Assembly: GCA_003235575.1 (NCBI GenBank)
Contig: QJVW01000011.1
Span: 1 to 64,000 of the forward strand
Direction of reading: 5' to 3'
DNA: 64,000 bases
DNA from: Candidatus Eiseniibacteriota bacterium
GTDB lineage: Bacteria; Eisenbacteria; RBG-16-71-46; SZUA-252
Below are positions 1 to 64,000 of this stretch, piece after piece. Position 1 is the stretch's first letter. Every line of letters starts with the position of its first letter. The notes beneath the pieces were generated by a model, which was not told the origin of the DNA, ran no database searches, and saw nothing but the letters and a program-made list of their open reading frames with translations. The translations under genes and the position numbers were made by a program.

Positions 1-1
1 C

Positions 2-1204
2 CGTGAACTTCGCCGCGAGCACGCGGCGCTGACCGAGCAGCTCCATCGGGCCGACCTGGAGCAGGCCGAGGCCAGCGGCGACATGCGCCGGCTCGCCGAG
101 CGCACATGGAACGAATATGAAGTCGAACTCGCTTCGTACGTCGCGCCCACCAGCGTCCCGGAGCAGGGCGCGGCGGGAGCCCTTGCCGAAATCGAGGAAG
201 ACGTTCCGGAAGAGGGGGAGGAGTCCACGCCGCCCTCCGACGAGGCGCGGGTTCCCGACGAAGTCATCGTCGATCGCGACGGGGAAGCCGCGGATCGCCC
301 CGAGGGCGACGGCGACGGCGACGGCGCCGACGCCGACGCGGGCGAGGAGTCGGCGGCCACCGCGCCCGGCGCGCCGCTCGGTCCGGGCGCCGGCGAGGGG
401 GAGCGCCGCGAGCGACTCCGCATTCTTCAGGAGAAGCTGCGCGGGCTGGGCCCCGTCAACCTGCTCGCGGTGCAGGACTACGAAGAGCGCCGGCAGCGGC
501 TCGCGTTCCTGACCGGACAGCGCAAGGACCTGGACGACGCGCGGCAGCAGTTGCTCGAGGCGATCGACAAGATCAATCAGAGCGCCTCGGAGCTCTTCAA
601 GACCACGTTCCACCAGGTGAATCTCAACTTCCAAAAGGTCTTCACGATGCTGTTCGAGGGGGGCGAGTGCTCGCTCCTCTTGACCGGCGACGACCCGCTC
701 GAGGCGGAAATCGAGATCCTGGCCCGGCCGCGCGGGAAGAAGCCGCAGTCGATCTCGCTGCTGTCCGGCGGCGAGAAGGCGCTCACGGCCATCGCGCTCC
801 TCTTCGCCATCTACCTCGTGAAGCCCAGCCCCTTCTGCATCCTCGACGAGGTCGACGCGCCCCTGGACGATGCGAACGTGGAGCGATTCGTCCGGCTCCT
901 GCGCGATTTCAGCGAGAAGACCCAGTTCATCGTCGTGACGCACAACAAGAAGACGATGGAAGTGGCCGACTGCCTCTACGGCGTCACGATGCAGGAACCG
1001 GGCGTGTCGAAGCTCGTGTCCGTCCGCTGGAATCGGGAGCGGCCCGCGGAGATCGAGTCGGTGGCGATCTCCCAGGAGCCGGAGGCCGAGGAACCGCCGT
1101 CGCCGACCTCCGAGGACGATGCCGAGGGCGAGCCGGTCGGCGCGACCGCGGACGCCGCGGCGCCGCCTCAGGGCGGCGGAACGTCGGACGACCAAGCCGG
1201 ATAG
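2..1204 (+). CDS. smc: Chromosome segregation protein SMC, C-terminal part (truncated at window start)
   Basis: LGPVNLLAVQDYEERRQRLAFLTGQRKDL, SISLLSGGEKALTAIALLFAIY (signature) and FCILDEVDAPLDDANVERF (Walker B). Frame stays open upstream of the first ATG at 83. Confidence 0.95.
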   Translation, partial: RELRREHAALTEQLHRADLEQAEASGDMRRLAERTWNEYEVELASYVAPTSVPEQGAAGALAEIEEDVPEEGEESTPPSDEARVPDEVIVDRDGEAADRPEGDGDGDGADADAGEESAATAPGAPLGPGAGEGERRERLRILQEKLRGLGPVNLLAVQDYEERRQRLAFLTGQRKDLDDARQQLLEAIDKINQSASELFKTTFHQVNLNFQKVFTMLFEGGECSLLLTGDDPLEAEIEILARPRGKKPQSISLLSGGEKALTAIALLFAIYLVKPSPFCILDEVDAPLDDANVERFVRLLRDFSEKTQFIVVTHNKKTMEVADCLYGVTMQEPGVSKLVSVRWNRERPAEIESVAISQEPEAEEPPSPTSEDDAEGEPVGATADAAAPPQGGGTSDDQAG

Positions 1205-1237
1205 TCGGCGCGCCCCCGGCGCGCGGCCCCGCCCCCC

Positions 1238-2167
1238 GTGTCCTTCTTCAAGAAGATTTCCGAGGGCCTCCGGAAGACCCGCGAGGCGATCGCGGGGCAG
1301 GTCGTCTCGGTCTTTCGTCCCGGCCGCGAGCTCGACGACGAGGACTTCCAGCACCTGGAGGCGGCGCTCCTGCGCGCGGACGTGGGGCCCGAGGCGACCG
1401 ATCGCCTCCTCGCGGCCGTGCGGGCGACGCTCAAGGACGCCGCCTACGAAGGGACGCCGGCCGACGCGCTGCGCGACGCGGTCGCATCCCTCCTGGGCGA
1501 GGCCGGCGCCGCCCGTCCCGCGGCCGACTCCTCCGAGAGGCCGTTCGTGACCCTGGTGGTGGGCGTGAACGGAACGGGCAAGACCACCACGATCGCGAAA
1601 TTGGCGCATCACTACGTCCGTGCGGGCGAGACCGTGCTCCTGGTCGCCTGCGACACGTTCCGCGCCGCCGCGGCCGATCAGCTGGAGGTCTGGGCGAAGC
1701 GCGTCGGCGCTTCGATCCACCGCCAGCAGGAGGGCGCGGACCCCGCGGCGGTCGCGTACGACGGCGTGGCGACGGCGAAGGCGCGTCGCGTCGACCGCGT
1801 TCTCGTCGACACCGCGGGCCGGCTCCACGTGAAGGCCAATCTCATGGCGGAATTGGAAAAGATCCGCCGCGTGATCGGAAAGGTGATCCCCGAAGCCCCG
1901 CACGAAACGCTGCTCGTCCTCGACGCGACCACCGGACAGAACGGCGTGATGCAGGCGCGCGAATTCGACAAGGCGCTGGGCCTGTCCAGCCTCGCGCTCA
2001 CGAAATTGGACGGAACGGCGAAGGGGGGCGTGGTGCTGGCCATCGCCGCGACGATGCGCCTTCCCCTGGGGTGGGTCGGGGTCGGGGAAGGGATGGAGGA
2101 TCTCATTCCCTTCGAACCGGCCGAGTATGCGCGGGCGCTGGTCGAGGACGTTCCCCCGCCCGCCTAG
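1238..2167 (+). CDS. ftsY: Signal recognition particle receptor FtsY (GTG start)
   Basis: GVNGTGKTTTIAKLA, DTFRAAAADQLEVWA, DTAGRLH, TKLDGTAKGG, and GVGEGMEDLIPFEP C-terminus. Confidence 0.96.
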   Translation: MSFFKKISEGLRKTREAIAGQVVSVFRPGRELDDEDFQHLEAALLRADVGPEATDRLLAAVRATLKDAAYEGTPADALRDAVASLLGEAGAARPAADSSERPFVTLVVGVNGTGKTTTIAKLAHHYVRAGETVLLVACDTFRAAAADQLEVWAKRVGASIHRQQEGADPAAVAYDGVATAKARRVDRVLVDTAGRLHVKANLMAELEKIRRVIGKVIPEAPHETLLVLDATTGQNGVMQAREFDKALGLSSLALTKLDGTAKGGVVLAIAATMRLPLGWVGVGEGMEDLIPFEPAEYARALVEDVPPPA

Positions 2168-2218
2168 CGCGCTTCCGGAGACGCCGGGGCTCGCCCGCAG
2201 GGGAAGGCGCCGGCCCTG

Positions 2219-3670
2219 CTATTCCTTCCCGAAACTGACCTGGTTCTTCCCGCGATCCTTCGAGAGGCGAAGGTTCATGTTGGCGCGCGTCCAGAGGTCA
2301 TGGGCGGTCTTGTCGCGGCCGGCGCGGTCGAGCCCCCGCGAGCGATCCATCTGAAGCGATACGTCGCCCGGGAACATGGCGCCTCCCATGCTGAGCGTGA
2401 CGCGGATCGCGTTTTCCCGGCCGTCCAGGCCCGGCACGACGATCGCGAGGTTCTGCGCCTTGACGCGAAGCCGCTCGCAGATTTCCTTGGCCTCGCTTCG
2501 CTCGGTTTCCGGGCTCAGGATGATCGCGAACTCCTCGCCGCCCCATCGCGCCACGGTGTCGAACGGGCGGAGGCTGGTGGAGAGGGTTTGGGAGATCTCC
2601 CGCAGGACGACGTTGCCCGCCTCGTAGCCGTAGGTGTCGTTCACCCGCTTGAAGTCGTCGATGTCGGCGATGACCAGCGCCATCGGTCGGCTTTCCCGGT
2701 AGGCGCGGGCCAGCTCGTGGTCGAGCTGTCGGCCGAAGTAGGGGCGATTGTAGATGCCCGTCAGCTCGTCGATCATGACGAGCATTCCCAGCTTCTTCAG
2801 CGTGCTGAGGAGATCCGTGGCGTGCTCGCCGACGACCGTGAGGATCCCGACGCGCTCGTCGGTGAAGAAGAGCGGCTCCTTGCTCCACGCCTCGAGGACG
2901 AACAGGAAGGGCGATCCGGGCTCTCCGACGCGCGCCATGGCCATCGAACGGTAGGGACCGGCGTTGCCCGACGGCTCGTAGGGGGCGACGGCCAAATGCA
3001 TCGTGGCGTCCATCGCCTCCGCGTCCACCATCGCGCGGACGAAGCCCTTCTCGGAAAGGTCCTCCACGTAGAGGGGCAGCGCCCGTTTGGCTACCCACGC
3101 TTCCGCCAGGGCGCGATTCCAGGGGGCGCCCTCGCTCACGGGCTGCACGTACCGGGCCTCGTCCAAGCCCCGCTCCAGAGAGTAGAGGCGTGCCTCATCG
3201 CATCCGAGCACGTCCCGCGCCGACGTGAGGATCGTCCGGAGAATGTCTCCGACGTCGGTCTGCAGGTACTCCGCGTTCCGCTCGTCCCGCGTGAAGAGCT
3301 TCCGCTCGACGGAAATCAGGTGCGAGAGGCTTCGGTAGAGAAGCCGGCTCCGCGCGTGCCAGTGCGGGCGCGTCGCCTTCGCCAGCGTTTCCGGCGGGGG
3401 CGACGCCGAGGCTGGAAGCAGGAACGACTCGCCCGACTGGGGCACGCGGTAGCGCACATAGGGTTTTCCGTCGCGGAGAAAGCGGTCGACGTACTCGAGC
3501 ACGCCCGCATCCCGCATTCGCTCAGCGAGTTCGAACGCCAATTCTTCGCGCCGGGGCTCGCTCAGACCGGAAAGCGTAAGCTCGATTTGACGTTGGCGCT
3601 CGGAGGGTAGCGCCTCGTGCAGCCAGAGCGATGAAAGGAAGGCCGTTTGGATGCGGCTGGTCTCGTTCAT
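2219..3670 (-). CDS. GAF-like + GGDEF diguanylate cyclase
   Basis: DELTGIYNRPYF, IADIDDFKRVNDTYGYEAGN, ARWGGEEFAIIL. RPFD I-site five residues upstream of GGEEF. Confidence 0.9.
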   Translation of the reverse strand: MNETSRIQTAFLSSLWLHEALPSERQRQIELTLSGLSEPRREELAFELAERMRDAGVLEYVDRFLRDGKPYVRYRVPQSGESFLLPASASPPPETLAKATRPHWHARSRLLYRSLSHLISVERKLFTRDERNAEYLQTDVGDILRTILTSARDVLGCDEARLYSLERGLDEARYVQPVSEGAPWNRALAEAWVAKRALPLYVEDLSEKGFVRAMVDAEAMDATMHLAVAPYEPSGNAGPYRSMAMARVGEPGSPFLFVLEAWSKEPLFFTDERVGILTVVGEHATDLLSTLKKLGMLVMIDELTGIYNRPYFGRQLDHELARAYRESRPMALVIADIDDFKRVNDTYGYEAGNVVLREISQTLSTSLRPFDTVARWGGEEFAIILSPETERSEAKEICERLRVKAQNLAIVVPGLDGRENAIRVTLSMGGAMFPGDVSLQMDRSRGLDRAGRDKTAHDLWTRANMNLRLSKDRGKNQVSFGKE

Positions 3671-3721
3671 TCCCTCGGACTCGGGTGCGGGGCGCGGATG
3701 GATGGGAACGATACGGCAACA

Positions 3722-3730
3722 AGTATACCA
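3722..3730 (-). promoter_or_regulatory. Candidate extended -10 promoter (TGGTATACT on minus strand) for the GGDEF gene
   Basis: Reverse complement of agtatacca, about 50 nt upstream of the 3670 start. Confidence 0.35.
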
Positions 3731-3791
3731 TGACGGACCCCTCGGATGCCCGCCTCGCGTGGCCGCAAGTCGCGCTAAGGCACGATTGGAC

Positions 3792-3820
3792 TTGCATTTC
3801 CCATATCGATGTGCTAGCGT
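3792..3820 (+). promoter_or_regulatory. Candidate promoter TTGCAT-N17-TAGCGT; -10 overlapped by inverted repeat GTGCTA-N5-TAGCAC (3811-3827)
   Basis: Direct reading; upstream of the small exported protein and TPR regulator. Confidence 0.45.
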
Positions 3821-4077
3821 TTAGCACGGTAGCCGGAGTGCCTGCCCACGGAAAGGGTGCGCGTGGCTCTCACAATTCTCGCCCAAACGAAATCGTCCCC
3901 CAATCCCTCGAGGGATGCGCGTAGGCCCATCTCCCAGCCGTCTGCGCGAACCCATTGCCGTGTAACTATCTCCGGAATCGGAGCACGAGTGAACCATCGA
4001 TTGGAATGGATACTGTTTCCGCGCCTACCCCAAGTCGCGGGATTCGTAACACAAGCCGGAGACGTGGAGGCTGTCTC

Positions 4078-4383
4078 ATGGTAGGACCACGAGGACGTCA
4101 TCCTTGGATCCTGCGCATGGCACTCCTGTTCGGTCTCCTGGGGGCGCTCTGGATCTCGACGCCGAGCACCGTGCTCGCGAAACCGTTCCCGACCGAACCG
4201 GGTCCCACGGAATCCGGGGATCCGACGGCGGACGACGTTCCGAGCCCGACCCCGAAGCCGAAGGGACATGCTCCTCAGCTGCGCAGCGCGGTGCAGGAAA
4301 CGAACGTACGGACAGGCGACACGGTAGTCCGCATTCCATGGCGGACGTACCTGCGGCTCCTGATGCCCTTCCGGGTCTGGTAG
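4078..4383 (+). CDS. Small exported protein, about 101 aa (signal peptide or TM anchor, Pro/Thr-rich middle, basic-aromatic C-terminus)
   Basis: MVGPRGRHPWILRMALLFGLLGALWISTPSTVLAKPFPTEPG...RIPWRTYLRLLMPFRVW. Start chosen at ATG 4078 inside ORF 3955-4383. Confidence 0.55.
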   Translation: MVGPRGRHPWILRMALLFGLLGALWISTPSTVLAKPFPTEPGPTESGDPTADDVPSPTPKPKGHAPQLRSAVQETNVRTGDTVVRIPWRTYLRLLMPFRVW

Positions 4384-4415
4384 CCGTTCGACGCAACGAT
4401 AGGGAGAGCTAGGCT

Positions 4416-4440
4416 CCGGGGCGGCTGCGGGCCGCCCCGG
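4416..4440 (+). promoter_or_regulatory. Perfect 10-bp GC hairpin (CCGGGGCGGC-tgcgg-GCCGCCCCGG) just upstream of the TPR regulator start
   Basis: Direct inverted repeat with a 5-nt loop; no T-tract follows. Confidence 0.7.
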
Positions 4441-4450
4441 GAACTCGACC

Positions 4451-6769
4451 ATGCCGGAATCGCGCCAACCAAATACCGCCGCGGAGGCCCTGCTCGCGCG
4501 CCTGGAGGATTTGCTCGTCCACGCGCGGTTCTCGGACGTTCTCGAGGCGGTCGCCGAGGCAAGCGCCGAGGGTATCGGGGGCGAAGAACTCGCCGTTCCG
4601 CTCCTCCTCGCGCGGTGTCGCGCGCTGTTGGGACTGGGACGCTGGCGGGAGGTGTCGGAGGCGACGGAGCGGAAGCTGGAGGAGCTCTACGCCCTGCAGC
4701 CGGACCAGAAGCGCTCCATCCTCGAGTGCCACATCGCCGCGGGACGGTCCGCATGGCGCCTCGGGCGACCCTCGCGCGCCGAGGAGCATTTCCGCGCCGC
4801 CTACCACATCAGCCGCTGGGACTTCGAAGACACCGGCGGCATGCTCCGCACGCGAAACCTCCTGGGACTCTGCTTCCTCGGCGCCGGCGACCTCCATCGC
4901 GCGGCCGCGGAGTTCGAGCGCGGTCGTCGCGAAGCCGCGGAGGCCGGGCACCATCACGAGGAAGCCGCTTTCGCGCTGAACGGGAGCATCGCGGCGCTGA
5001 AGCTGGGCCACTTCGATCGAGCCGAAGCGGATCTCGATCGCGCGCGCCAGCTCTACGCCGAACGCGGACACTCGCGCGGCAAGGTTCAGGCGCGCTTGGT
5101 CCGCGGCTGGCTCCTGCGCCTTCGCGGCGACCTGCGCGCGTCCGATTGGGAGACGCGCGGGGCGCTTTCGGAAGCGGAGGAGCACGGCTTCGACCGCGAG
5201 CGCGTGATCGCGCTCGAGTATCTCGGCGAGGTCGCAATCGACCGCCACGACAACCAGGCGGCCATCGAGCACCTCGACGAGGCGCTCGGTCTGGCGGAGC
5301 GCCTGGCTCCCGAGGGAGACCTGATTCCCGAGATCTGCCGCCGGGTCGCCGAAGTGCACACCCGCATCGGCGAACCGAATCGCGCGTTGGTCACCTGCGA
5401 ACGCGGCCTCCGCATCGCGCGGAAGATCAACGATCGCTTCGAGGAAGCGGCGACGCACCGCGTCATGGCGTCGGCCCACCTTCTGCTGGGGCACCGCGAG
5501 CGCGCGATTCGCTTGGCGCAGGAAGGCATCCTCGCGCTTCGAAAGCTGGACGCGGGACACGAACTGCTGCGGCTCCTGACCTGGACGGGCGAGGCATTGC
5601 TCGCGGGGGGAGACGCCGAGGACCGCCGGCAGGCGCGCGACTTCCTGTGGGAGGCCCGCAGCCTCTCCATGTCGATGGGACTCGACGCCTGGATCGCGCG
5701 CGTCGAAAAGGTGCTCGGGGTCGAACTGCATGCCCTCCCGATCGGAAACGCCCCGTACGTGGAGGCGGGCGAGGCGCTTCCGCCGGGGGCGGATCCGCGC
5801 GCCTTCCGCTACGGCATCGTCACGGGCGATGCGCGCATCGCGGAGCTGCTGCGCATCGTGGAGCGCGCGGCCAACAGCCGGCTGCCGATCCTGATCCTGG
5901 GTGAGAGCGGCGTCGGCAAGGAACTCCTGGCCCGGGCCGCGCATGCGACCAGCGATCGCCGCACCGGCGTGTTCGTGGTCAGCCATTGCGCCGCGCTCCC
6001 GGAAGGGCGTCTCGACGTCGAGCTCTTCGGTGAGGAGTCCGAGGTCGGCACGGCGGGGCGGAACGTGCGTCCAGGGCTGTTCGAAGCCGCGGACCGCGGC
6101 GTGATCTTCCTCGACGAGGTGAGCGAGCTCCTGAGCGGAGCCCAGGCGAAGCTGCTCCGGGTCATCGAGAACGGGGAGTTGCGCCGCGTCGGCGCGGTCG
6201 CGCTCCAGCAGGTGGACGTTCGCGTGATCGCGGCCTCCACGCGTGACGTTCCCGTGCTGGTTCGCCGCGGCCTCTTCCGGGACGATCTGTACTACCGTTT
6301 GAACGGCATTCGCCTCGAAATCCCGCCGCTCCGCGACCGTCCGGGAGATATCCGCCTCATCGGCCAGTATTGGCTCGATCGGATGTGCGAGCAGGCGCAC
6401 AAGCGTCTGCGCCTCACCGAATCCGCCTGGGCGGTGCTGGAAGCCCATGGGTGGCCGGGCAACGTCCGCGAACTGCGGAACGTGCTCGACCGCGTCGTGG
6501 CGCTGGGGCGCGACGGCGACGAGGTCGCGGCCGAGGCGATTCACATTCCGGTCACGGGCACCGGGCGCCGGGGCGCGACGCGCGCGCGCCGGGGAACGAA
6601 GCCGGAGCGCGCCGCCGAACGCGACGCGATCTTGAACGCGCTCCGCGCGCACAACGGGAACCAGTCCGAGGCCGCCCGCAGTTTGGACGGCATGAAGCGG
6701 ACGACCTTCCTCTACAAGATCAAGAAGCACGACATCAAGCCCGAGGAATACGGCCCCACGGACCGGTAG
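4451..6769 (+). CDS. TPR-repeat sensor + AAA+ (sigma54-interaction-like) + Fis-type HTH regulator, GAFTGA loop absent
   Basis: N-terminal TPR-like helical repeats; Walker A GESGVGKELLARAAH; Walker B GVIFLDEV; R-finger region FRDDLYYRLNGIRLEIPPLRDR; C-terminal NGNQSEAARSLDGMKRTTFLYKIKK. Confidence 0.88.
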   Translation: MPESRQPNTAAEALLARLEDLLVHARFSDVLEAVAEASAEGIGGEELAVPLLLARCRALLGLGRWREVSEATERKLEELYALQPDQKRSILECHIAAGRSAWRLGRPSRAEEHFRAAYHISRWDFEDTGGMLRTRNLLGLCFLGAGDLHRAAAEFERGRREAAEAGHHHEEAAFALNGSIAALKLGHFDRAEADLDRARQLYAERGHSRGKVQARLVRGWLLRLRGDLRASDWETRGALSEAEEHGFDRERVIALEYLGEVAIDRHDNQAAIEHLDEALGLAERLAPEGDLIPEICRRVAEVHTRIGEPNRALVTCERGLRIARKINDRFEEAATHRVMASAHLLLGHRERAIRLAQEGILALRKLDAGHELLRLLTWTGEALLAGGDAEDRRQARDFLWEARSLSMSMGLDAWIARVEKVLGVELHALPIGNAPYVEAGEALPPGADPRAFRYGIVTGDARIAELLRIVERAANSRLPILILGESGVGKELLARAAHATSDRRTGVFVVSHCAALPEGRLDVELFGEESEVGTAGRNVRPGLFEAADRGVIFLDEVSELLSGAQAKLLRVIENGELRRVGAVALQQVDVRVIAASTRDVPVLVRRGLFRDDLYYRLNGIRLEIPPLRDRPGDIRLIGQYWLDRMCEQAHKRLRLTESAWAVLEAHGWPGNVRELRNVLDRVVALGRDGDEVAAEAIHIPVTGTGRRGATRARRGTKPERAAERDAILNALRAHNGNQSEAARSLDGMKRTTFLYKIKKHDIKPEEYGPTDR

Positions 6770-6822
6770 CCTTTCTCGCGGCGCTCCCCGCCGTCGCGGG
6801 GCGAATGCATCCACCACCCACC

Positions 6823-6851
6823 TTGACCGAACCGCTGCCTGTTGTTATCGT
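6823..6851 (+). promoter_or_regulatory. Candidate promoter TTGACC-N17-TATCGT upstream of nuoI
   Basis: Direct reading in the intergenic region. Confidence 0.45.
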
Positions 6852-6954
6852 TCCCCCGCGTCCCTATGCCTAACGGGCGCATCCCGAGGCACTTAGACGG
6901 CGAGTCCCGGTCACCCCGAGGCCGACGCCGTGCGACCCTCCCGAGGAGCAACGC

Positions 6955-7410
6955 ATGGTCCAGGAGTTGATGAAGGGTCTCTCCATCACGCTGTCGCATT
7001 TTTTCAAGAAGCCGGTCACGCTGAAGTACCCGGAAGTGCGGATGCCGATGTATCCGCGCTATCGCGGCCTGCACGAACTCCACCGTTATGCCAACGGCCT
7101 GGAGCGCTGCGTCTGCTGCGGCCTGTGCGCCGCGGTTTGCCCCGCCGACGCGATCTACATGGAAGCGGCCGAGAACAGCGGCACCGAGCGCTACTCGGCG
7201 GGGGAGCGATACGCGAAGCGGTACGAGATCGACATGCTGCGCTGCATCTTCTGCGGTTACTGCGAGGAGGCGTGCCCGGAGGACGCCATCTTCCTCGGGC
7301 ACAACTACGAGCTGGCCGACGTCTCGCGCGACGCGTTCGTCTACTCCAAGGAGCAGCTCCTCGTCCCGCTGGGGACGACGCATTCCCCCGGAATCGTCCG
7401 CGGCCGGTGA
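6955..7410 (+). CDS. nuoI: NADH-quinone oxidoreductase subunit I (2x[4Fe-4S])
   Basis: CVCCGLCAAVCPADAIYME and CIFCGYCEEACPEDAI ferredoxin motifs; context with nuoBDFG. Confidence 0.93.
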   Translation: MVQELMKGLSITLSHFFKKPVTLKYPEVRMPMYPRYRGLHELHRYANGLERCVCCGLCAAVCPADAIYMEAAENSGTERYSAGERYAKRYEIDMLRCIFCGYCEEACPEDAIFLGHNYELADVSRDAFVYSKEQLLVPLGTTHSPGIVRGR

Positions 7411-7436
7411 TGCCGCGCCGCGCGGACTGAGCCGCC

Positions 7437-8204
7437 GTGCCTCCGGACTGGATCCTCGCCACCGCCTGCGGCGTGCTGGCGGGCGCGGCGAACGTGACCG
7501 GAGGCGTTCTCGCCGTCGGGACCCGCACGTGGGACCACGTGCGTCAATCCTACCTGGTCGCGGCCGGCGCGGGCTTCATGCTCGCGGCGGTGATCCTCCG
7601 CATGATTCCCGAGAGCTACCGATTGAGCAACCCGGACGGCGCCTACGGCGGCACGTTCTCGGTCGGCCTCTTGATTCTCTCGGGCTACCTGCTGGTCCAT
7701 TTCGCGGAACACGTGCTGTTGGGGCACTTCCACTTCGGCGAGGAGACCCACCACGAGCACTGGGTGAAACCGGTCGTCGGAACCACGGCGCTTCTGGGCT
7801 TGGCGCTGCACACGCTGTTCGACGGCGTCTCGATCGGCTCGGGATTCCTGGTAACGCCGACGCTGGGCATCCTGGTGGCGATCGCGGTGTTCCTCCACAA
7901 GATTCCCGAAGGCTTCACCGTGGCCTCGATCATGGTCGCCGCCGGCCGTTCGCGGCGCGACGCCGTGATGAGCGCGACCTGGTTGGGGCTCGTCACGGTC
8001 GCCGGCGTGCTGGGAATCTCCGTCTGGTCGCGCGCCGTGCACATCGCCCTTCCCCTCTCGGCGGGGGCGGGCCTCTACGTGGCCGCCTCGGACCTGATTC
8101 CAGCGGTCAACGAGGCCAAAGGGGTGCGCAAGCCGCTGGCGGTGTTCGGAGGCGTATTCTTGTTCGCCGTCACGGAGGCCATGCTGGAATCTCTGGGACT
8201 GTAG
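7437..8204 (+). CDS. ZIP-family metal transporter (GTG start)
   Basis: Polytopic; ALHTLFDGVSIGSGF and FLHKIPEGFTVASIM ZIP motifs; His-rich loop HFHFGEETHHEH. Confidence 0.9.
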   Translation: MPPDWILATACGVLAGAANVTGGVLAVGTRTWDHVRQSYLVAAGAGFMLAAVILRMIPESYRLSNPDGAYGGTFSVGLLILSGYLLVHFAEHVLLGHFHFGEETHHEHWVKPVVGTTALLGLALHTLFDGVSIGSGFLVTPTLGILVAIAVFLHKIPEGFTVASIMVAAGRSRRDAVMSATWLGLVTVAGVLGISVWSRAVHIALPLSAGAGLYVAASDLIPAVNEAKGVRKPLAVFGGVFLFAVTEAMLESLGL

Positions 8205-8232
8205 GGTCCCCGCGGGGCCGCGGCGGCGCTCC

Positions 8233-8261
8233 TTGACGCTCCCGCAACCCCCTGCTAGGCT
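8233..8261 (+). promoter_or_regulatory. Candidate promoter TTGACG-N17-TAGGCT upstream of nuoB
   Basis: Direct reading between the ZIP gene and nuoB. Confidence 0.5.
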
Positions 8262-8298
8262 GTGACATTCAAGACCTTTTCCGCGTCGTCGCCGGCAA

Positions 8299-8850
<552 letters not shown>

Positions 8851-8860
8851 TCCCCACGAC

Positions 8861-10072
8861 ATGAGCACCGCCACCGAGACTCCGGCCGCGACCGACGCGA
8901 AGTCCGAACCGAACACCATCACCCTCAACATGGGGCCGCAGCATCCCAGCACGCACGGCGTGCTGCGCCTCGTCATGGAACTCGACGGCGAAATCGTCGT
9001 CAGCCTCCGTCCCGTCATGGGGTACCTGCACACCGGGATGGAGAAGATCATGGAGTCGAAGACCTTCACCAAGTCGATCACGGTCACCGATCGGATGGAC
9101 TACATGTCGCCGCTCGGGAACAACATGGCCTACGTCGGCGCGGTGGAGCGGATTCTGGGCATCGACATGCCGGATCGCGCGACCACCCTCCGGATCATCA
9201 TGCTGGAGGTCATGCGCATCTCCTCGCACCTCGTCTGGCTCGGCACGCACGCGCTCGACCTGGGCGCGATGAGCGTGTTCCTCTACTGTTTTCGGGAGCG
9301 TGAAAAGCTCCTCGATCTGAACGACATGATCGCGGGATCGCGGATGACGCCCTCGTACTTCCGGGTCGGCGGCTTCTACCAGGACGTTCCCGACACCTTC
9401 GTCCCGGCCGTACGCAAGTTCCTCTCGGAATTTCCCTCCGCGCTGGCCGAGTATCAGAACCTCCTGACCAAGAACCGGATCTTCATGAAGCGGACCATCG
9501 GCGTCGGCGTGCTCACGGGCGAGCAGGCGGTCGACCTCGGCTGCACGGGCGCCACCCTGCGCGGCAGCAACGTGAACTACGACGTGCGGAAGGCGAAGCC
9601 CTACCTGGGCTACGAGTCCTACGACTTCGAAGTTCCGCTCGGCAAGAACGGCGACGTCTACGACCGCTACCTCGTGCGCATCGAGGAGATGAAGCAATCG
9701 CTGCGCATCATCCGCCAGGCGCTCGACCGGCTGAAGCCGGGCCCCGTTCGCTCCAGCTACCCCTATCTCTTCCCGGCGAAGCGGGAGGACGTGAAGAAGG
9801 GGATGGAGGAACTGATCTTTCACTTCAAGATCATGTCGGAGGGCTTTCGCGTGCCCGCGGGCGACGCCTACTTCTCGATCGAATCGCCGAAGGGCGAACT
9901 CGGCTTCTACGTCGTCGCGGACGGCGGCCCGAAGCCGTACCGGGTTCACGTGCGCCCCCCGTCGTTCATCCACCTCATGGCGTTGGAGCCGATGGCGGTG
10001 GGCCGTCTGGTGAGCGACACGATCGCCTGCATCGGCAGCATCGACATCGTGCTCGGGGAGGTCGACCGCTAA
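8861..10072 (+). CDS. nuoD: NADH-quinone oxidoreductase subunit D
   Basis: NMGPQHPSTHGVLRLVMELDGE, GYLHTGMEKIME, DRMDYMSPLGNNMAY, SIDIVLGEVDR. Confidence 0.97.
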   Translation: MSTATETPAATDAKSEPNTITLNMGPQHPSTHGVLRLVMELDGEIVVSLRPVMGYLHTGMEKIMESKTFTKSITVTDRMDYMSPLGNNMAYVGAVERILGIDMPDRATTLRIIMLEVMRISSHLVWLGTHALDLGAMSVFLYCFREREKLLDLNDMIAGSRMTPSYFRVGGFYQDVPDTFVPAVRKFLSEFPSALAEYQNLLTKNRIFMKRTIGVGVLTGEQAVDLGCTGATLRGSNVNYDVRKAKPYLGYESYDFEVPLGKNGDVYDRYLVRIEEMKQSLRIIRQALDRLKPGPVRSSYPYLFPAKREDVKKGMEELIFHFKIMSEGFRVPAGDAYFSIESPKGELGFYVVADGGPKPYRVHVRPPSFIHLMALEPMAVGRLVSDTIACIGSIDIVLGEVDR

Positions 10073-10075
10073 GTC

Positions 10076-11362
10076 ATGGCCGGAGCCAACGGAAACGTCC
10101 TCACCAAGATCGTCCACCTTCCGGGGTCCGAGACGATCGATGTCTACCGCGCGAACGGCGGCTACGTCGCCCTGCCGGAGGCCCTGAAGAAGTCGTCGGA
10201 CGACCTGATCGACATGGTGAAGCGCTCCGGCCTGCGCGGCCGCGGCGGCGCCGGGTTCCCGGCCGGGACCAAGTGGGGCTTCGTGCCCAAGGGGACGAAC
10301 AAGCCGGTCTATCTGTGCGTGAACGCCGACGAGAGCGAGCCGGGCGCCTTCAAGGACCGACTCATCTGCGCCAAGGATCCGCACCAGCTCATCGAGGGGA
10401 CGCTGATCTCCTGCTTCGCCATCGGATCGAGCCGCGCGTACATCTACATCCGCGGCGAGTTCGCCGCCGAGGCGCGCATTCTGAACGCCGCGATCGAGGA
10501 GGCGCGCCGCGCCGGATTCATCGGCAAGAACATCCTCGGGTCGGGTTGGGACTGCGAGGTGTCGGTCTACCGCGGCGCGGGAGCCTACATCTGCGGCGAG
10601 GAGACCGGCCTCATCGAATCGATCGAGGGGAAGCGCGGACAGCCGCGCCTGAAGCCGCCGTTCCCCGCGGTCGTCGGACTCTTCGGCTGCCCGACCGTCG
10701 TCAACAACGTCGAGACGATCGCCTGCGTGCCGCACATCGTAACCCGCGGCTGGGAGTGGTTCGCCGGGATCGGCACGGAACGAAACACGGGCCCCAAGCT
10801 GTTCGGGCTGTCGGGACACGTGAACAAGCCCGGCGTCTACGAGGCGCCGATGGGCACGAACCTGCGCACGCTGATCGAAGAGTTCGGCGGCGGCGTTCCG
10901 GGCGGGCGTCCCGTCAAGGCGGTCATTCCCGGGGGCGCGTCCTGCCCCGTTCTGCGCGGCGACGAGATCGACATCCCGATGGATTTCGACAGCCTGACCC
11001 GCGCGGGCTCGCTCTTCGGCACCGGCACGCCGGTCATCATGGACGATACGGTCTGCATGGTCCGCGCGGCCTGGATCACCGCCCGCTTCTTCGCGCACGA
11101 ATCGTGCGGGCAGTGCACCCCCTGCCGCGAGGGCGCGGGGTGGCTGCAGCGGCTCCTCTGGCGCATCGAGACCGGGGAGGGCGAGGAGAAGGACATCGAC
11201 ACGCTGCTGTCGGTGACCGACCAGATCGAGGGAAACACGATTTGCGCGCTCGGCGACGCGGCGGCCTGGCCCGCACGGGGCTTCGCCAAGAAGTTCCGCG
11301 ACGAATTCCTCCAGCACATTCGCGAGAAGCGCTGCCCGTTCGGCGGCGGCTCGCATTCGTAA
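10076..11362 (+). CDS. nuoF: NADH-quinone oxidoreductase subunit F
   Basis: GLRGRGGAGFPAGTKWGF, CNADESEPGAFKDR, GAGAYICGEETGLIESIEG, ESCGQCTPCREG. Confidence 0.97.
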   Translation: MAGANGNVLTKIVHLPGSETIDVYRANGGYVALPEALKKSSDDLIDMVKRSGLRGRGGAGFPAGTKWGFVPKGTNKPVYLCVNADESEPGAFKDRLICAKDPHQLIEGTLISCFAIGSSRAYIYIRGEFAAEARILNAAIEEARRAGFIGKNILGSGWDCEVSVYRGAGAYICGEETGLIESIEGKRGQPRLKPPFPAVVGLFGCPTVVNNVETIACVPHIVTRGWEWFAGIGTERNTGPKLFGLSGHVNKPGVYEAPMGTNLRTLIEEFGGGVPGGRPVKAVIPGGASCPVLRGDEIDIPMDFDSLTRAGSLFGTGTPVIMDDTVCMVRAAWITARFFAHESCGQCTPCREGAGWLQRLLWRIETGEGEEKDIDTLLSVTDQIEGNTICALGDAAAWPARGFAKKFRDEFLQHIREKRCPFGGGSHS

Positions 11363-11372
11363 GGGGACGCTC

Positions 11373-13001
11373 ATGGCGACCGTGACGCTCCAGATCGACG
11401 GCCGGACGGTGACCGTCCCGAAGGGGACCAACCTCGTCGACGCCGGAAAGCAGGCCGGCGTGTTCGTGCCGCACTTCTGCTACCACCCGGGCCTCCCCGT
11501 CGTCGGCGTGTGCCGGATCTGCCTCCTCGAGATCGAGGGCCGTCCGAAACTGGTGGCGGGCTGCGCGACGCCGGCCGAGGAGGGGATGAAGATCATCACC
11601 CGTTCGGCGAAGGTGAAGGAGGCGCGCCGCGCGGTGATGGAGTTCCTGCTGATCCACCACCCGCTCGACTGCCCCATGTGCGACAAGGGCGGCGAGTGCA
11701 CGCTGCAGGACTACACCGTGGCCATGGGGCCCGCCGCCTCGCGCTTCCGCTTCGAGAAGACCACCTGGCCCGAGGAGGACGTGGGCGGCAAGCTCGTCCT
11801 GAACAAGAACCGGTGCATCCTCTGTCTGCGCTGCGTGAACCTCTGCAAGGACGTCGCCGGGGTGGAGGAGATCGCCGTTCTGTCGCGCGGCGAGGAGACC
11901 TACATCGGCACGATCGGCGACCGCAAGATCGAGAACGAACTGGCCGGCAACATCGCGGACATCTGTCCCGTCGGCGCGCTGACCAGCAAGGACTTCCGAT
12001 TCAAGAGCCGCCCCTGGGAATTGAAGAACGAGCCGTCCATCTGCACGCTCTGCGCGAAGGGCTGCAACACGGTCGTCGGCTATCATCCGCGCCGCCGAGA
12101 GGTGCTGCGGATCACCGCCCGCGAGAACATGGACGTCAACCAGTGGTGGATTTGCGATCGGGGCCGCGGGCAGTTCCGCGCGATCCACGCGCCCGACCGC
12201 CTGCAGGGGCCGTCCCGGCGGACCGAAGGCAAGGTGCAGCCGGTGGCGTGGAACGCGGCGATCGCCGCGATCGCCGAGGCGCTGCGCGGCGTGCTCGCCC
12301 GGGGAGGTCCCGGCGCCGTGGGCGTGATCGCCTCGGCGGAGCTGACGAACGAAGAACTCTACCTGACGAAGACGATCTTCCGCGATGGCCTGGGCATCCA
12401 GAATGTCGACGCGCCCGAGCGGTCGCAATCGCCGGTGGTCTATCCCAAGTTCACGATCGAGGGGGACCGGAATCCGAACACCCGCGGCGCGCGCGCCATC
12501 GGCGTGGCGCCCGGGACGGGCGGACGGACGGTGCGCGACATGATTCAGGCCGCCTCCGAGGGCCAGGTCCAGGCGCTGGTTTTCCTGCGCGGCGGCCCAC
12601 TCGACACCTTCGGCGACCCGGCCACGGTCAGCCGCGCGCTCGACCGCGCCGCGTTGGTGATCGTGCTCGACACGCACGCGTCGCCGGTGGCCGAGAAGGC
12701 GCACTGGGTGCTGGCGGGCGCGACGCACGTGGAGAAGGACGGCACGTATACGAACTCCGCGGGGCGCGTCCAGCGCGTCCACCGGATCTTCTCGATCTCG
12801 CCCGAGTCGCGGGAAGATTGGCGGGTGATCCAGGACCTGGGCGTCGCGCTGGGAGTCCTCCCGGAGCGCGCCGCGGAAGCCGAGCAGGTGTTCGCGCGGC
12901 TGGCCGCGTCGACGCCGGCTTTCTCGGGAATGACCTACGCCTCGGTGGGGGACCAGGGTGCGCCGCTCACCGCCGCGTCGGCCGACGTCGCCGTGGGCTG
13001 A
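11373..13001 (+). CDS. nuoG: NADH-quinone oxidoreductase subunit G (short form, 542 aa)
   Basis: 2Fe-2S motif CYHPGLPVVGVCRICLLEIEG, HPLDCPMCDKGGECTLQD, NRCILCLRCVNLC, CTLCAKGCN. Confidence 0.95.
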   Translation: MATVTLQIDGRTVTVPKGTNLVDAGKQAGVFVPHFCYHPGLPVVGVCRICLLEIEGRPKLVAGCATPAEEGMKIITRSAKVKEARRAVMEFLLIHHPLDCPMCDKGGECTLQDYTVAMGPAASRFRFEKTTWPEEDVGGKLVLNKNRCILCLRCVNLCKDVAGVEEIAVLSRGEETYIGTIGDRKIENELAGNIADICPVGALTSKDFRFKSRPWELKNEPSICTLCAKGCNTVVGYHPRRREVLRITARENMDVNQWWICDRGRGQFRAIHAPDRLQGPSRRTEGKVQPVAWNAAIAAIAEALRGVLARGGPGAVGVIASAELTNEELYLTKTIFRDGLGIQNVDAPERSQSPVVYPKFTIEGDRNPNTRGARAIGVAPGTGGRTVRDMIQAASEGQVQALVFLRGGPLDTFGDPATVSRALDRAALVIVLDTHASPVAEKAHWVLAGATHVEKDGTYTNSAGRVQRVHRIFSISPESREDWRVIQDLGVALGVLPERAAEAEQVFARLAASTPAFSGMTYASVGDQGAPLTAASADVAVG

Positions 13002-14079
13002 CGCCCGGCTCCGCCGGCGGCTCCTCCATTCGCTGCCAAAAACCGATCTTCATGTGCACCTGGACGGTTCGCTGCGTCCGGGCACGATCTTCGATCTGGC
13101 ACGCCAGCAGAAGCGCCGCCTCCCCGTTCGGGACGAGGCGGCCCTGGCCGCGTTCCTCGCCGGGCTCACGACCGGCGTCAGCCTCCCGGAATATCTGAAG
13201 GCGTTCGACCTCACGCTGCGCGTGCTGCAGGAGCGCCGGGCGTTGGTCCGCGCCGCCTTCGAGCTGGCCGAGGACAATCACCGCGAAAACGTCCGCTACC
13301 TGGAGGTCCGCTACTGTCCGGCCCTTCACACCCGGCGCGGCCTCACGATGGAGGAAACCGTCGAGGCGGTGCGCGAGGGACTGCGCCGCGCGCGCCGGCG
13401 CTACGGCATCGAGAGCGGCATCATCATCTGCGGGATTCGTCACAAGAGTCCGCGCGTGTCGCTGCGCCTCGCGCAGGTGGCGGTCGCCTATTCGGGGCGG
13501 GGCGTCGTGGGGTTCGACCTGGCCGGCGCGGAGCGCGATTTCCCCGCAAAGGCGCACCGGCGCGCGTTCGCGCTCGTGTCGAAGAACAACCTGAACGTCA
13601 CCGTTCACGCCGGGGAGGCGTTCGGCCCGGCCAGCATCTCCCAGGCGCTGCACTACGGCGGGGCGCATCGCATCGGGCACGGGACACGCCTGGGAGAAGA
13701 TCGCCGGATCCTCGACTACGTGAACGACCACCGCATCCCGTTGGAGATGTGTCTCACGTCGAACGTGCAGACGGGGGCCGTGAAGCGCACCCGCTCGCAT
13801 CCTTTTTTCGGATATCTCAAGCGCGGGCTCCGTGTCACGCTGAACACGGACAACCGCCTGGTTTCCGGCACCACCATGACGGACGAGCTCGAGCGAGCGA
13901 CCCGGGCCTTCCGGCTCTCGCCGAACGATGTCCGGCATCTGCTCGTGAACGGGTTCAAATCGGCGTTTCTGCCCGTCGGGCAGAAGGCCCAACTCCTGCG
14001 CGCCTCGCTGCGGGACATGGATGCCAAGTTCCAGCGGGCGGGCGTCATCCCGAGCGAGCGAGGCCCCGAGGTTCTGTGA
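12958..14079 (+). CDS. Adenosine deaminase family hydrolase (start uncertain; overlaps the nuoG end)
   Basis: PKTDLHVHLDGSLRP, TVHAGEAFGPASI, HRIGHGTRL, LEMCLTSNVQTGAV, RVTLNTDNRLVSGTT. Confidence 0.9.
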   Translation: MRRSPPRRPTSPWADARLRRRLLHSLPKTDLHVHLDGSLRPGTIFDLARQQKRRLPVRDEAALAAFLAGLTTGVSLPEYLKAFDLTLRVLQERRALVRAAFELAEDNHRENVRYLEVRYCPALHTRRGLTMEETVEAVREGLRRARRRYGIESGIIICGIRHKSPRVSLRLAQVAVAYSGRGVVGFDLAGAERDFPAKAHRRAFALVSKNNLNVTVHAGEAFGPASISQALHYGGAHRIGHGTRLGEDRRILDYVNDHRIPLEMCLTSNVQTGAVKRTRSHPFFGYLKRGLRVTLNTDNRLVSGTTMTDELERATRAFRLSPNDVRHLLVNGFKSAFLPVGQKAQLLRASLRDMDAKFQRAGVIPSERGPEVL

Positions 14080-14135
14080 GCCGCTTCGGGCTCCGCCGCA
14101 TCCAAAGAGCCGGAAGTCACGGGATTGAGCGCGAC

Positions 14136-14164
14136 TTGCGCCCCCCTCGATCGTTGCATAGACT
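14136..14164 (+). promoter_or_regulatory. Candidate promoter TTGCGC-N17-TAGACT
   Basis: Direct reading about 43 nt upstream of the 14207 ATG. Confidence 0.5.
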
Positions 14165-14206
14165 CCTAGGCCGAGCCGACACTCTCACGGACCAGAGGGC
14201 CACGAC

Positions 14207-15247
14207 ATGAACCAGATGGGTCGCGCCGCGGAATCACGCCCCTCCTTCTCCGGCAGCCGCAGTCCGGTGCCGATCCTGCAAGTCGCCACCGGATTCTGGG
14301 CGAGTCAGGCCCTTCTCACCGCCGTCGATCTGCGGATCTTCACGCTCCTCTTTTCGGGGCCGAAGACCGCCGCCGACCTGGCCGCGGCCGTCGGCGCCGA
14401 TCAGCCCGCCCTGGAAGGGCTCCTCGACGCGAACTGCGCCCTGGGCTTCCTCCACCGCCAGAACGATGCGTATCGGAACGACGAAGTCGCCAACGCGTTC
14501 CTGGTCGAGAGCGTCCCCGGAAACTACGTCGAATTGGTCCGGTTCATGCGCGATCCCCTGTTCGGACTCTGGGGCTCGCTCAAGGACCGAGTCCGCGGGG
14601 GCGGAGCGCCGAACACCCCGAACGGAAGCGACGAACTCGAAGTCGGCCTGGCCCGCGCGTTTCACATCGGGGCGTACACGACGTTCATGCGCGTCGCGGA
14701 GATCCTCGACCTCGAATTCAGCGACATGAGAAAGCTGGTCGACGTCGGCAGCCACACCGGCGCGGGCGCGCTCTGTCTCGCCCGGCGGTATCCCCACGTG
14801 CATGCCACCATTCTCGACCGGCCGGTGTTCCAGGTCGCCGCCGAGGAATACATCAAGAGCATGAAGCTCGAGGATCGCGTCCGGTTCGTGTCGGGAGACC
14901 CGGATGCCGCCCAACCGGGAGCCGATGTCGACCTCGTGCTCCTGGCGCACCACCTCTCACGCCGCTCCCGGTCGTCCCTGCCGCTGATTCTCGCGGCCGC
15001 CCGATCGACGCTGCGGGACGGCGGCACGCTCATCGTCACCGAGTTCCTCCTCGAGGACTCTCGCTCGGAGCCCAAGGAAGCGGCCCTGTACCGCCTGAAC
15101 GTGCTCGCCGCGTACGGCGCCGGGAACACGGGCGCCTTGACGCGGGGCGAGCTGACGAAGCTGCTCCAGGATGCCGGATTCAAAGGCGTCGACATGGTGG
15201 GGCTGCCGATGTTCGGGATCACGGCGATCACCGCCACCAAGGGCTGA
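14207..15247 (+). CDS. SAM-dependent O-methyltransferase family with N-terminal winged-helix dimerisation domain
   Basis: LVDVGSHTGAGALCLARRYPHVHATILDRPVF, DGGTLIVTEFLLED. Confidence 0.82.
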   Translation: MNQMGRAAESRPSFSGSRSPVPILQVATGFWASQALLTAVDLRIFTLLFSGPKTAADLAAAVGADQPALEGLLDANCALGFLHRQNDAYRNDEVANAFLVESVPGNYVELVRFMRDPLFGLWGSLKDRVRGGGAPNTPNGSDELEVGLARAFHIGAYTTFMRVAEILDLEFSDMRKLVDVGSHTGAGALCLARRYPHVHATILDRPVFQVAAEEYIKSMKLEDRVRFVSGDPDAAQPGADVDLVLLAHHLSRRSRSSLPLILAAARSTLRDGGTLIVTEFLLEDSRSEPKEAALYRLNVLAAYGAGNTGALTRGELTKLLQDAGFKGVDMVGLPMFGITAITATKG

Positions 15248-15250
15248 ACG

Positions 15251-15895
15251 GTGCGCGTCGAGCGCTTCCCGGTAGGGCCCTTCGATAACAACCTCTATGT
15301 GCTTCGCGCGCCGTCGTCACCCGACGTGATCGTCGTCGATCCATCGGGAGACGACGGCACGGCGCTCGAGACCATTCGCGCGCGCGGCCTGACCGTGAAA
15401 CGGATCCTGCTCACCCATGCGCACATCGACCACATTCTCGCCGTGAAGCCGTACCAGGACGCCACCGGCGCCCCCGTGTGGCTCCACCCGGGCGACCGGC
15501 CCTGGTTCGAGCGCGGCCGCCTGCAGGCGGAGATGTACGGAGTTGCATGGCCCGGCGACGGCGCCGTGGACCACTGGATCGAGGCTGGAGAATCGGTCGG
15601 CCTGCCGGGCATGGACGTGACGGCCGTTCACACGCCGGGGCATTCGCCGGGAAGCGTGACCTTCGTCACGCCGGACGGACTCGTCGCGGGCGACGTGTTG
15701 TTCGCTGGGGGCATCGGGCGCACCGACCTGCCGCTCTGCGACGAGTCGGCGCTCTATCGCTCGATCCGCGAGACGCTCTTTGCCTTCCCGGATGCCACCC
15801 GCGTTCATCCGGGGCACGGATCGCCCACGACGATCGGCGAGGAACGACGCCACAACCCCTTCGTCGGCGAGGCCGCGCTTCGCCGACGCGCCTGA
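15251..15895 (+). CDS. MBL-fold metallohydrolase (glyoxalase II-like; GTG start)
   Basis: LTHAHIDHILAV, HTPGHSPGSVTFV, GDVLFAGGIGRTDL, HPGHGSPTTIGEE. Confidence 0.92.
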   Translation: MRVERFPVGPFDNNLYVLRAPSSPDVIVVDPSGDDGTALETIRARGLTVKRILLTHAHIDHILAVKPYQDATGAPVWLHPGDRPWFERGRLQAEMYGVAWPGDGAVDHWIEAGESVGLPGMDVTAVHTPGHSPGSVTFVTPDGLVAGDVLFAGGIGRTDLPLCDESALYRSIRETLFAFPDATRVHPGHGSPTTIGEERRHNPFVGEAALRRRA

Positions 15896-15927
15896 CCGCC
15901 GCCGCTCCCACGCGCGGAAGGAGCCCC

Positions 15928-17649
15928 GTGCCGAACGAACTCGAAACCCTGCTGCACCCCACGGCGCTGTACCGGGATTTCCTGACCTCGCCGGACCTGG
16001 TGCGTGCGTACTATCCCGTCGACTATCGGGACGCGAAGGCGCTGGCGACGCACGGCGCGGCGCGTCCGTATCCCGCTGAGCGCCGCGCGGCGATGGCGGC
16101 GATCCTCAAGCGCCAGGCGGAGGCGTGGGGGATCGCCTCCGCCTCGCGCGCCGCGTTGGAGCGATTCGAGCGCCCGGAGACCCTGGTCGTCGTCGCGGGG
16201 CAGCAGCCCGGGCTCTTCGGCGGGCCGCTCTACTCGCTCTACAAGGCGTTCACCGCCATCACGCTCGCCCGGGAGATCGAGCGCGCCAGCGGCACGCCGG
16301 TCGTGCCTGTCTACTGGATCGCCTCCGACGATCACGACTTCGAGGAGGTTCACCGCGCGTGGCTGAGCGACGGCGGCGCCGAGCCCGAGTTGCTCGAGAT
16401 TCCGATGGATGCCGCCCCGGGGGGCGTCTCCGTCGAGCGGATCCGGCTCGACGCCTCGGTGGAAGCGCTCCACGCGCGTCTGGCGTCGCTCCTTCCTCCG
16501 TCGGAATTCCGCGAGGATGTCCTCGCGGGCCTGCGCCAGGCGTACGCGCCCGGGTGCGGGTTCGCGGAGGCGTTCGCGCGGTGGATGGGTGGGCTCCTCG
16601 CGGGGCGCGGCATCGTCCTGTTCGACCCGGCGGATCACGAGGCGAAACGGCTGACGCTGCCGATCTTCGAGCGGGAGATCGACCACGCCGGCGCGACGTC
16701 GCGCGCGGCGCACGAGCGGGGGGAGACGCTGACGGCCGCGGGGTACCACGCGCAGATCGCGCGGGCCGGGAACGAACTGAATCTCTTCTGGCACGGGGAT
16801 CGCCGCGAGGCGCTGCGGATCGTCGAGGGCCGGTTCGAGTCGGCGGACGGAAAGGACTCGTGGACTCCGCGAGAGCTTCGGGACGCCGTCCGGGCGCATC
16901 CCGAGAACGCGAGCCCGGGCGTCCTGCTTCGCCCCATCACCCAGGACTACCTTCTCCCGACGGCGGCCTACGTGGGCGGCCCGGCGGAGGTGGCGTACTG
17001 GGCGCAGATCCACGCGATCTATCCGCTGTTCGACATGACCCCGCCGGCGATCACGCCGCGCGCGGGCGCCACGCTGCTCGAGGGGAAGATCGCGAAGACG
17101 ATCGACAAGTTGGACATCGACTGGTCCTCCCTGTCGGGTGACGTGGAGCCGGTCATCACGGAAACGCTCCGGCGCCTCCTGCCCGGCGACTTCGCCGAGC
17201 GGTTCGATCGGGAGCGTTCCCAGTGGGAGGCGTCGTTCGCGAGGCTGGAGGAAGCGGTAACCGCGTTCGATCCGTCGCTCCGCTCCGCCGTTCACACGTC
17301 GGCGGGCCGGGTGCAGCACGAGGGGCGGGAGCTGGAACGGAAGCTGATGCACGTCTGGAAACGGCGCCAGGACGAAACCGTGCAGAAGATCCGCCGCGCC
17401 GCGGGCCACCTGTTTCCCCACGGGGGACTCCAGGAGCGGACGCTCTCGCTGGTCGGCTACCTCGCGCGCTACGGGCCGGGATTTCTCGACACGCTCGAGA
17501 CCGCGCTGACGACGCCGGGCTCCCATGCGCTGGTGCCGCTCCAGGCGCCCGCGGCGGGAGCGGGCATGAACCGTCCTAGGCCGGCGGCGGACGGCGCGGC
17601 GGTACCGACGTCCGCACCCGCGCGCGGCACCTCGGAAAAGACGCGATGA
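15928..17649 (+). CDS. bshC: Bacillithiol biosynthesis cysteine-adding enzyme BshC (GTG start)
   Basis: VVAGQQPGLFGGPLYSLYKAFTAITLA, PVVPVYWIASDDHDFEEV, LRPITQDYLLPTAAYVGGPAEVAYWAQ. Confidence 0.93.
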   Translation: MPNELETLLHPTALYRDFLTSPDLVRAYYPVDYRDAKALATHGAARPYPAERRAAMAAILKRQAEAWGIASASRAALERFERPETLVVVAGQQPGLFGGPLYSLYKAFTAITLAREIERASGTPVVPVYWIASDDHDFEEVHRAWLSDGGAEPELLEIPMDAAPGGVSVERIRLDASVEALHARLASLLPPSEFREDVLAGLRQAYAPGCGFAEAFARWMGGLLAGRGIVLFDPADHEAKRLTLPIFEREIDHAGATSRAAHERGETLTAAGYHAQIARAGNELNLFWHGDRREALRIVEGRFESADGKDSWTPRELRDAVRAHPENASPGVLLRPITQDYLLPTAAYVGGPAEVAYWAQIHAIYPLFDMTPPAITPRAGATLLEGKIAKTIDKLDIDWSSLSGDVEPVITETLRRLLPGDFAERFDRERSQWEASFARLEEAVTAFDPSLRSAVHTSAGRVQHEGRELERKLMHVWKRRQDETVQKIRRAAGHLFPHGGLQERTLSLVGYLARYGPGFLDTLETALTTPGSHALVPLQAPAAGAGMNRPRPAADGAAVPTSAPARGTSEKTR

Positions 17650-18818
17650 AGGTCGGCATCTCCTGCTACCCGTCCCACGGCGGCTCCGGCGTCGTGGCCA
17701 CCGAACTGGGCATGGAACTCGCCCTGCGCGGCCACGAGGTGCACTTCATCTCGTATTCGATGCCGTTTCGGCTGAAGCCGCTCTCGGAGCGCATCGTGTT
17801 CCACGAAGTGATGATGGCGTCGTATCCGCTCTTTCAGTTTCCCCCGTACACGCTGGCGCTGGCCGCGAAGATGGCGGAGGTGGCCGACGAGGCCGGGCTC
17901 GACATCCTGCACGCGCACTACGCGGTGCCGCACGCGGTCTGCGCCTATCTGGCGCGCCAGGTCGCGCGCTCGCGGGACCGCCTGCGGCTGGTCACCACGC
18001 TCCACGGCACCGACATCACGCTGGTCGGCTCCGATCAGTCGTTCCGTTCGCTGACGCGGTTCGGGATCGAGCAAAGCGACGGCGTGACGGCCGTGTCCGA
18101 CTTCCTCCGTCGGAAGACCGTCGAGGTGTTCACGCCACGGCGGGACATCGCCGTCATCCCGAACTTCGTGGATACGGGACGCTACGCGCCGCGCCCGGAG
18201 GGGCCGTCCTGCCGCGGGCGCTACGCCAAGGGCGGCGAGCGGATCCTGACCCACATCTCGAACTTCCGCGCCAGCAAACGCGCGACCGACGCCGTGCGGA
18301 TTCTGGCGGCGGTCCGCCGGGAAACTCCGGCGATCCTCCTCATGGTGGGGGACGGTCCCGAACGGACCCTGAGCCGCGAAGTGGCGATCGAACTCGGCGT
18401 CGATCGCCACGTGCGCTACCTCGGTCAGATGGACGCGGTCGAGGAGATCCTCGCCATGAGCGATCTCTTCATCCTGCCCAGCGCCAACGAGTCCTTCGGG
18501 TTGGCCGCGCTCGAGGCGATGTCGACCGGCGTGCCGGTCATCGGCACGACCGCCGAGGGGCTTCCGGAACTGATCGTCTCGGGCGAGACGGGGTACCTCC
18601 TTCCGGTGGGGGATATCGAGGGAATGGCGCGGCGCGCCATCGAGGTGCTGACGGACGTCCGGCTGCAGGCTTCGATGGCTGATGCGTCCCGCCGGCTGGC
18701 GGTGGAGGGCTACGACGCCGGAACGGTCGTGCCGCGCTACGAACGTTTCTACGCGGAGGTGCTGGAGCGACCCGCGTTCATTCCGCCGCCTCTGGGCCCG
18801 CCGGAGGGGTTGGCGTAG
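17646..18818 (+). CDS. bshA: N-acetyl-alpha-D-glucosaminyl L-malate synthase BshA
   Basis: MKVGISCYPSHGGSGVVATELGMELALRGHEVHFIS, TTLHGTDITLVG, EQSDGVTAVSDFLR; ATGA overlap with bshC. Confidence 0.95.
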   Translation: MKVGISCYPSHGGSGVVATELGMELALRGHEVHFISYSMPFRLKPLSERIVFHEVMMASYPLFQFPPYTLALAAKMAEVADEAGLDILHAHYAVPHAVCAYLARQVARSRDRLRLVTTLHGTDITLVGSDQSFRSLTRFGIEQSDGVTAVSDFLRRKTVEVFTPRRDIAVIPNFVDTGRYAPRPEGPSCRGRYAKGGERILTHISNFRASKRATDAVRILAAVRRETPAILLMVGDGPERTLSREVAIELGVDRHVRYLGQMDAVEEILAMSDLFILPSANESFGLAALEAMSTGVPVIGTTAEGLPELIVSGETGYLLPVGDIEGMARRAIEVLTDVRLQASMADASRRLAVEGYDAGTVVPRYERFYAEVLERPAFIPPPLGPPEGLA

Positions 18819-18842
18819 GCTCGACCGGCTCTTCCGCCGGGC

Positions 18843-18871
18843 TTGTGGGCTGTCCGCGTTCTGTGTAGCAT
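18843..18871 (+). promoter_or_regulatory. Candidate promoter TTGTGG-N17-TAGCAT
   Basis: Direct reading about 70 nt upstream of 18940. Confidence 0.4.
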
Positions 18872-18939
18872 TGGATCGAGTGCGCCCACGCTGAAAGCGT
18901 TCGCAACTAGAAGAAAGGAACGGAGTTACGCCGACCGCC

Positions 18940-19935
18940 ATGACCCGTAGAGAGCGAATCCGCAAGAGTCTTGCCGGAGAACCGGTCGATCGACCCCCGA
19001 TCTCCTTCTGGCGGCACTTCTATCACCGTGAGGGGAGCGCCGAGGCACTGGCCGACTCGATGCTCGAGTTCCAGGAGCGGTACGACTGGGATCTCATGAA
19101 GGTCAATCCGCGTGCCTCCTACCACGTCGAGGATTGGGGCGTTCGCACGAAGCGTCCGGGAGACGGACCGCTCGACAAGCCGAAGGTGGTGCAGACGGCG
19201 GTTCGCGAGCCCGCCGACTGGGATCGGATTCGTCCGCTCGATCCGACGCGCGGCGTTCTGGGCGAGCATCTCGACGCGCTCGAACGGATCGCGGCCAAGA
19301 TCCAGGGAGAGACCGACTGGATCATGACCGTGTTCAATCCGCTCTCGATCGCGGCCGACCTGATCTACGACGACGATCGGTTCCTGGAGCACCTGCGCCA
19401 CGACGGCGAGCGCGTCCACGCGGCGCTCCGCGCGATCACGGAGACGTTCGCCGGTTTCACGCGCGAGTGCGTGGCGCGCGGCGCGGCGGGGATCTTCTTC
19501 GCGACGACCGATTGGGCGAACGACACGCGAATCGACCGGGCGACCATGGAAGAATTCGGAAGGCCGTATGACCTGCGCGTCCTCGCGGAGGCGGCCGCCG
19601 CGCCGCTGAACACCCTCCACGTCTGCGGTCCCGGCGCGTACCTCAAGGATCTCTTGGATTATCCCGTGGCGATCGTGTCGTGGGCCGACGGGGCGCCGCG
19701 CACCCCGTCCATCGGCGAGATCCGCGCGCTCACGGACAAGACGATCCTGGCGGGGGTGGCGCACGACGGCGCGTTCCTCTCCGGCACCGCCGCGGCGGTC
19801 GAGGCGGAGGCGCGCGGCGCGATCGCCCAGGCGAACGGCAGCCGCTTCATTCTGGGACCCGGCTGCGCCGTGCCGTCCGCGGCGCCCGAAGAGCACTACC
19901 GGATCGTGCGGGAGGTCGCGCTCGCGTGCGCCTGA
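18940..19935 (+). CDS. Uroporphyrinogen decarboxylase-family protein (not canonical HemE)
   Basis: [66 protein letters not shown]. Canonical RQAGRYLPEYR motif missing. Confidence 0.82.
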
Positions 19936-20324
19936 TCGCCTTCAAATCGAAGATCCATCGCGCCACGGTCACCGAGGCGAACCTCAACTACGAGGGATCC
20001 GTCACGGTCGACGCCGATCTCCTCGAAGCGGCGGGGATCCTGCCCCACGAGCAGGTGCAGATCCTGAACGTGAACAACGGCGAGCGCTTCGACACCTACG
20101 CCATTCGGGGTCCCCGGGGAAGCGGGACGGTGTGCCTGAACGGGCCGGCCGCGCGACTGGCGCACGTGGGCGATCTCGTGATCATCCTCACCTACGCGGT
20201 CATGGAGCGCACGGAGTTGGAACGGCATTCCCCCACGGTCGTTCTGGTGGACGCGAAGAATCGCGTCGCCGGCCTGGAGCGCGCCGGCACGGCGGGCGAT
20301 CCCGAGTACGGGGGACCGCGATGA
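19926..20324 (+). CDS. panD: Aspartate 1-decarboxylase (pyruvoyl enzyme; GTG start)
   Basis: [21 protein letters not shown] with the G24-S25 self-cleavage site; [30 protein letters not shown]. Confidence 0.95.
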
Positions 20325-21679
20325 CACGGCGCGGGCTTCGCGCGGTGGGCGTCCTGTTCCTGGGCGCGATCGTGCTCGCGCTCGCGGCGGGCGGGACCCG
20401 CACGCCGCGCGTCGCGGCCGCGGAGGGCGCGGCAGCCGACACGGTCGGGGCGGATGCGCCGACGGGACCGGTCGTCGACGTCCTCACGCTCGAGGGCGCG
20501 ATCCAGCCGATCTCCGCGGAGGTCTTCACCAAGGCGATCGATCGCGCCGAGCGCGATGGGCGCGAAGCCCTGATCGTGCGACTCGATACGCCCGGGGGGC
20601 TCGACTCCTCGATGCGCGACATCATCAAGCGCATCCTGATCTCCGAGGTGCCCGTCGTCGTGTTCGTCGCGCCGCCGGGCGCCCGCGCGGCCAGCGCCGG
20701 CACCTTCATCGCCTACGCCGCGCACGTGGCGGCCATGTCGCCCGGAACCTCGATCGGCGCGGCCACGCCGGTGCAGATGGGCGGCGGCGACGTGAAGGAG
20801 GATCTGGGCCGGAAGGTCAAGAACGACGCCGTGTCGTACATCCGCTCGCTGGCCGCCCAGCGTGGCCGGAACGCGGACTGGGCCGAGAAGGCGGTGCGCG
20901 AGGGGGGCTCGCTTCCCGAGAGCGAGGCGCTGCGGCTCCACGTCGTCGATCTCGTGGCGCGCGACCTGGCGGAACTGCTTGCGGCCCTCGACGGTCGCGA
21001 GGTCACGGCCGCGGGCGTCACGCGCACGCTCCACACCGCGGACGCCACGACGAACGACATCAAGCCGTCGTGGCGCCAGGCGCTCCTCTCGCGCATCGTG
21101 GATCCGAACGTCGCGTACATCCTGTTCATCCTCGGCTTCTACGGCCTTCTGTTCGAGCTGTCGAATCCCGGGGCGATCCTGCCGGGCATCGTGGGCGGGA
21201 TTTGCATCCTATTGGCGTTCTTGGCCTTCCAGGCGCTTCCGGTGAATCTGACCGGCGTCTTTCTGATCCTGTTCGCCATGGCGCTCTTCTTGATCGACAT
21301 CAAGGTGCAAAGCAACGGTCTCCTCGCCTTGGGCGGCATCGTGGCGCTCATCCTCGGTTCGCTGATCCTCGTGGGCGGCGAGAGCGGTGTTGCGCGCATT
21401 TCCCTGGTGGTCATCGGCACGGTGGCGGGCGCCACCGCGCTTTTCTTCGCGTTCGTCATCGGCCTCGCCTGGCGCGCACAGCGGCGGAAACCTTCCACCG
21501 GCAGCGAGGGGCTGGTCGGCGAGCGCGGCACGGCGGTAACGGCAGTCGCTCCCCACGGAAAGGTGTCCGTGCACGGGGAGTACTGGGAAGCGGAATCGGG
21601 CGAGGCGATCGTCGCCGGCGCCCCGGTCATCGTAGAGCGCGTCGACGGCATGACGCTGCGCGTTCGCAAAGCTTCATAA
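20321..21679 (+). CDS. NfeD-family membrane serine protease (ClpP-like + NfeD)
   Basis: [48 protein letters not shown], then TM segments and a C-terminal OB-like domain. Confidence 0.9.
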
Positions 21680-21691
21680 ACGGAGGCACGG

Positions 21692-22483
21692 ATGTTCTCC
21701 TACGCATTCTTAACCATCGTCTTTCTGGCGATTCTGCTCCTGACGAGCGCGATCAAGATCCTGCGCGAGTACGAACGGGGCGTCATTTTCCGGCTGGGGC
21801 GCTGCATCGGGCAGAAGGGCCCCGGACTCATCATCCTGATTCCCGGGGTCGACAAGATGGTGAAGGTGCCCCTGCGCACCGTCACCATGGACGTGCCCAC
21901 GCAGGACGTCATCACGCGCGACAACGTCACCGTGAAGGTGAACGCCGTGATCTATTTCCGCGTGCTCGACGCCACCAAGGCCGTGCTGCAGGTCGAGAAC
22001 TACCTCTACGCCACGTCGCAGATCGCCCAGACGACGCTGCGCAGCACGCTGGGTGAGTCGGAGCTGGACGAACTGCTCTCGAAGCGGGAGAAGATCAACC
22101 AGGAACTCCAAATGGTGATCGACCGCCACACGGAACCCTGGGGCATCAAGGTCTCGACGGTCGAGGTGAAGAACGTCGATCTGCCGCAGGAAATGCAGCG
22201 CGCCATCGCGCGGCAGGCCGAGGCCGAGCGCGAACGGCGGGCGAAGGTCATCAACGCCGAAGGCGAACTGCAGGCATCCCAGAAGCTGTCCGAAGCCGCG
22301 GGCGTGATCTCGCGCCAGCCGCTGGCCATGCAGTTGCGCTACCTCCAGACGCTGGCGGAGATCGCCACGGAGAACAACTCGACGATCGCCTTCCCGGTGC
22401 CGATCGACCTCTTCGAGCCGCTGCTTCGCGCGCGGGATCGCGCCGCGCTGCCCTCGAGCGGGGGCGGGGAGAGCCGTTCGTGA
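21692..22483 (+). CDS. Slipin / SPFH (stomatin-like) membrane protein
   Basis: [52 protein letters not shown]. Confidence 0.95.
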
Positions 22484-23877
22484 GTCGCACCCGATACGAT
22501 GTCGTCATTCTCGGCGGCGGACCCGGCGGATACGTCGCCGGCATCCGCGCGGGGCAGCTCGGCTTGAAGACGGCCCTGATCGAGAAGGCGAAGGTCGGGG
22601 GAACCTGCCTGCACTGGGGCTGCATCCCGACGAAGGCGCTTCTCGAGACGGCGGAAGTCTTCCGGATGGCGGGCCGCGCCGGGGAGTTCGGCGTCCGTGT
22701 CACGGAGGCGACGCTCGATTGGCGCGCCGCCCAGGAGCGGAAGGACCGCGTCGTGAAGAAGAACGCGATGGGGACGGAGTCCCTCCTGAAGAAGAACAAG
22801 GTGACGACGATCAAGGGAACCGGCCGCCTCGTCGCCCGCGACCGGATCGAGATTCGGGACGCGGCGGGGGCCGTCGACACCGTCGAGGCGTCGGCGATCG
22901 TTCTGGCGACCGGATCGCGCGTTGGATCGCTGCCGATGGCGCCGGTGGACGGCCGCGTGGTGCTCTCCAGCGACGATGTCCTGAGCCTCGACCACATTCC
23001 CGAGTCGATGCTGGTGATCGGCGCGGGGGCGGTGGGCGTGGAATTCGCGTCGATCTACCATACGTTCGGCACGAAAGTGATCTTGATCGAACGGGAGGGA
23101 CGGCTACTCCCGATCGAAGATGCCGATCTCGGCGAGGCGCTGAAGCGGTCCTTCACGCGTCAGGGGATCGAGGTGCACGTCGGCGCCACGCTGAAGAGCG
23201 TCCGGGTGGAGGCGGGCGGCGCCTGGAGCGAGTTCGACGTCGCGGGCGAGACGAAGCGGATCCGGACCGAGCGCGTGCTGATGGCCGCGGGCCGCAAGCC
23301 CGTCACCGACGGGATCGGGCTCGAGACCGTCGGCGTCGCCATGGAACGGGGCTGGGTGAAGGTCAACGAGTATCAGGAAACCTCGGTCCCGGGCATCTAC
23401 GCCATCGGCGACATCACCACGAGCCCGGCGCTGGCGCACGTGGCCTCCCACGAGGGAATCGTGGCGGTCGAGCGGATCGCGAAGCACCCGACCCACCCGG
23501 TGAACCTGGGGGCCATTCCTTCCTGCACGTACTGCCATCCGGAGGTGGCGAGCGTCGGCATGTCCGAGGCGCAGGCGAAGGCCGCCGGACGACAGGTCAA
23601 GGTCGGCAAGTTCCCGTTCACCGCCAGCTCCAAGGCGAGCATCCTCGGGGAAGGGGACGGCTTCGTGAAAGCGGTGGCCGACGCGAGGACCGGCGAGATC
23701 CTGGGCGTCCACATCATCGGCGTACGGGCGACGGAACAGATCTCCGAGTCGGTCGTCGCCCGCCATTTCGAGGCGTCGGCGCTGGAGTTGGCCGAGGTCG
23801 TGCACCCGCACCCGACCCTGTCCGAAGCGACCATGGAGGCCATGTTTGGAGCCGAAGGCCGAACGATCCACATCTGA
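22480..23877 (+). CDS. lpdA: Dihydrolipoyl dehydrogenase (GTG start)
   Basis: [87 protein letters not shown]. Confidence 0.96.
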
Positions 23878-24865
23878 GCGCGCGCACCCCGCCGGCGTCG
23901 GCAGGCCGATCGGACTCTCGCTTCCCTCCGATCGCCGCACGGCCGCGGGCGAAAAGCGGAAGCCCCTGCGCGCGTACGAGCGGCTCTCCGAGGCGCCGCC
24001 GGGGACCCGCCGTCCGGATTGGCTGCGGGCGCGGATTCCCACCGGGAAGGCCTACCTCGAGACGAAGCAGATCCTGCGCACGCTCGACTTGCACACCGTC
24101 TGCGAGAGCGCGAACTGCCCGAACATCGGCGACTGTTTCTCGCGGCACACGGCGACGTTCCTGATCCTGGGCAACGTCTGCACCCGCTCCTGCCCGTTCT
24201 GCGACATCCGGAGCGGGAAGCCGCTCCCGGTCGATCCGGAGGAGCCCGCCCGCGTGGCCGACGCGGCGCGGCGTCTGGGCCTGCGGTACGTCGTCGTGAC
24301 GTCGGTCAATCGCGACGAATTGCCCGACGGCGGCGCCGGCCATTTCGCCGCGACGATCCGCGCGCTGCGCGAGGCCGTCGACGGCGTGCGCGTCGAGGTG
24401 CTCATTCCCGATTTCCTGGGAGACGAAGCCGCGCTGCGCACGGTGCTCGAGGCGCGCCCCGACGTGCTGAATCACAATATGGAAACCGTGAAGCGCCTCT
24501 ACAAGCGGGTTCGCCCCGCCGGGCGTTACGAGCGCTCGCTCGAACTCCTGCGCCGCGTCGCCGCGTGGACGCCCCACATCCCCGCCAAGTCCGGACTGAT
24601 GGTGGGCGTGGGGGAAACGCGCGAAGAGGTGGAGGAGCTGATCCGCGATCTCCACGCGCAGGGCGTTTCGATGATCACCATCGGGCAGTACCTGGCGCCC
24701 TCGAACGCGCACCTACCGGTGGAACGGTACGTCACACCGGAGGAATTCGCGCACTATCAGCGGTATGGCATGGAGCGGGGCGTGCGGCAGGTGGCGTCCG
24801 CGCCGATGGTTCGTTCCTCCTTCCACGCCGAGGAACAGGCCGGCGAGACGATCTGGGTGGGATAG
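23846..24865 (+). CDS. lipA: Lipoyl synthase (start uncertain; annotated ATG overlaps lpdA by 32 nt)
   Basis: CESANCPNIGDCFSRHTATFLILGNVCTRSCPFCDI, NHNMETVKRLY, KSGLMVGVGET, GQYLAPSNAHLPV. Confidence 0.96.
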   Translation: MEPKAERSTSERAHPAGVGRPIGLSLPSDRRTAAGEKRKPLRAYERLSEAPPGTRRPDWLRARIPTGKAYLETKQILRTLDLHTVCESANCPNIGDCFSRHTATFLILGNVCTRSCPFCDIRSGKPLPVDPEEPARVADAARRLGLRYVVVTSVNRDELPDGGAGHFAATIRALREAVDGVRVEVLIPDFLGDEAALRTVLEARPDVLNHNMETVKRLYKRVRPAGRYERSLELLRRVAAWTPHIPAKSGLMVGVGETREEVEELIRDLHAQGVSMITIGQYLAPSNAHLPVERYVTPEEFAHYQRYGMERGVRQVASAPMVRSSFHAEEQAGETIWVG

Positions 24866-24890
24866 AGTCCCGGACGGCGATCCCCGTCGG

Positions 24891-24930
24891 CACGGCCGCG
24901 ACGCGTCCCGCGTGGCGGCCGCCGTGTTTT
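24891..24930 (+). terminator. Intrinsic terminator: nested hairpin CACGG-CCGC-g-ACGCG-tcc-CGCGT-g-GCGG-(ccg)-CCGTG then TTTT
   Basis: Inverted repeat with 3-nt bulge and T-tract between convergent lipA and mgtE; T-tract overlaps the mgtE stop codon. Confidence 0.75.
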
Positions 24931-26305
24931 AGAGCAGCGTGCCGGTGAGGAGCAGTCGCGCGGCCGTGAAGTAGATCATGAGTCCGGTCACGTCGACGAG
25001 CGTCGCCACGAACGGGGCCGAGGCGGTGGCGGGGTCGAAGTTCATGCGCCGCAGCAGAAACGGAAGCATGGAGCCGACCATGGTGCCCCACAGGACGACG
25101 CCGACGAGGCTGAGGGCGAGGGTCGCGCCGAGGGCGAGGTAATGCGGTCCGTAGGCTCCCGACACGCGATGCATCGTCACGACCTGGAGGAACCCGAGGA
25201 GCGCCAGGATCCCGCCCAGCCCCAGGCCCGAGAAGAACTCGCGGTGCACCACGCGCCACCAGTCGCGTAGACGCACCTCACCCAGCGCCATCGCGCGGAT
25301 CACCAGCGTCGTCGCCTGCCCTCCGGAGTTTCCTCCGCTCGAGATCACGAGCGGTATGAAGAGCGCCAGGGCGACCGCCTTGGCGATTTCCAGTTGGAAG
25401 TACCCCATCGCCGCGGCCGTGAGCGTCTCCCCGACGAAGAGCACGGCAAGCCATCCTCCGCGCTTGCGGATCATCTCGATCGGCGTCACCTGTAGATACG
25501 GCGCTTCCAGGACCGCGGTACCGCCGATCTTCTGGATGTCCTCGGTCGCCTCCTCGCGGACCACGTCGACCACGTCGTCCAGGGTGACGATGCCCTTCAT
25601 GCGGCCCTGCGCGTCGACCACCGGGATCGCCAGGAGACGGGTCGTCGTGAAGAGTTGGCTCACTTCTTCCTGGTCCATCGCTTCGGGCACGCTGACGACG
25701 TCGGTCGCCATGACCTCCGCGACGCGCTGACCCGTCCGCGCGGTGAAGAGCTCACGATAGGAGACGACGCCGCGCAGTTTCTGGTCTTGGTCGAGGACGT
25801 ACGCGTAGGGCAGGGATTCCGTTCGCTCCGCCGCCTGCCGCCGGAGGTAGGTGATGGCCTCGTCGATCGTGATGTCGGGACGGACGCGCGCGTAGCGGGG
25901 GTTCATCAGCCCGCCGGCGTCGTCCTCGGCGTACGCGAGGAGCGCGACCACGTCGCGCCGGGTCTGCTCGTCCAGGAGGCCCAACAGAATCTCTCGCTGC
26001 TCGGGATCCACTTCCTGGATCAAGTCGGCGGCATCGTCCGGCGCCAGCAGCCGAAACCAGGCCCGGCGCTCGTTGGCCGGGATGCTGAACAGGAGCTCCG
26101 CTTGATCGTGGGACGACAGGAAGAGGAAGAGATCCTCGGCGTCCGGTCGGTTCAGCGCGCGGAACGACTCGACGCGGTCCTCGGGGACCAACAGCGACCA
26201 CGCATCCTGGAGGTCCTCCAGGGATAGTTGTTCGGTCGCCTCGGGATCCACGGCAGCCAGCATGCGATCGTCCTCGTCGTAGGGAGGCGCCGCCACGAAC
26301 GCCAC
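24929..26305 (-). CDS. mgtE: Magnesium transporter MgtE
   Basis: MgtE_N superhelix (SLEDLQDAWSLLVPEDRVESFRALNRPDAEDLF), two CBS domains, C-terminal TM domain with PLVISSGGNSGGQATTLVIRAMALGE. Confidence 0.95.
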   Translation of the reverse strand: MAFVAAPPYDEDDRMLAAVDPEATEQLSLEDLQDAWSLLVPEDRVESFRALNRPDAEDLFLFLSSHDQAELLFSIPANERRAWFRLLAPDDAADLIQEVDPEQREILLGLLDEQTRRDVVALLAYAEDDAGGLMNPRYARVRPDITIDEAITYLRRQAAERTESLPYAYVLDQDQKLRGVVSYRELFTARTGQRVAEVMATDVVSVPEAMDQEEVSQLFTTTRLLAIPVVDAQGRMKGIVTLDDVVDVVREEATEDIQKIGGTAVLEAPYLQVTPIEMIRKRGGWLAVLFVGETLTAAAMGYFQLEIAKAVALALFIPLVISSGGNSGGQATTLVIRAMALGEVRLRDWWRVVHREFFSGLGLGGILALLGFLQVVTMHRVSGAYGPHYLALGATLALSLVGVVLWGTMVGSMLPFLLRRMNFDPATASAPFVATLVDVTGLMIYFTAARLLLTGTLL

Positions 26306-26364
26306 CGGGCCACATGCTACGCCGCCGTGGGACGCCGCATCAAGGGCGGCGCGCCGGGCGCCGG

Positions 26365-26393
26365 TTTACCTCCCTCCGGACGGGTGGTACCGT
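26365..26393 (+). promoter_or_regulatory. Candidate promoter TTTACC-N17-TACCGT upstream of the NtrC-type regulator
   Basis: Direct reading; ends only about 8 nt before ATG 26401. Confidence 0.3.
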
Positions 26394-26400
26394 GAAGGGA

Positions 26401-27762
26401 ATGAACGCGCGCCAATCCCCTGCGCTCCTGTTGATCGACGACGATCCGGGAACTTCGGGCCTCCTCCAGGAGGTGTTTCGCGAGGAGGGCTACGACGTCG
26501 TCGCGGCCGCCACGGGAAGCGAAGGGTTGCTGCAGGCCGAGCGCCGGGACTTCGACGCCGTGCTCTGCGACGTCATCCTTCCCGATATCGACGGCGTCCA
26601 GGTGCTGCGCCGACTCCGCGAGCTTCGCCCCGAGATGCCCGTCATCATCATGACCGCGCACGGCACCGTGGAACTCGCCATCCGCGCCCTCGACGAAGGC
26701 GCCTTCGACTACGTCAGCAAGCCGTTCGCGATCCATTCGGTTCGCGCGTGCGTCGCGCGTGCGGTGGAGCCGCGACGCAAGGCGCCCGCCCCGGAGCCTG
26801 CCCCCGATGCGGCGGCCTCCGGCGTGCGGCCGATTCTGGGATCGCACCCGGCGATGGTCGAGCTCTACAAGCTGGTCTTCCGCGTGGCCGGGACGAAGAG
26901 CCCGGTGCTCATCGAAGGCGAGAGCGGCACCGGGAAAGAGCTGCTGGCGCGTACGATTCACGTGCAGAGCCCGCGGCGCGGCCGCCCCTTCGTCGCGGTC
27001 AACTGCACCAGCCTCTCGGAGTCGCTCCTGGAGAGCGAACTCTTCGGGCACGTCCGTGGCGCGTTCACCGGGGCGGTGGAGCGGCGGCCCGGCCTCTTCC
27101 TCGAGGCGAATCGGGGCACGATCTTTCTCGACGAAGTCGGCGACATGTCGCTGAGCATGCAGGCCAAATTGCTGCGCGTCCTGCAAGAACAGGAAGTGAA
27201 GCCCGTGGGCGGCTCCGAGACCGTGCCCGTCGACGTCCGAATCGTGGCGGCGACGCACCGCAATCTGGGAGCGATGGTCGCGGAGCGGCGATTTCGGGAG
27301 GACCTCTACTATCGCATGCGCGTCGTGGCGCTTCGCGTCCCGCCCCTCCGGGAACGGCCCGAGGACATCCCGATCCTGGCGGAGCACTTCCTTGCCCGTT
27401 TCGGCGCGCTCTCCGGTCGCTCCATTTCCGGATTCACCGAGGGGGCCATGGCCGCGCTCCAAGCCTACTCCTGGCCGGGAAACGTCCGGGAATTGGAGAA
27501 CGTCGTCGATCGCGCCGTGGCCCTGACGCCGGGCGGCGTCGTGGGTGTCGAGGATCTCTCGGAGGAAATGCGCGCCGTCTCCGCGAACGCGCCGCACGAG
27601 CTCTCCGGAGAAACCGCATCCCTGGATGACGTGATCCGACGCCACGTGCTGCGCGTCCTCGAGGCGACGGGGGGAAACAAGGCCGAGGCGGCCCGCCGTC
27701 TTGGCGTGCCGCGTAGATCGTTCTATCGGATGCTGCAGCGCTACGGCGACCCCGGAACTTGA
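26401..27762 (+). CDS. Sigma54-dependent NtrC-family response regulator (receiver + AAA+ + Fis HTH)
   Basis: LLIDDDPGTSGLLQ...DVILPDIDG...MTAHGT...YVSKPF; GESGTGKELLARTIH; ELFGHVRGAFTGAVERRPG; GNKAEAARRLGVPRRSFYRMLQRYG. Confidence 0.95.
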   Translation: MNARQSPALLLIDDDPGTSGLLQEVFREEGYDVVAAATGSEGLLQAERRDFDAVLCDVILPDIDGVQVLRRLRELRPEMPVIIMTAHGTVELAIRALDEGAFDYVSKPFAIHSVRACVARAVEPRRKAPAPEPAPDAAASGVRPILGSHPAMVELYKLVFRVAGTKSPVLIEGESGTGKELLARTIHVQSPRRGRPFVAVNCTSLSESLLESELFGHVRGAFTGAVERRPGLFLEANRGTIFLDEVGDMSLSMQAKLLRVLQEQEVKPVGGSETVPVDVRIVAATHRNLGAMVAERRFREDLYYRMRVVALRVPPLRERPEDIPILAEHFLARFGALSGRSISGFTEGAMAALQAYSWPGNVRELENVVDRAVALTPGGVVGVEDLSEEMRAVSANAPHELSGETASLDDVIRRHVLRVLEATGGNKAEAARRLGVPRRSFYRMLQRYGDPGT

Positions 27763-27781
27763 AGGGCCACTTGGGCACATG

Positions 27782-27868
27782 TGCGCCACATTGGCTCTTA
27801 TCGTCGTAAAATAATATGCAATAATATTTTGCAGATTACTTGGCGAATGAAATGCGCCAATTTGGCTC
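27782..27868. repeat. Near-identical direct repeats TGCGCCAcaTTGGCTC (27782-27797) and TGCGCCAatTTGGCTC (27853-27868), plus inverted repeat TTGGCG-N9-CGCCAA (27840-27860)
   Basis: Direct reading in an AT-enriched intergenic region. Confidence 0.6.
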
Positions 27869-28096
27869 AACCATGTCGCCTATCGATCCGCCAAGATCCC
27901 GCCGTTCGTTTCGAGCATTCCACCCAACCAAGCCATGGCAAACGGGTTGCGTCCACGCCGCCCAAACCCGAAATTGGCACGGCCACTGGCGCGAATCATG
28001 CACTTACTCCTCAGAGTCGGGACCAGAACGGCTACTTCCAAGAATCCGCACCATGATCACGCCGTCAAACCCGTGGCCCTCGTGGCCGTGGTTTGA

Positions 28097-28125
28097 ACGT
28101 GAGAGATGCCCCCCACAACTCACGT
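28097..28125. repeat. Inverted repeat ACGTGAG-N15-CTCACGT
   Basis: Direct reading upstream of the foldase gene. Confidence 0.5.
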
Positions 28126-28161
28126 CGAGCACGCCCGAGGGCCGTATTTTTTCGAAGGCCA

Positions 28162-28190
28162 TAGACACCCTCGCGCACCGTACCTAGACT
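28162..28190 (+). promoter_or_regulatory. Candidate promoter TAGACA-N17-TAGACT, ending 9 nt before the GTG start
   Basis: Direct reading. Confidence 0.5.
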
Positions 28191-28199
28191 TTCCTTCCC

Positions 28200-31142
28200 G
28201 TGACCCACCGCCGATCACCCGCACGTTGGCCCGCCGCATGCCTGGCGACGATGTGCGCGCTCATCCTTGGCGCCGCCTCGGCGCGCGCCCAGCCGCCCGC
28301 GAGCGAGCCGGTCGAGGGAGCGCGCATCATCGCCGTCGTCGACGGCATTCCGATCCGGCAGCTCGAATGGGATCGCTTGGCGCCGCCGTACTTCAAAGAG
28401 ATCGAGGCGGAAGCGGGGCGCCCGCTGACCGGGGCCGAACGGCGCACCCTCAGCCGCAACGTCCTCCACGAACTGATTCGCGAGCGGCTTTGGATCGCGG
28501 ACGCGAAACGCCGCGGGATGGCCGTGACCGAAGCGCAGATCGACGCACGGCTGAAGCAGAGCAATTTCTTCAAGACGGACGGGAAGCTGGACGAGCAGAA
28601 GTTTCAAGCGTTCAAGCGATCTCCCACGTCCAACTATCCCACGCTCCGAACGCAGACTGAATTGGGGCTCCTGCTCGAGCAGTATCAGCGGTGGATGGCG
28701 CGCCGCTTCAGTCCGCGCGACTCCGAACTGCGCCAGGCGTTCCGGGAACGGACGATTCAGGCGACCCTCCGCTACTTCCTCTTTGGTCCCGACGCGATTT
28801 CCCTGAACCCGGAGGCGGGCGACGCCGACATCCGGGCCTACTACGCGGCGCACCCCGAGCTCTTTCGCGCACCCGCCGAGGCCCGGATCCAGTACGTGAA
28901 GATTCCGGCGACGGCCGACGCCGCGGCAAGCGACAGCGCTCGCGCCGCGGCGATCGAAGCCGGTCGCCGCGCGGCCGTGGATCTCCTGGCGGCTATCAAC
29001 GCCGGCGCGCCGGCGGAGACGGCCGCCAAGATCTATGGAGGGTTCCATGAGAGCGGATGGTTCCAGCTCGGGGACCCGATTCGCGGACTCGGCCGGAGCG
29101 AAGATCTGACGGCGGCCGTTCGAGACGGGGAGGTCGGCGCATGGCTCCGCGAGCCCGTCCACATCGGTCCGCTGTTCGTGATCGCACGGATCGTCGAGAA
29201 GAAGGAGGCGAAGTCGGTGCCGTTGCGCGAGGCGGCCGCGCTCGCGAAGAAGCAGGCCGACGCAGCCATTCAGAGCGCGTACGTCGACTCGCTGGCGCGC
29301 CGTGAACTGGCGCTCCACCCCGACGCCTACGTTCGTCCGCGGCTCGACGCCGTGGTCGTGGCGCGTCCGCTGGCGGCCTACGAGGAATCGAAGCGGATCT
29401 CCGACAAGGACATCCGCAAAGCGCTCGAACGGGCGCGGCGCGAGGCGGGCGTTTCCGACACCGCGCGCGCCTGGCTCGATTCGGTGCGGACCACGCTTCC
29501 CGCGCGTCTCGGCCGGGAACGTCGACTGGCCAAGGCGATGCGCGCCATGCGCGACGTCGTCAAGGACCTCCGCAAGGGAAGCGATGCCGCGCGCGTCGCC
29601 GAGCGACGACAGGCCACGCTTTCGCGCGTGGATCTCTACCAGGGCCAGCCGACCGCCCACGCGGGGCTGCTCGAGGGCGCGTTCCTGGATTCCCTCTACA
29701 CGCTCCGGCCGGGCGCCGTCCCCGAACCGCGGGTTTCCCGCGACTCGATCTTCGTCGTTCGGATCGAGGCGCTCGATCCCGCCTTCCGCCCGCCGTACGA
29801 GACCGTGCGGGAGGAGACGCGCACCGCGGCCCTTCAGGAGCGCCAGCGAAATCTGGAGGAAGAAGCCAGAGCGTGGTTCGCCGAGCGGCGGGAGCGGTAC
29901 ATGACGCCGACCCGGTTCGTCTTCGACGCCGCGTTCTTCTCGAAGGAGACGCTCGACACGCTCGGGGTTCCCGAGGACTCGATCGCCGCCTATCACCGGA
30001 CGCACCCGCTCGAGTTCACCGAAGTGGCCCGCGCGCGCATCCGCCACATCCTCGTCGCGGTCGGGCCTTCCGAGCCGGGGCGTGCGAAGGATGCGGCGCG
30101 ACAGAAGGCGCTGGATCTCCGGGAGCGAATCGTGAAGGGCGCCGACTTCGCGGACGTCGCCCAGGTGACCTCCGACGACAAGGCGTCGGCGGCGCGCGGC
30201 GGGGACCTGGGCGAGTTGATCCGCAGCCAACTGGCGCCGGAGTTCGCGGCGGTCGCCTTCTCCATCCCGGTCGGACAGGTCAGCGAGCCGGTCCTCACGC
30301 GCTACGGCTACCACCTGATTCGGGTGGACGAGCGCATTCCGGAGCGGCTTCGCCCGCTCGACGAGTGCCGGGCGGAGATCCGGCGCCTGCTGGCGGAGGA
30401 GTACGCCGATTCGGCGGCGCATCGCGCGGCGCGCACGCTGATTCGCGACGCGTCCGACAGCGCGTCGTTCGCCGCCGGCGCGGCATCCGTGGGCGGCGCG
30501 CGCCGGTACGGCCCCCTGGCCGCGAACGAGTCGGTCGGACCCTGGAGGGACGTGCCCGGGCTGGGCGAGGCCATGGCCTCGCTCGCCGTCGGGGGGATCG
30601 CGCCGGAGCCGCTGCCCGTGGGGACGGGATACCTCGTCGTGCGCAAGGTGCGCGAGGCGCCGCCGGTGAAGGCGGCGTTCGAGGAGGTGAAGAACCGCGT
30701 CGTGGACGACTACCAGGCGTCGCGGCGGCGCGCCATCGCCGAGGAGCGTGGGCGGCGGATCCGGGAGCGCGTCGAGGCCGGCGCCAACCTCGATTCGCTC
30801 TTTCTCCGGTACGGCGGCCTGCGCCGAAGCAAACCCTTCGGGATGGCGGGGCCGATCCCCGACTTCGCGCGCGATCCATCGATCGGTCGCGATTCGCTCT
30901 ATCTGAGCCGGATCTTCGCGTCCAAGCCCGGCGCCGTGCTGCCTCCGCTCGAGGGGGCGAGCGGAACGCTCTACGCCATCGTGGAGTCGCTCTCGGAACC
31001 CTCCTCCTCCGAGTACGCGTCGCGCCGCGAGGACCTGCGCCGCGAGTTGATGGAGCAGCGCACCGAGGTGTGGACCGACCGGCTGCGTTCGCGCGCGACC
31101 ATCGAGATTCGCCGCGAGGACCTGAAGGGTCTGGGGCGGTAA
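28200..31142 (+). CDS. Large SurA/PpiD-like peptidyl-prolyl cis-trans isomerase (980 aa, exported)
   Basis: Signal peptide; SurA-N-like ALPRSIDUE-independent match to IIAVVDGIPIRQLEWDRL...LHELIRERLWIADAKRRG; parvulin core ARIRHILVAVGPSE...ADFADVAQVTSDDKASAARGGDLGELIRSQLAPEFAAVAFSIPVGQVSEPVLTRYGYHLIRVDER. Confidence 0.88.
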   Translation: MTHRRSPARWPAACLATMCALILGAASARAQPPASEPVEGARIIAVVDGIPIRQLEWDRLAPPYFKEIEAEAGRPLTGAERRTLSRNVLHELIRERLWIADAKRRGMAVTEAQIDARLKQSNFFKTDGKLDEQKFQAFKRSPTSNYPTLRTQTELGLLLEQYQRWMARRFSPRDSELRQAFRERTIQATLRYFLFGPDAISLNPEAGDADIRAYYAAHPELFRAPAEARIQYVKIPATADAAASDSARAAAIEAGRRAAVDLLAAINAGAPAETAAKIYGGFHESGWFQLGDPIRGLGRSEDLTAAVRDGEVGAWLREPVHIGPLFVIARIVEKKEAKSVPLREAAALAKKQADAAIQSAYVDSLARRELALHPDAYVRPRLDAVVVARPLAAYEESKRISDKDIRKALERARREAGVSDTARAWLDSVRTTLPARLGRERRLAKAMRAMRDVVKDLRKGSDAARVAERRQATLSRVDLYQGQPTAHAGLLEGAFLDSLYTLRPGAVPEPRVSRDSIFVVRIEALDPAFRPPYETVREETRTAALQERQRNLEEEARAWFAERRERYMTPTRFVFDAAFFSKETLDTLGVPEDSIAAYHRTHPLEFTEVARARIRHILVAVGPSEPGRAKDAARQKALDLRERIVKGADFADVAQVTSDDKASAARGGDLGELIRSQLAPEFAAVAFSIPVGQVSEPVLTRYGYHLIRVDERIPERLRPLDECRAEIRRLLAEEYADSAAHRAARTLIRDASDSASFAAGAASVGGARRYGPLAANESVGPWRDVPGLGEAMASLAVGGIAPEPLPVGTGYLVVRKVREAPPVKAAFEEVKNRVVDDYQASRRRAIAEERGRRIRERVEAGANLDSLFLRYGGLRRSKPFGMAGPIPDFARDPSIGRDSLYLSRIFASKPGAVLPPLEGASGTLYAIVESLSEPSSSEYASRREDLRRELMEQRTEVWTDRLRSRATIEIRREDLKGLGR

Positions 31143-31179
31143 CCCCGCCGGACCGCGCGGCCGGCGTTCTCCTTTTTCC

Positions 31180-31209
31180 TTGCCGGGGCCTCCGCGCCCC
31201 GCCTAGCAT
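31180..31209 (+). promoter_or_regulatory. Candidate promoter TTGCCG-N18-TAGCAT upstream of radC
   Basis: Direct reading. Confidence 0.4.
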
Positions 31210-31255
31210 TCTCTCGCCTCGCTTCACCCCCGCGGTCCGGCTCGGAGGATCTCCG

Positions 31256-31948
31256 ATGACCGGAAGCCATGCCGTCGCACCGATGCACGAACGACACGTA
31301 TCCGATCGCCCCCGGGAGCGGCTGCTCGAATGGGGCGCCGCCGCGCTTTCCGACGTCGATCTCCTGGCCGTGCTCCTCGGTACCGGCACGAGCGGCGCCG
31401 ATGTCATGGAAACGGCCGGAAGGGTGGCGCGCGCCGTGAACCTGCGCCGCCTGCACCTCGTTCCGATCGAGGACTTCCAGGCGATTCGAGGGCTGGGACC
31501 GGCGCGTACGGCCCAACTCCTGGCGGCGGCGGAACTGGGGCGCCGGCTCTGGCCGGACGGCGATGCGGCGCCCCTCGTACGGGGTCCGGAGCAGATCTAC
31601 GACTTGACCCGCGACATCCGGAGCGCGAACCGGGAGCACTTCGTCGGGTTCTACCTCAACGCGCGCCATCAGGTGCTCCGGCGCGCTATCATCTCGATCG
31701 GCAGCCTGAACGCAAGCATCGTCCACCCGCGCGAGGTCTTCCTTAGCGCCATCGCGCTCTCGGCGGCGAGCCTCGTGCTCGCGCACAACCATCCCTCGGG
31801 GGATCCGACCCCAAGCGAGGAGGATCTGGCCATCACGCGTCGGCTATCGGAGGCGGGACGCCTCCTCGGGATCGAACTCGTCGACCACGTCGTCGTGGCG
31901 CGAGACGCGTACGTGTCGTTCCGCGAGCGGAAGCTGCTCCGCGGATGA
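31256..31948 (+). CDS. radC: RadC-family (JAB/MPN) protein
   Basis: PRERLLEWGAAALSDVDLLAVLLGTGT, LVLAHNHPSGDPTPSEEDLAITRRL. Confidence 0.95.
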   Translation: MTGSHAVAPMHERHVSDRPRERLLEWGAAALSDVDLLAVLLGTGTSGADVMETAGRVARAVNLRRLHLVPIEDFQAIRGLGPARTAQLLAAAELGRRLWPDGDAAPLVRGPEQIYDLTRDIRSANREHFVGFYLNARHQVLRRAIISIGSLNASIVHPREVFLSAIALSAASLVLAHNHPSGDPTPSEEDLAITRRLSEAGRLLGIELVDHVVVARDAYVSFRERKLLRG

Positions 31949-32958
31949 TCGCGCGGCCGCTGCGTCCGACCGTGGCCTCGCTGGCGGGGGCGCTGGCGCT
32001 GGCGCTGCTGGCCGCCGGGTGCGGCGGCAGCCGTCAGATGATGCCGCCCGTGGCGTCGGACGCGCCGCCCTCGTACCTGATCGCGAGCGCCGACACCGCG
32101 CTGGCCATCGGGGACGTCGAGGGTGCGCGCCGGCTACTGACCCGGGCGCTGGCCGTCGCGCCCGAAAGCGCCCGGGTGCACGTCGCGTGGGGTCGCCTCC
32201 ACACGGCGTTGCGGCGCTACAAGGACGCCAAGGATTCGTTCGACCGGGCGGAGGCGCTCGATCCCGGCTCCGGCGAGCCGGCCTATTGGCTGGGGCGGGC
32301 GTACCAGGAGGCGGGCGACACCAGGGCCGCCGCCGCCGCGTTCACGCGCGCGCTGCGCCGCGATCCCACGCATCGCGCGGCCTCCGCGGCGTTGCTCCCC
32401 CTGCTTGGAGCACGCTACGAGGCGGCGGGCATTCCGGCGGCGTACGCGGCGCTCGCGAGTCGGTCTACCATTTCGCGCGCGGAATTGTCGGTCGCGCTGG
32501 CCGTGGAGCTGGGCGCCGATCCCGACCGATCGGTGTGGCGCTCCGACGCGCCCCTCGAGGGCGACGAGGAGGAACTCACCGCCGCCTGGGCGGGGCGTTG
32601 GGTCCGCGCGGCGGCGATGCGCGGATGGATCACGCCGTATCCCGACGGCACCTATCGCCTGGATGATCCGGTGACGCGCGCGGTACTGGCGTTGACCCTC
32701 GCCAGGGTCGATCGCCAATGGACCGGATCGGCGCCCGCCGCCGGGAGCGAACCCGACCGCGCGTTCTCGGATCTCGGTCCGCGCCACTACCTCGTGCGCG
32801 CCGCTTCCGAAGCGGCGGACGCGGGCCTGCCGTTGCGCGGCGATGACGGTCGCTTCGAGCCATGGTCCGCCGCGACGGGCGCCGAGGCGCTCGCCGCGGT
32901 ACGCGGATTGGCGAGGCGCCTCGGAGCGACGCCGATCGTTTCTCCCGAATTTCCGTAG
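31945..32958 (+). CDS. Lipoprotein with TPR repeats and SLH-like repeats
   Basis: Lipobox ALLAAGC; TPR motifs; GWITPYPDGTYRLDDPVTRAVLALTLAR and FSDLGPRHYLVRAASEAADAGLPLRGDDGRFEPW resemble S-layer homology repeats. Confidence 0.75.
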   Translation: MIARPLRPTVASLAGALALALLAAGCGGSRQMMPPVASDAPPSYLIASADTALAIGDVEGARRLLTRALAVAPESARVHVAWGRLHTALRRYKDAKDSFDRAEALDPGSGEPAYWLGRAYQEAGDTRAAAAAFTRALRRDPTHRAASAALLPLLGARYEAAGIPAAYAALASRSTISRAELSVALAVELGADPDRSVWRSDAPLEGDEEELTAAWAGRWVRAAAMRGWITPYPDGTYRLDDPVTRAVLALTLARVDRQWTGSAPAAGSEPDRAFSDLGPRHYLVRAASEAADAGLPLRGDDGRFEPWSAATGAEALAAVRGLARRLGATPIVSPEFP

Positions 32959-32980
32959 TCGCTTTGGTAGAATCGAAGGC

Positions 32981-35749
32981 ATGAACCGTCCGCCTCGTCG
33001 GTCGGTGGCGGCGACGGCGATGGCGGTCCTGATCGCGATCCTCGTCGCCCCCGCCGCCGCCGCGCCCGTGTCTGGGCTCCCACCACGCTCCGAAGGCGAC
33101 ATCGCGCCGATCGGATCGCGCCGCGCTCCCTCCGAGGCGGGCAGGCTCCACACCGTGGGGGACACGGTCACCGTGTTCACCGATTCCCTCGAGACGCTTT
33201 CCAGCCCCTCCGCCGAAGGCGGCTGGACGCACATCGACGCCTCGGGCACTCCGACGGCATGGCACATCGCCGGAGACTTCGGCTGCGAGGGCCTTTCGTT
33301 CTGGTGCGGCGTCATCGATTCCTCGTGGACCTCCGATCCGGACCGGAAGGGCTACGGAAACGGCTGGACCCAGGAGGCGTCGAACTTCGCCGATCTGACG
33401 GGCGCGGTCACGCCGGTCCGGCTGGGATTCCGGCACCACCTGAACGTCGAATTGGGCTTCGACATCGCGCGCGTCGAAGTTCTGGACGACGACGGCTGGA
33501 TCGTTCTCGGCAGCTTCAGCGGCGTGGTCGACCCGGGCGGTGCGGCGCTGTGCGACACGGCTTCGTTCGTCATCCCCGATTCGGTCGTGGCGTCATCGTC
33601 GCTGCTGGCGTTTCGATTCGGCTTCACGTCGGACGGGTCCGTCTCCTCGGAGGACGGTCTGTACGCGGACGCCGCCGGCTGGTCCATCGACAACGTGACC
33701 GTCGTCGCCGGACTCTCGGACGTTCGCTTCTTCGACGACTTCGAGGCAGGGCTGGGCACGTGGAGCATTCTCACGTTTCCGCCGGTCGGCGATACGTGGC
33801 GCATCGTGACGGATGCGGCGACGGAGCAGCTCTGCACGTCGAACGTGAGCCGGATGTGGACCGCCACCAGCCCGACGACCGGGGCGCTGCTGCCGCGCGC
33901 GAAGGACATCCTCCAGAGCCCGCCGGTCGGCGTCGGCGCCGCGGATCAGGTGTTCCTGTCCTTCGACGTCTTCCGCAATCTGTCGTTCGCCTCCTGCTTC
34001 TACTACGGCAGCACGTTTCGCCATCGAAAGGTGGGGACGGCCTGGTCGGATTGGATCGATCCGACCGGTCTGATCTATTTCGGCACCGAAAAGGACTGGG
34101 TACGCCAGACGATCCCGTTGGTCGGCGCCGGCGGCGCCGACTCCGTCCAGTTCCGCCTCACGATCCGCGACTACGGGAGCATCTTCTGCGGCGGGAGCGC
34201 CACCGCGACCGGCACGCTCTTCCTCCTCGACAACTTCGCCGTACGGGTCATCGGTCTGGCGGGCCCGTCCATCACGGCGAGCGAGCAGAACCTGTTCCAG
34301 GACACGTTCCAGACGAGCGTCTTCTTCGCGGACGACAACTTCAATACGCCCCGGGGCGACAGCATCTCGGTGCGCGTGGCGGCATCGCGCGGGCTGAAGA
34401 GCGCCGCGCTTCACTACAGCCTCGACGCCGCCCCGTTCGCGTCCACGCCGCTGCTCGTGAGCGCCGCCGCCGCCAACGCGTACTACGCGGACGTGCCGCC
34501 CGCCGCCTACCCGCGGGGAACCGAGCTTCGCTACTACTTCAGCGCCACCGATTCCCTGGATGAGATGGTGACGCTGCCGGCCGACGCGATCGCCGCGTCG
34601 CATTACTTCTCCGCGACCGTGCTGCCTCGCGTGCAGGGGGCTTCGGGGCTCTGCGCCGGCGATACCGCGCGCGTTCTCTACGTGAACTCGGTGGCGCCGC
34701 TCGACGCGACGACCACGCTGGACGCGAGCCTTCAAGCCATGGGAATGCGCTACGACCGGTACGACGTGAACGCGCCGACCCTGGGCTTGGGGAACGGACC
34801 GGGTGGGGGCAACCCGGCTGATCCGAACCGCATCTGGCCCGCGGCGCCCGTGGGCGTGCTGGAGGCGTACTCGACGATCCTGTGGGACACGGGGTCGCGC
34901 TCCAGCGCGACGCTATCGATGCAGGATCAGACGCGGCTGCAATCGTGGTCGGCGACGGCGGGGAAGAATCGGAACCTTCTCATCGCGGGCGACAACGTGG
35001 CACGGGATCTCGTGGTGAACGGCACGGGGGCTCCCAATTTCCTCTCCTGCACCCTGGGCGCGTCCTACCTTCGCGACATTTGGGAGGAGACGCCGCAGGA
35101 TTCCCTGCAGCCGGTCCTGACCGGCGCCGCGGGAACCACGATCGCGGGGACGCCGTTCCCGCTGTTCGGAGGCTGTCCCGTGCTGAACCGTTTCGACGCC
35201 ATCGCGGTCGCATCGTGCGCCGGGGGCGTGGGGCGAAACTGGGTTCGCTACCCGAATCAGCTCGCCGCCATGACCGAGCGCCGCGGCCCGATCGGAGCGC
35301 CCGGCGCGGACAGCGCGCGCGCGATCCTGGCGGGATTCACCTTCGGCGCGATGAAGAGCCAGGCCCAGCAGACCCTCCTCCTCTGGCGTACGATCGTGGA
35401 AGAGTTCGAGGAGCCGTACTGCATGACGCCGACCGCGGCGCTCCCGGGTGGCGGCGAAGCCTCGCCCGGCGCGCTTCCGCGGCTTCTGGGCGCGGCGCCG
35501 AACCCGTTCAATCCGCACACGACGATCCGCTTCGAGCTGCCGCGCTCGGCCCGCGTGCGCCTCCGCCTGTTCGACGTGCGGGGCCGGCTGGTGCGCGTGC
35601 TGGCCGACCGGGCATTCACGGCGGGGTTGCACGAGGTTTCCTGGGACGGACGCGACCGGATGGGACGCGACGCCGCGACCGGCACGTACTTCTATCGGAT
35701 GGAGGCGGAAGGGGTTGCCCAGTCCAGGAAGTTGACCCTCTTGCGCTAG
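32981..35749 (+). CDS. Large secreted protein with FlgD-like/T9SS-type C-terminal sorting region
   Basis: Signal peptide; C-term LGAAPNPFNPHTTIRFELPRSARVRLRLFDVRGRLVRVLADRAFTAGLHEVSWDGRDRMGRDAATGTYFYRME. Confidence 0.82.
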   Translation: MNRPPRRSVAATAMAVLIAILVAPAAAAPVSGLPPRSEGDIAPIGSRRAPSEAGRLHTVGDTVTVFTDSLETLSSPSAEGGWTHIDASGTPTAWHIAGDFGCEGLSFWCGVIDSSWTSDPDRKGYGNGWTQEASNFADLTGAVTPVRLGFRHHLNVELGFDIARVEVLDDDGWIVLGSFSGVVDPGGAALCDTASFVIPDSVVASSSLLAFRFGFTSDGSVSSEDGLYADAAGWSIDNVTVVAGLSDVRFFDDFEAGLGTWSILTFPPVGDTWRIVTDAATEQLCTSNVSRMWTATSPTTGALLPRAKDILQSPPVGVGAADQVFLSFDVFRNLSFASCFYYGSTFRHRKVGTAWSDWIDPTGLIYFGTEKDWVRQTIPLVGAGGADSVQFRLTIRDYGSIFCGGSATATGTLFLLDNFAVRVIGLAGPSITASEQNLFQDTFQTSVFFADDNFNTPRGDSISVRVAASRGLKSAALHYSLDAAPFASTPLLVSAAAANAYYADVPPAAYPRGTELRYYFSATDSLDEMVTLPADAIAASHYFSATVLPRVQGASGLCAGDTARVLYVNSVAPLDATTTLDASLQAMGMRYDRYDVNAPTLGLGNGPGGGNPADPNRIWPAAPVGVLEAYSTILWDTGSRSSATLSMQDQTRLQSWSATAGKNRNLLIAGDNVARDLVVNGTGAPNFLSCTLGASYLRDIWEETPQDSLQPVLTGAAGTTIAGTPFPLFGGCPVLNRFDAIAVASCAGGVGRNWVRYPNQLAAMTERRGPIGAPGADSARAILAGFTFGAMKSQAQQTLLLWRTIVEEFEEPYCMTPTAALPGGGEASPGALPRLLGAAPNPFNPHTTIRFELPRSARVRLRLFDVRGRLVRVLADRAFTAGLHEVSWDGRDRMGRDAATGTYFYRMEAEGVAQSRKLTLLR

Positions 35750-35770
35750 GGGCCTTCTCCGCCGTATTCT
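35741..35770 (+). promoter_or_regulatory. Candidate promoter TTGCGC-N18-TATTCT for the rib operon
   Basis: Direct reading, just upstream of the FMN aptamer. Confidence 0.4.
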
Positions 35771-35790
35771 CGTTGCTCACAACTGCAGAC

Positions 35791-35910
35791 ATCCTTCGGG
35801 GCGGGGCGCAAGTCCCCACCGGCGGTACAGCCCGCGAGCCTGGGACAAGGTCCCCGGCAGATCCGGCGAGATTCCGGAGCCGACCGTAATAGTCGGGATG
35901 GGAGAAGGAT
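35791..35910 (+). ncRNA. FMN riboswitch (RFN element)
   Basis: GGGGCGGGGCGCAAGTCCCCACCGGCGGTA...AGCCCGCGAGC...CAGATCCGGCGAGATTCCGGAGCCGACCGTAATAGTCGGGATGGGAGAAGG. P1 stem ATCCTTC (35791-35797)/GAAGGAT (35904-35910). Directly upstream of ribD. Confidence 0.95.
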
Positions 35911-35928
35911 GCGACGTGCGATGGCCGC

Positions 35929-35976
35929 CGCGGCCGTAGGCCGCGTATGCCCCGCGGGTGTCTGCCTGCGGGGTAT
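35929..35976 (+). promoter_or_regulatory. Two tandem hairpins between aptamer and ATG 35981 (CGCGGCC-gta-GGCCGCG; ATGCCCCGC...GCGGGGTAT), candidate expression platform
   Basis: Direct inverted repeats at 35929-35945 and 35947-35976. Confidence 0.6.
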
Positions 35977-35980
35977 TCTC

Positions 35981-37171
35981 ATGCGGTTGGAAACCCGGGT
36001 CCGGGCCGCCGAGCCCACACCCGACACAGCGAGCATCGCCTTCACGGCCGCCGAGCGGCACGCCATGCGCGACGCGCTGCGGCTTGCCCGGCGGGGGATC
36101 GGCGGGACCCATCCCAATCCGCGCGTCGGAGCCGTGGTCCTTCGCGACGGCGCGGTGCTTGGTCGCGGATGGCACGCGCGCGCCGGCGAGGCCCATGCGG
36201 AAGCCGAGGCGCTCGCCAAGGCAGGCGCCCGCGCCCGCGGCGCCACCCTCGTCGTCACGCTCGAGCCGTGCGCTCACCACGGCCGTACGCCTCCCTGCGT
36301 CGCCGCCGTGCTGGCTGCGGGCATTCGCCGCGTGGTGATCGGGATGATCGATCCGAATCCGGTCGTCAACGGCCGCGGCATCGAGGAGCTGCGTCGCGCC
36401 GGTCTCGACGTCGTCGTCGGCCTGCTCGAGGCCGAGTGTCGCTCCCTGAACGAGCCCTACCTCAAGGCCCTGGCCACGGGCCGCCCCTGGGTCACGCTCA
36501 AGGCGATGGTTTCGCTGGACGGTCGTCTGGCCACCGACGCCGGCGAGTCGCGCGGGCTGGGAGGACCGGAGGAACAGCGCCTCTGCCATCGCCTCCGCGC
36601 GCAGCACGACGCCGTGCTGGTCGGGATCGGCACCGTGCTCGCCGACGATCCGCGCCTGACCGTGCGACATGCGACCGGACGTTCGTCCTGGCGGGTCGTC
36701 CTCGACTCCACCCTGCGTGTGCCGGAGACCGCCGCCCTCCTCGAGGATGCGGAGGCCGTGCCGGTCGTGATCGCCACCGCGTCGCGGGACGCGGAACGCG
36801 CGCGGGCGCTGGAGCGCCGCGGCGCGCGCGTCTGGCGCTTCGAGCCCGATCCGGACGGCCGCGTGCCGCTTCGCGCGCTGCTCGAACGGCTGGTGGCGCA
36901 GGGCGTCTACGCCCTCCTCGTGGAAGGCGGGACCGCCGTCCACACCGCGTTCCTGCGGGCGGGCTTCGCCGACCGCCTCGCGGTCGGCATCGCGCCGCTC
37001 GTCGTCGGGGGGAGCGCGCCGCGCTCCTGGACCGGCGACCTGGGGCGGGGCGCGCTGGCGGACGCCATCGAAATCGCCGACCTGCGCGTGCGCCGGGTGG
37101 GCCGCGACCTCTGGCTCCAAGGAGCGATTCGCGGCGCGAACGGCGCGCCGGGAACGGAGAACGATGTTTAG
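35981..37171 (+). CDS. ribD: Bifunctional diaminohydroxyphosphoribosylaminopyrimidine deaminase / 5-amino-6-(5-phosphoribosylamino)uracil reductase (in-frame alternative start at 35909)
   Basis: GGTHPNPRVGAVVL, GEAHAEAEAL, VTLEPCAHHGRTPPCVAAVLAAG, GRPWVTLKAMVSLDGRLAT. Confidence 0.95.
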   Translation: MRLETRVRAAEPTPDTASIAFTAAERHAMRDALRLARRGIGGTHPNPRVGAVVLRDGAVLGRGWHARAGEAHAEAEALAKAGARARGATLVVTLEPCAHHGRTPPCVAAVLAAGIRRVVIGMIDPNPVVNGRGIEELRRAGLDVVVGLLEAECRSLNEPYLKALATGRPWVTLKAMVSLDGRLATDAGESRGLGGPEEQRLCHRLRAQHDAVLVGIGTVLADDPRLTVRHATGRSSWRVVLDSTLRVPETAALLEDAEAVPVVIATASRDAERARALERRGARVWRFEPDPDGRVPLRALLERLVAQGVYALLVEGGTAVHTAFLRAGFADRLAVGIAPLVVGGSAPRSWTGDLGRGALADAIEIADLRVRRVGRDLWLQGAIRGANGAPGTENDV

Positions 37172-37793
37172 CGGCATCGTGGAGCGCGCCGGCGTCGTCC
37201 AGGCCGTGTCGTCGCAGGACGCCGGGCTTCGCTTCCTGATTCGAACGGGAATCGATCCCGATCCCGCGCCCGGGGCCAGCATCGCCGTGAACGGGGTCTG
37301 CCTCACCGTGGAGCGGGTCGTCGAGGGCGTGGCGGAATTCGTCGCCGTCGGGGAAACGCTGCGCCGCACGACGCTCGGGAATCTGTCCGCGGGAGCGCGG
37401 GTGAACCTCGAACGCGCCCTGCGGGTCGGCGACGAGATGGGCGGTCACTGGGTGCAGGGGCACGTCGACGGCATCGGCGTCGTCGCGTCGGCCGAACGCC
37501 GCGCGACGGACGTGCGCGTCGCGGTCGAGGTGCCGGCCGCCCTTCGGCGCTACGTGGCGGAGAAGGGATCCATCGCGATCGACGGCGTCAGCCTCACCGT
37601 GGCGGCGTGGGAGGACCCGCGCCTGACGGTGGCCCTGGTGCCCTACACGCTCGAGCACACCAACGCGCCGTCCTGGGTTCCCGGGACGCGCGTCAACCTG
37701 GAAGTCGACCTCGTGGCGCGGTACCTGGAGCGGCTGCTCGCCGCGCGGTACGAACCTGCCGGCGCCGCGGGACCCCGAGTGGAGGAATCGTGA
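37164..37793 (+). CDS. ribE: Riboflavin synthase (alpha chain type)
   Basis: MFSGIVERAGVVQ, SIAVNGVCLTVERV, GDEMGGHWVQGHVDGIG, IAIDGVSLTV. Confidence 0.96.
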   Translation: MFSGIVERAGVVQAVSSQDAGLRFLIRTGIDPDPAPGASIAVNGVCLTVERVVEGVAEFVAVGETLRRTTLGNLSAGARVNLERALRVGDEMGGHWVQGHVDGIGVVASAERRATDVRVAVEVPAALRRYVAEKGSIAIDGVSLTVAAWEDPRLTVALVPYTLEHTNAPSWVPGTRVNLEVDLVARYLERLLAARYEPAGAAGPRVEES

Positions 37794-39115
37794 ACCGAAG
37801 TGTGACGCGACGAAACGGCGTGCCGCGCGCCGGCCGGAAGGCCGCCTCGCGAGGCGAGTCCCCGGGCAGGGTGGACGAGGCGATCGCGGCGCTCCGGCGC
37901 GGCGAGATGATCGTCGTCGTCGATGACGAGGATCGCGAGAACGAGGGAGACTTCGTGATGGCCGCGGAGAAGACGACCGCGGAGGACGTCAATTTCATGA
38001 CGCGGGAGGCGCGCGGGCTGCTCTGCGTCTCCCTGCCGGGGGAACGCCTCGATGCGCTGGGTCTGGCGCTCATGGCGCCGTCGAACACGGCGCGCTTCGC
38101 CACGCCGTTCACCGTTTCGGTGGACCTCCTGCGCGGCACGACGTCGGGATCGTCGGCTCCGGATCGGGCGCTCACCATCCGGGCGCTCGCCTCGTCCGCC
38201 ACCCGGCCCGAGGAACTGGCGAGGCCGGGCCACGTGTTCCCGCTTCGCGCCGAGATCCAGGGCGTGCTGCGCCGCCCCGGCCACACCGAAGCCGCGCTGG
38301 ACCTGGTTCGGCTCGCGGGCATGGCGCCGGCGGGCGTCCTGTGCGAGATCCTGGCGGCCGACGGCACGATGGCGCGCGGTCCCGAACTCACGCGGATCGC
38401 GAAGAAGCACGGGATGGTCCTCATCACGATCCGCGAACTGGTGCGGCACCGCTACCAACGGGAGCACCTGGTCAAGCGCATCACCTCGTCGCCGCTGCCG
38501 ACCCGGTACGGGACGTTTCGCATCGTCGTCTACGAGAGCCCCGTGGACGGCGCGCACCACGTCGCCCTGGTGAAGGGCGCCCCCGCGCCGGGGCGCGCCG
38601 ATCTGGTGCGCGTGCACTCGCAGTGCCTGACGGGGGACGTGTTCGGATCGAAGCGATGCGACTGCGGAGAGCAGATGGTGGCCGCGCTGGGAAGGATCGA
38701 CGACGAGGGCGCGGGCGTGTTCCTCTACATGCGGCAGGAGGGGCGGGGGATCGGGCTGGCCAACAAGCTGCGCGCGTACGAACTCCAAGATCTGGGGCTC
38801 GACACGGTGGAGGCGAACGAGCGCCTCGGTTTCTCCGCGGATGAGCGCGACTACGGTGTGGCGGCGCAGATGCTGCGCGATCTCGGCTTCACGAGCGTCC
38901 GCCTGCTGACGAACAATCCCCGGAAGCTGGGGGCGCTGCGCGACTACGGCATCGACGTCACGGCGCGCGAGTCCCTGGAGATCCATCCCAACGACGCCAA
39001 TGCCGCGTACCTTCGGACGAAGCGCGAACGGCTGGGGCACCTTCTCGAGCACCCGTCGCTCCACGAGGTCGTACCGGCGCGCCGGAGTCGGGGCCGCCGC
39101 GGGGGACGCGCTTGA
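37790..39115 (+). CDS. ribBA: Bifunctional DHBP synthase / GTP cyclohydrolase II (GTG start)
   Basis: MIVVVDDEDRENEGDFVMAAE, RPGHVFPLRA, HTEAALDLVRLAG, HSQCLTGDVFGSKRCDCGEQM, MRQEGRGIGLANKLRAYELQD. Confidence 0.97.
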   Translation: MNRSVTRRNGVPRAGRKAASRGESPGRVDEAIAALRRGEMIVVVDDEDRENEGDFVMAAEKTTAEDVNFMTREARGLLCVSLPGERLDALGLALMAPSNTARFATPFTVSVDLLRGTTSGSSAPDRALTIRALASSATRPEELARPGHVFPLRAEIQGVLRRPGHTEAALDLVRLAGMAPAGVLCEILAADGTMARGPELTRIAKKHGMVLITIRELVRHRYQREHLVKRITSSPLPTRYGTFRIVVYESPVDGAHHVALVKGAPAPGRADLVRVHSQCLTGDVFGSKRCDCGEQMVAALGRIDDEGAGVFLYMRQEGRGIGLANKLRAYELQDLGLDTVEANERLGFSADERDYGVAAQMLRDLGFTSVRLLTNNPRKLGALRDYGIDVTARESLEIHPNDANAAYLRTKRERLGHLLEHPSLHEVVPARRSRGRRGGRA

Positions 39116-39654
39116 GCCCGTCCCGTCCCGCCGTGCGGCGCGCCGACCCGCCGCTCGCGCGCCATCCCGGGATCCGGGTCCGAAGCGGCGACGCACGGGC
39201 CGGACGCGGGCTACGGATCGCCGTCGTCGCGGCGCGCTTCAACGCGCGCATCACGGACCGGCTGCTGGCGGGGGCCTTGGGGCGCCTCGAGCAATCCGGC
39301 GTTCGCGGGCAGGACACGGTGCTCGTGGTCGTGCCGGGCGCGTTCGAGCTCCCGTTCGCGGCCCGTCGCCTGGCCGGGTCCGGACGCCATGACGCGGTGC
39401 TGTGCCTCGGCGCCGTCATTCGCGGGGGGACGCCCCACTTCGACTTCGTGGCCGGGGAGGCCGCCCGCGGCATCGCCGCGGCCTCCGAGGCCACCGGAGT
39501 CCCCGTGCTCTTCGGCGTCTTGACGACGAACACCCTGCGCCAGGCACTGGATCGATCGGGCGGTCGGTTCGGGAATCGTGGGGCGGACGCGGCCGATGCC
39601 GCGGTCGAGATGGCCCGCCTCGCCCGATCGCTGCCGCGGGGGAGGCGCCGTTGA
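39112..39654 (+). CDS. ribH: 6,7-dimethyl-8-ribityllumazine synthase (TTG start)
   Basis: IAVVAARFNARITDRLLAGAL, VVPGAFELPFAARRLA, LGAVIRGGTPHFDFVAGEAARGI, VPVLFGVLTTNTLRQALDRSGG. Confidence 0.95.
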   Translation: MSPSRPAVRRADPPLARHPGIRVRSGDARAGRGLRIAVVAARFNARITDRLLAGALGRLEQSGVRGQDTVLVVVPGAFELPFAARRLAGSGRHDAVLCLGAVIRGGTPHFDFVAGEAARGIAAASEATGVPVLFGVLTTNTLRQALDRSGGRFGNRGADAADAAVEMARLARSLPRGRRR

Positions 39655-40067
39655 ACGCCCGGCGACAGGGGAGGGAGCTGGCGTTCCGGGCAATCTACCA
39701 GGCGGACGTAACGGGGGATCCCCTGGATCGCTGCTTGGCGGAAGTGCTGGAGGAAGCGCCCCCGGCCGAGACCACGCACAACTTCGCCGCCACGCTGGTA
39801 TCCGAACTCGAGCAAAACCGCGAGGAAGTCGACGCCGTCGTGAGCCGGACGGCTGTAAATTGGCCGCTCCGCCGCATGGCCGCGACCGATCGCTCGGTGC
39901 TGCGGCTGGCGGTCGTGGAGATCCTCTACCACGCCGAGACCCCGATTCGGGTCACCCTGGACGAGGCGATCGAGTTGGCCAAGATGTACGGGTCGGAGAC
40001 CTCCGGATCCTTCGTAAACGGAGTGCTTGACCGAATCGCCCACGAAGCGCGACCCTCCCCAGAATGA
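39651..40067 (+). CDS. nusB: Transcription antitermination factor NusB (TTG start)
   Basis: ARRQGRELAFRAIYQADV, LRMAATDRSVLRLAVVEILYH, VTLDEAIELAKMYGSETSGSFVNGVLDRI. Confidence 0.95.
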   Translation: MNARRQGRELAFRAIYQADVTGDPLDRCLAEVLEEAPPAETTHNFAATLVSELEQNREEVDAVVSRTAVNWPLRRMAATDRSVLRLAVVEILYHAETPIRVTLDEAIELAKMYGSETSGSFVNGVLDRIAHEARPSPE

Positions 40068-40789
40068 CCACCGTTCTCCTATCGGATATCCACGGCAATC
40101 TCGAAGCGCTTCAGGCTACGCTCGAGGCCACGGAGAAATACCGACCCGAGCGCATCCTCTGTCTCGGCGACATCGTCGGCTACGGCGCGAGCCCGAACGA
40201 GTGCCTCGATCTCGTCCGGAAGCACTGCCAGGTCGTGCTGCTCGGCAACCACGACGCCGCGGCGAGCGGGGGCCCCGAAATCGCCCGTTTCAACATCCAC
40301 GCCCGCGTGGCCGCGGAATGGACGAGCCGCGTGCTGACCCGGGAGCATCGCGAATTCCTCCAGACGCTGCCGCTGACCTACGAGGGCGACGGCTTCCTGT
40401 GCGTGCACGCATCCCCCGCGATGCCCCGCGACTGGGAGTACCTTCTCGACCGGTTCGACGCCGAACCCCAGTTCGCGTACTTCACCGAGTCGATCTGCTT
40501 CATCGGCCACACCCACCAGCCGGCGATCTTCACGGCCGATCCCGGTGGCTGCCGGTCGCTCCCTGTCGGGTCCCTCGCGCTCGACCCCCAGCGCCGGTAC
40601 ATCGCGAACGTCGGCAGCGTGGGGCAGCCCCGGGATCGGGACCCGCGCTCCTGCTTCGTCGTCTACCACCACGCCGCCAACCGCATCGAGTACGTCCGCG
40701 TGCCCTATGCGGTCGAGGTCGCGCAGGAGAAGATCCGCGCCGCGCGGCTCCCCGAGGTGCTGGCGACCCGTCTCGCCACGGGAGAATGA
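40064..40789 (+). CDS. Metallophosphoesterase (YfcE/MJ0936-like)
   Basis: VLLSDIHGNLEALQATLE, CLGDIVGYGASPNECL, VVLLGNHDAA, CFIGHTHQP. Confidence 0.93.
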   Translation: MTTVLLSDIHGNLEALQATLEATEKYRPERILCLGDIVGYGASPNECLDLVRKHCQVVLLGNHDAAASGGPEIARFNIHARVAAEWTSRVLTREHREFLQTLPLTYEGDGFLCVHASPAMPRDWEYLLDRFDAEPQFAYFTESICFIGHTHQPAIFTADPGGCRSLPVGSLALDPQRRYIANVGSVGQPRDRDPRSCFVVYHHAANRIEYVRVPYAVEVAQEKIRAARLPEVLATRLATGE

Positions 40790-40790
40790 C

Positions 40791-41594
40791 GTGGCGCCGC
40801 GCGCGTCGACCGAAGCCCACTGGAACCGTTTTTGGACCGAGCGCTCCGACATCGACGCGGTCTACCCGACCGACGGCCGTGTCGTCGAGCACGTCCAGTC
40901 CCAGGGGCCCGTCCAGGGACAGCGCATTCTGGAAGTAGGGGCGGGCTCGGGCCGCGACAGCGTTCGCCTCGCCGCCGCCGGGGCCGTGGCGGTCATTCTC
41001 GACTACTCGCTGCCGTCCCTCGAGACGGCGCGCCGCGTCGCCGAACGGGAGGGCGCCCGCGTGCTCCTCATCCGCGCCGATGCGCTACGGCTCCCGTTCC
41101 GCGACGGCGCCTTCGACGTCGTGTTCCATCAGGGGCTTCTGGAGCACTTCCGCGACCCGCGCCCGCTCCTGCGCGAGAACGTGCGCGTGCTGGCGCCCGA
41201 CGCGCTTCTCCTCATCGACGTGCCGCAGCGCTTCCACCTCTACACCGTCGCCAAACACATCCTGATCGCCCTGGGCAAGTGGTTCGCGGGCTGGGAGACG
41301 GAGTTCTCCATCGGGGAACTGGAGCGGCTGATGCGGCAATCCGGGGTCCGGATCGTGGGGCGCTACGGGGCGTGGATGATCCCGGGGCTCTTCTATCGCT
41401 CGCTGCGGCTCGTGCTGCTCAAGACGCGCCTGGCGCGGTTGCCGCTCTACCCGCGCCCGCTTCCCCTCATCACGCCGCTCCTCGACGGCATCCGCGGGGC
41501 GTGGGAGCGCACGCCGTTCGCGTACTACACGTACTTCGTGATCGGCGCGCTCGGCCGCAAGGACGCCGACAGGGTGCCGTCCCCCACCGCTTGA
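40791..41594 (+). CDS. Class I SAM-dependent methyltransferase (GTG start)
   Basis: ILEVGAGSGRDSVRLAAAGAVAVILDYS, FDVVFHQGLLEHFRDPRPLLRENVRVLAP. Confidence 0.88.
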   Translation: MAPRASTEAHWNRFWTERSDIDAVYPTDGRVVEHVQSQGPVQGQRILEVGAGSGRDSVRLAAAGAVAVILDYSLPSLETARRVAEREGARVLLIRADALRLPFRDGAFDVVFHQGLLEHFRDPRPLLRENVRVLAPDALLLIDVPQRFHLYTVAKHILIALGKWFAGWETEFSIGELERLMRQSGVRIVGRYGAWMIPGLFYRSLRLVLLKTRLARLPLYPRPLPLITPLLDGIRGAWERTPFAYYTYFVIGALGRKDADRVPSPTA

Positions 41595-42709
41595 GAATCG
41601 TCGCCCTCAACTGGCGCGATCCACGGCACCCGGAGGCCGGCGGCGCCGAGTTGCATCTTCGGGAAATCCTGCGGCGCTGCGTTCGGGACGGCGACGACGT
41701 CACCTGGCTGGCCGAAGCGTTCCCCGGCGCGGCGGCCGAGGACACGGTCGACGGCATCCGAATCGTCCGCGCCGGCACATGGTACAATGCGCACCTCGCG
41801 CTCGGCTCGCTGTACCGGGCGCGATTTCGAAAGGAACGCGTGGACCTGGTTGTGGAGGACATCAACAAGGTGCCCTTTTTCACGCCGCTCTACGCCGGGG
41901 TTCCCGTGGTGGCCGTGGTGCCGCATCTGTTCGGCGCGACCGTGTTCCGCGAGGCATCGCCGCCCGTCGGCGCGGTCGTCTGGGCCCACGAGGCGCTCCT
42001 TCCCTTCGTCTATCGCCGGACCCCCTTTCTCGCCATATCCGACAGCACGCGTCAGGATCTCGTCCGCAGGGGTATCGCGGCGGATCACGTCTCCGTCGTG
42101 CGCTGCGGATTGGACCAAGGATCGTATGCCGTCACGACGCCGCCCTCCGATCGCGCCCCCGTGATCGCCTTTCTGGGCCGCCTCCGGAAATACAAGGGCG
42201 CCCAGCATGTGCTGCACGCCTTTCCGACGGTGCTCGAACGCGTGCCGGAGGCACGGCTCGACGTGATCGGCGACGGCCCCTACCGGTCCGATCTCGAGCG
42301 CCTGGCGGCGCGACTCGGAATCGGGGAGCGCGTCCGATTCCGTGGCGCCCTGTCGCACGACGCGAAGGTCGCGGCGCTCAACGAGGCGCAGATCGCGACC
42401 TGCCCCTCGCCGAAGGAGGGGTGGGGCCTGACGGTCATCGAAGCCAACGCCTGCGGCGCGCCGGTCGTGGCGAGCCGGAGTCCCGGTCTCGTCGAATCGG
42501 TGCGCGATGGGGAGACGGGGATCCTGGTTCCGCACGGCGAAAGTTCCGCGCTGGCCGAGGCCCTCGTGCGCCTCCTCCGCGATCGGGATGCCCGCCTGCG
42601 CATGGCGGACGCGGGGATTCGGTGGGCGAGGACGTTCGATTGGGAGGATTGCTATCGCGACAGCCGCGCCGTGCTGGCGCGGGCGGCGGAACGCGGGAAG
42701 GCGGCCTGA
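41591..42709 (+). CDS. Glycosyltransferase family 4 (TTG start)
   Basis: NWRDPRHPEAGGAELHLREI; FLGRLRKYKGAQHVLHAFP; CPSPKEGWGLTVIEANACGAPVVASRSPGLVESVRDGETGILVP. Confidence 0.92.
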   Translation: MRIVALNWRDPRHPEAGGAELHLREILRRCVRDGDDVTWLAEAFPGAAAEDTVDGIRIVRAGTWYNAHLALGSLYRARFRKERVDLVVEDINKVPFFTPLYAGVPVVAVVPHLFGATVFREASPPVGAVVWAHEALLPFVYRRTPFLAISDSTRQDLVRRGIAADHVSVVRCGLDQGSYAVTTPPSDRAPVIAFLGRLRKYKGAQHVLHAFPTVLERVPEARLDVIGDGPYRSDLERLAARLGIGERVRFRGALSHDAKVAALNEAQIATCPSPKEGWGLTVIEANACGAPVVASRSPGLVESVRDGETGILVPHGESSALAEALVRLLRDRDARLRMADAGIRWARTFDWEDCYRDSRAVLARAAERGKAA

Positions 42710-43758
42710 TGGGCGGCTGGCGCGACTTCTTCAAGCGGCACAAGGGCGCCTTGATCGCCGTCAAGGTTCTCCTCTCCCTGGCGCTCTTCAGTTACGTGGT
42801 CGCGAAGGTTTCGCCCGGCAACGTCTGGGAGGTCGTTCGCCACGCGGATCCCACCTTCCTCTGGGCCGCCGCGGGACTCTTCCTGCTCTCCAACCTGATC
42901 GGATCGTGGCTTTGGGCGCGGCTGCTGCGCGCCCAAGGGGTGAACATCCGCTACGAGAAGGCGGCCGCGTACTACTTCGTCGGACTTTTCTTCAACAATT
43001 TCCTGCCGTCGAACGTCGGCGGCGACATCGCGCGCATCAGCGACGCTTCGAAGCACGCGACGCGCGGCGTCAGCTCCGTCTTCTCCGCCACGCTGATGGA
43101 CCGGCTCATCGGGGTGGTGGCGATGGCCGCCCTGGCGGTCATCGCCTCGTTCGCCTCGCTCGATCGCTTCCATCTCTACGCGATCTACATCTCCATCGTC
43201 ATCGTCTTCCTGATCTCGGTGGGGCTCTTCGCCAGCATCTTCCATCGGGGCGTGCTGCAGGCGTTCGAGTGGCCGTTCCGGGTCCTGAAGCTCCACACGA
43301 TCGAGAAGGGGATCGGGCGGATCATGGACGATCTGCACGGATTCCGGAGCGAGCGCGTCGCCCTGCGGCAGGCCTTCCTGGCCTCGATCATCGTCCAGGT
43401 GAGCCGGATCTATGTGCATTACCTGGTTGGAGTTTCGCTGGGAGTGAAGCTCGCGGCGGGGTACTATTTCCTCTTCGTGCCGGTGCTCGCCGCCATGGTC
43501 TCCCTTCCGATCGGAATGAACGGATTGGGGATCCGGGAGGGGGCTTCGGTGGTTCTATTTCAAACGGCGGGATTGACGCGCGAAGAGGCGTTCACGATCC
43601 CGTTCCTGACATACCTGCTTTCGGTGGCCATCAGCCTGCTGGGCGGGTTCATCTTCGTGACGCGGTCCCCGCGGCGCGCGCTGGCGCGAAGGCTCGAGCG
43701 CCGCCGCCAGAAGCGGGCCGACGAAAGCAACGCCGTGGCGGGGGAGGGTTCTTCGTGA
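42709..43758 (+). CDS. LPG_synthase_TM-type (flippase-like, UPF0104) membrane protein
   Basis: Polytopic; YYFVGLFFNNFLPSNVGGDIARI and SLPIGMNGLGIREGASVVLF. Confidence 0.9.
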   Translation: MGGWRDFFKRHKGALIAVKVLLSLALFSYVVAKVSPGNVWEVVRHADPTFLWAAAGLFLLSNLIGSWLWARLLRAQGVNIRYEKAAAYYFVGLFFNNFLPSNVGGDIARISDASKHATRGVSSVFSATLMDRLIGVVAMAALAVIASFASLDRFHLYAIYISIVIVFLISVGLFASIFHRGVLQAFEWPFRVLKLHTIEKGIGRIMDDLHGFRSERVALRQAFLASIIVQVSRIYVHYLVGVSLGVKLAAGYYFLFVPVLAAMVSLPIGMNGLGIREGASVVLFQTAGLTREEAFTIPFLTYLLSVAISLLGGFIFVTRSPRRALARRLERRRQKRADESNAVAGEGSS

Positions 43759-46301
43759 TCGCTTGGAAGCGCTGGCACGCGGCCTTCGCCGCGCTTGCCT
43801 TCGCCGTTCCTCTGTTCGTCTACATCCGCACGCTGACCGTGTCGGTCCCCTTCTGGGATTCGGGCGAATACATCGCCACCTCCTACATCCTGGGACTCCC
43901 GCACCCTCCCGGCAATCCCGTCTACACCATGCTCGGGCGCATGATGTGCCTGCTCCCGTTCGGGTCGATCGCGCAACGCGTGAACTTCATGAGCGCGCTT
44001 TCCTCGGCGATCGCCTGCCTGTTCACGTTCCTGATCGTGACCCGCGTCCTGCGGCGCACCCTCGAGGATCGCCTGGACACGGGCGCGGCGCGGCTCTCCT
44101 GCCTCGTCGGCGGGCTCGTGGCGTCGTTCTTCCTGGCGTGGTCCGACTCGTTCTGGGACAGCGCCATCGAAGCCGAGGTCTACTCGCTTTCCTCCGCGCT
44201 GATCGTGTTCGTCATCTGGCTCGGATTCCGCTGGTGGGACCGACTGGAGGAGCCGGGGAACGACAAGCTGATCGTGATCATCATGCTCGTGCTCGGCATC
44301 TCGACCGGCGTGCATCTGGGCACCGTGCTCGTGGCCCCCGGCCTGCTGCTCCTTCTCGGTCTCGTACGGCCGCGCTACTACCTGTCGAAACGATTCTGGG
44401 CGGGCCTCGCCACGACGGGAGCGTTCACGATCTACGTCAGCATGGCCGTCATCCGCGGCTGGCCGCTCCCGACCCAGCTCCTCCTCTTCTGGGGGGGCGG
44501 CGTGGCGCTCCTGACGCTGTGGCGCCGCGACCTGCTGTGGAAGAACAACCTGGTGACGTGGTGCTCCCTCGCGCTCCTCGCGGGCTACACCGTCCAATTC
44601 GTCCTTCTTCTGCGCGCCCAGCAGCTGCCGGCCATCAACGAAGGGGCGCCCGCCACGATCGAGGCGCTGCGCGACTACCTCGGGCGCAAGCAGTACGGTC
44701 CCGCCAGTCCCTTCGAGCGCCGCGCCGACCTCTGGTACCAGATCAGCCACATGTACTTGCGCTATGTCGGGCAGCAGTGGTCGATCCTCGAGCGGCTGGG
44801 CTCGCTGGACCTGAAGTCGTTCTGGGTCCGCCTGGTGAACATGCTTCCGTTCGCCCTGTTCTTCCTGGGCGGGTGGTGGAATCTGAGGCGGGACAAGAAG
44901 ACCTTCTGGTTCTTCGCGGTCCAGCACCTCTTCATGGCGCCGTTCCTGATCTTCTACCTGAACTTCACCGATCACGAGGTCCGTGAGCGCGACTACTTCT
45001 TCACGAACTCCTACCATTTCATCGCGATCTGGATCGGCATGGGCGCGGCCGCGCTGCTGCAGGCCGTCGCCGAGGCGTTCGCTCCCCCTGGGGCGGAGAA
45101 GCCCGCCGCGGCCGCCGCGCCACCCGGCGAGGCCCGGATCGCTCCCGCGCCGACCGCCGCCTGGGTCACGGGCGTATCCCTGATCGTGTTCGCGATGCTG
45201 CCGGCGAAAGCGGGCTGGTTCGAGCACGATCGATCCAACTTCTGGATCGCCCACAACTACGCCTACAACATGCTCACGCCCTTGGCCCCGAACGCCATCG
45301 TCATGACCAACGGCGACAACGACACGTTCCCCCTCTGGTACATCCAGGAGGTCGAGGGGGTTCGGAAGGACGTCCGGGTCGTGAACATGAGCCTGCTGAA
45401 CACACCCTGGTACATCCTCCAGCTGAAGAACCAGGAACCGAAGGTGCCGTTCAGCTTCACCGACGAACAGATCAAGGCGCTCTATCCGTACCTGGACGAG
45501 CGCACGGGGCAAGTCGTTTGGGTGAAGGACGTCGCGGTGCGAAACATGATCGCGGCGAACCAGTGGAAGAAGCCGGTCTACCTCGCGGTGACGGTTCCCG
45601 ACGAGATGGGGCTGGAGAAGCATCTGACGTTGGAGGGTCTGGTCTATCGCGTCCAACCCGATTCGACGGCGCCGGAAATCGATCTGGAGGCGACGCTCCG
45701 CAATCTCTACCAGGTGTTCCGGTACCAAGGCCTCCTGACCCCGGATCGCGAGTACGACCAATCGGTGTACAAGGACGACAACGCGATGAAGCTCGTCCAG
45801 AACTACTCCGCGGCGTACGTCCAGGCGGCCTACCATCTGCAGACCGCGGGGAGGGCCGACGAGGCGATCAAGCTGCTGAACGACGCGCGCAAGATCTCGC
45901 CCGACTTCCCCGGATTGCTGGAGTACCTGGGACGTCTCTACGACGGAACGGGCGACATCGCCAAGGCGGAGTCGCTCTACCGCGACGGCCTGGCCCGGTA
46001 TCCGTCCAGCCCCGAGTTCTACTACCACCTCGGCACGCTCGAGTACCGGCGGGGCAACGTGCCGCAGGCCATCGACCTCTTGCGCCAGGCGACGCTGCTC
46101 AGCCAGCAGTACTTCGATTGGTTCAGCGCGCTCTTCACGGTCTACTGGCAGACCGGCCAGCGCGAGGCCGCGCTGGAGGTCTTGCGGCTCTGGCTGCGGG
46201 CGCATCCCGACGACCGACAGACGGCGGAGGAGCTGAAGGTCTTCGAGGACTCGCTTCGCCTGTCGCGCGCGGTCGCGCCGGGGCGCTCGGGCGGGGGCTG
46301 A
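43755..46301 (+). CDS. DUF2723 GT-C-like membrane protein fused to C-terminal TPR repeats (GTG start)
   Basis: SVPFWDSGEYIATSYILGLPHPPGNPVYTMLGR; FTDHEVRERDYFF; C-terminal ALEYLGRLYDGTGDIAKAESLYRDGLARYP-type TPRs. Confidence 0.9.
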   Translation: MIAWKRWHAAFAALAFAVPLFVYIRTLTVSVPFWDSGEYIATSYILGLPHPPGNPVYTMLGRMMCLLPFGSIAQRVNFMSALSSAIACLFTFLIVTRVLRRTLEDRLDTGAARLSCLVGGLVASFFLAWSDSFWDSAIEAEVYSLSSALIVFVIWLGFRWWDRLEEPGNDKLIVIIMLVLGISTGVHLGTVLVAPGLLLLLGLVRPRYYLSKRFWAGLATTGAFTIYVSMAVIRGWPLPTQLLLFWGGGVALLTLWRRDLLWKNNLVTWCSLALLAGYTVQFVLLLRAQQLPAINEGAPATIEALRDYLGRKQYGPASPFERRADLWYQISHMYLRYVGQQWSILERLGSLDLKSFWVRLVNMLPFALFFLGGWWNLRRDKKTFWFFAVQHLFMAPFLIFYLNFTDHEVRERDYFFTNSYHFIAIWIGMGAAALLQAVAEAFAPPGAEKPAAAAAPPGEARIAPAPTAAWVTGVSLIVFAMLPAKAGWFEHDRSNFWIAHNYAYNMLTPLAPNAIVMTNGDNDTFPLWYIQEVEGVRKDVRVVNMSLLNTPWYILQLKNQEPKVPFSFTDEQIKALYPYLDERTGQVVWVKDVAVRNMIAANQWKKPVYLAVTVPDEMGLEKHLTLEGLVYRVQPDSTAPEIDLEATLRNLYQVFRYQGLLTPDREYDQSVYKDDNAMKLVQNYSAAYVQAAYHLQTAGRADEAIKLLNDARKISPDFPGLLEYLGRLYDGTGDIAKAESLYRDGLARYPSSPEFYYHLGTLEYRRGNVPQAIDLLRQATLLSQQYFDWFSALFTVYWQTGQREAALEVLRLWLRAHPDDRQTAEELKVFEDSLRLSRAVAPGRSGGG

Positions 46302-46308
46302 CATCGGC

Positions 46309-47265
46309 ATGCGCGTCCTGGTCACCGGTGCGGCCGGATTCATCGGCTCGACGCTGGTGGACGCTCTGCTGCGCGAGGGGGCGGAGGTCGTCGGCGTGGA
46401 CGCGTTCACCGATCTCTACGACCCCGCGCGCAAGCGGGCGAATCTCGCGGACGCCCTTCGGCGGCCCGGGTTCCGCCTGGTGGAGGCCGACCTGAGGGAG
46501 GCGCCGCTGGAGCCGCTCCTCGACGGGGTCACCCACGTCGCCCATCTCGCGGCCGTGCCCGGCGTGCGCGCCAGTTGGGGAACATCCTTCCGCGCGTACG
46601 CCGAACACAACATCCAGGCGACGCAGCGCCTGTTGGAGGCCGCGCAGGCGCGGGGCGGCGCGCTCGCCCGCTTCGTGGCGGCGTCCAGCAGTTCCATCTA
46701 CGGGACGCCGACGCGCTTTCCCACGCCGGAGGACGAGCCGCCCCGCCCGCTCTCGCCGTACGGCGTCACGAAGGTGGCGACGGAAGCCCTGCTCCTGGCC
46801 TACCATGCCTCCCGGGGCGTGCCGACCGTGGCGCTCCGGTACTTCACCGTGTATGGCCCGCGCCAACGACCCGACATGGGCATCCACCGGTTCTTCGAGG
46901 CGGCGCGCGCGGGACAGCCGGTGACGGTCTACGGCGACGGGGGACAGACGCGTGATTTCACGTTCGTGGACGACGCCGTGCGCGCGACGCGCGCGGCCCT
47001 GACGGCGCCGGTGACGGCGCCGGTCTACAACATCGGCGGCGGACATCGCGTGGCGCTGCACGCGCTGCTGGAGGAGATCGCCTCGGCCAGCGGGCTGCCC
47101 GTGGCGAGGCGCCATGAGGCGCCGCAACCGGGCGATCCGCGCGATACGGCGGCGGAGACCGAGCGGGCGCGTCGCGATCTCGACTACGCGCCCCGCACCG
47201 ATCTTCGGGAGGGGCTGCGGCGGCAGTGGGCATGGCAGCGGCAGCAGGCGGAGGTGACGGCGTGA
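46309..47265 (+). CDS. NAD-dependent nucleotide-sugar epimerase (UDP-glucuronate 4-epimerase-like)
   Basis: VLVTGAAGFIGSTLVDALL, ASSSSIYGTPTRFPTPED, SPYGVTKVATE, RYFTVYGPRQRPDMGIHRF. Confidence 0.93.
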   Translation: MRVLVTGAAGFIGSTLVDALLREGAEVVGVDAFTDLYDPARKRANLADALRRPGFRLVEADLREAPLEPLLDGVTHVAHLAAVPGVRASWGTSFRAYAEHNIQATQRLLEAAQARGGALARFVAASSSSIYGTPTRFPTPEDEPPRPLSPYGVTKVATEALLLAYHASRGVPTVALRYFTVYGPRQRPDMGIHRFFEAARAGQPVTVYGDGGQTRDFTFVDDAVRATRAALTAPVTAPVYNIGGGHRVALHALLEEIASASGLPVARRHEAPQPGDPRDTAAETERARRDLDYAPRTDLREGLRRQWAWQRQQAEVTA

Positions 47266-48206
47266 GCGACGCGCGCGACCACGAGGTCGATCTGACCGTG
47301 CTGGTTCCGGCCTACAACGAGGCGGAGAACATGAAGCCGCTGCTCGAGAAGCTGGTGGGCGACCTCGCGCCGCTCGGGCTCACGAACGAGATCATCGTCG
47401 TCGACGACGGGTCGACAGACGGCACGCTGGACGCCCTCCGGGCGCTGCGGGGAGCGATTCCCGGACTTCGCGTCCTGTCCTTCCGCCGCAATTTCGGAAA
47501 GTCGGCCGCGCTCTCGCTGGGATTCCGCGAGGCGCGGGGCCGGCACGTCGTGACGATGGACGCCGACCTCCAGGACGACTCGGCGGAGATCGGTCCGCTG
47601 CTTCGAAAGGTGGGAGAGGGGTTCGATCTCGTCTCCGGCTGGAAGCAGAAGCGGAAGGACCCGATCATGAAGACGATTCCGTCCAAACTCTTCAACGCCG
47701 TCACCGCGGCGATGACCGGTGTGTCGCTCCACGACATGAATTGCGGACTGAAGGCGTACCATCGCGACGTGGTGCGCACGGTGAAGTTGCGCGGGGAACT
47801 GCATCGCTTCATCCCGGTCCTGGCGCACTGGAACGGGTTTCGCGTCGGCGAGCTGCGCACCGTCCACCATCCGCGCCTCCACGGAAAGACGAAATTCGGT
47901 CCCGCGCGGTTCGTGAACGGGTTCCTGGATCTCCTCGCCGTCATGTTCATGACGACCCAGGCCACGCGGCCGCTGCACCTGTTCGGCCGGCTGGGCATGG
48001 CCGTCGCGGGACTCGGCGCGGCCGCCACGCTCTGGGCGTCGTTGCCGTGGTTCCTGGGCGAGGGCCTGCGCCTGCGGCCGATGCTCGTGTTCGGGCTGGT
48101 CCTGGTCGTCCTGGGTCTCCAGTTCCTGTCGCTCGGATTCCTGGGCGAATTGATCGCCGGAACGCGCGCGCAGGAGCCGGACTACCCGCTTCGGGAGCGC
48201 TTCTAG
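47262..48206 (+). CDS. GT2 polyprenyl-phosphate glycosyltransferase with C-terminal TM segments (GtrB/ArnC-like; GTG start)
   Basis: VLVPAYNEAENMKPLLEKL, IIVVDDGSTDGTLDALR, TMDADLQDDSAEIGPLL, LHDMNCGLKAYHRDV. Confidence 0.93.
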   Translation: MSDARDHEVDLTVLVPAYNEAENMKPLLEKLVGDLAPLGLTNEIIVVDDGSTDGTLDALRALRGAIPGLRVLSFRRNFGKSAALSLGFREARGRHVVTMDADLQDDSAEIGPLLRKVGEGFDLVSGWKQKRKDPIMKTIPSKLFNAVTAAMTGVSLHDMNCGLKAYHRDVVRTVKLRGELHRFIPVLAHWNGFRVGELRTVHHPRLHGKTKFGPARFVNGFLDLLAVMFMTTQATRPLHLFGRLGMAVAGLGAAATLWASLPWFLGEGLRLRPMLVFGLVLVVLGLQFLSLGFLGELIAGTRAQEPDYPLRERF

Positions 48207-48255
48207 CGCTCCGGCGCCCCGGCATGGAGGCGGCCATCGCCACGGGGGCGCGCCG

Positions 48256-49404
48256 ATGAGAGTCGCCCTCCTCGGCCCCACCTACCCGCATCGCGGCGGC
48301 ATCGCGCACTACACCACGCTTCTCGCGCACGCGATCGCGGCGCGCCAGGACGCGGACCTCGTCTCCTTCGTCTCGTTTCGCCGCCTCTATCCGGGATTTC
48401 TCTTTCCCGGCACCACGCAATTCGACGCGAGCGACGAGGCGCTCCGGCCGCCGATCGACCCCGCGCCGATCCTGGACAGCATCCAGCCGTTCACCTGGGG
48501 CGCGGCGGGCCGCCGGTTGCGCGACGCGTCACCCGACGTGCTGGTGGTTCCGTGGTGGCATCCCTTCTTCGGCCCGTCGCTCGGGGTCGCCGCCCGGGCC
48601 GCGCGGCTGAAGGGGCGCCGCGGTCCGAAGCGAGTCTTCCTCTGTCACAACGTCGAACCGCACGAGCCGTCACCGCTAGACCGGTCGCTCGCCGGCTACG
48701 GTCTGGGCGCCGCCGACGCGTTCCTGGTTCACGCGCGGGCCGAGGCCGCGCGGCTGGCCTCGCGCGCGAAGGGGCGTCCGGTGCGCGTCCACCCGCACCC
48801 GACGTACGAGGTCTTCAGCGCGAAGGCGCCCTCGCGCGAGGGCGCCCGCGCGGCGGTCGGCGCGCGAGGGCGGACGATTCTCTTCTTCGGCTACGTGCGT
48901 CCCTACAAGGGCCTCGCGGATCTCCTCGACGCGCTGCGGCGCGCGCGCCCCGACGCCTGGGACACGCTCCTCGTCGTCGGCGAATTCTACGAGCCGCGCG
49001 AACGGTACGCGGCGGCGCTGGCCGATCCGGCCCTGCGGGGCAAGGTCACGGTCGTCGACCGCTACGTCGCCAACGAGGAGGTCGCGACCTATTTCGCCGC
49101 CGCCGACGTCGTGGCGCTGCCGTACCGATCGGCGACCGGATCGGGAATCGCCCAGGTCGCCTACGGCGCCGGCGTGCCCGTCGTCGCCACGCGCACCGGA
49201 GGACTGGAGGACGTCGTCGAGGACGGCGTCACGGGCCTCCTCGTGCCGCCGGGCGATCCCGCGGCGCTCGCCCGGGCGCTGGAGCGCTATTTCGACGAGG
49301 AGATGGGCGGGCGATTGCGCGAGGGCGTGGCCCGCACCCGCGCCCGGTACGGGTGGGACGCTCTGGTCGGCGCGCTCCTCGATCTGGCGGGGGAATCCGC
49401 GTGA
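48256..49404 (+). CDS. Glycosyltransferase family 4
   Basis: LLGPTYPHRGGIAHYTTLL; FFGYVRPYKGLADLLDAL; PYRSATGSGIAQVAYGAGVPVVATRTGGLEDVVEDGVTGLLVPPGD. Confidence 0.92.
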   Translation: MRVALLGPTYPHRGGIAHYTTLLAHAIAARQDADLVSFVSFRRLYPGFLFPGTTQFDASDEALRPPIDPAPILDSIQPFTWGAAGRRLRDASPDVLVVPWWHPFFGPSLGVAARAARLKGRRGPKRVFLCHNVEPHEPSPLDRSLAGYGLGAADAFLVHARAEAARLASRAKGRPVRVHPHPTYEVFSAKAPSREGARAAVGARGRTILFFGYVRPYKGLADLLDALRRARPDAWDTLLVVGEFYEPRERYAAALADPALRGKVTVVDRYVANEEVATYFAAADVVALPYRSATGSGIAQVAYGAGVPVVATRTGGLEDVVEDGVTGLLVPPGDPAALARALERYFDEEMGGRLREGVARTRARYGWDALVGALLDLAGESA

Positions 49405-50333
49405 GCGGGCCGGCCACCGGCACGGGCGGCGCGGCGCGTCCGGCCGGACCGGTGTGGGCCGTCGTTCTCGCGTTCAATCAGCTCGACTACACGCGCGAGT
49501 GTCTGCGTTCCCTGCAGGGCCTCGACCCCGCGCCCGACGTGGTGCTGCTGGTGGACAACGGCTCGACCGACGGAACGCCCGAACGCGTGCGTGCGGAGTT
49601 TCCCGGCGTCGAGGTCCTGGCGCTGGGGGAAAACCGCTACTTCGCCGGGGGCGTGAACGCGGGGCTGGAGCGGGCGCTTGCCGGCGGCGCCGGTTCGGTG
49701 CTTCTCCTGAACAACGATCTCGTCCTGGAGCGCGGCGCCCTGGGAATCCTGCGCGCCGCGCTCGAGGCCGATCCGCGGCGGGGCGCCGTCAGCCCCAAGC
49801 TCTTCTACTACAGTCCGCCCGACCGGATCTGGTTCGCGGGCGGCATCGTCGCGCGGGGCATCGGTCTCGTTCGCCACCGCGGCGTGAATCGAAAGGACGA
49901 CGCCTTTCGCGACGGGCCGCTCGCGATCGACTACGTCTCGGGCGCCGCCGTGCTCCTGTCCCGCGCCGCGCTCGAGCGAACCGGTCTCCTCGATCCCGAC
50001 TACATCATCTACGTGGAGGACGTCGACTGGTCGGCGCGGGCGCGGGCGGCGGGCTTCACGCTCTGGTACGAGCCGTCGGCTCGCGGGTGGCATCACGTCT
50101 CCGTGACGAGCGGCGGCGGGCTGCGCCACGCGCCCGCCCGCGAGCGCCCGCTCGCGTGGCTGGCGTACGGGGCGTGGACCGCGTGGGTGTTTCTCGGCTC
50201 CGTCGCGCGGGCCGACGCCGCCTCGGCGCGCGCGCTCCTACTCGGGTTCGCGGACTTCACGCGGATTCTCCTCGGCGGCCCAGCGCCCGTTCGTAGACCC
50301 GAAGCATTCGCTCGCCCAGCGCCTCGGGGCTGA
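49401..50333 (+). CDS. Glycosyltransferase family 2 (rhamnosyltransferase-like; GTG start)
   Basis: VLAFNQLDYTRECLRSLQGLDPAPDVVLLVDNGSTDGTPERV, VLLLNNDLVLERGAL, YIIYVEDVDWSARARAAGF. Confidence 0.92.
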   Translation: MSGPATGTGGAARPAGPVWAVVLAFNQLDYTRECLRSLQGLDPAPDVVLLVDNGSTDGTPERVRAEFPGVEVLALGENRYFAGGVNAGLERALAGGAGSVLLLNNDLVLERGALGILRAALEADPRRGAVSPKLFYYSPPDRIWFAGGIVARGIGLVRHRGVNRKDDAFRDGPLAIDYVSGAAVLLSRAALERTGLLDPDYIIYVEDVDWSARARAAGFTLWYEPSARGWHHVSVTSGGGLRHAPARERPLAWLAYGAWTAWVFLGSVARADAASARALLLGFADFTRILLGGPAPVRRPEAFARPAPRG

Positions 50334-51396
50334 ACGCCTCCGCGCGCCGCGGTCCGGCCGCCGCCAGCGCGCGCAGCGCGTCCGGCTCGTCCACGGCGCG
50401 GCGAAGCGCCGCGGCGAGGGCGCGCGGATCTTCGGCCGGGACGACCCATGCCGCGTCGCCGACCACCTCCGGCAGCGCGCCTCCGTCCGTGGTGATGCAC
50501 GGCGTTCCCGCCGCCAGCGCGAGGAGCGGCGGAATCCCGAAGCCTTCGTAGTAGGACGGGTAGACGAAAAGCGATGCGCCCGCGAAGAGCGCCGGAAGAT
50601 CCTCGTCGGGTACATGCCCCGGAAAACTCGCCCGAACTCGCAACGCCGTGGCAAGGGACTCGCAGGCGGCGCGGTGTTCGTTGGCTCCGCCCGCCAGCAC
50701 GAGACGAGGACCGCCATCCGGAAACGCGGCGGCCATCGCGCCCACCAGCGACAGGAGGCCCTTTCGGGGGTCGAACCCTCCGAGGTAGAGCCAGTAGGGA
50801 TGACCCCACGCGGCGCGGAACGCCGCGACCTTCTCGGGATCGGGCGTCGTGAACCAGCGCGGCCGAGCATTCGGCACGACGCACGTGCGGGGCGCGGCGT
50901 CGGGAATCCGCGCCGTGATGTCCCGGCGGCTCGCCTCGCTGACCGTCGCGATCACGACGGCTCGCCGGGTCGACGCGCGTACGGCGTTTCGATAGAGCCA
51001 TCGGTGGAGCCAGGAAGGACGCGGCCACGGGACCATGCGCGGAACCATCCACGGAATGATGTCGTGGAGCGTCAGCACGCTCGGCATCGACAGCCCGTCG
51101 GGGATGCCGTGATTCCACGTAGCGTGGTAGAGATCCGGCCGGGGTCGGAGCGAGGTGAGCAGCTGGGGAAGGACGCGGCGCTCCCAGCGAATCCGCTGTC
51201 CCCCCGGGCCCAGAACCTCGACCGGAATCTCGGCGGGGATGCGGCCCGGCGGCACGGGGCGATCGGAGACGCCTATGTAGGAAATCCCGCGGCCCGGCAT
51301 CTCGTCCAGCAGCTCGGAAATGAGGAGCCCAACCCCGCCCGCGGCCTCGAGGGCTAGTGGTCTAACGTCCAGGGCCACACGAATATGAGCGTCCAT
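50257..51396 (-). CDS. Glycosyltransferase family 4 (start chosen at MDAHIRVALDVRPL)
   Basis: VRPLALEAAGGVGLLISELL; YLGGFDPRKGLLSLVGAM; FVYPSYYEGFGIPPLLALAAGTPCITTDGGALPEVVGDAAWVVP. Overlaps the 3' end of 49401-50333 tail to tail. Confidence 0.9.
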   Translation of the reverse strand: MDAHIRVALDVRPLALEAAGGVGLLISELLDEMPGRGISYIGVSDRPVPPGRIPAEIPVEVLGPGGQRIRWERRVLPQLLTSLRPRPDLYHATWNHGIPDGLSMPSVLTLHDIIPWMVPRMVPWPRPSWLHRWLYRNAVRASTRRAVVIATVSEASRRDITARIPDAAPRTCVVPNARPRWFTTPDPEKVAAFRAAWGHPYWLYLGGFDPRKGLLSLVGAMAAAFPDGGPRLVLAGGANEHRAACESLATALRVRASFPGHVPDEDLPALFAGASLFVYPSYYEGFGIPPLLALAAGTPCITTDGGALPEVVGDAAWVVPAEDPRALAAALRRAVDEPDALRALAAAGPRRAEAFSPEALGERMLRVYERALGRRGESA

Positions 51397-51498
51397 TCGA
51401 GAGCACGCTACGTGAGCAGCGGCCCGAAAGCAACGACGGCCACTCTCCGAGGGCGGGCCGCTGGTCCGCGTTCCGGCCACGATGAGGACAAATGGACC

Positions 51499-51528
51499 AT
51501 TGTACGGGGCGCGGCGGCGGGGCTACCG
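51499..51528 (+). promoter_or_regulatory. Candidate promoter TTGTAC-N18-TACCGT
   Basis: Direct reading. Confidence 0.3.
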
Positions 51529-51650
51529 TCTTGTGACGACAACACTGGGGACGAGGCCCGTCGTGGCGACGTTTCCACCCCTCGCGCCAGTGCGGCCGGC
51601 AGGATCGCCGGCACGACGAACCACACAGCCAGGCCAAGGGGACGACCTCC

Positions 51651-54638
51651 ATGCGACTCCCGAGCGCTCCGATCCCTCGCCGTTCATTCCGACGCTCCGA
51701 CTCGTTCCGTCGCATCCTTGTAGGCGCGCTCGCGCTCGTCGCGGTCAACGCGGGTGCGCCGGCCCTCTGCGCGGACCCTTTGTTCGGAATCGCCGCGCAC
51801 TACCCCAGCGGCTCCAGGCCGACGTCCGTCGCCCTTGGGGAGTTCACCGGCGATATGTTCCCCGAGATGGTGGCGACGAACTTCAACGATGGGACCGTTT
51901 CCGTGTGGCGCAACAGCGGAGACGGCACCTTTCTTCCCCAGGTGCCGTATCCCGCGGGCGCCGGCGCGTGGGCGGTTGCCGTCGGCGATCTGAACTTCGA
52001 TAACCATAGCGACCTTGCCGTCGCGAACAACCTTGCCGGAACGGTCTCGATCCTCCTCGGGAACGGCGATGGAACGTTCCGGCCGAAGTCCGACGTCCCG
52101 ACAGGGGGCGGTCCGAACAGCGGGCCCTGGGCGCTCGAACTTGCGGAGCTGAACGGAGACGGGAAGCCCGACCTTGCGATCGTTCAAGCGAACGTCGGCA
52201 CCGTGTCGGTTCTCTTCGGCAACGGGATCGGCGGTTTCACGCAGGGCCCCATCCTGCCGGCAGGCATCACTCCGACGTCGCTGGCGATCGGCGACGCCAC
52301 CGCGGACGGCATCGCCGATATCGTCGTGGCCGGCTACGGAACGGGCGCGATCTACATCTACCCAGGCTCCGGCGCCGGCACCTTCGGCGCGCCGATCAGC
52401 CTTCCCGGGGGAGGCGCTCCGCTCGCCGTGAAGGTGGCCGACCTGAACAAGGACCCGTGGCCCGACCTGGCCGTCGTCGGGTACGGGACGGGCGAAGCGC
52501 TCGTCTACTCCGGGAACGGCGCGGGCTCCTTCGACCCGAGGGTTGAGTACACCGTGGGCAGGGGGCCGTATTCGGTTTCCGTGAAGGACCTGAACGGAGA
52601 CTCCTGGCCCGACTTGACGCTGGCGAACTACCTTTCGGATGACATCTCCGTGTTGCTGAACGATACGCACGGGGCGTTCTTTCCGCAGGACGTCTTTCCC
52701 ATCGGGTTCAAGCCCTCCATGGTCGTGGCCGGGGACGTGAACGGGGACGCGAGATCCGATCTGGTCGTCGCGGTCTCCGGATCCGACAACGTGGCGGTCT
52801 TGATCAACGGGGCGCCGCCGGGTCCGAGCGGGGAACCGATCGTGACGGCGCCGGCGTCCCGATCCGGACTCATCGGCCAGCTCATCTCCTTTGGCGCGAC
52901 CGCCGTCGATCCGGACGCGGACGCGATCGAATCGTTCACCGCGGCCGGGACGGCCATCGCGGCGGGCGGATCGTTCGCCGTTACGGCGCCCGACAACACG
53001 TCGGGGCTCTTCCAGTGGGTGCCCGCGATCGGCCAGAGCGGCGTCTACTCGGTCACGCTGTCCGCGAGCAGCGCGTGCCGCCCGACCGGCGTCAGCGGCG
53101 CCGTCGTGTGCGATGTCGGAACGGCCACGACCGCCATCTTCGTCGCCACGACCGACCAGCCGCTTGTCATCGATCCGATTCCCGATCTGTCGGTAGCCGT
53201 GGGCGCGGTCTTGGACGTGCCGGTTCATGCGAGCGACGCCGACGGTGATCCCATCGTCCTCGGCCTGACCGCGCCTCCCTTCGCCTCGCTGATCGCGATC
53301 CAACAAGGGACCCCCGGGGTCGTCGACGCGACCCTCCGCCTCACGCCGAGCTCATCCGATGCCGGCATCCACCTCGGCAATCACATCCAGGCCGTGGCGG
53401 GGCCGAGCGCGGCCGACGTCGTCTTTACCATCGAGGTTGTGAGCGGGAACCAATTGCCGGTCCTGAGCGCGCCGGCGAGCGTGGCGACGTTCGAGGGAAC
53501 ACTCGTGGCGTTTGCCGTGACCGCAAGCGACGGCGACGGGGAGCACGTCATGCTGGGCGCCCTGAACCGTCCCGTGGGCTCGACCTTCATCGATCATGGG
53601 GACAATACGGGATCGTTTTCGTGGACGCCGGGCTACGCGCAGGCGGGCTCCTACGGGGTAACATTCACGGGGCGCGACGACAGCGGCGGCAACGCGGCGC
53701 CGGTGACCGTCTTCATCACCGTGGACAACCTGAACCGTCCGCCGACCGCCGATCCCGGAGGGCCGTACGCCGGGATCATCGGCGTGGTCCTGGCATTTGA
53801 CGGAACGGGTTCCCACGACGTCGACGGCGACCCGCTTGCATACGACTGGGACTTCGGAGACGGCGCCCACGCGACGGGCCCTACGCCGGAGCACGCGTTC
53901 GGCGCGGGGGGCACGTTTGTGGTCATGCTCACGGTGAGCGACGGGAGTGAATCCGACGCGGCGGCGACAACGGCGACCATCCAAGACGTCTTTCCGGCTC
54001 GGGCTTTCACCTTCGGCGGAAATTCCACCATCCGGCTCGGATCGGCGAAACCGACGTGGTGCGCTCAGATCGAACCTGTCGACGCGTCCTACCTGAACAC
54101 CGCGGTGCTGCCCGCGACGATCTCTGCTACGTGGGATGGCAATTCGATTCCGGTTCGCGGGGATAAGGTGACCCTTGGAGGCGATCGCGACGCCAATGGC
54201 ATTCAGGATGTCACCGCGTGCTTCGACAAGGAAGATCTGCGGGGGCTGTTTGCGAGCCTACCCAAGGGGAAGCAGGTTGTTACCGTCGATCTCGACGGTG
54301 CGCTTCTGTCGGGCGGGACCTTCCACGCCGCGCTGACAGTCGACGTCGTCAGCAGCGGGCCGGCCATGGCGGCCTCCCTGTCCCCGAACCCGTTGACGGA
54401 CGACGGATGGCTTACCTTTTCCACGACCCGTGCCGGCTGGGCCCGCGTTTCGGTGTTCGACCTGCACGGCAGACTTGTCCGACGCCTGTTGGACGAGCGG
54501 GGGGTGAGTCCTGGCTATCACGACGTGCGGATCGATGGGTGGTCGGAGCGTGGTTCGCGACTACCCTCAGGGGTCTACTTCTACCGAGTCGAAACGGCGG
54601 AGGGATCCTTGACGGGACGCTTCGCGATCGCGCGGTAG
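51651..54638 (+). CDS. Secreted FG-GAP/VCBS beta-propeller + cadherin/Ig-like repeats + PKD domain + T9SS-type C-terminus
   Basis: Repeated DLNxDxxxDLAVxN...VSVLLGNGxGxF blades; PKD: DPGGPYAGIIGVVLAFDGTGSHDVDGDPLAYDWDFGDG; C-term LSPNPLTDDGWLTFSTTRAGWARVSVFDLHGRLVRRL...PSGVYFYRVETAEG. Confidence 0.9.
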   Translation: MRLPSAPIPRRSFRRSDSFRRILVGALALVAVNAGAPALCADPLFGIAAHYPSGSRPTSVALGEFTGDMFPEMVATNFNDGTVSVWRNSGDGTFLPQVPYPAGAGAWAVAVGDLNFDNHSDLAVANNLAGTVSILLGNGDGTFRPKSDVPTGGGPNSGPWALELAELNGDGKPDLAIVQANVGTVSVLFGNGIGGFTQGPILPAGITPTSLAIGDATADGIADIVVAGYGTGAIYIYPGSGAGTFGAPISLPGGGAPLAVKVADLNKDPWPDLAVVGYGTGEALVYSGNGAGSFDPRVEYTVGRGPYSVSVKDLNGDSWPDLTLANYLSDDISVLLNDTHGAFFPQDVFPIGFKPSMVVAGDVNGDARSDLVVAVSGSDNVAVLINGAPPGPSGEPIVTAPASRSGLIGQLISFGATAVDPDADAIESFTAAGTAIAAGGSFAVTAPDNTSGLFQWVPAIGQSGVYSVTLSASSACRPTGVSGAVVCDVGTATTAIFVATTDQPLVIDPIPDLSVAVGAVLDVPVHASDADGDPIVLGLTAPPFASLIAIQQGTPGVVDATLRLTPSSSDAGIHLGNHIQAVAGPSAADVVFTIEVVSGNQLPVLSAPASVATFEGTLVAFAVTASDGDGEHVMLGALNRPVGSTFIDHGDNTGSFSWTPGYAQAGSYGVTFTGRDDSGGNAAPVTVFITVDNLNRPPTADPGGPYAGIIGVVLAFDGTGSHDVDGDPLAYDWDFGDGAHATGPTPEHAFGAGGTFVVMLTVSDGSESDAAATTATIQDVFPARAFTFGGNSTIRLGSAKPTWCAQIEPVDASYLNTAVLPATISATWDGNSIPVRGDKVTLGGDRDANGIQDVTACFDKEDLRGLFASLPKGKQVVTVDLDGALLSGGTFHAALTVDVVSSGPAMAASLSPNPLTDDGWLTFSTTRAGWARVSVFDLHGRLVRRLLDERGVSPGYHDVRIDGWSERGSRLPSGVYFYRVETAEGSLTGRFAIAR

Positions 54639-54653
54639 CCGCATCCCATCGGG

Positions 54654-54720
54654 TCCGCATCGCGGGCCGGCGGGGTCGGGGGGCGTCCGCCGCGGTCGTC
54701 CCCCCTCGGCCCGTGCGGGA
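54654..54720 (+). terminator. Long GC-rich stem-loop after the FG-GAP gene (possible terminator, no T-tract)
   Basis: CGGGCCG...CGGCCCG and GGGGGG...CCCCCC nested pairing. Confidence 0.35.
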
Positions 54721-54752
54721 TGGACACCCCCGGGCCTTCCGCATCCCTCGAC

Positions 54753-54786
54753 TTGACTTCACCTTGCGCCGACAAGTAGGCTTGTC
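54753..54786 (+). promoter_or_regulatory. Candidate promoter TTGACT-N18-TAGGCT with inverted repeat GACAAG-TAGG-CTTGTC (54771-54786) on the -10
   Basis: Direct reading 25-58 nt upstream of GTG 54811. Confidence 0.5.
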
Positions 54787-54810
54787 CAGTGCGCGAATGC
54801 GGAGGCTCTG

Positions 54811-55962
54811 GTGCGTCCCGTCTGGGACGTCGTCTGGCTGAGTGACATTCCCTGGTCGAGCCTCTGGCAGCGGCCTCAACAGCTTGCCACGCGCTTTCCC
54901 GACGATGCCCGCATTCTGTTCGTCGAGCCGTGGACCCTGGGAGCCGACGCCGCCTGGCGACCCCGGGAAGTCGCTCCGCGAATCAAGCGCGTCACGATCC
55001 CCTTTCTACCGCTCCACGCGCGGAATCCGCGCCTGCGACGCCTCGCCTACCGTCTGGGTTCCTGGGGCGCCGCGACGTCGGCGCTGTTCGCCCTGCAGGG
55101 CGCGCTGGCCCGCCGATGGGGTCGCTTCGGAAGGCCGGGCGCACGGCGGCTGGCGCTGGTGCAGAATTTTCTCGCCACGCCGTTTCTCGATTCCTGGAAG
55201 GCCGATCGAATCGTGTACGACATGATCGACGCACCACTCCATTTCGCCCCCGTGCCGCCGCGACTGGTGCCGCAGTGGGAGCGCCTGCTGAGCAGGGCCG
55301 ACCGCGTCGTGGTCACCTCCGGACCGCTGAGGTCGCTTGCCCGCTCGGGGGGCGCCGCGGACCCCTTGTTGATCGGAAACGGCGTCGACGCGGCGCGCTT
55401 CGACCCGGCGCGCGTGGCGCCCGCCGTGCTGCCGGGTTCCACCCAGGCGCCTGTCCTTGGATACGTCGGCTCGCTCCACTCCTGGGTCGATCTCGATCTG
55501 GTGGGCGCGCTCGCCGCCGCGATTCCCGAGGCCCGCATCGTGCTGGTCGGTCCGGCGCCGCCGGAGATCACCACGGCGCTCGACCGATTGATCGCGTCCC
55601 GGCCGAACGTCTTCTGGCTCGGCCCCAAGCCCTACGATGAGGTGCCGTCGATCGTCCGAGCGTTTCGCGTGGGACTGATTCCGTTCCGGCGCACGCCGCT
55701 CACCGAGGCCGTGAATCCGGTGAAGCTCTACGAGTACGCCGCCGCGGGAATTCCGACGGTCGCCACGCGGTTCCGCGACGACGTCGACGACTGGGGCGAA
55801 GCCGCCAGGGTCGCCGAAGGCCACGACGCGTTCATCGGGGCGTGCCGCGCGGCGCTGGCGTCGCCGCCCTCCGCCGAGGCGCTGCGCGCCTTTGCGCACC
55901 GCCATGACTGGGACGCGATCGCCGAGCGCTTTCGTGATGCCTGTCTCGGGGAGATGCCGTGA
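54811..55962 (+). CDS. Glycosyltransferase family 4/1-like (GTG start)
   Basis: VVWLSDIPWSSLWQRPQQLATRFPDDARILFVEP; LGYVGSLHSWVDLDLVGALAAAIPEARIVLVGP; KLYEYAAAGIPTVATRF. Confidence 0.9.
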   Translation: MRPVWDVVWLSDIPWSSLWQRPQQLATRFPDDARILFVEPWTLGADAAWRPREVAPRIKRVTIPFLPLHARNPRLRRLAYRLGSWGAATSALFALQGALARRWGRFGRPGARRLALVQNFLATPFLDSWKADRIVYDMIDAPLHFAPVPPRLVPQWERLLSRADRVVVTSGPLRSLARSGGAADPLLIGNGVDAARFDPARVAPAVLPGSTQAPVLGYVGSLHSWVDLDLVGALAAAIPEARIVLVGPAPPEITTALDRLIASRPNVFWLGPKPYDEVPSIVRAFRVGLIPFRRTPLTEAVNPVKLYEYAAAGIPTVATRFRDDVDDWGEAARVAEGHDAFIGACRAALASPPSAEALRAFAHRHDWDAIAERFRDACLGEMP

Positions 55963-58394
55963 GTCGGGCGCTCGGCTGGCGGGCGGCCTACGGGATCGCG
56001 GCGCTCGCAATCCTGGTCTTCTTCTACCCGCTCGTGCTCGGCAATGTCTTTCTGTCGCCCGACTCCGTCGCGCCGGCCGGGTTCTCGAAGCTGGCGATGC
56101 AGGCGCTCTACGACCGGGGCGTCTACGCGCTGTGGAATCCCTACCACTTCCTCGGCATGCCGTCGTTCGGAAGTTTGGCGCACATCCCGCTGGTGTATCC
56201 GCTCGACGCGCTCTTCGGGTTCCTGAACGCGGCGCTCCACTTTCCGGATCTCACCTGGCTCCTGGCGCACTACCTGCTCCTCGCGATCGCCACCGTGGCG
56301 CTGCTGCGCGCGATGGGCGCCACGCCGGAGGCGGCGGTCCTGGGCGCGACGGCGTTGGCCCTGACGCCGAATCTCGTCGCGGTGGGGGCCTTCGGTCACG
56401 GCAGCCAGTTGATGACCGCGGCGTACCTGCCGCTCCTCTTTCTTCTGTACGACCGCTTCGCCCGCCGTGGTTCGCTGCTGGCGCTGGCGGGATTCGCCGT
56501 CGCGGCGGCGTTCCAACTCCTGCGGGGGCACGTGCAGATCGTCTTCTACACGTGGCTGGCCCTCGGCGTGTACGCCCTCTTCCTCGCGACGGCGGCGCTC
56601 CGGGAGAAGGCGCGCACGGCGGTCCTCCGTTCCCTGGGCGGCCTGGCGGCGGGCCTGGGGTTGGGATTCGGCATGAGCGCGTTCCTCTACCTGCCGATCC
56701 GCGCCTACGCGGCGCTTTCCATCCGTGGCGCGGGGGCCGGCGGGGGAGCCGGTTTCGACTACGCGACCTCGTGGTCGTTCTCGCCCGCGGAAATGCTCAC
56801 GTTCGCGATTCCGTCGATGTTCGGCTTCGGGGGCCCCACCTACTGGGGCACGATGCCGTTCACCGACTACCCGAACTACATGGGCATCGTGCCGGCCGCG
56901 CTCGCGGTCTACGCGGCGGTTCGCGTGCGGGGCACGTGGCGGACGTTCTTGATCACGCTCGCCGCCGTGTCGCTGCTCATCTCCTTCGGCAAGCACTTCG
57001 CGCCGCTCTACGCGCTTCTCTACGATCACCTGCCGTTCTTCAACAAGTTCCGCGTGCCGGTCATGATCCTCCTCCTGGTTCAGTTCGCGACCGCCGCGCT
57101 GGCCGCGCTCGGGCTGGATCGCGCGCTTCGGGCGCCGGCGCCCGCGCGGAAGGGAATGACGGTCGCCGGCGGGGCGCGCGCCTGGTGGCGCGCCGCGGGC
57201 CTCGCGGTGGCGGGGGGCATCGCCGGCGTGATGATTCTCCAGGCGCTGCGGCCGTCCCTCACCGCCGCCGCCGCCGCGAGCCGCTCGTACATGAACGCCG
57301 CCGCCGCGGCGCGCGCGCTCGACATGGCGGGCGTCGACGTGATCAAGTCGGGGTTCCTGCTCGGAATCGCGTTCGCCGCCGTGGCCCTCTTCCGCCAGGG
57401 ACGGATCGGAAGGCTGGCCGCCGCCGTGGCGCTCCTACTCCTGACGGCGGGGGATCTCTGGGGACTCGATCGGAAGATCATGGACCCGCAGATCGGATCG
57501 CCGCGCGAGTACGAGGAACACTTCACCGAGACCCCCGAGGTGACCTTCCTGCGCGGTGATTCGACGCAGTTCCGTGTCCTGCCGCTCCAGTGGAACGACT
57601 CGCGCCTCGCGGCGTACGGCGTGGCGTCCCTGCTCGGGTATCACCCGGCGAAGCCTCGCCTCTACCAGGCGTTCATGGACACGATCGGAATCAACGACAT
57701 CGGGACGCTGCAGCTCCTGAACACGAAGTACGTCCTGACCGACGGCTACTACCCGCCGGAGGCCGAGGGACTGACCCTGCGGCACGACGGGCCGGTCAAG
57801 GTCTACGAAGTCGAGGGCGCGCTGCCGCGCGCCTTCGTGGTCCACGGCGTGCGGCCGGTGCAAAGCCCTTCGATGGCGCTGGCGATCATTCGCGCGCACG
57901 GGTTCGATCCGACGCGGGAGGCGATCTGGTCCTCCGACAGTCCGCCCCCGGAGCTGCGGGAGCCGTTCGTGGCCGATTCCGTGCGGACCGTCCGATATGA
58001 TTTCAACGATATCGTCTACCATGTGACGACGGCGGCGCCCGGCATCCTGGTGACCGTCGAGTTGTGGGACCCCGACTGGCGGGTGACCGTCGACGGGAAG
58101 CCGGCCGCGCTCGAGCGGGTGAACTACTTGATGCGCGGCGTGGTTCTAGGGGCGGGGGCGCACGAGGTGCGCTACCACTACGTGCCGAGCGCGCTCCAGG
58201 CGGGCATTCGGATCTCGACCGCCGCGCTCGCCGCGACGTTGCTCCTGGGGGTGCTGGGCTTCGTCGCCGACCGTCGTCGTCGGGCGGCATCGCCGCCGCC
58301 GGGGGACGGCGGCGACGCGGAGGCGGCGACGGCGATGAAGCCGCCGACGAGAGACGTGGCGGGAGACCGGAGACGAAAGGGGAGACGCCGTTGA
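55959..58394 (+). CDS. YfhO-like polytopic (GT-C-type) membrane protein (GTG start)
   Basis: Many TM helices; PDSVAPAGFSKLAMQALYDRGVYALWNPYHFLGMPSFGSL; LLNTKYVLTDG; WDPDWRVTVDGKPAALERVNYLMRGVVLGAGAHEVRYHY. Confidence 0.85.
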   Translation: MSRALGWRAAYGIAALAILVFFYPLVLGNVFLSPDSVAPAGFSKLAMQALYDRGVYALWNPYHFLGMPSFGSLAHIPLVYPLDALFGFLNAALHFPDLTWLLAHYLLLAIATVALLRAMGATPEAAVLGATALALTPNLVAVGAFGHGSQLMTAAYLPLLFLLYDRFARRGSLLALAGFAVAAAFQLLRGHVQIVFYTWLALGVYALFLATAALREKARTAVLRSLGGLAAGLGLGFGMSAFLYLPIRAYAALSIRGAGAGGGAGFDYATSWSFSPAEMLTFAIPSMFGFGGPTYWGTMPFTDYPNYMGIVPAALAVYAAVRVRGTWRTFLITLAAVSLLISFGKHFAPLYALLYDHLPFFNKFRVPVMILLLVQFATAALAALGLDRALRAPAPARKGMTVAGGARAWWRAAGLAVAGGIAGVMILQALRPSLTAAAAASRSYMNAAAAARALDMAGVDVIKSGFLLGIAFAAVALFRQGRIGRLAAAVALLLLTAGDLWGLDRKIMDPQIGSPREYEEHFTETPEVTFLRGDSTQFRVLPLQWNDSRLAAYGVASLLGYHPAKPRLYQAFMDTIGINDIGTLQLLNTKYVLTDGYYPPEAEGLTLRHDGPVKVYEVEGALPRAFVVHGVRPVQSPSMALAIIRAHGFDPTREAIWSSDSPPPELREPFVADSVRTVRYDFNDIVYHVTTAAPGILVTVELWDPDWRVTVDGKPAALERVNYLMRGVVLGAGAHEVRYHYVPSALQAGIRISTAALAATLLLGVLGFVADRRRRAASPPPGDGGDAEAATAMKPPTRDVAGDRRRKGRRR

Positions 58395-59104
58395 AACCGC
58401 TGGTCATCATTCCGACCTACAACGAGAAGGAGAACGTCGAGGAACTCCTCCGGCAGATCTTCGCGCTCGAGGCCGGCATCGAGATCCTCATCGTGGACGA
58501 CAATTCGCCCGACGGCACCGGGGCGCTGGCGGACCGGATGGCGGCCGCCGATCCGCGCGTCCACGTGCTGCACCGCGAAGGAAAGATGGGGCTCGGCTCC
58601 GCCTACCGCGCGGGGTTCCAGTACGCGCTCCAGCGCGACTACGACGTCGTGTTCGAGATGGACGCCGACTTCTCGCACAGCCCGGAAAGCATCCCCGTGT
58701 TCCTGAAGGAGATCGAGACCGCCGACCTGGTGCTCGGGTCACGGTATCTGCATGGCGTGACCGTGGTGAACTGGCCCCTGACGCGCCTCATCCTTTCCTA
58801 TTCCGCCAACATGTACAGCCGCATCATCACCGGGATGCCGATCAAGGACGCCACGGGCGGCTTCAAGTGCTTCCGCCGGGAGGTCCTCGAAGCGATCGAC
58901 TGGAGCCGCGTGAAGTCCGACGGCTACGGATTCCAGATCGAGATCAACTTCAAGGCGTACCGAAAGGGGTTCCGGATCAAGGAAATCCCGATCCTCTTCG
59001 TCGACCGCATGGCGGGCGAGTCGAAGATGTCGCGCAAGATCGTCTGGGAAGCGGCCTACATGGTCTGGCGGCTGCGCCTTCTCGACCTGCTCGGAGCGCT
59101 GTAG
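58391..59104 (+). CDS. Dolichol-phosphate mannose synthase-like GT2 without TM domain (TTG start)
   Basis: VIIPTYNEKENVEELLRQIF, ILIVDDNSPDGTGALADRM, VFEMDADFSHSPESIPVFL, GSRYLHGVTVVNWPLTRLILSYSANMYSRII. Confidence 0.95.
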   Translation: MKPLVIIPTYNEKENVEELLRQIFALEAGIEILIVDDNSPDGTGALADRMAAADPRVHVLHREGKMGLGSAYRAGFQYALQRDYDVVFEMDADFSHSPESIPVFLKEIETADLVLGSRYLHGVTVVNWPLTRLILSYSANMYSRIITGMPIKDATGGFKCFRREVLEAIDWSRVKSDGYGFQIEINFKAYRKGFRIKEIPILFVDRMAGESKMSRKIVWEAAYMVWRLRLLDLLGAL

Positions 59105-59114
59105 CGCGCATCCC

Positions 59115-61067
59115 ATGCGCGTCACCGTCGTCGTCGTCCACTACCGCACGCGCGAGCCGCTGGCGCGCCTGATCGCCTCCCTGCGCGCCGCGCGTCCCGA
59201 GGCGGTGCGCGAACTGATCCTCGTCAACAATTCCGGAGAGTCGCTGGAGGATCTCGCCGCGTCCACGGGACTCCCGACGCGCGTGGTGACGCCGGGCGCG
59301 AACGTCGGCTACGCACGAGGCGTGAATCTCGGAATCCGGGCCGCGACGGAAGAGGACGTGCTGGTCCTCAATCCGGACGTTCAGGTGGAGCCGGGTTCGG
59401 TGGAAGCGCTGCTGCGATGCGCGGCGGAGCGACCGCTCGCGGGGATCATCGCGCCGAAGCTGGTCCACCCGGACGGAACGCTTCAGCTTTCCGCCCGGCG
59501 CTTCTACAATGGGCGAACGCTGCTTCTGCGACGCCTGCCGCTCGGCCCATGGGCCGAGCGAAGCCGGACCGTGCGCGACCACCTGATGGCGGACTGGGAT
59601 CACGAGGATACGCGGCCCGTCGACTGGGTGCTGGGGGCGGCGTTCCTCGTCCGCCGGGAAGCCATGCGCGACGTCGGTCTCATGGACGAGCGCTACTTCC
59701 TCTATTTCGAGGACGTGGACTGGTGCCAACGGATGTGGCGCCACGGGTACGAGGTGGTCTACTGCGCGGAGTCGCGCATGGTGCACGAGCACCGACGGGC
59801 GAGCGCGCGGATCGAGCCCCGTTCGTGGCGCGCGCATATCGCCGGGCTGCTCCGGTTCACCGAAAAGTGGAGCGCCATTCTGTACGCCATGAGCCAATAT
59901 CGCCGCCGCCTCCTCCAGGCGGGAACCATCCTGGGTGACGCGCTCGCCGTCATCGCCGCGTTCCTGGCGGCGTATGCCGCGCGCGCCGCGGTCGATCCGT
60001 GGTTCGAGAAGCCGATCTTCCCCTTGGCGAGCTACGCGGGACTCCTCGTGTTCGCCGTCTTCATGACCATGGCGGCGCTGGCGTGGAACGGGCTCTATCG
60101 CCGCATGGAATTCACCGACGGGCTCGATCGGGCGTTCCAGGTGGGACGCGCCGTGGTGCAGGGCGGACTCCTGGTCTTGGCCGCGACGTTCTTCTTTCAA
60201 ATGCCCCGCTATTCGCGGTTCCTGGTCGTTCTCGTGGGGCCGCTTTGCTTCCTGGCGGTTCTCGCGTCCCGGACGATGATCGAGCGGCTGGCCCGAGGAG
60301 CGCGCCGACACGGGTTCACGTTCCGCCGCGTGCTGCTGCTCGGTTCGGGCGACGCCGCGTCCCGCGCCCGCGCGGCGCTGGAGGGCGCCCGCGGCGAGGG
60401 CTTCGAGCCGGTTCGCGCGGTCCTGGAAGGCGCCGAGGGGGAGACGCCGGAGGAATCGGCGTCGCGCCTCCAGGCGCTGGTGCAGAGCGAGCGCGTGCAG
60501 ATCGTCTGCCTCGTCCCCGAGGAAGACGAGCTGCCGCGGCTACTGGCTCTCGGCATGGCGCTCCGCGAGAGCGGCGCGGCCATCTACTGGGCCGGCGCGG
60601 CGGCGCGCCTGGCGCCGCTTGGACCGGAGTCGAGGGTGGGACCGCTCGATGCCGTGCTTCTCTACGCGCCGACCCGCGGCCTGGGGCTGCGGGCGCGGAA
60701 GCGCATGGCCGATCTCTTCCTCTCGCTTCTCGTCGCCCCGTGGCGCTGGAACGGGCTGCGGGCGTATCTCCACGCACACGAGGAGCGCCTGGCGCCCGGC
60801 GCGGCCTGGCGTTTGGTTTGGTCGGGAGAGCGATCGTGGATCGGCCGTAGCCGCTACGAGGCGGACCGGTGGGCGGGCGTTCCCACGTGGGCGCGCCTCG
60901 CCCTCCAATCGCTGCGGCCCGGCGTGGTGTCCCCCGGGGCGGCGAACGGAGCGCAGGTGGATCGCGCCGGACGACTCGAATCCGAGCTGGCCTATCTGTC
61001 GCGCTTCTCCCTGGCGGAGGATCTCCGGCTCTTTCTCCGCGCCACGCGAACGGCGGCGGGCACGTGA
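59115..61067 (+). CDS. Fusion: GT2 glycosyltransferase + membrane region + degenerate polyprenyl-phosphate sugar-phosphotransferase-like domain
   Basis: GT2: VVVVHYRTREPLARLIASL...LILVNNSGESLEDLA...VLNPDVQVEPGSVEALL. TM block 59940-60290; RRVLLLGSGDAA nucleotide-binding-like domain; KRMADLFLSLLVAPWRWNG...RSWIGRSRY...LAYLSRFSLAEDLRLFLRATRTA resembles a WcaJ/WbaP tail. Confidence 0.75.
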   Translation: MRVTVVVVHYRTREPLARLIASLRAARPEAVRELILVNNSGESLEDLAASTGLPTRVVTPGANVGYARGVNLGIRAATEEDVLVLNPDVQVEPGSVEALLRCAAERPLAGIIAPKLVHPDGTLQLSARRFYNGRTLLLRRLPLGPWAERSRTVRDHLMADWDHEDTRPVDWVLGAAFLVRREAMRDVGLMDERYFLYFEDVDWCQRMWRHGYEVVYCAESRMVHEHRRASARIEPRSWRAHIAGLLRFTEKWSAILYAMSQYRRRLLQAGTILGDALAVIAAFLAAYAARAAVDPWFEKPIFPLASYAGLLVFAVFMTMAALAWNGLYRRMEFTDGLDRAFQVGRAVVQGGLLVLAATFFFQMPRYSRFLVVLVGPLCFLAVLASRTMIERLARGARRHGFTFRRVLLLGSGDAASRARAALEGARGEGFEPVRAVLEGAEGETPEESASRLQALVQSERVQIVCLVPEEDELPRLLALGMALRESGAAIYWAGAAARLAPLGPESRVGPLDAVLLYAPTRGLGLRARKRMADLFLSLLVAPWRWNGLRAYLHAHEERLAPGAAWRLVWSGERSWIGRSRYEADRWAGVPTWARLALQSLRPGVVSPGAANGAQVDRAGRLESELAYLSRFSLAEDLRLFLRATRTAAGT

Positions 61068-63286
61068 GGAACCGGCGGAAGCGCGATCGCCCGCTCTGGC
61101 GCATCGCCGCGCTGGCCGCCGCGGTGGCGGCGGCCGCTGCGGTCGCGCCGGGGGCGGAGGCGGCGACGCGGCTCTTCATCGTGAATCACGTCTCGTCGAA
61201 CGACGTCCGTCACGTCGCGCCGTGGGGCGGACGGCTCGCCATCGCCACCGGCGGGGGCCTCGTCCTGGCCGACACGGCGAGCGCCGCGATCAGCAAGGTT
61301 CTCCGCGCCTCGGGGGCCCTGCCGAGCGACAACCTTCTCGCCGTCGTGGAAAGCCCCAGCGGACTCCTGTGGATCGGCACCGCCGACCGCGGCATGGCGC
61401 GGCTTCGGCCCGACGGCACGTCGCTGCGCACGCTGACATCCTTCGACGGGCTTCCCACCGATCGCGTGCAGGCGGTGGTGCGCTCGGGGGACAGCCTCTG
61501 GGTCGCGACCAGCGGAGGCGTCGCGCTCTTCACCGAGGCGCCGTCGAACGGGCAGTTCTCGCTGCGCCGTTCCGATTCGCGTGCCAGCACCGCCGGCGCC
61601 ATCGTGAGCGACGACGTGACCTCCCTCGCGGTCTGGGGAGACACGCTTTGGATCGGAACCGGAGGGGGAATCTCGACGTTCGCCGGGGGCGCCTGGGCGG
61701 CCCGGCCGGGCGTGTCCACCGCGCGCGTCCAGGCGTTGACGGTGGCGCGCGACACGCTCTGGATCGGCACGAAGACCGGGCTCCTCGCCTATGCCGGCGG
61801 CGCCGTGTCGGCGCGCGGCGGGACGGTCGAGACCCTTTCGCTGGCCACGATCGGTTCGAGCGTGCTGCAAGGGACCGTGTCCGGCCCCACGCTCCACGAG
61901 CCCAGCGGAGCCGCGACGTCGCTGGGCACCGGTGGGCTCGTCACGTCGGGCATCCAGGCAGCCGCCGTCACGCCCACCGGCCGCATGCTCGTGGGAACGA
62001 ACGCGGGGCTGGCCTCGTTCGCGGGCGGCGCCGTTCCGTGGCAGATGATTCCGTTCCCCGGACCCGTCGTGAACGGGGGATCCCGGATCGCGGCGAACGC
62101 GCGGGGCGCGTGGGTCTCCCTGGGCAACGCGGCTCCGCCGGGGGGCGAGTCCGGCAACGTCCTTCACTACGACGGCGCCGCCTGGAGCCGGCTCACCGCC
62201 GCGTCCACGGGCGGAAACCTTCAGGCCTCGGGGCTGATCGCCCTCTTCGCCTCCAGCGACGGCCGCCTCTGGATGGGGCACTGCTGCTCCGCCGGCATCG
62301 GCGGAGCACGCCCACGCACCGATCGATGGGATCCGGCGACCGACACCTGGGACATCCCGGCCGCCTACAACATGGTGGACTTCGCGGAAGCGCCCTCGGG
62401 CCGCATCTACGGCGCGGGCGTCCAACTCGAGAACGGCGTCTACGTCTTCGACGGCGCGTCCGCGGCGCTCCTCGATTCCCTCACGCCCGACAACACCGGC
62501 GGGGGCTTGACCCGGAACAACCTGCGCGGCGTGGTCTTCGACACGGCCGGGCGGGGATGGTTCGCCACGGCGGACAACGGCGTCGACCGCTGGGACGGCC
62601 GCGGCACCGATACGCACGCGGACGACGTGTGGACCCACTTCGCATCCGGGTTTCCCAACGTGCAGACCACGGCAATCGCCATCACCGGATCGGGCGACGT
62701 GTGGGTCGGCACCCGTGCCGGCATCGCGCGCATCGCCGGCGGCTCGGTCGACGCCGCCACCACCTTTGCCGTGAACACACAACTGGGCGCCGTCTCCGTG
62801 AACGCCCTCGCCGTGGATGCCGAACAAGGCGTGTGGATCGCGACCGCCGACGGTCTGACGCGCGTCGGGGAGACCGGGGCGATCGAACGGTTCGATGTCA
62901 CCGACGGCTTGGCCTCCAGCGATGTGCTCGCCCTGGCCTGGGACGGCGGCCGACGCGTGCTCTGGGCGCTGACGGCGGGCGGCGTCTCCGAAATCCACCC
63001 GGACTTCTCGAACCGCTTTTCGTTCGACGACGGATCGTACGTCTACCCGAACCCGGCGACGGCGGCGACGACGGTCGTGCGGCTGGGGGGGATCGGCGGC
63101 GAGCTTCGGGGAGAGGTCCGCGATCTTTCGGGGGCGCGCCTGCACACGTTCCGCGCCGATCCCACCGCGACTTCGATCTGGGACCTGCGGGACGCGAAGG
63201 GCGATCCCGTCGCGCCGGGCATCTACCTTGTCGTGATTCGCCAGGGGGATCTCTCCCGCGTGCTCCGCCTGGCCGTGACACGATGA
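61064..63286 (+). CDS. Secreted two-component-regulator-propeller-like protein with T9SS-type C-terminus (GTG start)
   Basis: Repeated LWIGTxxGxxxF/L propeller motifs; C-term DGSYVYPNPATAATTVVRLGG...DAKGDPVAPGIYLVVIRQGDLSRVLRLAVTR. Confidence 0.85.
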   Translation: MRNRRKRDRPLWRIAALAAAVAAAAAVAPGAEAATRLFIVNHVSSNDVRHVAPWGGRLAIATGGGLVLADTASAAISKVLRASGALPSDNLLAVVESPSGLLWIGTADRGMARLRPDGTSLRTLTSFDGLPTDRVQAVVRSGDSLWVATSGGVALFTEAPSNGQFSLRRSDSRASTAGAIVSDDVTSLAVWGDTLWIGTGGGISTFAGGAWAARPGVSTARVQALTVARDTLWIGTKTGLLAYAGGAVSARGGTVETLSLATIGSSVLQGTVSGPTLHEPSGAATSLGTGGLVTSGIQAAAVTPTGRMLVGTNAGLASFAGGAVPWQMIPFPGPVVNGGSRIAANARGAWVSLGNAAPPGGESGNVLHYDGAAWSRLTAASTGGNLQASGLIALFASSDGRLWMGHCCSAGIGGARPRTDRWDPATDTWDIPAAYNMVDFAEAPSGRIYGAGVQLENGVYVFDGASAALLDSLTPDNTGGGLTRNNLRGVVFDTAGRGWFATADNGVDRWDGRGTDTHADDVWTHFASGFPNVQTTAIAITGSGDVWVGTRAGIARIAGGSVDAATTFAVNTQLGAVSVNALAVDAEQGVWIATADGLTRVGETGAIERFDVTDGLASSDVLALAWDGGRRVLWALTAGGVSEIHPDFSNRFSFDDGSYVYPNPATAATTVVRLGGIGGELRGEVRDLSGARLHTFRADPTATSIWDLRDAKGDPVAPGIYLVVIRQGDLSRVLRLAVTR

Positions 63287-63314
63287 CGCGCCGCCGGCAG
63301 GGAGCGCCACGGTC

Positions 63315-64000
63315 ATGAAGCTGGAACCGCCGCTCACGCACGTCACGGAGGTCGATCCCGCCCGGTGGGACGCGCTGGTCGCCTCCGCCGAAGGGGCGAG
63401 CGTCTTTCACACGTCCGCGTGGGCGGAGCTCTGGACGTCCGAGTGGCGCGACGCGCGCTGGGAGGCCCTCGTCGTGGAGGACGCGGAAGGCTACGCGGCC
63501 GGCCTGGGCGCGATCGTTCGTCGCCGGGGGCCGCTCCGCACGGTGGAAGCGATGCCGTACGCGACGTACGGAGGTCCTCTGGTCCGTCGCGGACATCCCG
63601 ACCCGCGCGGCGCGACGGCCGCGCTGCTGGAGGGGTTTCGGCGCTGGATCGGCGGCGTCACCGTGCTTCGCGCGGGATTGGCCTGGTACCGAGGAGACGC
63701 GGGCGCGTTTCCCGAGGGCCTTCCGCCGGTCGAGTCGTTCACGCACGTTCTCGAGCTTGGATCCGACTACGAGGAAGTGGCGGGTCGGTTCGCGTCCTCG
63801 ACACGCCGCCTCGTCCGGCAGGCGGACGAGAGCGGCCTGACGATCGAGCCGGCCGATACGCCGGAGAAGATCGGGGAGTTCTACGACATGGCGGTGGAGA
63901 CCGTTCGCCGTCGCGGCGGCGTTCCGAAGCCGCGCTCGATTTTCGACCGCGTGTTCGAGAGGCTGGTGCCGCCCGGGTTGGGGCGCTTCCATCTGGTGCG
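63315..64000 (+). CDS. GNAT/FemAB-like acetyltransferase, N-terminal part (truncated at window end)
   Basis: Open frame to window end; SVFHTSAWAELWTSEWRDARWEALVVED...EAMPYATYGGPLVRRG...SSTRRLVRQADESGLTIE resembles the FemAB/CelD-type acyltransferase fold. Confidence 0.7.
   Translation, partial: MKLEPPLTHVTEVDPARWDALVASAEGASVFHTSAWAELWTSEWRDARWEALVVEDAEGYAAGLGAIVRRRGPLRTVEAMPYATYGGPLVRRGHPDPRGATAALLEGFRRWIGGVTVLRAGLAWYRGDAGAFPEGLPPVESFTHVLELGSDYEEVAGRFASSTRRLVRQADESGLTIEPADTPEKIGEFYDMAVETVRRRGGVPKPRSIFDRVFERLVPPGLGRFHLV

Follow-up and report, generated by a model that had tools for sequence, protein, structure and literature searches.

A small exported protein gene paired with a TPR-AAA+ regulator in Candidatus Eisenbacteria and other phyla: a candidate propeptide-receptor pair

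At the locus analyzed here, a gene for a small exported protein lies directly upstream of a gene for a regulator with a tetratricopeptide repeat (TPR) sensor region, and we think it fairly probable that the two form one signalling unit. They would constitute a propeptide-receptor pair whose ligand is a short core within the small protein, sensed by the TPRs, in the manner of RRNPPA systems but with unrelated enhancer-binding proteins (EBPs) as receptors; signalling could run between cells or serve self-sensing. The computed results are adjacency across phyla, a signal-like N-terminus by rule, purifying selection within the family, cores specific to each paralogue, peptide repeats in a family designated f9, and a TPR fold. 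The chances are about even that such pairs represent an undescribed trans-phylum class, in which sigma54-type activators with a TPR superhelix sense a paired exported acidic peptide through several channels per genome.

The locus and its family orthologues

The window (the whole stretch of DNA analyzed, 64,000 nt) comes from a 2.9-Mb draft genome; the named relatives are metagenome-assembled Candidatus Eisenbacteria, one of them labelled Latescibacterota. We assigned the following features within it, all on the + strand.

3792-3820, +: sigma70-type promoter-like pair, TTGCAT (3792-3797) and TAGCGT (3815-3820), with a 17-nt spacer ending in TGC; present in 9/9 family genomes
3828-3868, +: conserved leader block GGTAGCCGG..CCCACGGAAAGGGTGCGCGTGGCT, just past the promoter-like pair; present in 9/9 family genomes
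4078-4383, +: small exported protein of 101 aa, proposed peptide precursor (propeptide); based on family orthologues
4078-4179, +: signal peptide of the small protein with AxA-like site STVLA|K, assigned by eye; layout common to all orthologues
4216-4257, +: acidic core GDPTADDVPSPTPK, proposed active segment; invariant residues in 9/9 orthologues
4330-4380, +: basic-aromatic C-terminal tail RIPWRTYLRLLMPFRVW of the small protein; character kept, residues vary
4416-4440, +: G+C-rich hairpin CCGGGGCGGCTGCGGGCCGCCCCGG between the small gene and the regulator, with no T run; similar repeats in most family orthologues
4451-6769, +: TPR-AAA+-Fis regulator of 772 aa, proposed receptor; based on Pfam domains and orthologues
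4469-5716, +: TPR superhelix, residues 7-422, 21 helices; AlphaFold2 pLDDT 89.3
5819-6316, +: AAA+ sigma54-interaction domain with intact Walker A GESGVGK; Pfam Sigma54_activat, E 7e-49, and alignment
6041-6058, +: L1 loop EVGTAG replacing GAFTGA; motif degenerate here and in the other set-1 orthologues of the alignment (eight in all)
6614-6730, +: Fis-type helix-turn-helix (HTH); HTH_8, E 1e-8

The small ORF is preceded by GGAGG (4066-4070) and encodes a protein with an n/h/c signal-peptide layout, in which a basic N-terminus and a hydrophobic stretch are followed by a Pro/Thr-rich part and the end RIPWRTYLRLLMPFRVW. Together with the AxA-like site and the orthologues described below, these features confirm the 101-aa exported ORF that an earlier note on this DNA had placed beside a TPR regulator. 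An in-frame ATG occurs 24-28 codons upstream in several orthologues, and the start at 4078 is one candidate. The small protein is 98-109 aa long in family orthologues and up to ~130 aa long elsewhere; its sequence had no match in Pfam or NCBIfam, which rules out a protein family known to either database.

In each of the 8 other genomes of the family (G001-G008), the regulator orthologue is immediately preceded by an orthologue of the small ORF, with matches at E 1e-6 to 1e-10 from the single sequence and E 4e-29 to 1e-37 from a profile; the regulator orthologues in these genomes share 65-69% identity with the regulator at 4451-6769. Our search of 47 genomes of the phylum identified no confident copy of this small protein away from the regulator. 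The dN/dS ratio of the small ORF was <1 in 36/36 pairwise comparisons, most of them near saturation (closest pair: dN 0.17, dS 0.59). A chance ORF in GC-rich DNA is ruled out by the orthologues, by dN/dS, and by the pairing relative to control regulators (see below).

Within the small protein, residues G47 D48 P49 T50, D53, and P55-K60 are invariant in 9/9 orthologues, and the signal-peptide layout and the core GDPT[AG][DE]DxPSPTPK (GDPTADDxPSPTPK at 4078-4383) are kept across the proteins of this set, referred to as set 1. The tail keeps its W/Y, R, and hydrophobic character while its residues change among orthologues, and AlphaFold2 modelled it as a low-confidence helix in one orthologue. 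Based on this pattern, the active segment is likely to be the acidic core rather than the basic-aromatic end.

Position 3792, the start given in the earlier note, is the first base of the -35-like box TTGCAT, and the pattern TTGnnT / TGnTAnnnT with 17-nt spacing occurs at the same alignment place in 9/9 family genomes. The strongly conserved block downstream of it sits 172-266 nt ahead of the small ORF across the nine genomes; a 36-nt pattern drawn from this leader matched once per genome, at this locus alone, in the 5 genomes with matches. No known RNA element was recognized in the leader: 3828-3868 had no match in Rfam, and the predicted stem had neither two-sided covariation nor a fold bias (shuffle z -0.14); the block is a candidate RNA leader or operator. 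The regulator starts 67 nt past the stop codon of the small ORF on the same strand, and most family orthologues have similar inverted repeats in the gap between the two genes. On the other side of the intergenic region upstream of the pair lies a divergent gene for a GAF-GGDEF diguanylate cyclase (2219-3670, - strand).

The sensor region of the regulator matches Pfam TPR_12 and TPR_2. GAFTGA or a close variant occurs in the 14 other regulators of alignment A3, and the motif is degenerate in set 1. In the set-1 regulators of G001 and G004 (alignment A5), the Walker A lysine is also replaced by arginine (GEKGSGREL), and the two changes together suggest that ATPase function has been lost in these proteins. 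The sigma54 gene rpoN was identified in 43/45 genomes, including the one that carries the window. The loss of GAFTGA, taken with the sigma70-type promoter-like element, points to an output of the set-1 regulator that has moved off sigma54; in this family the regulator probably no longer acts via sigma54, and the locus would be a derived case. The set-1 regulator would instead act through DNA binding, a mode of action for which TyrR is a precedent.

Pairing of small exported ORFs with TPR-type regulators

A profile of TPR-containing EBPs (TPR-EBPs) matched in 47/47 genomes of the phylum, and we asked how often such regulators have a small exported ORF upstream. The sample comprised 94 TPR-EBPs of the phylum and 24 from genomes outside the phylum but within the same domain. 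An automatic rule required a same-strand ORF of 55-200 aa with ribosome-binding-like bases, a signal-peptide-like start, and a stop near the regulator; the limit applies to the whole ORF, which keeps out internal starts in long genes. By this rule, 109/118 TPR-EBPs are paired: 72/80 and 14/14 of those from Candidatus Eisenbacteria and 23/24 of those from other phyla. In the same 109 pairs, the rule-based n/h/c signal predicts Sec export. In contrast, only 1/27 non-TPR EBPs of the same phylum had an upstream small exported ORF, and this sole match is an out-of-frame artefact. The difference corresponds to Fisher p=4.9e-20. This value should be taken as a guide, since related genomes do not provide independent observations and the search for loci started from homology to regulators whose pairing had already been seen; for the same reasons, the counts cannot serve as an unbiased census.

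Inspection by eye raised the number of paired regulators to 115/118, as 6 of the 9 rule failures carry the ORF; upstream of the other three (L136, L219, L220) no small exported ORF was seen by eye. Three additional loci from two genomes of other phyla (L293, L294, L308) are also paired. The refutation proposed in the earlier note, that the small ORF would prove unconserved or would turn up in unrelated contexts, did not materialize: the pair is kept in the family, in the phylum, and beyond, and the one match among 27 control EBPs is spurious.

Several individual loci depart from the simple arrangement. At L108 (G003:C35), the TPR-EBP orthologue is split over two overlapping frames, reflecting a frameshift, a pseudogene, or an assembly error; the small ORF is still present, with the core GDPDATGN. 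At L127 (584-1514, G021), one TPR-EBP is preceded by two small ORFs in tandem that are nearly identical, a duplication of the proposed precursor gene. In the paralogous pairs L294 and L308, both in G343 from another phylum, the small proteins have no GDPD core and share an acidic C-terminal segment, PDEPxKSxTDP...RDHG..ED.

The pairing lends partial support to the earlier proposal of a functional link between the small protein and the TPR regulator, with the qualification that the set-1 regulator itself has lost GAFTGA. Sigma54 promoter-like sites occur in 3/108 upstream regions of pairs, compared with 0.6 expected from a simple shuffle; sites this rare rule out general sigma54 autoregulation of the pairs.

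Peptide cores, the TPR sensor, and alternative readings

The mature small proteins have a median length of 87 aa, and the core is a short acidic stretch after the signal peptide, often GDPDxP. The pattern G[DE][PGHDI][DTEG] occurs in 83/112 mature parts, compared with a shuffled mean of 10.4 (maximum 17), an enrichment that is descriptive because the pattern was chosen after viewing the sequences; GDPD itself occurs in 49/112. The genomes of the family to which the window belongs (f1) have several pairs with different cores, each kept between genera: GDPT[AG][DE]DxPSPTPK in set 1 (9/9), G[ST]PDET in set 2 (7/7: L092, L111, L112, L114, L115, L124, L147), and GD[GN]DGxxVK in set 3 (5/5: L089, L229, L232, L291, L292).

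In family f9, the octapeptide ALGEEFPE occurs five times in the G033 precursor (L142, 483-881) and twice in the G029 precursor (L141 reverse complement, up to 823), and the G017 precursor (L215 reverse complement, about 1813-2115) has two copies of ALGEEFPE and one of GLGEEFPE. Codons differ among the copies, the spacers are unrelated, and all three precursors end in the octapeptide, without a basic-aromatic tail. A search of 46 genomes, G033 not among them, identified the LGEEFPE coding pattern only at such precursor loci; a related peptide, GTPFEEPE, recurs in G014, G031, and G025. By analogy, the f9 repeats strongly resemble a multi-copy pheromone precursor. Graspetide-like precursors also carry repeats; we tentatively rejected the idea that the proteins with ALGEEFPE repeats are RiPP precursors, since they have signal peptides.

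Structural neighbours of the TPR model in the PDB include LGN/Pins, pLS20 Rap, MalT domain III, and APC5; as LGN and Rap bind peptides, the fold is of a peptide-binding type, which by itself does not point to RRNPPA. In an alignment of 56 TPR-EBPs, A helices hold 10 columns that are ≥70% basic and B helices hold 2; R249 never varies (56/56). The A and B labels follow the alternation of helices along the AlphaFold2 model, not coordinates. A helices of TPRs normally line the groove. The groove cannot be described as purely basic, since conserved acidic columns favour A helices too (9, compared with 2 on B helices). Structure prediction of the peptide against the TPR domain, which the earlier note had recommended, was run on orthologue L163 as a fused AlphaFold2 model of the mature small protein and the TPR domain, with the TGA read through; based on a shallow alignment, this model gave no confident placement of the core (pLDDT of about 30).

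Taken together, the paralogue-specific cores, the tandem octapeptides, and the polar residues on alternate helices make a role as TPR ligand the best inference for the small protein. The earlier suggestion that the small protein or a fragment of it could be the ligand is partly supported, and the likely active part has shifted from the tail to the core. In the mechanism we propose, the small gene would encode a Sec-exported precursor, and the acidic core (GDPTADDVPSPTPK at this locus) would be released, presumably by cutting, or presented as the ligand. The core would then reach the cytoplasm by re-import, or would be sensed before export, which is the weakest step of the scheme. There, the TPR superhelix would recognise it, presumably in the groove, and binding would control the AAA+/DNA-binding half and may thereby alter transcription. 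OppA-type binding proteins (PF00496) were identified in 40/45 genomes; the five genomes of these 45 with no PF00496 match (G013, G016, G019, G017, G024) all carry pairs, and one of them, G017, has a multi-copy precursor. A universal Opp route for re-import is therefore not supported.

The main rival, which we consider unlikely, is a sensor of the precursor before export: unexported precursor would bind the TPRs, accumulate when Sec export or envelope capacity becomes limiting, and switch the regulator, with no intercellular signal. One-to-one pairing and a kept core and signal peptide fit this reading equally well, the core is not fast-evolving, and no re-import is required, which suits the genomes without an OppA-type match. 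However, tandem octapeptides with variable spacers are easier to understand as cut-out peptides, though multivalent binding is possible, and several pairs with different cores per genome would be superfluous for a general monitor.

It is improbable that the small protein is a regulated output, that is, a secreted effector (e.g., membrane-active or antimicrobial, with an amphipathic tail) that the regulator merely controls. Many members have a tail with Trp/Tyr, Arg, and hydrophobic residues, modelled in the one case above as a low-confidence helix; yet it is the acidic core that is conserved while the tail varies, the f9 multi-copy precursors (L141, L142, L215) have no such tail, and an effector would not readily account for a near-obligate pair across phyla with paralogue-specific cores. 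Sigma54-like sites are rare upstream of pairs, so there is also no clear sign that an EBP activates the small gene beside it. Less probable still is an envelope partner, in which the exported small protein acts outside (e.g., as an envelope scaffold or metal-binding acidic protein) in a process controlled by the regulator, so that the two never meet; predicted export and an acidic core agree with it, but it leaves the restriction of pairing to TPR-type EBPs and the octapeptide copies unexplained.

Comparison with known systems

The earlier note had not recognised the pairing as a described system, and our search of the open full-text literature likewise turned up no account of TPR-EBPs that have exported peptides as partners. 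If the propeptide-receptor reading is true, the principle of peptide sensing by TPRs would extend well past Firmicutes, to an uncultured phylum and others, and would be tied to sigma54 regulators. The predicted ligands (e.g., GDPTADDVPSPTPK and ALGEEFPE) are short enough to be synthesized, and with a receptor domain modelled at high confidence the proposal is directly testable. The pairing also suggests what many of the small exported proteins that lack annotation in these genomes may do.

Among activators with a solved sensor, domain III of MalT resembles our superhelix model (TM 0.62 by query and 0.74 by target). MalT, a LuxR-type protein that senses maltotriose, differs in having no paired exported precursor. 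EBPs of the NtrC/NorR class share with the regulators described here the AAA+ sigma54-interaction domain with Walker A/B and the Fis-type HTH; in contrast, the regulators here have a long TPR superhelix as sensor region and an exported small protein encoded next to them, and set 1 is without GAFTGA. At the locus in the window, the AAA+ domain with Walker A/B is present and the genome has rpoN, whereas the GAFTGA loop is absent.

The tandem-pheromone propeptides of the Phr105 type (PMC11343458) resemble the f9 precursor L142 in that an exported precursor repeats one short peptide and the spacers between the copies are not conserved, although their peptides and receptors are unrelated to those of f9. 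More broadly, RRNPPA systems (Rap, Rgg, NprR, PlcR, PrgX, AimR) also consist of adjacent genes, one for a small precursor exported by Sec and one for a TPR protein. Their intergenic distance is in a similar range, their precursors include ones with repeated identical short peptides (up to 8 identical copies; PMC11343458), and their receptors have a TPR superhelix, with pLS20 Rap among the structural neighbours of our model. Published RRNPP criteria are a precursor of 10-100 aa, Sec export, a receptor of 250-500 aa, TPRs, and neighbouring genes (PMC10075063). Predicted export, TPRs, and adjacency are all found at the locus, and the 101-aa precursor is at the upper edge of the published range or just above it; the receptor is outside it, as TPR-EBPs are about 740-1080 aa long, with an AAA+ EBP module and a Fis HTH, compared with 250-500 aa for RRNPPA receptors.

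Surveys of cytoplasmic TPR peptide receptors cover Firmicutes, their phages, and plasmids (PMC10075063, PMC9765709), and unlike RRNPPA systems of Firmicutes, the pairs described here occur in Candidatus Eisenbacteria and other phyla. The core here, a proposed ligand, is internal and acidic, often followed by a basic-aromatic tail, also unlike RRNPPA; it is conserved over long distances, whereas kin-specific quorum-sensing pheromones are typically fast-changing, and the mature parts are longer than most RRNPPA propeptides. Given the differences in receptor size, output domain, and taxonomic range, we do not file the pairs as RRNPPA. The pair nonetheless plausibly works like an RRNPPA system.
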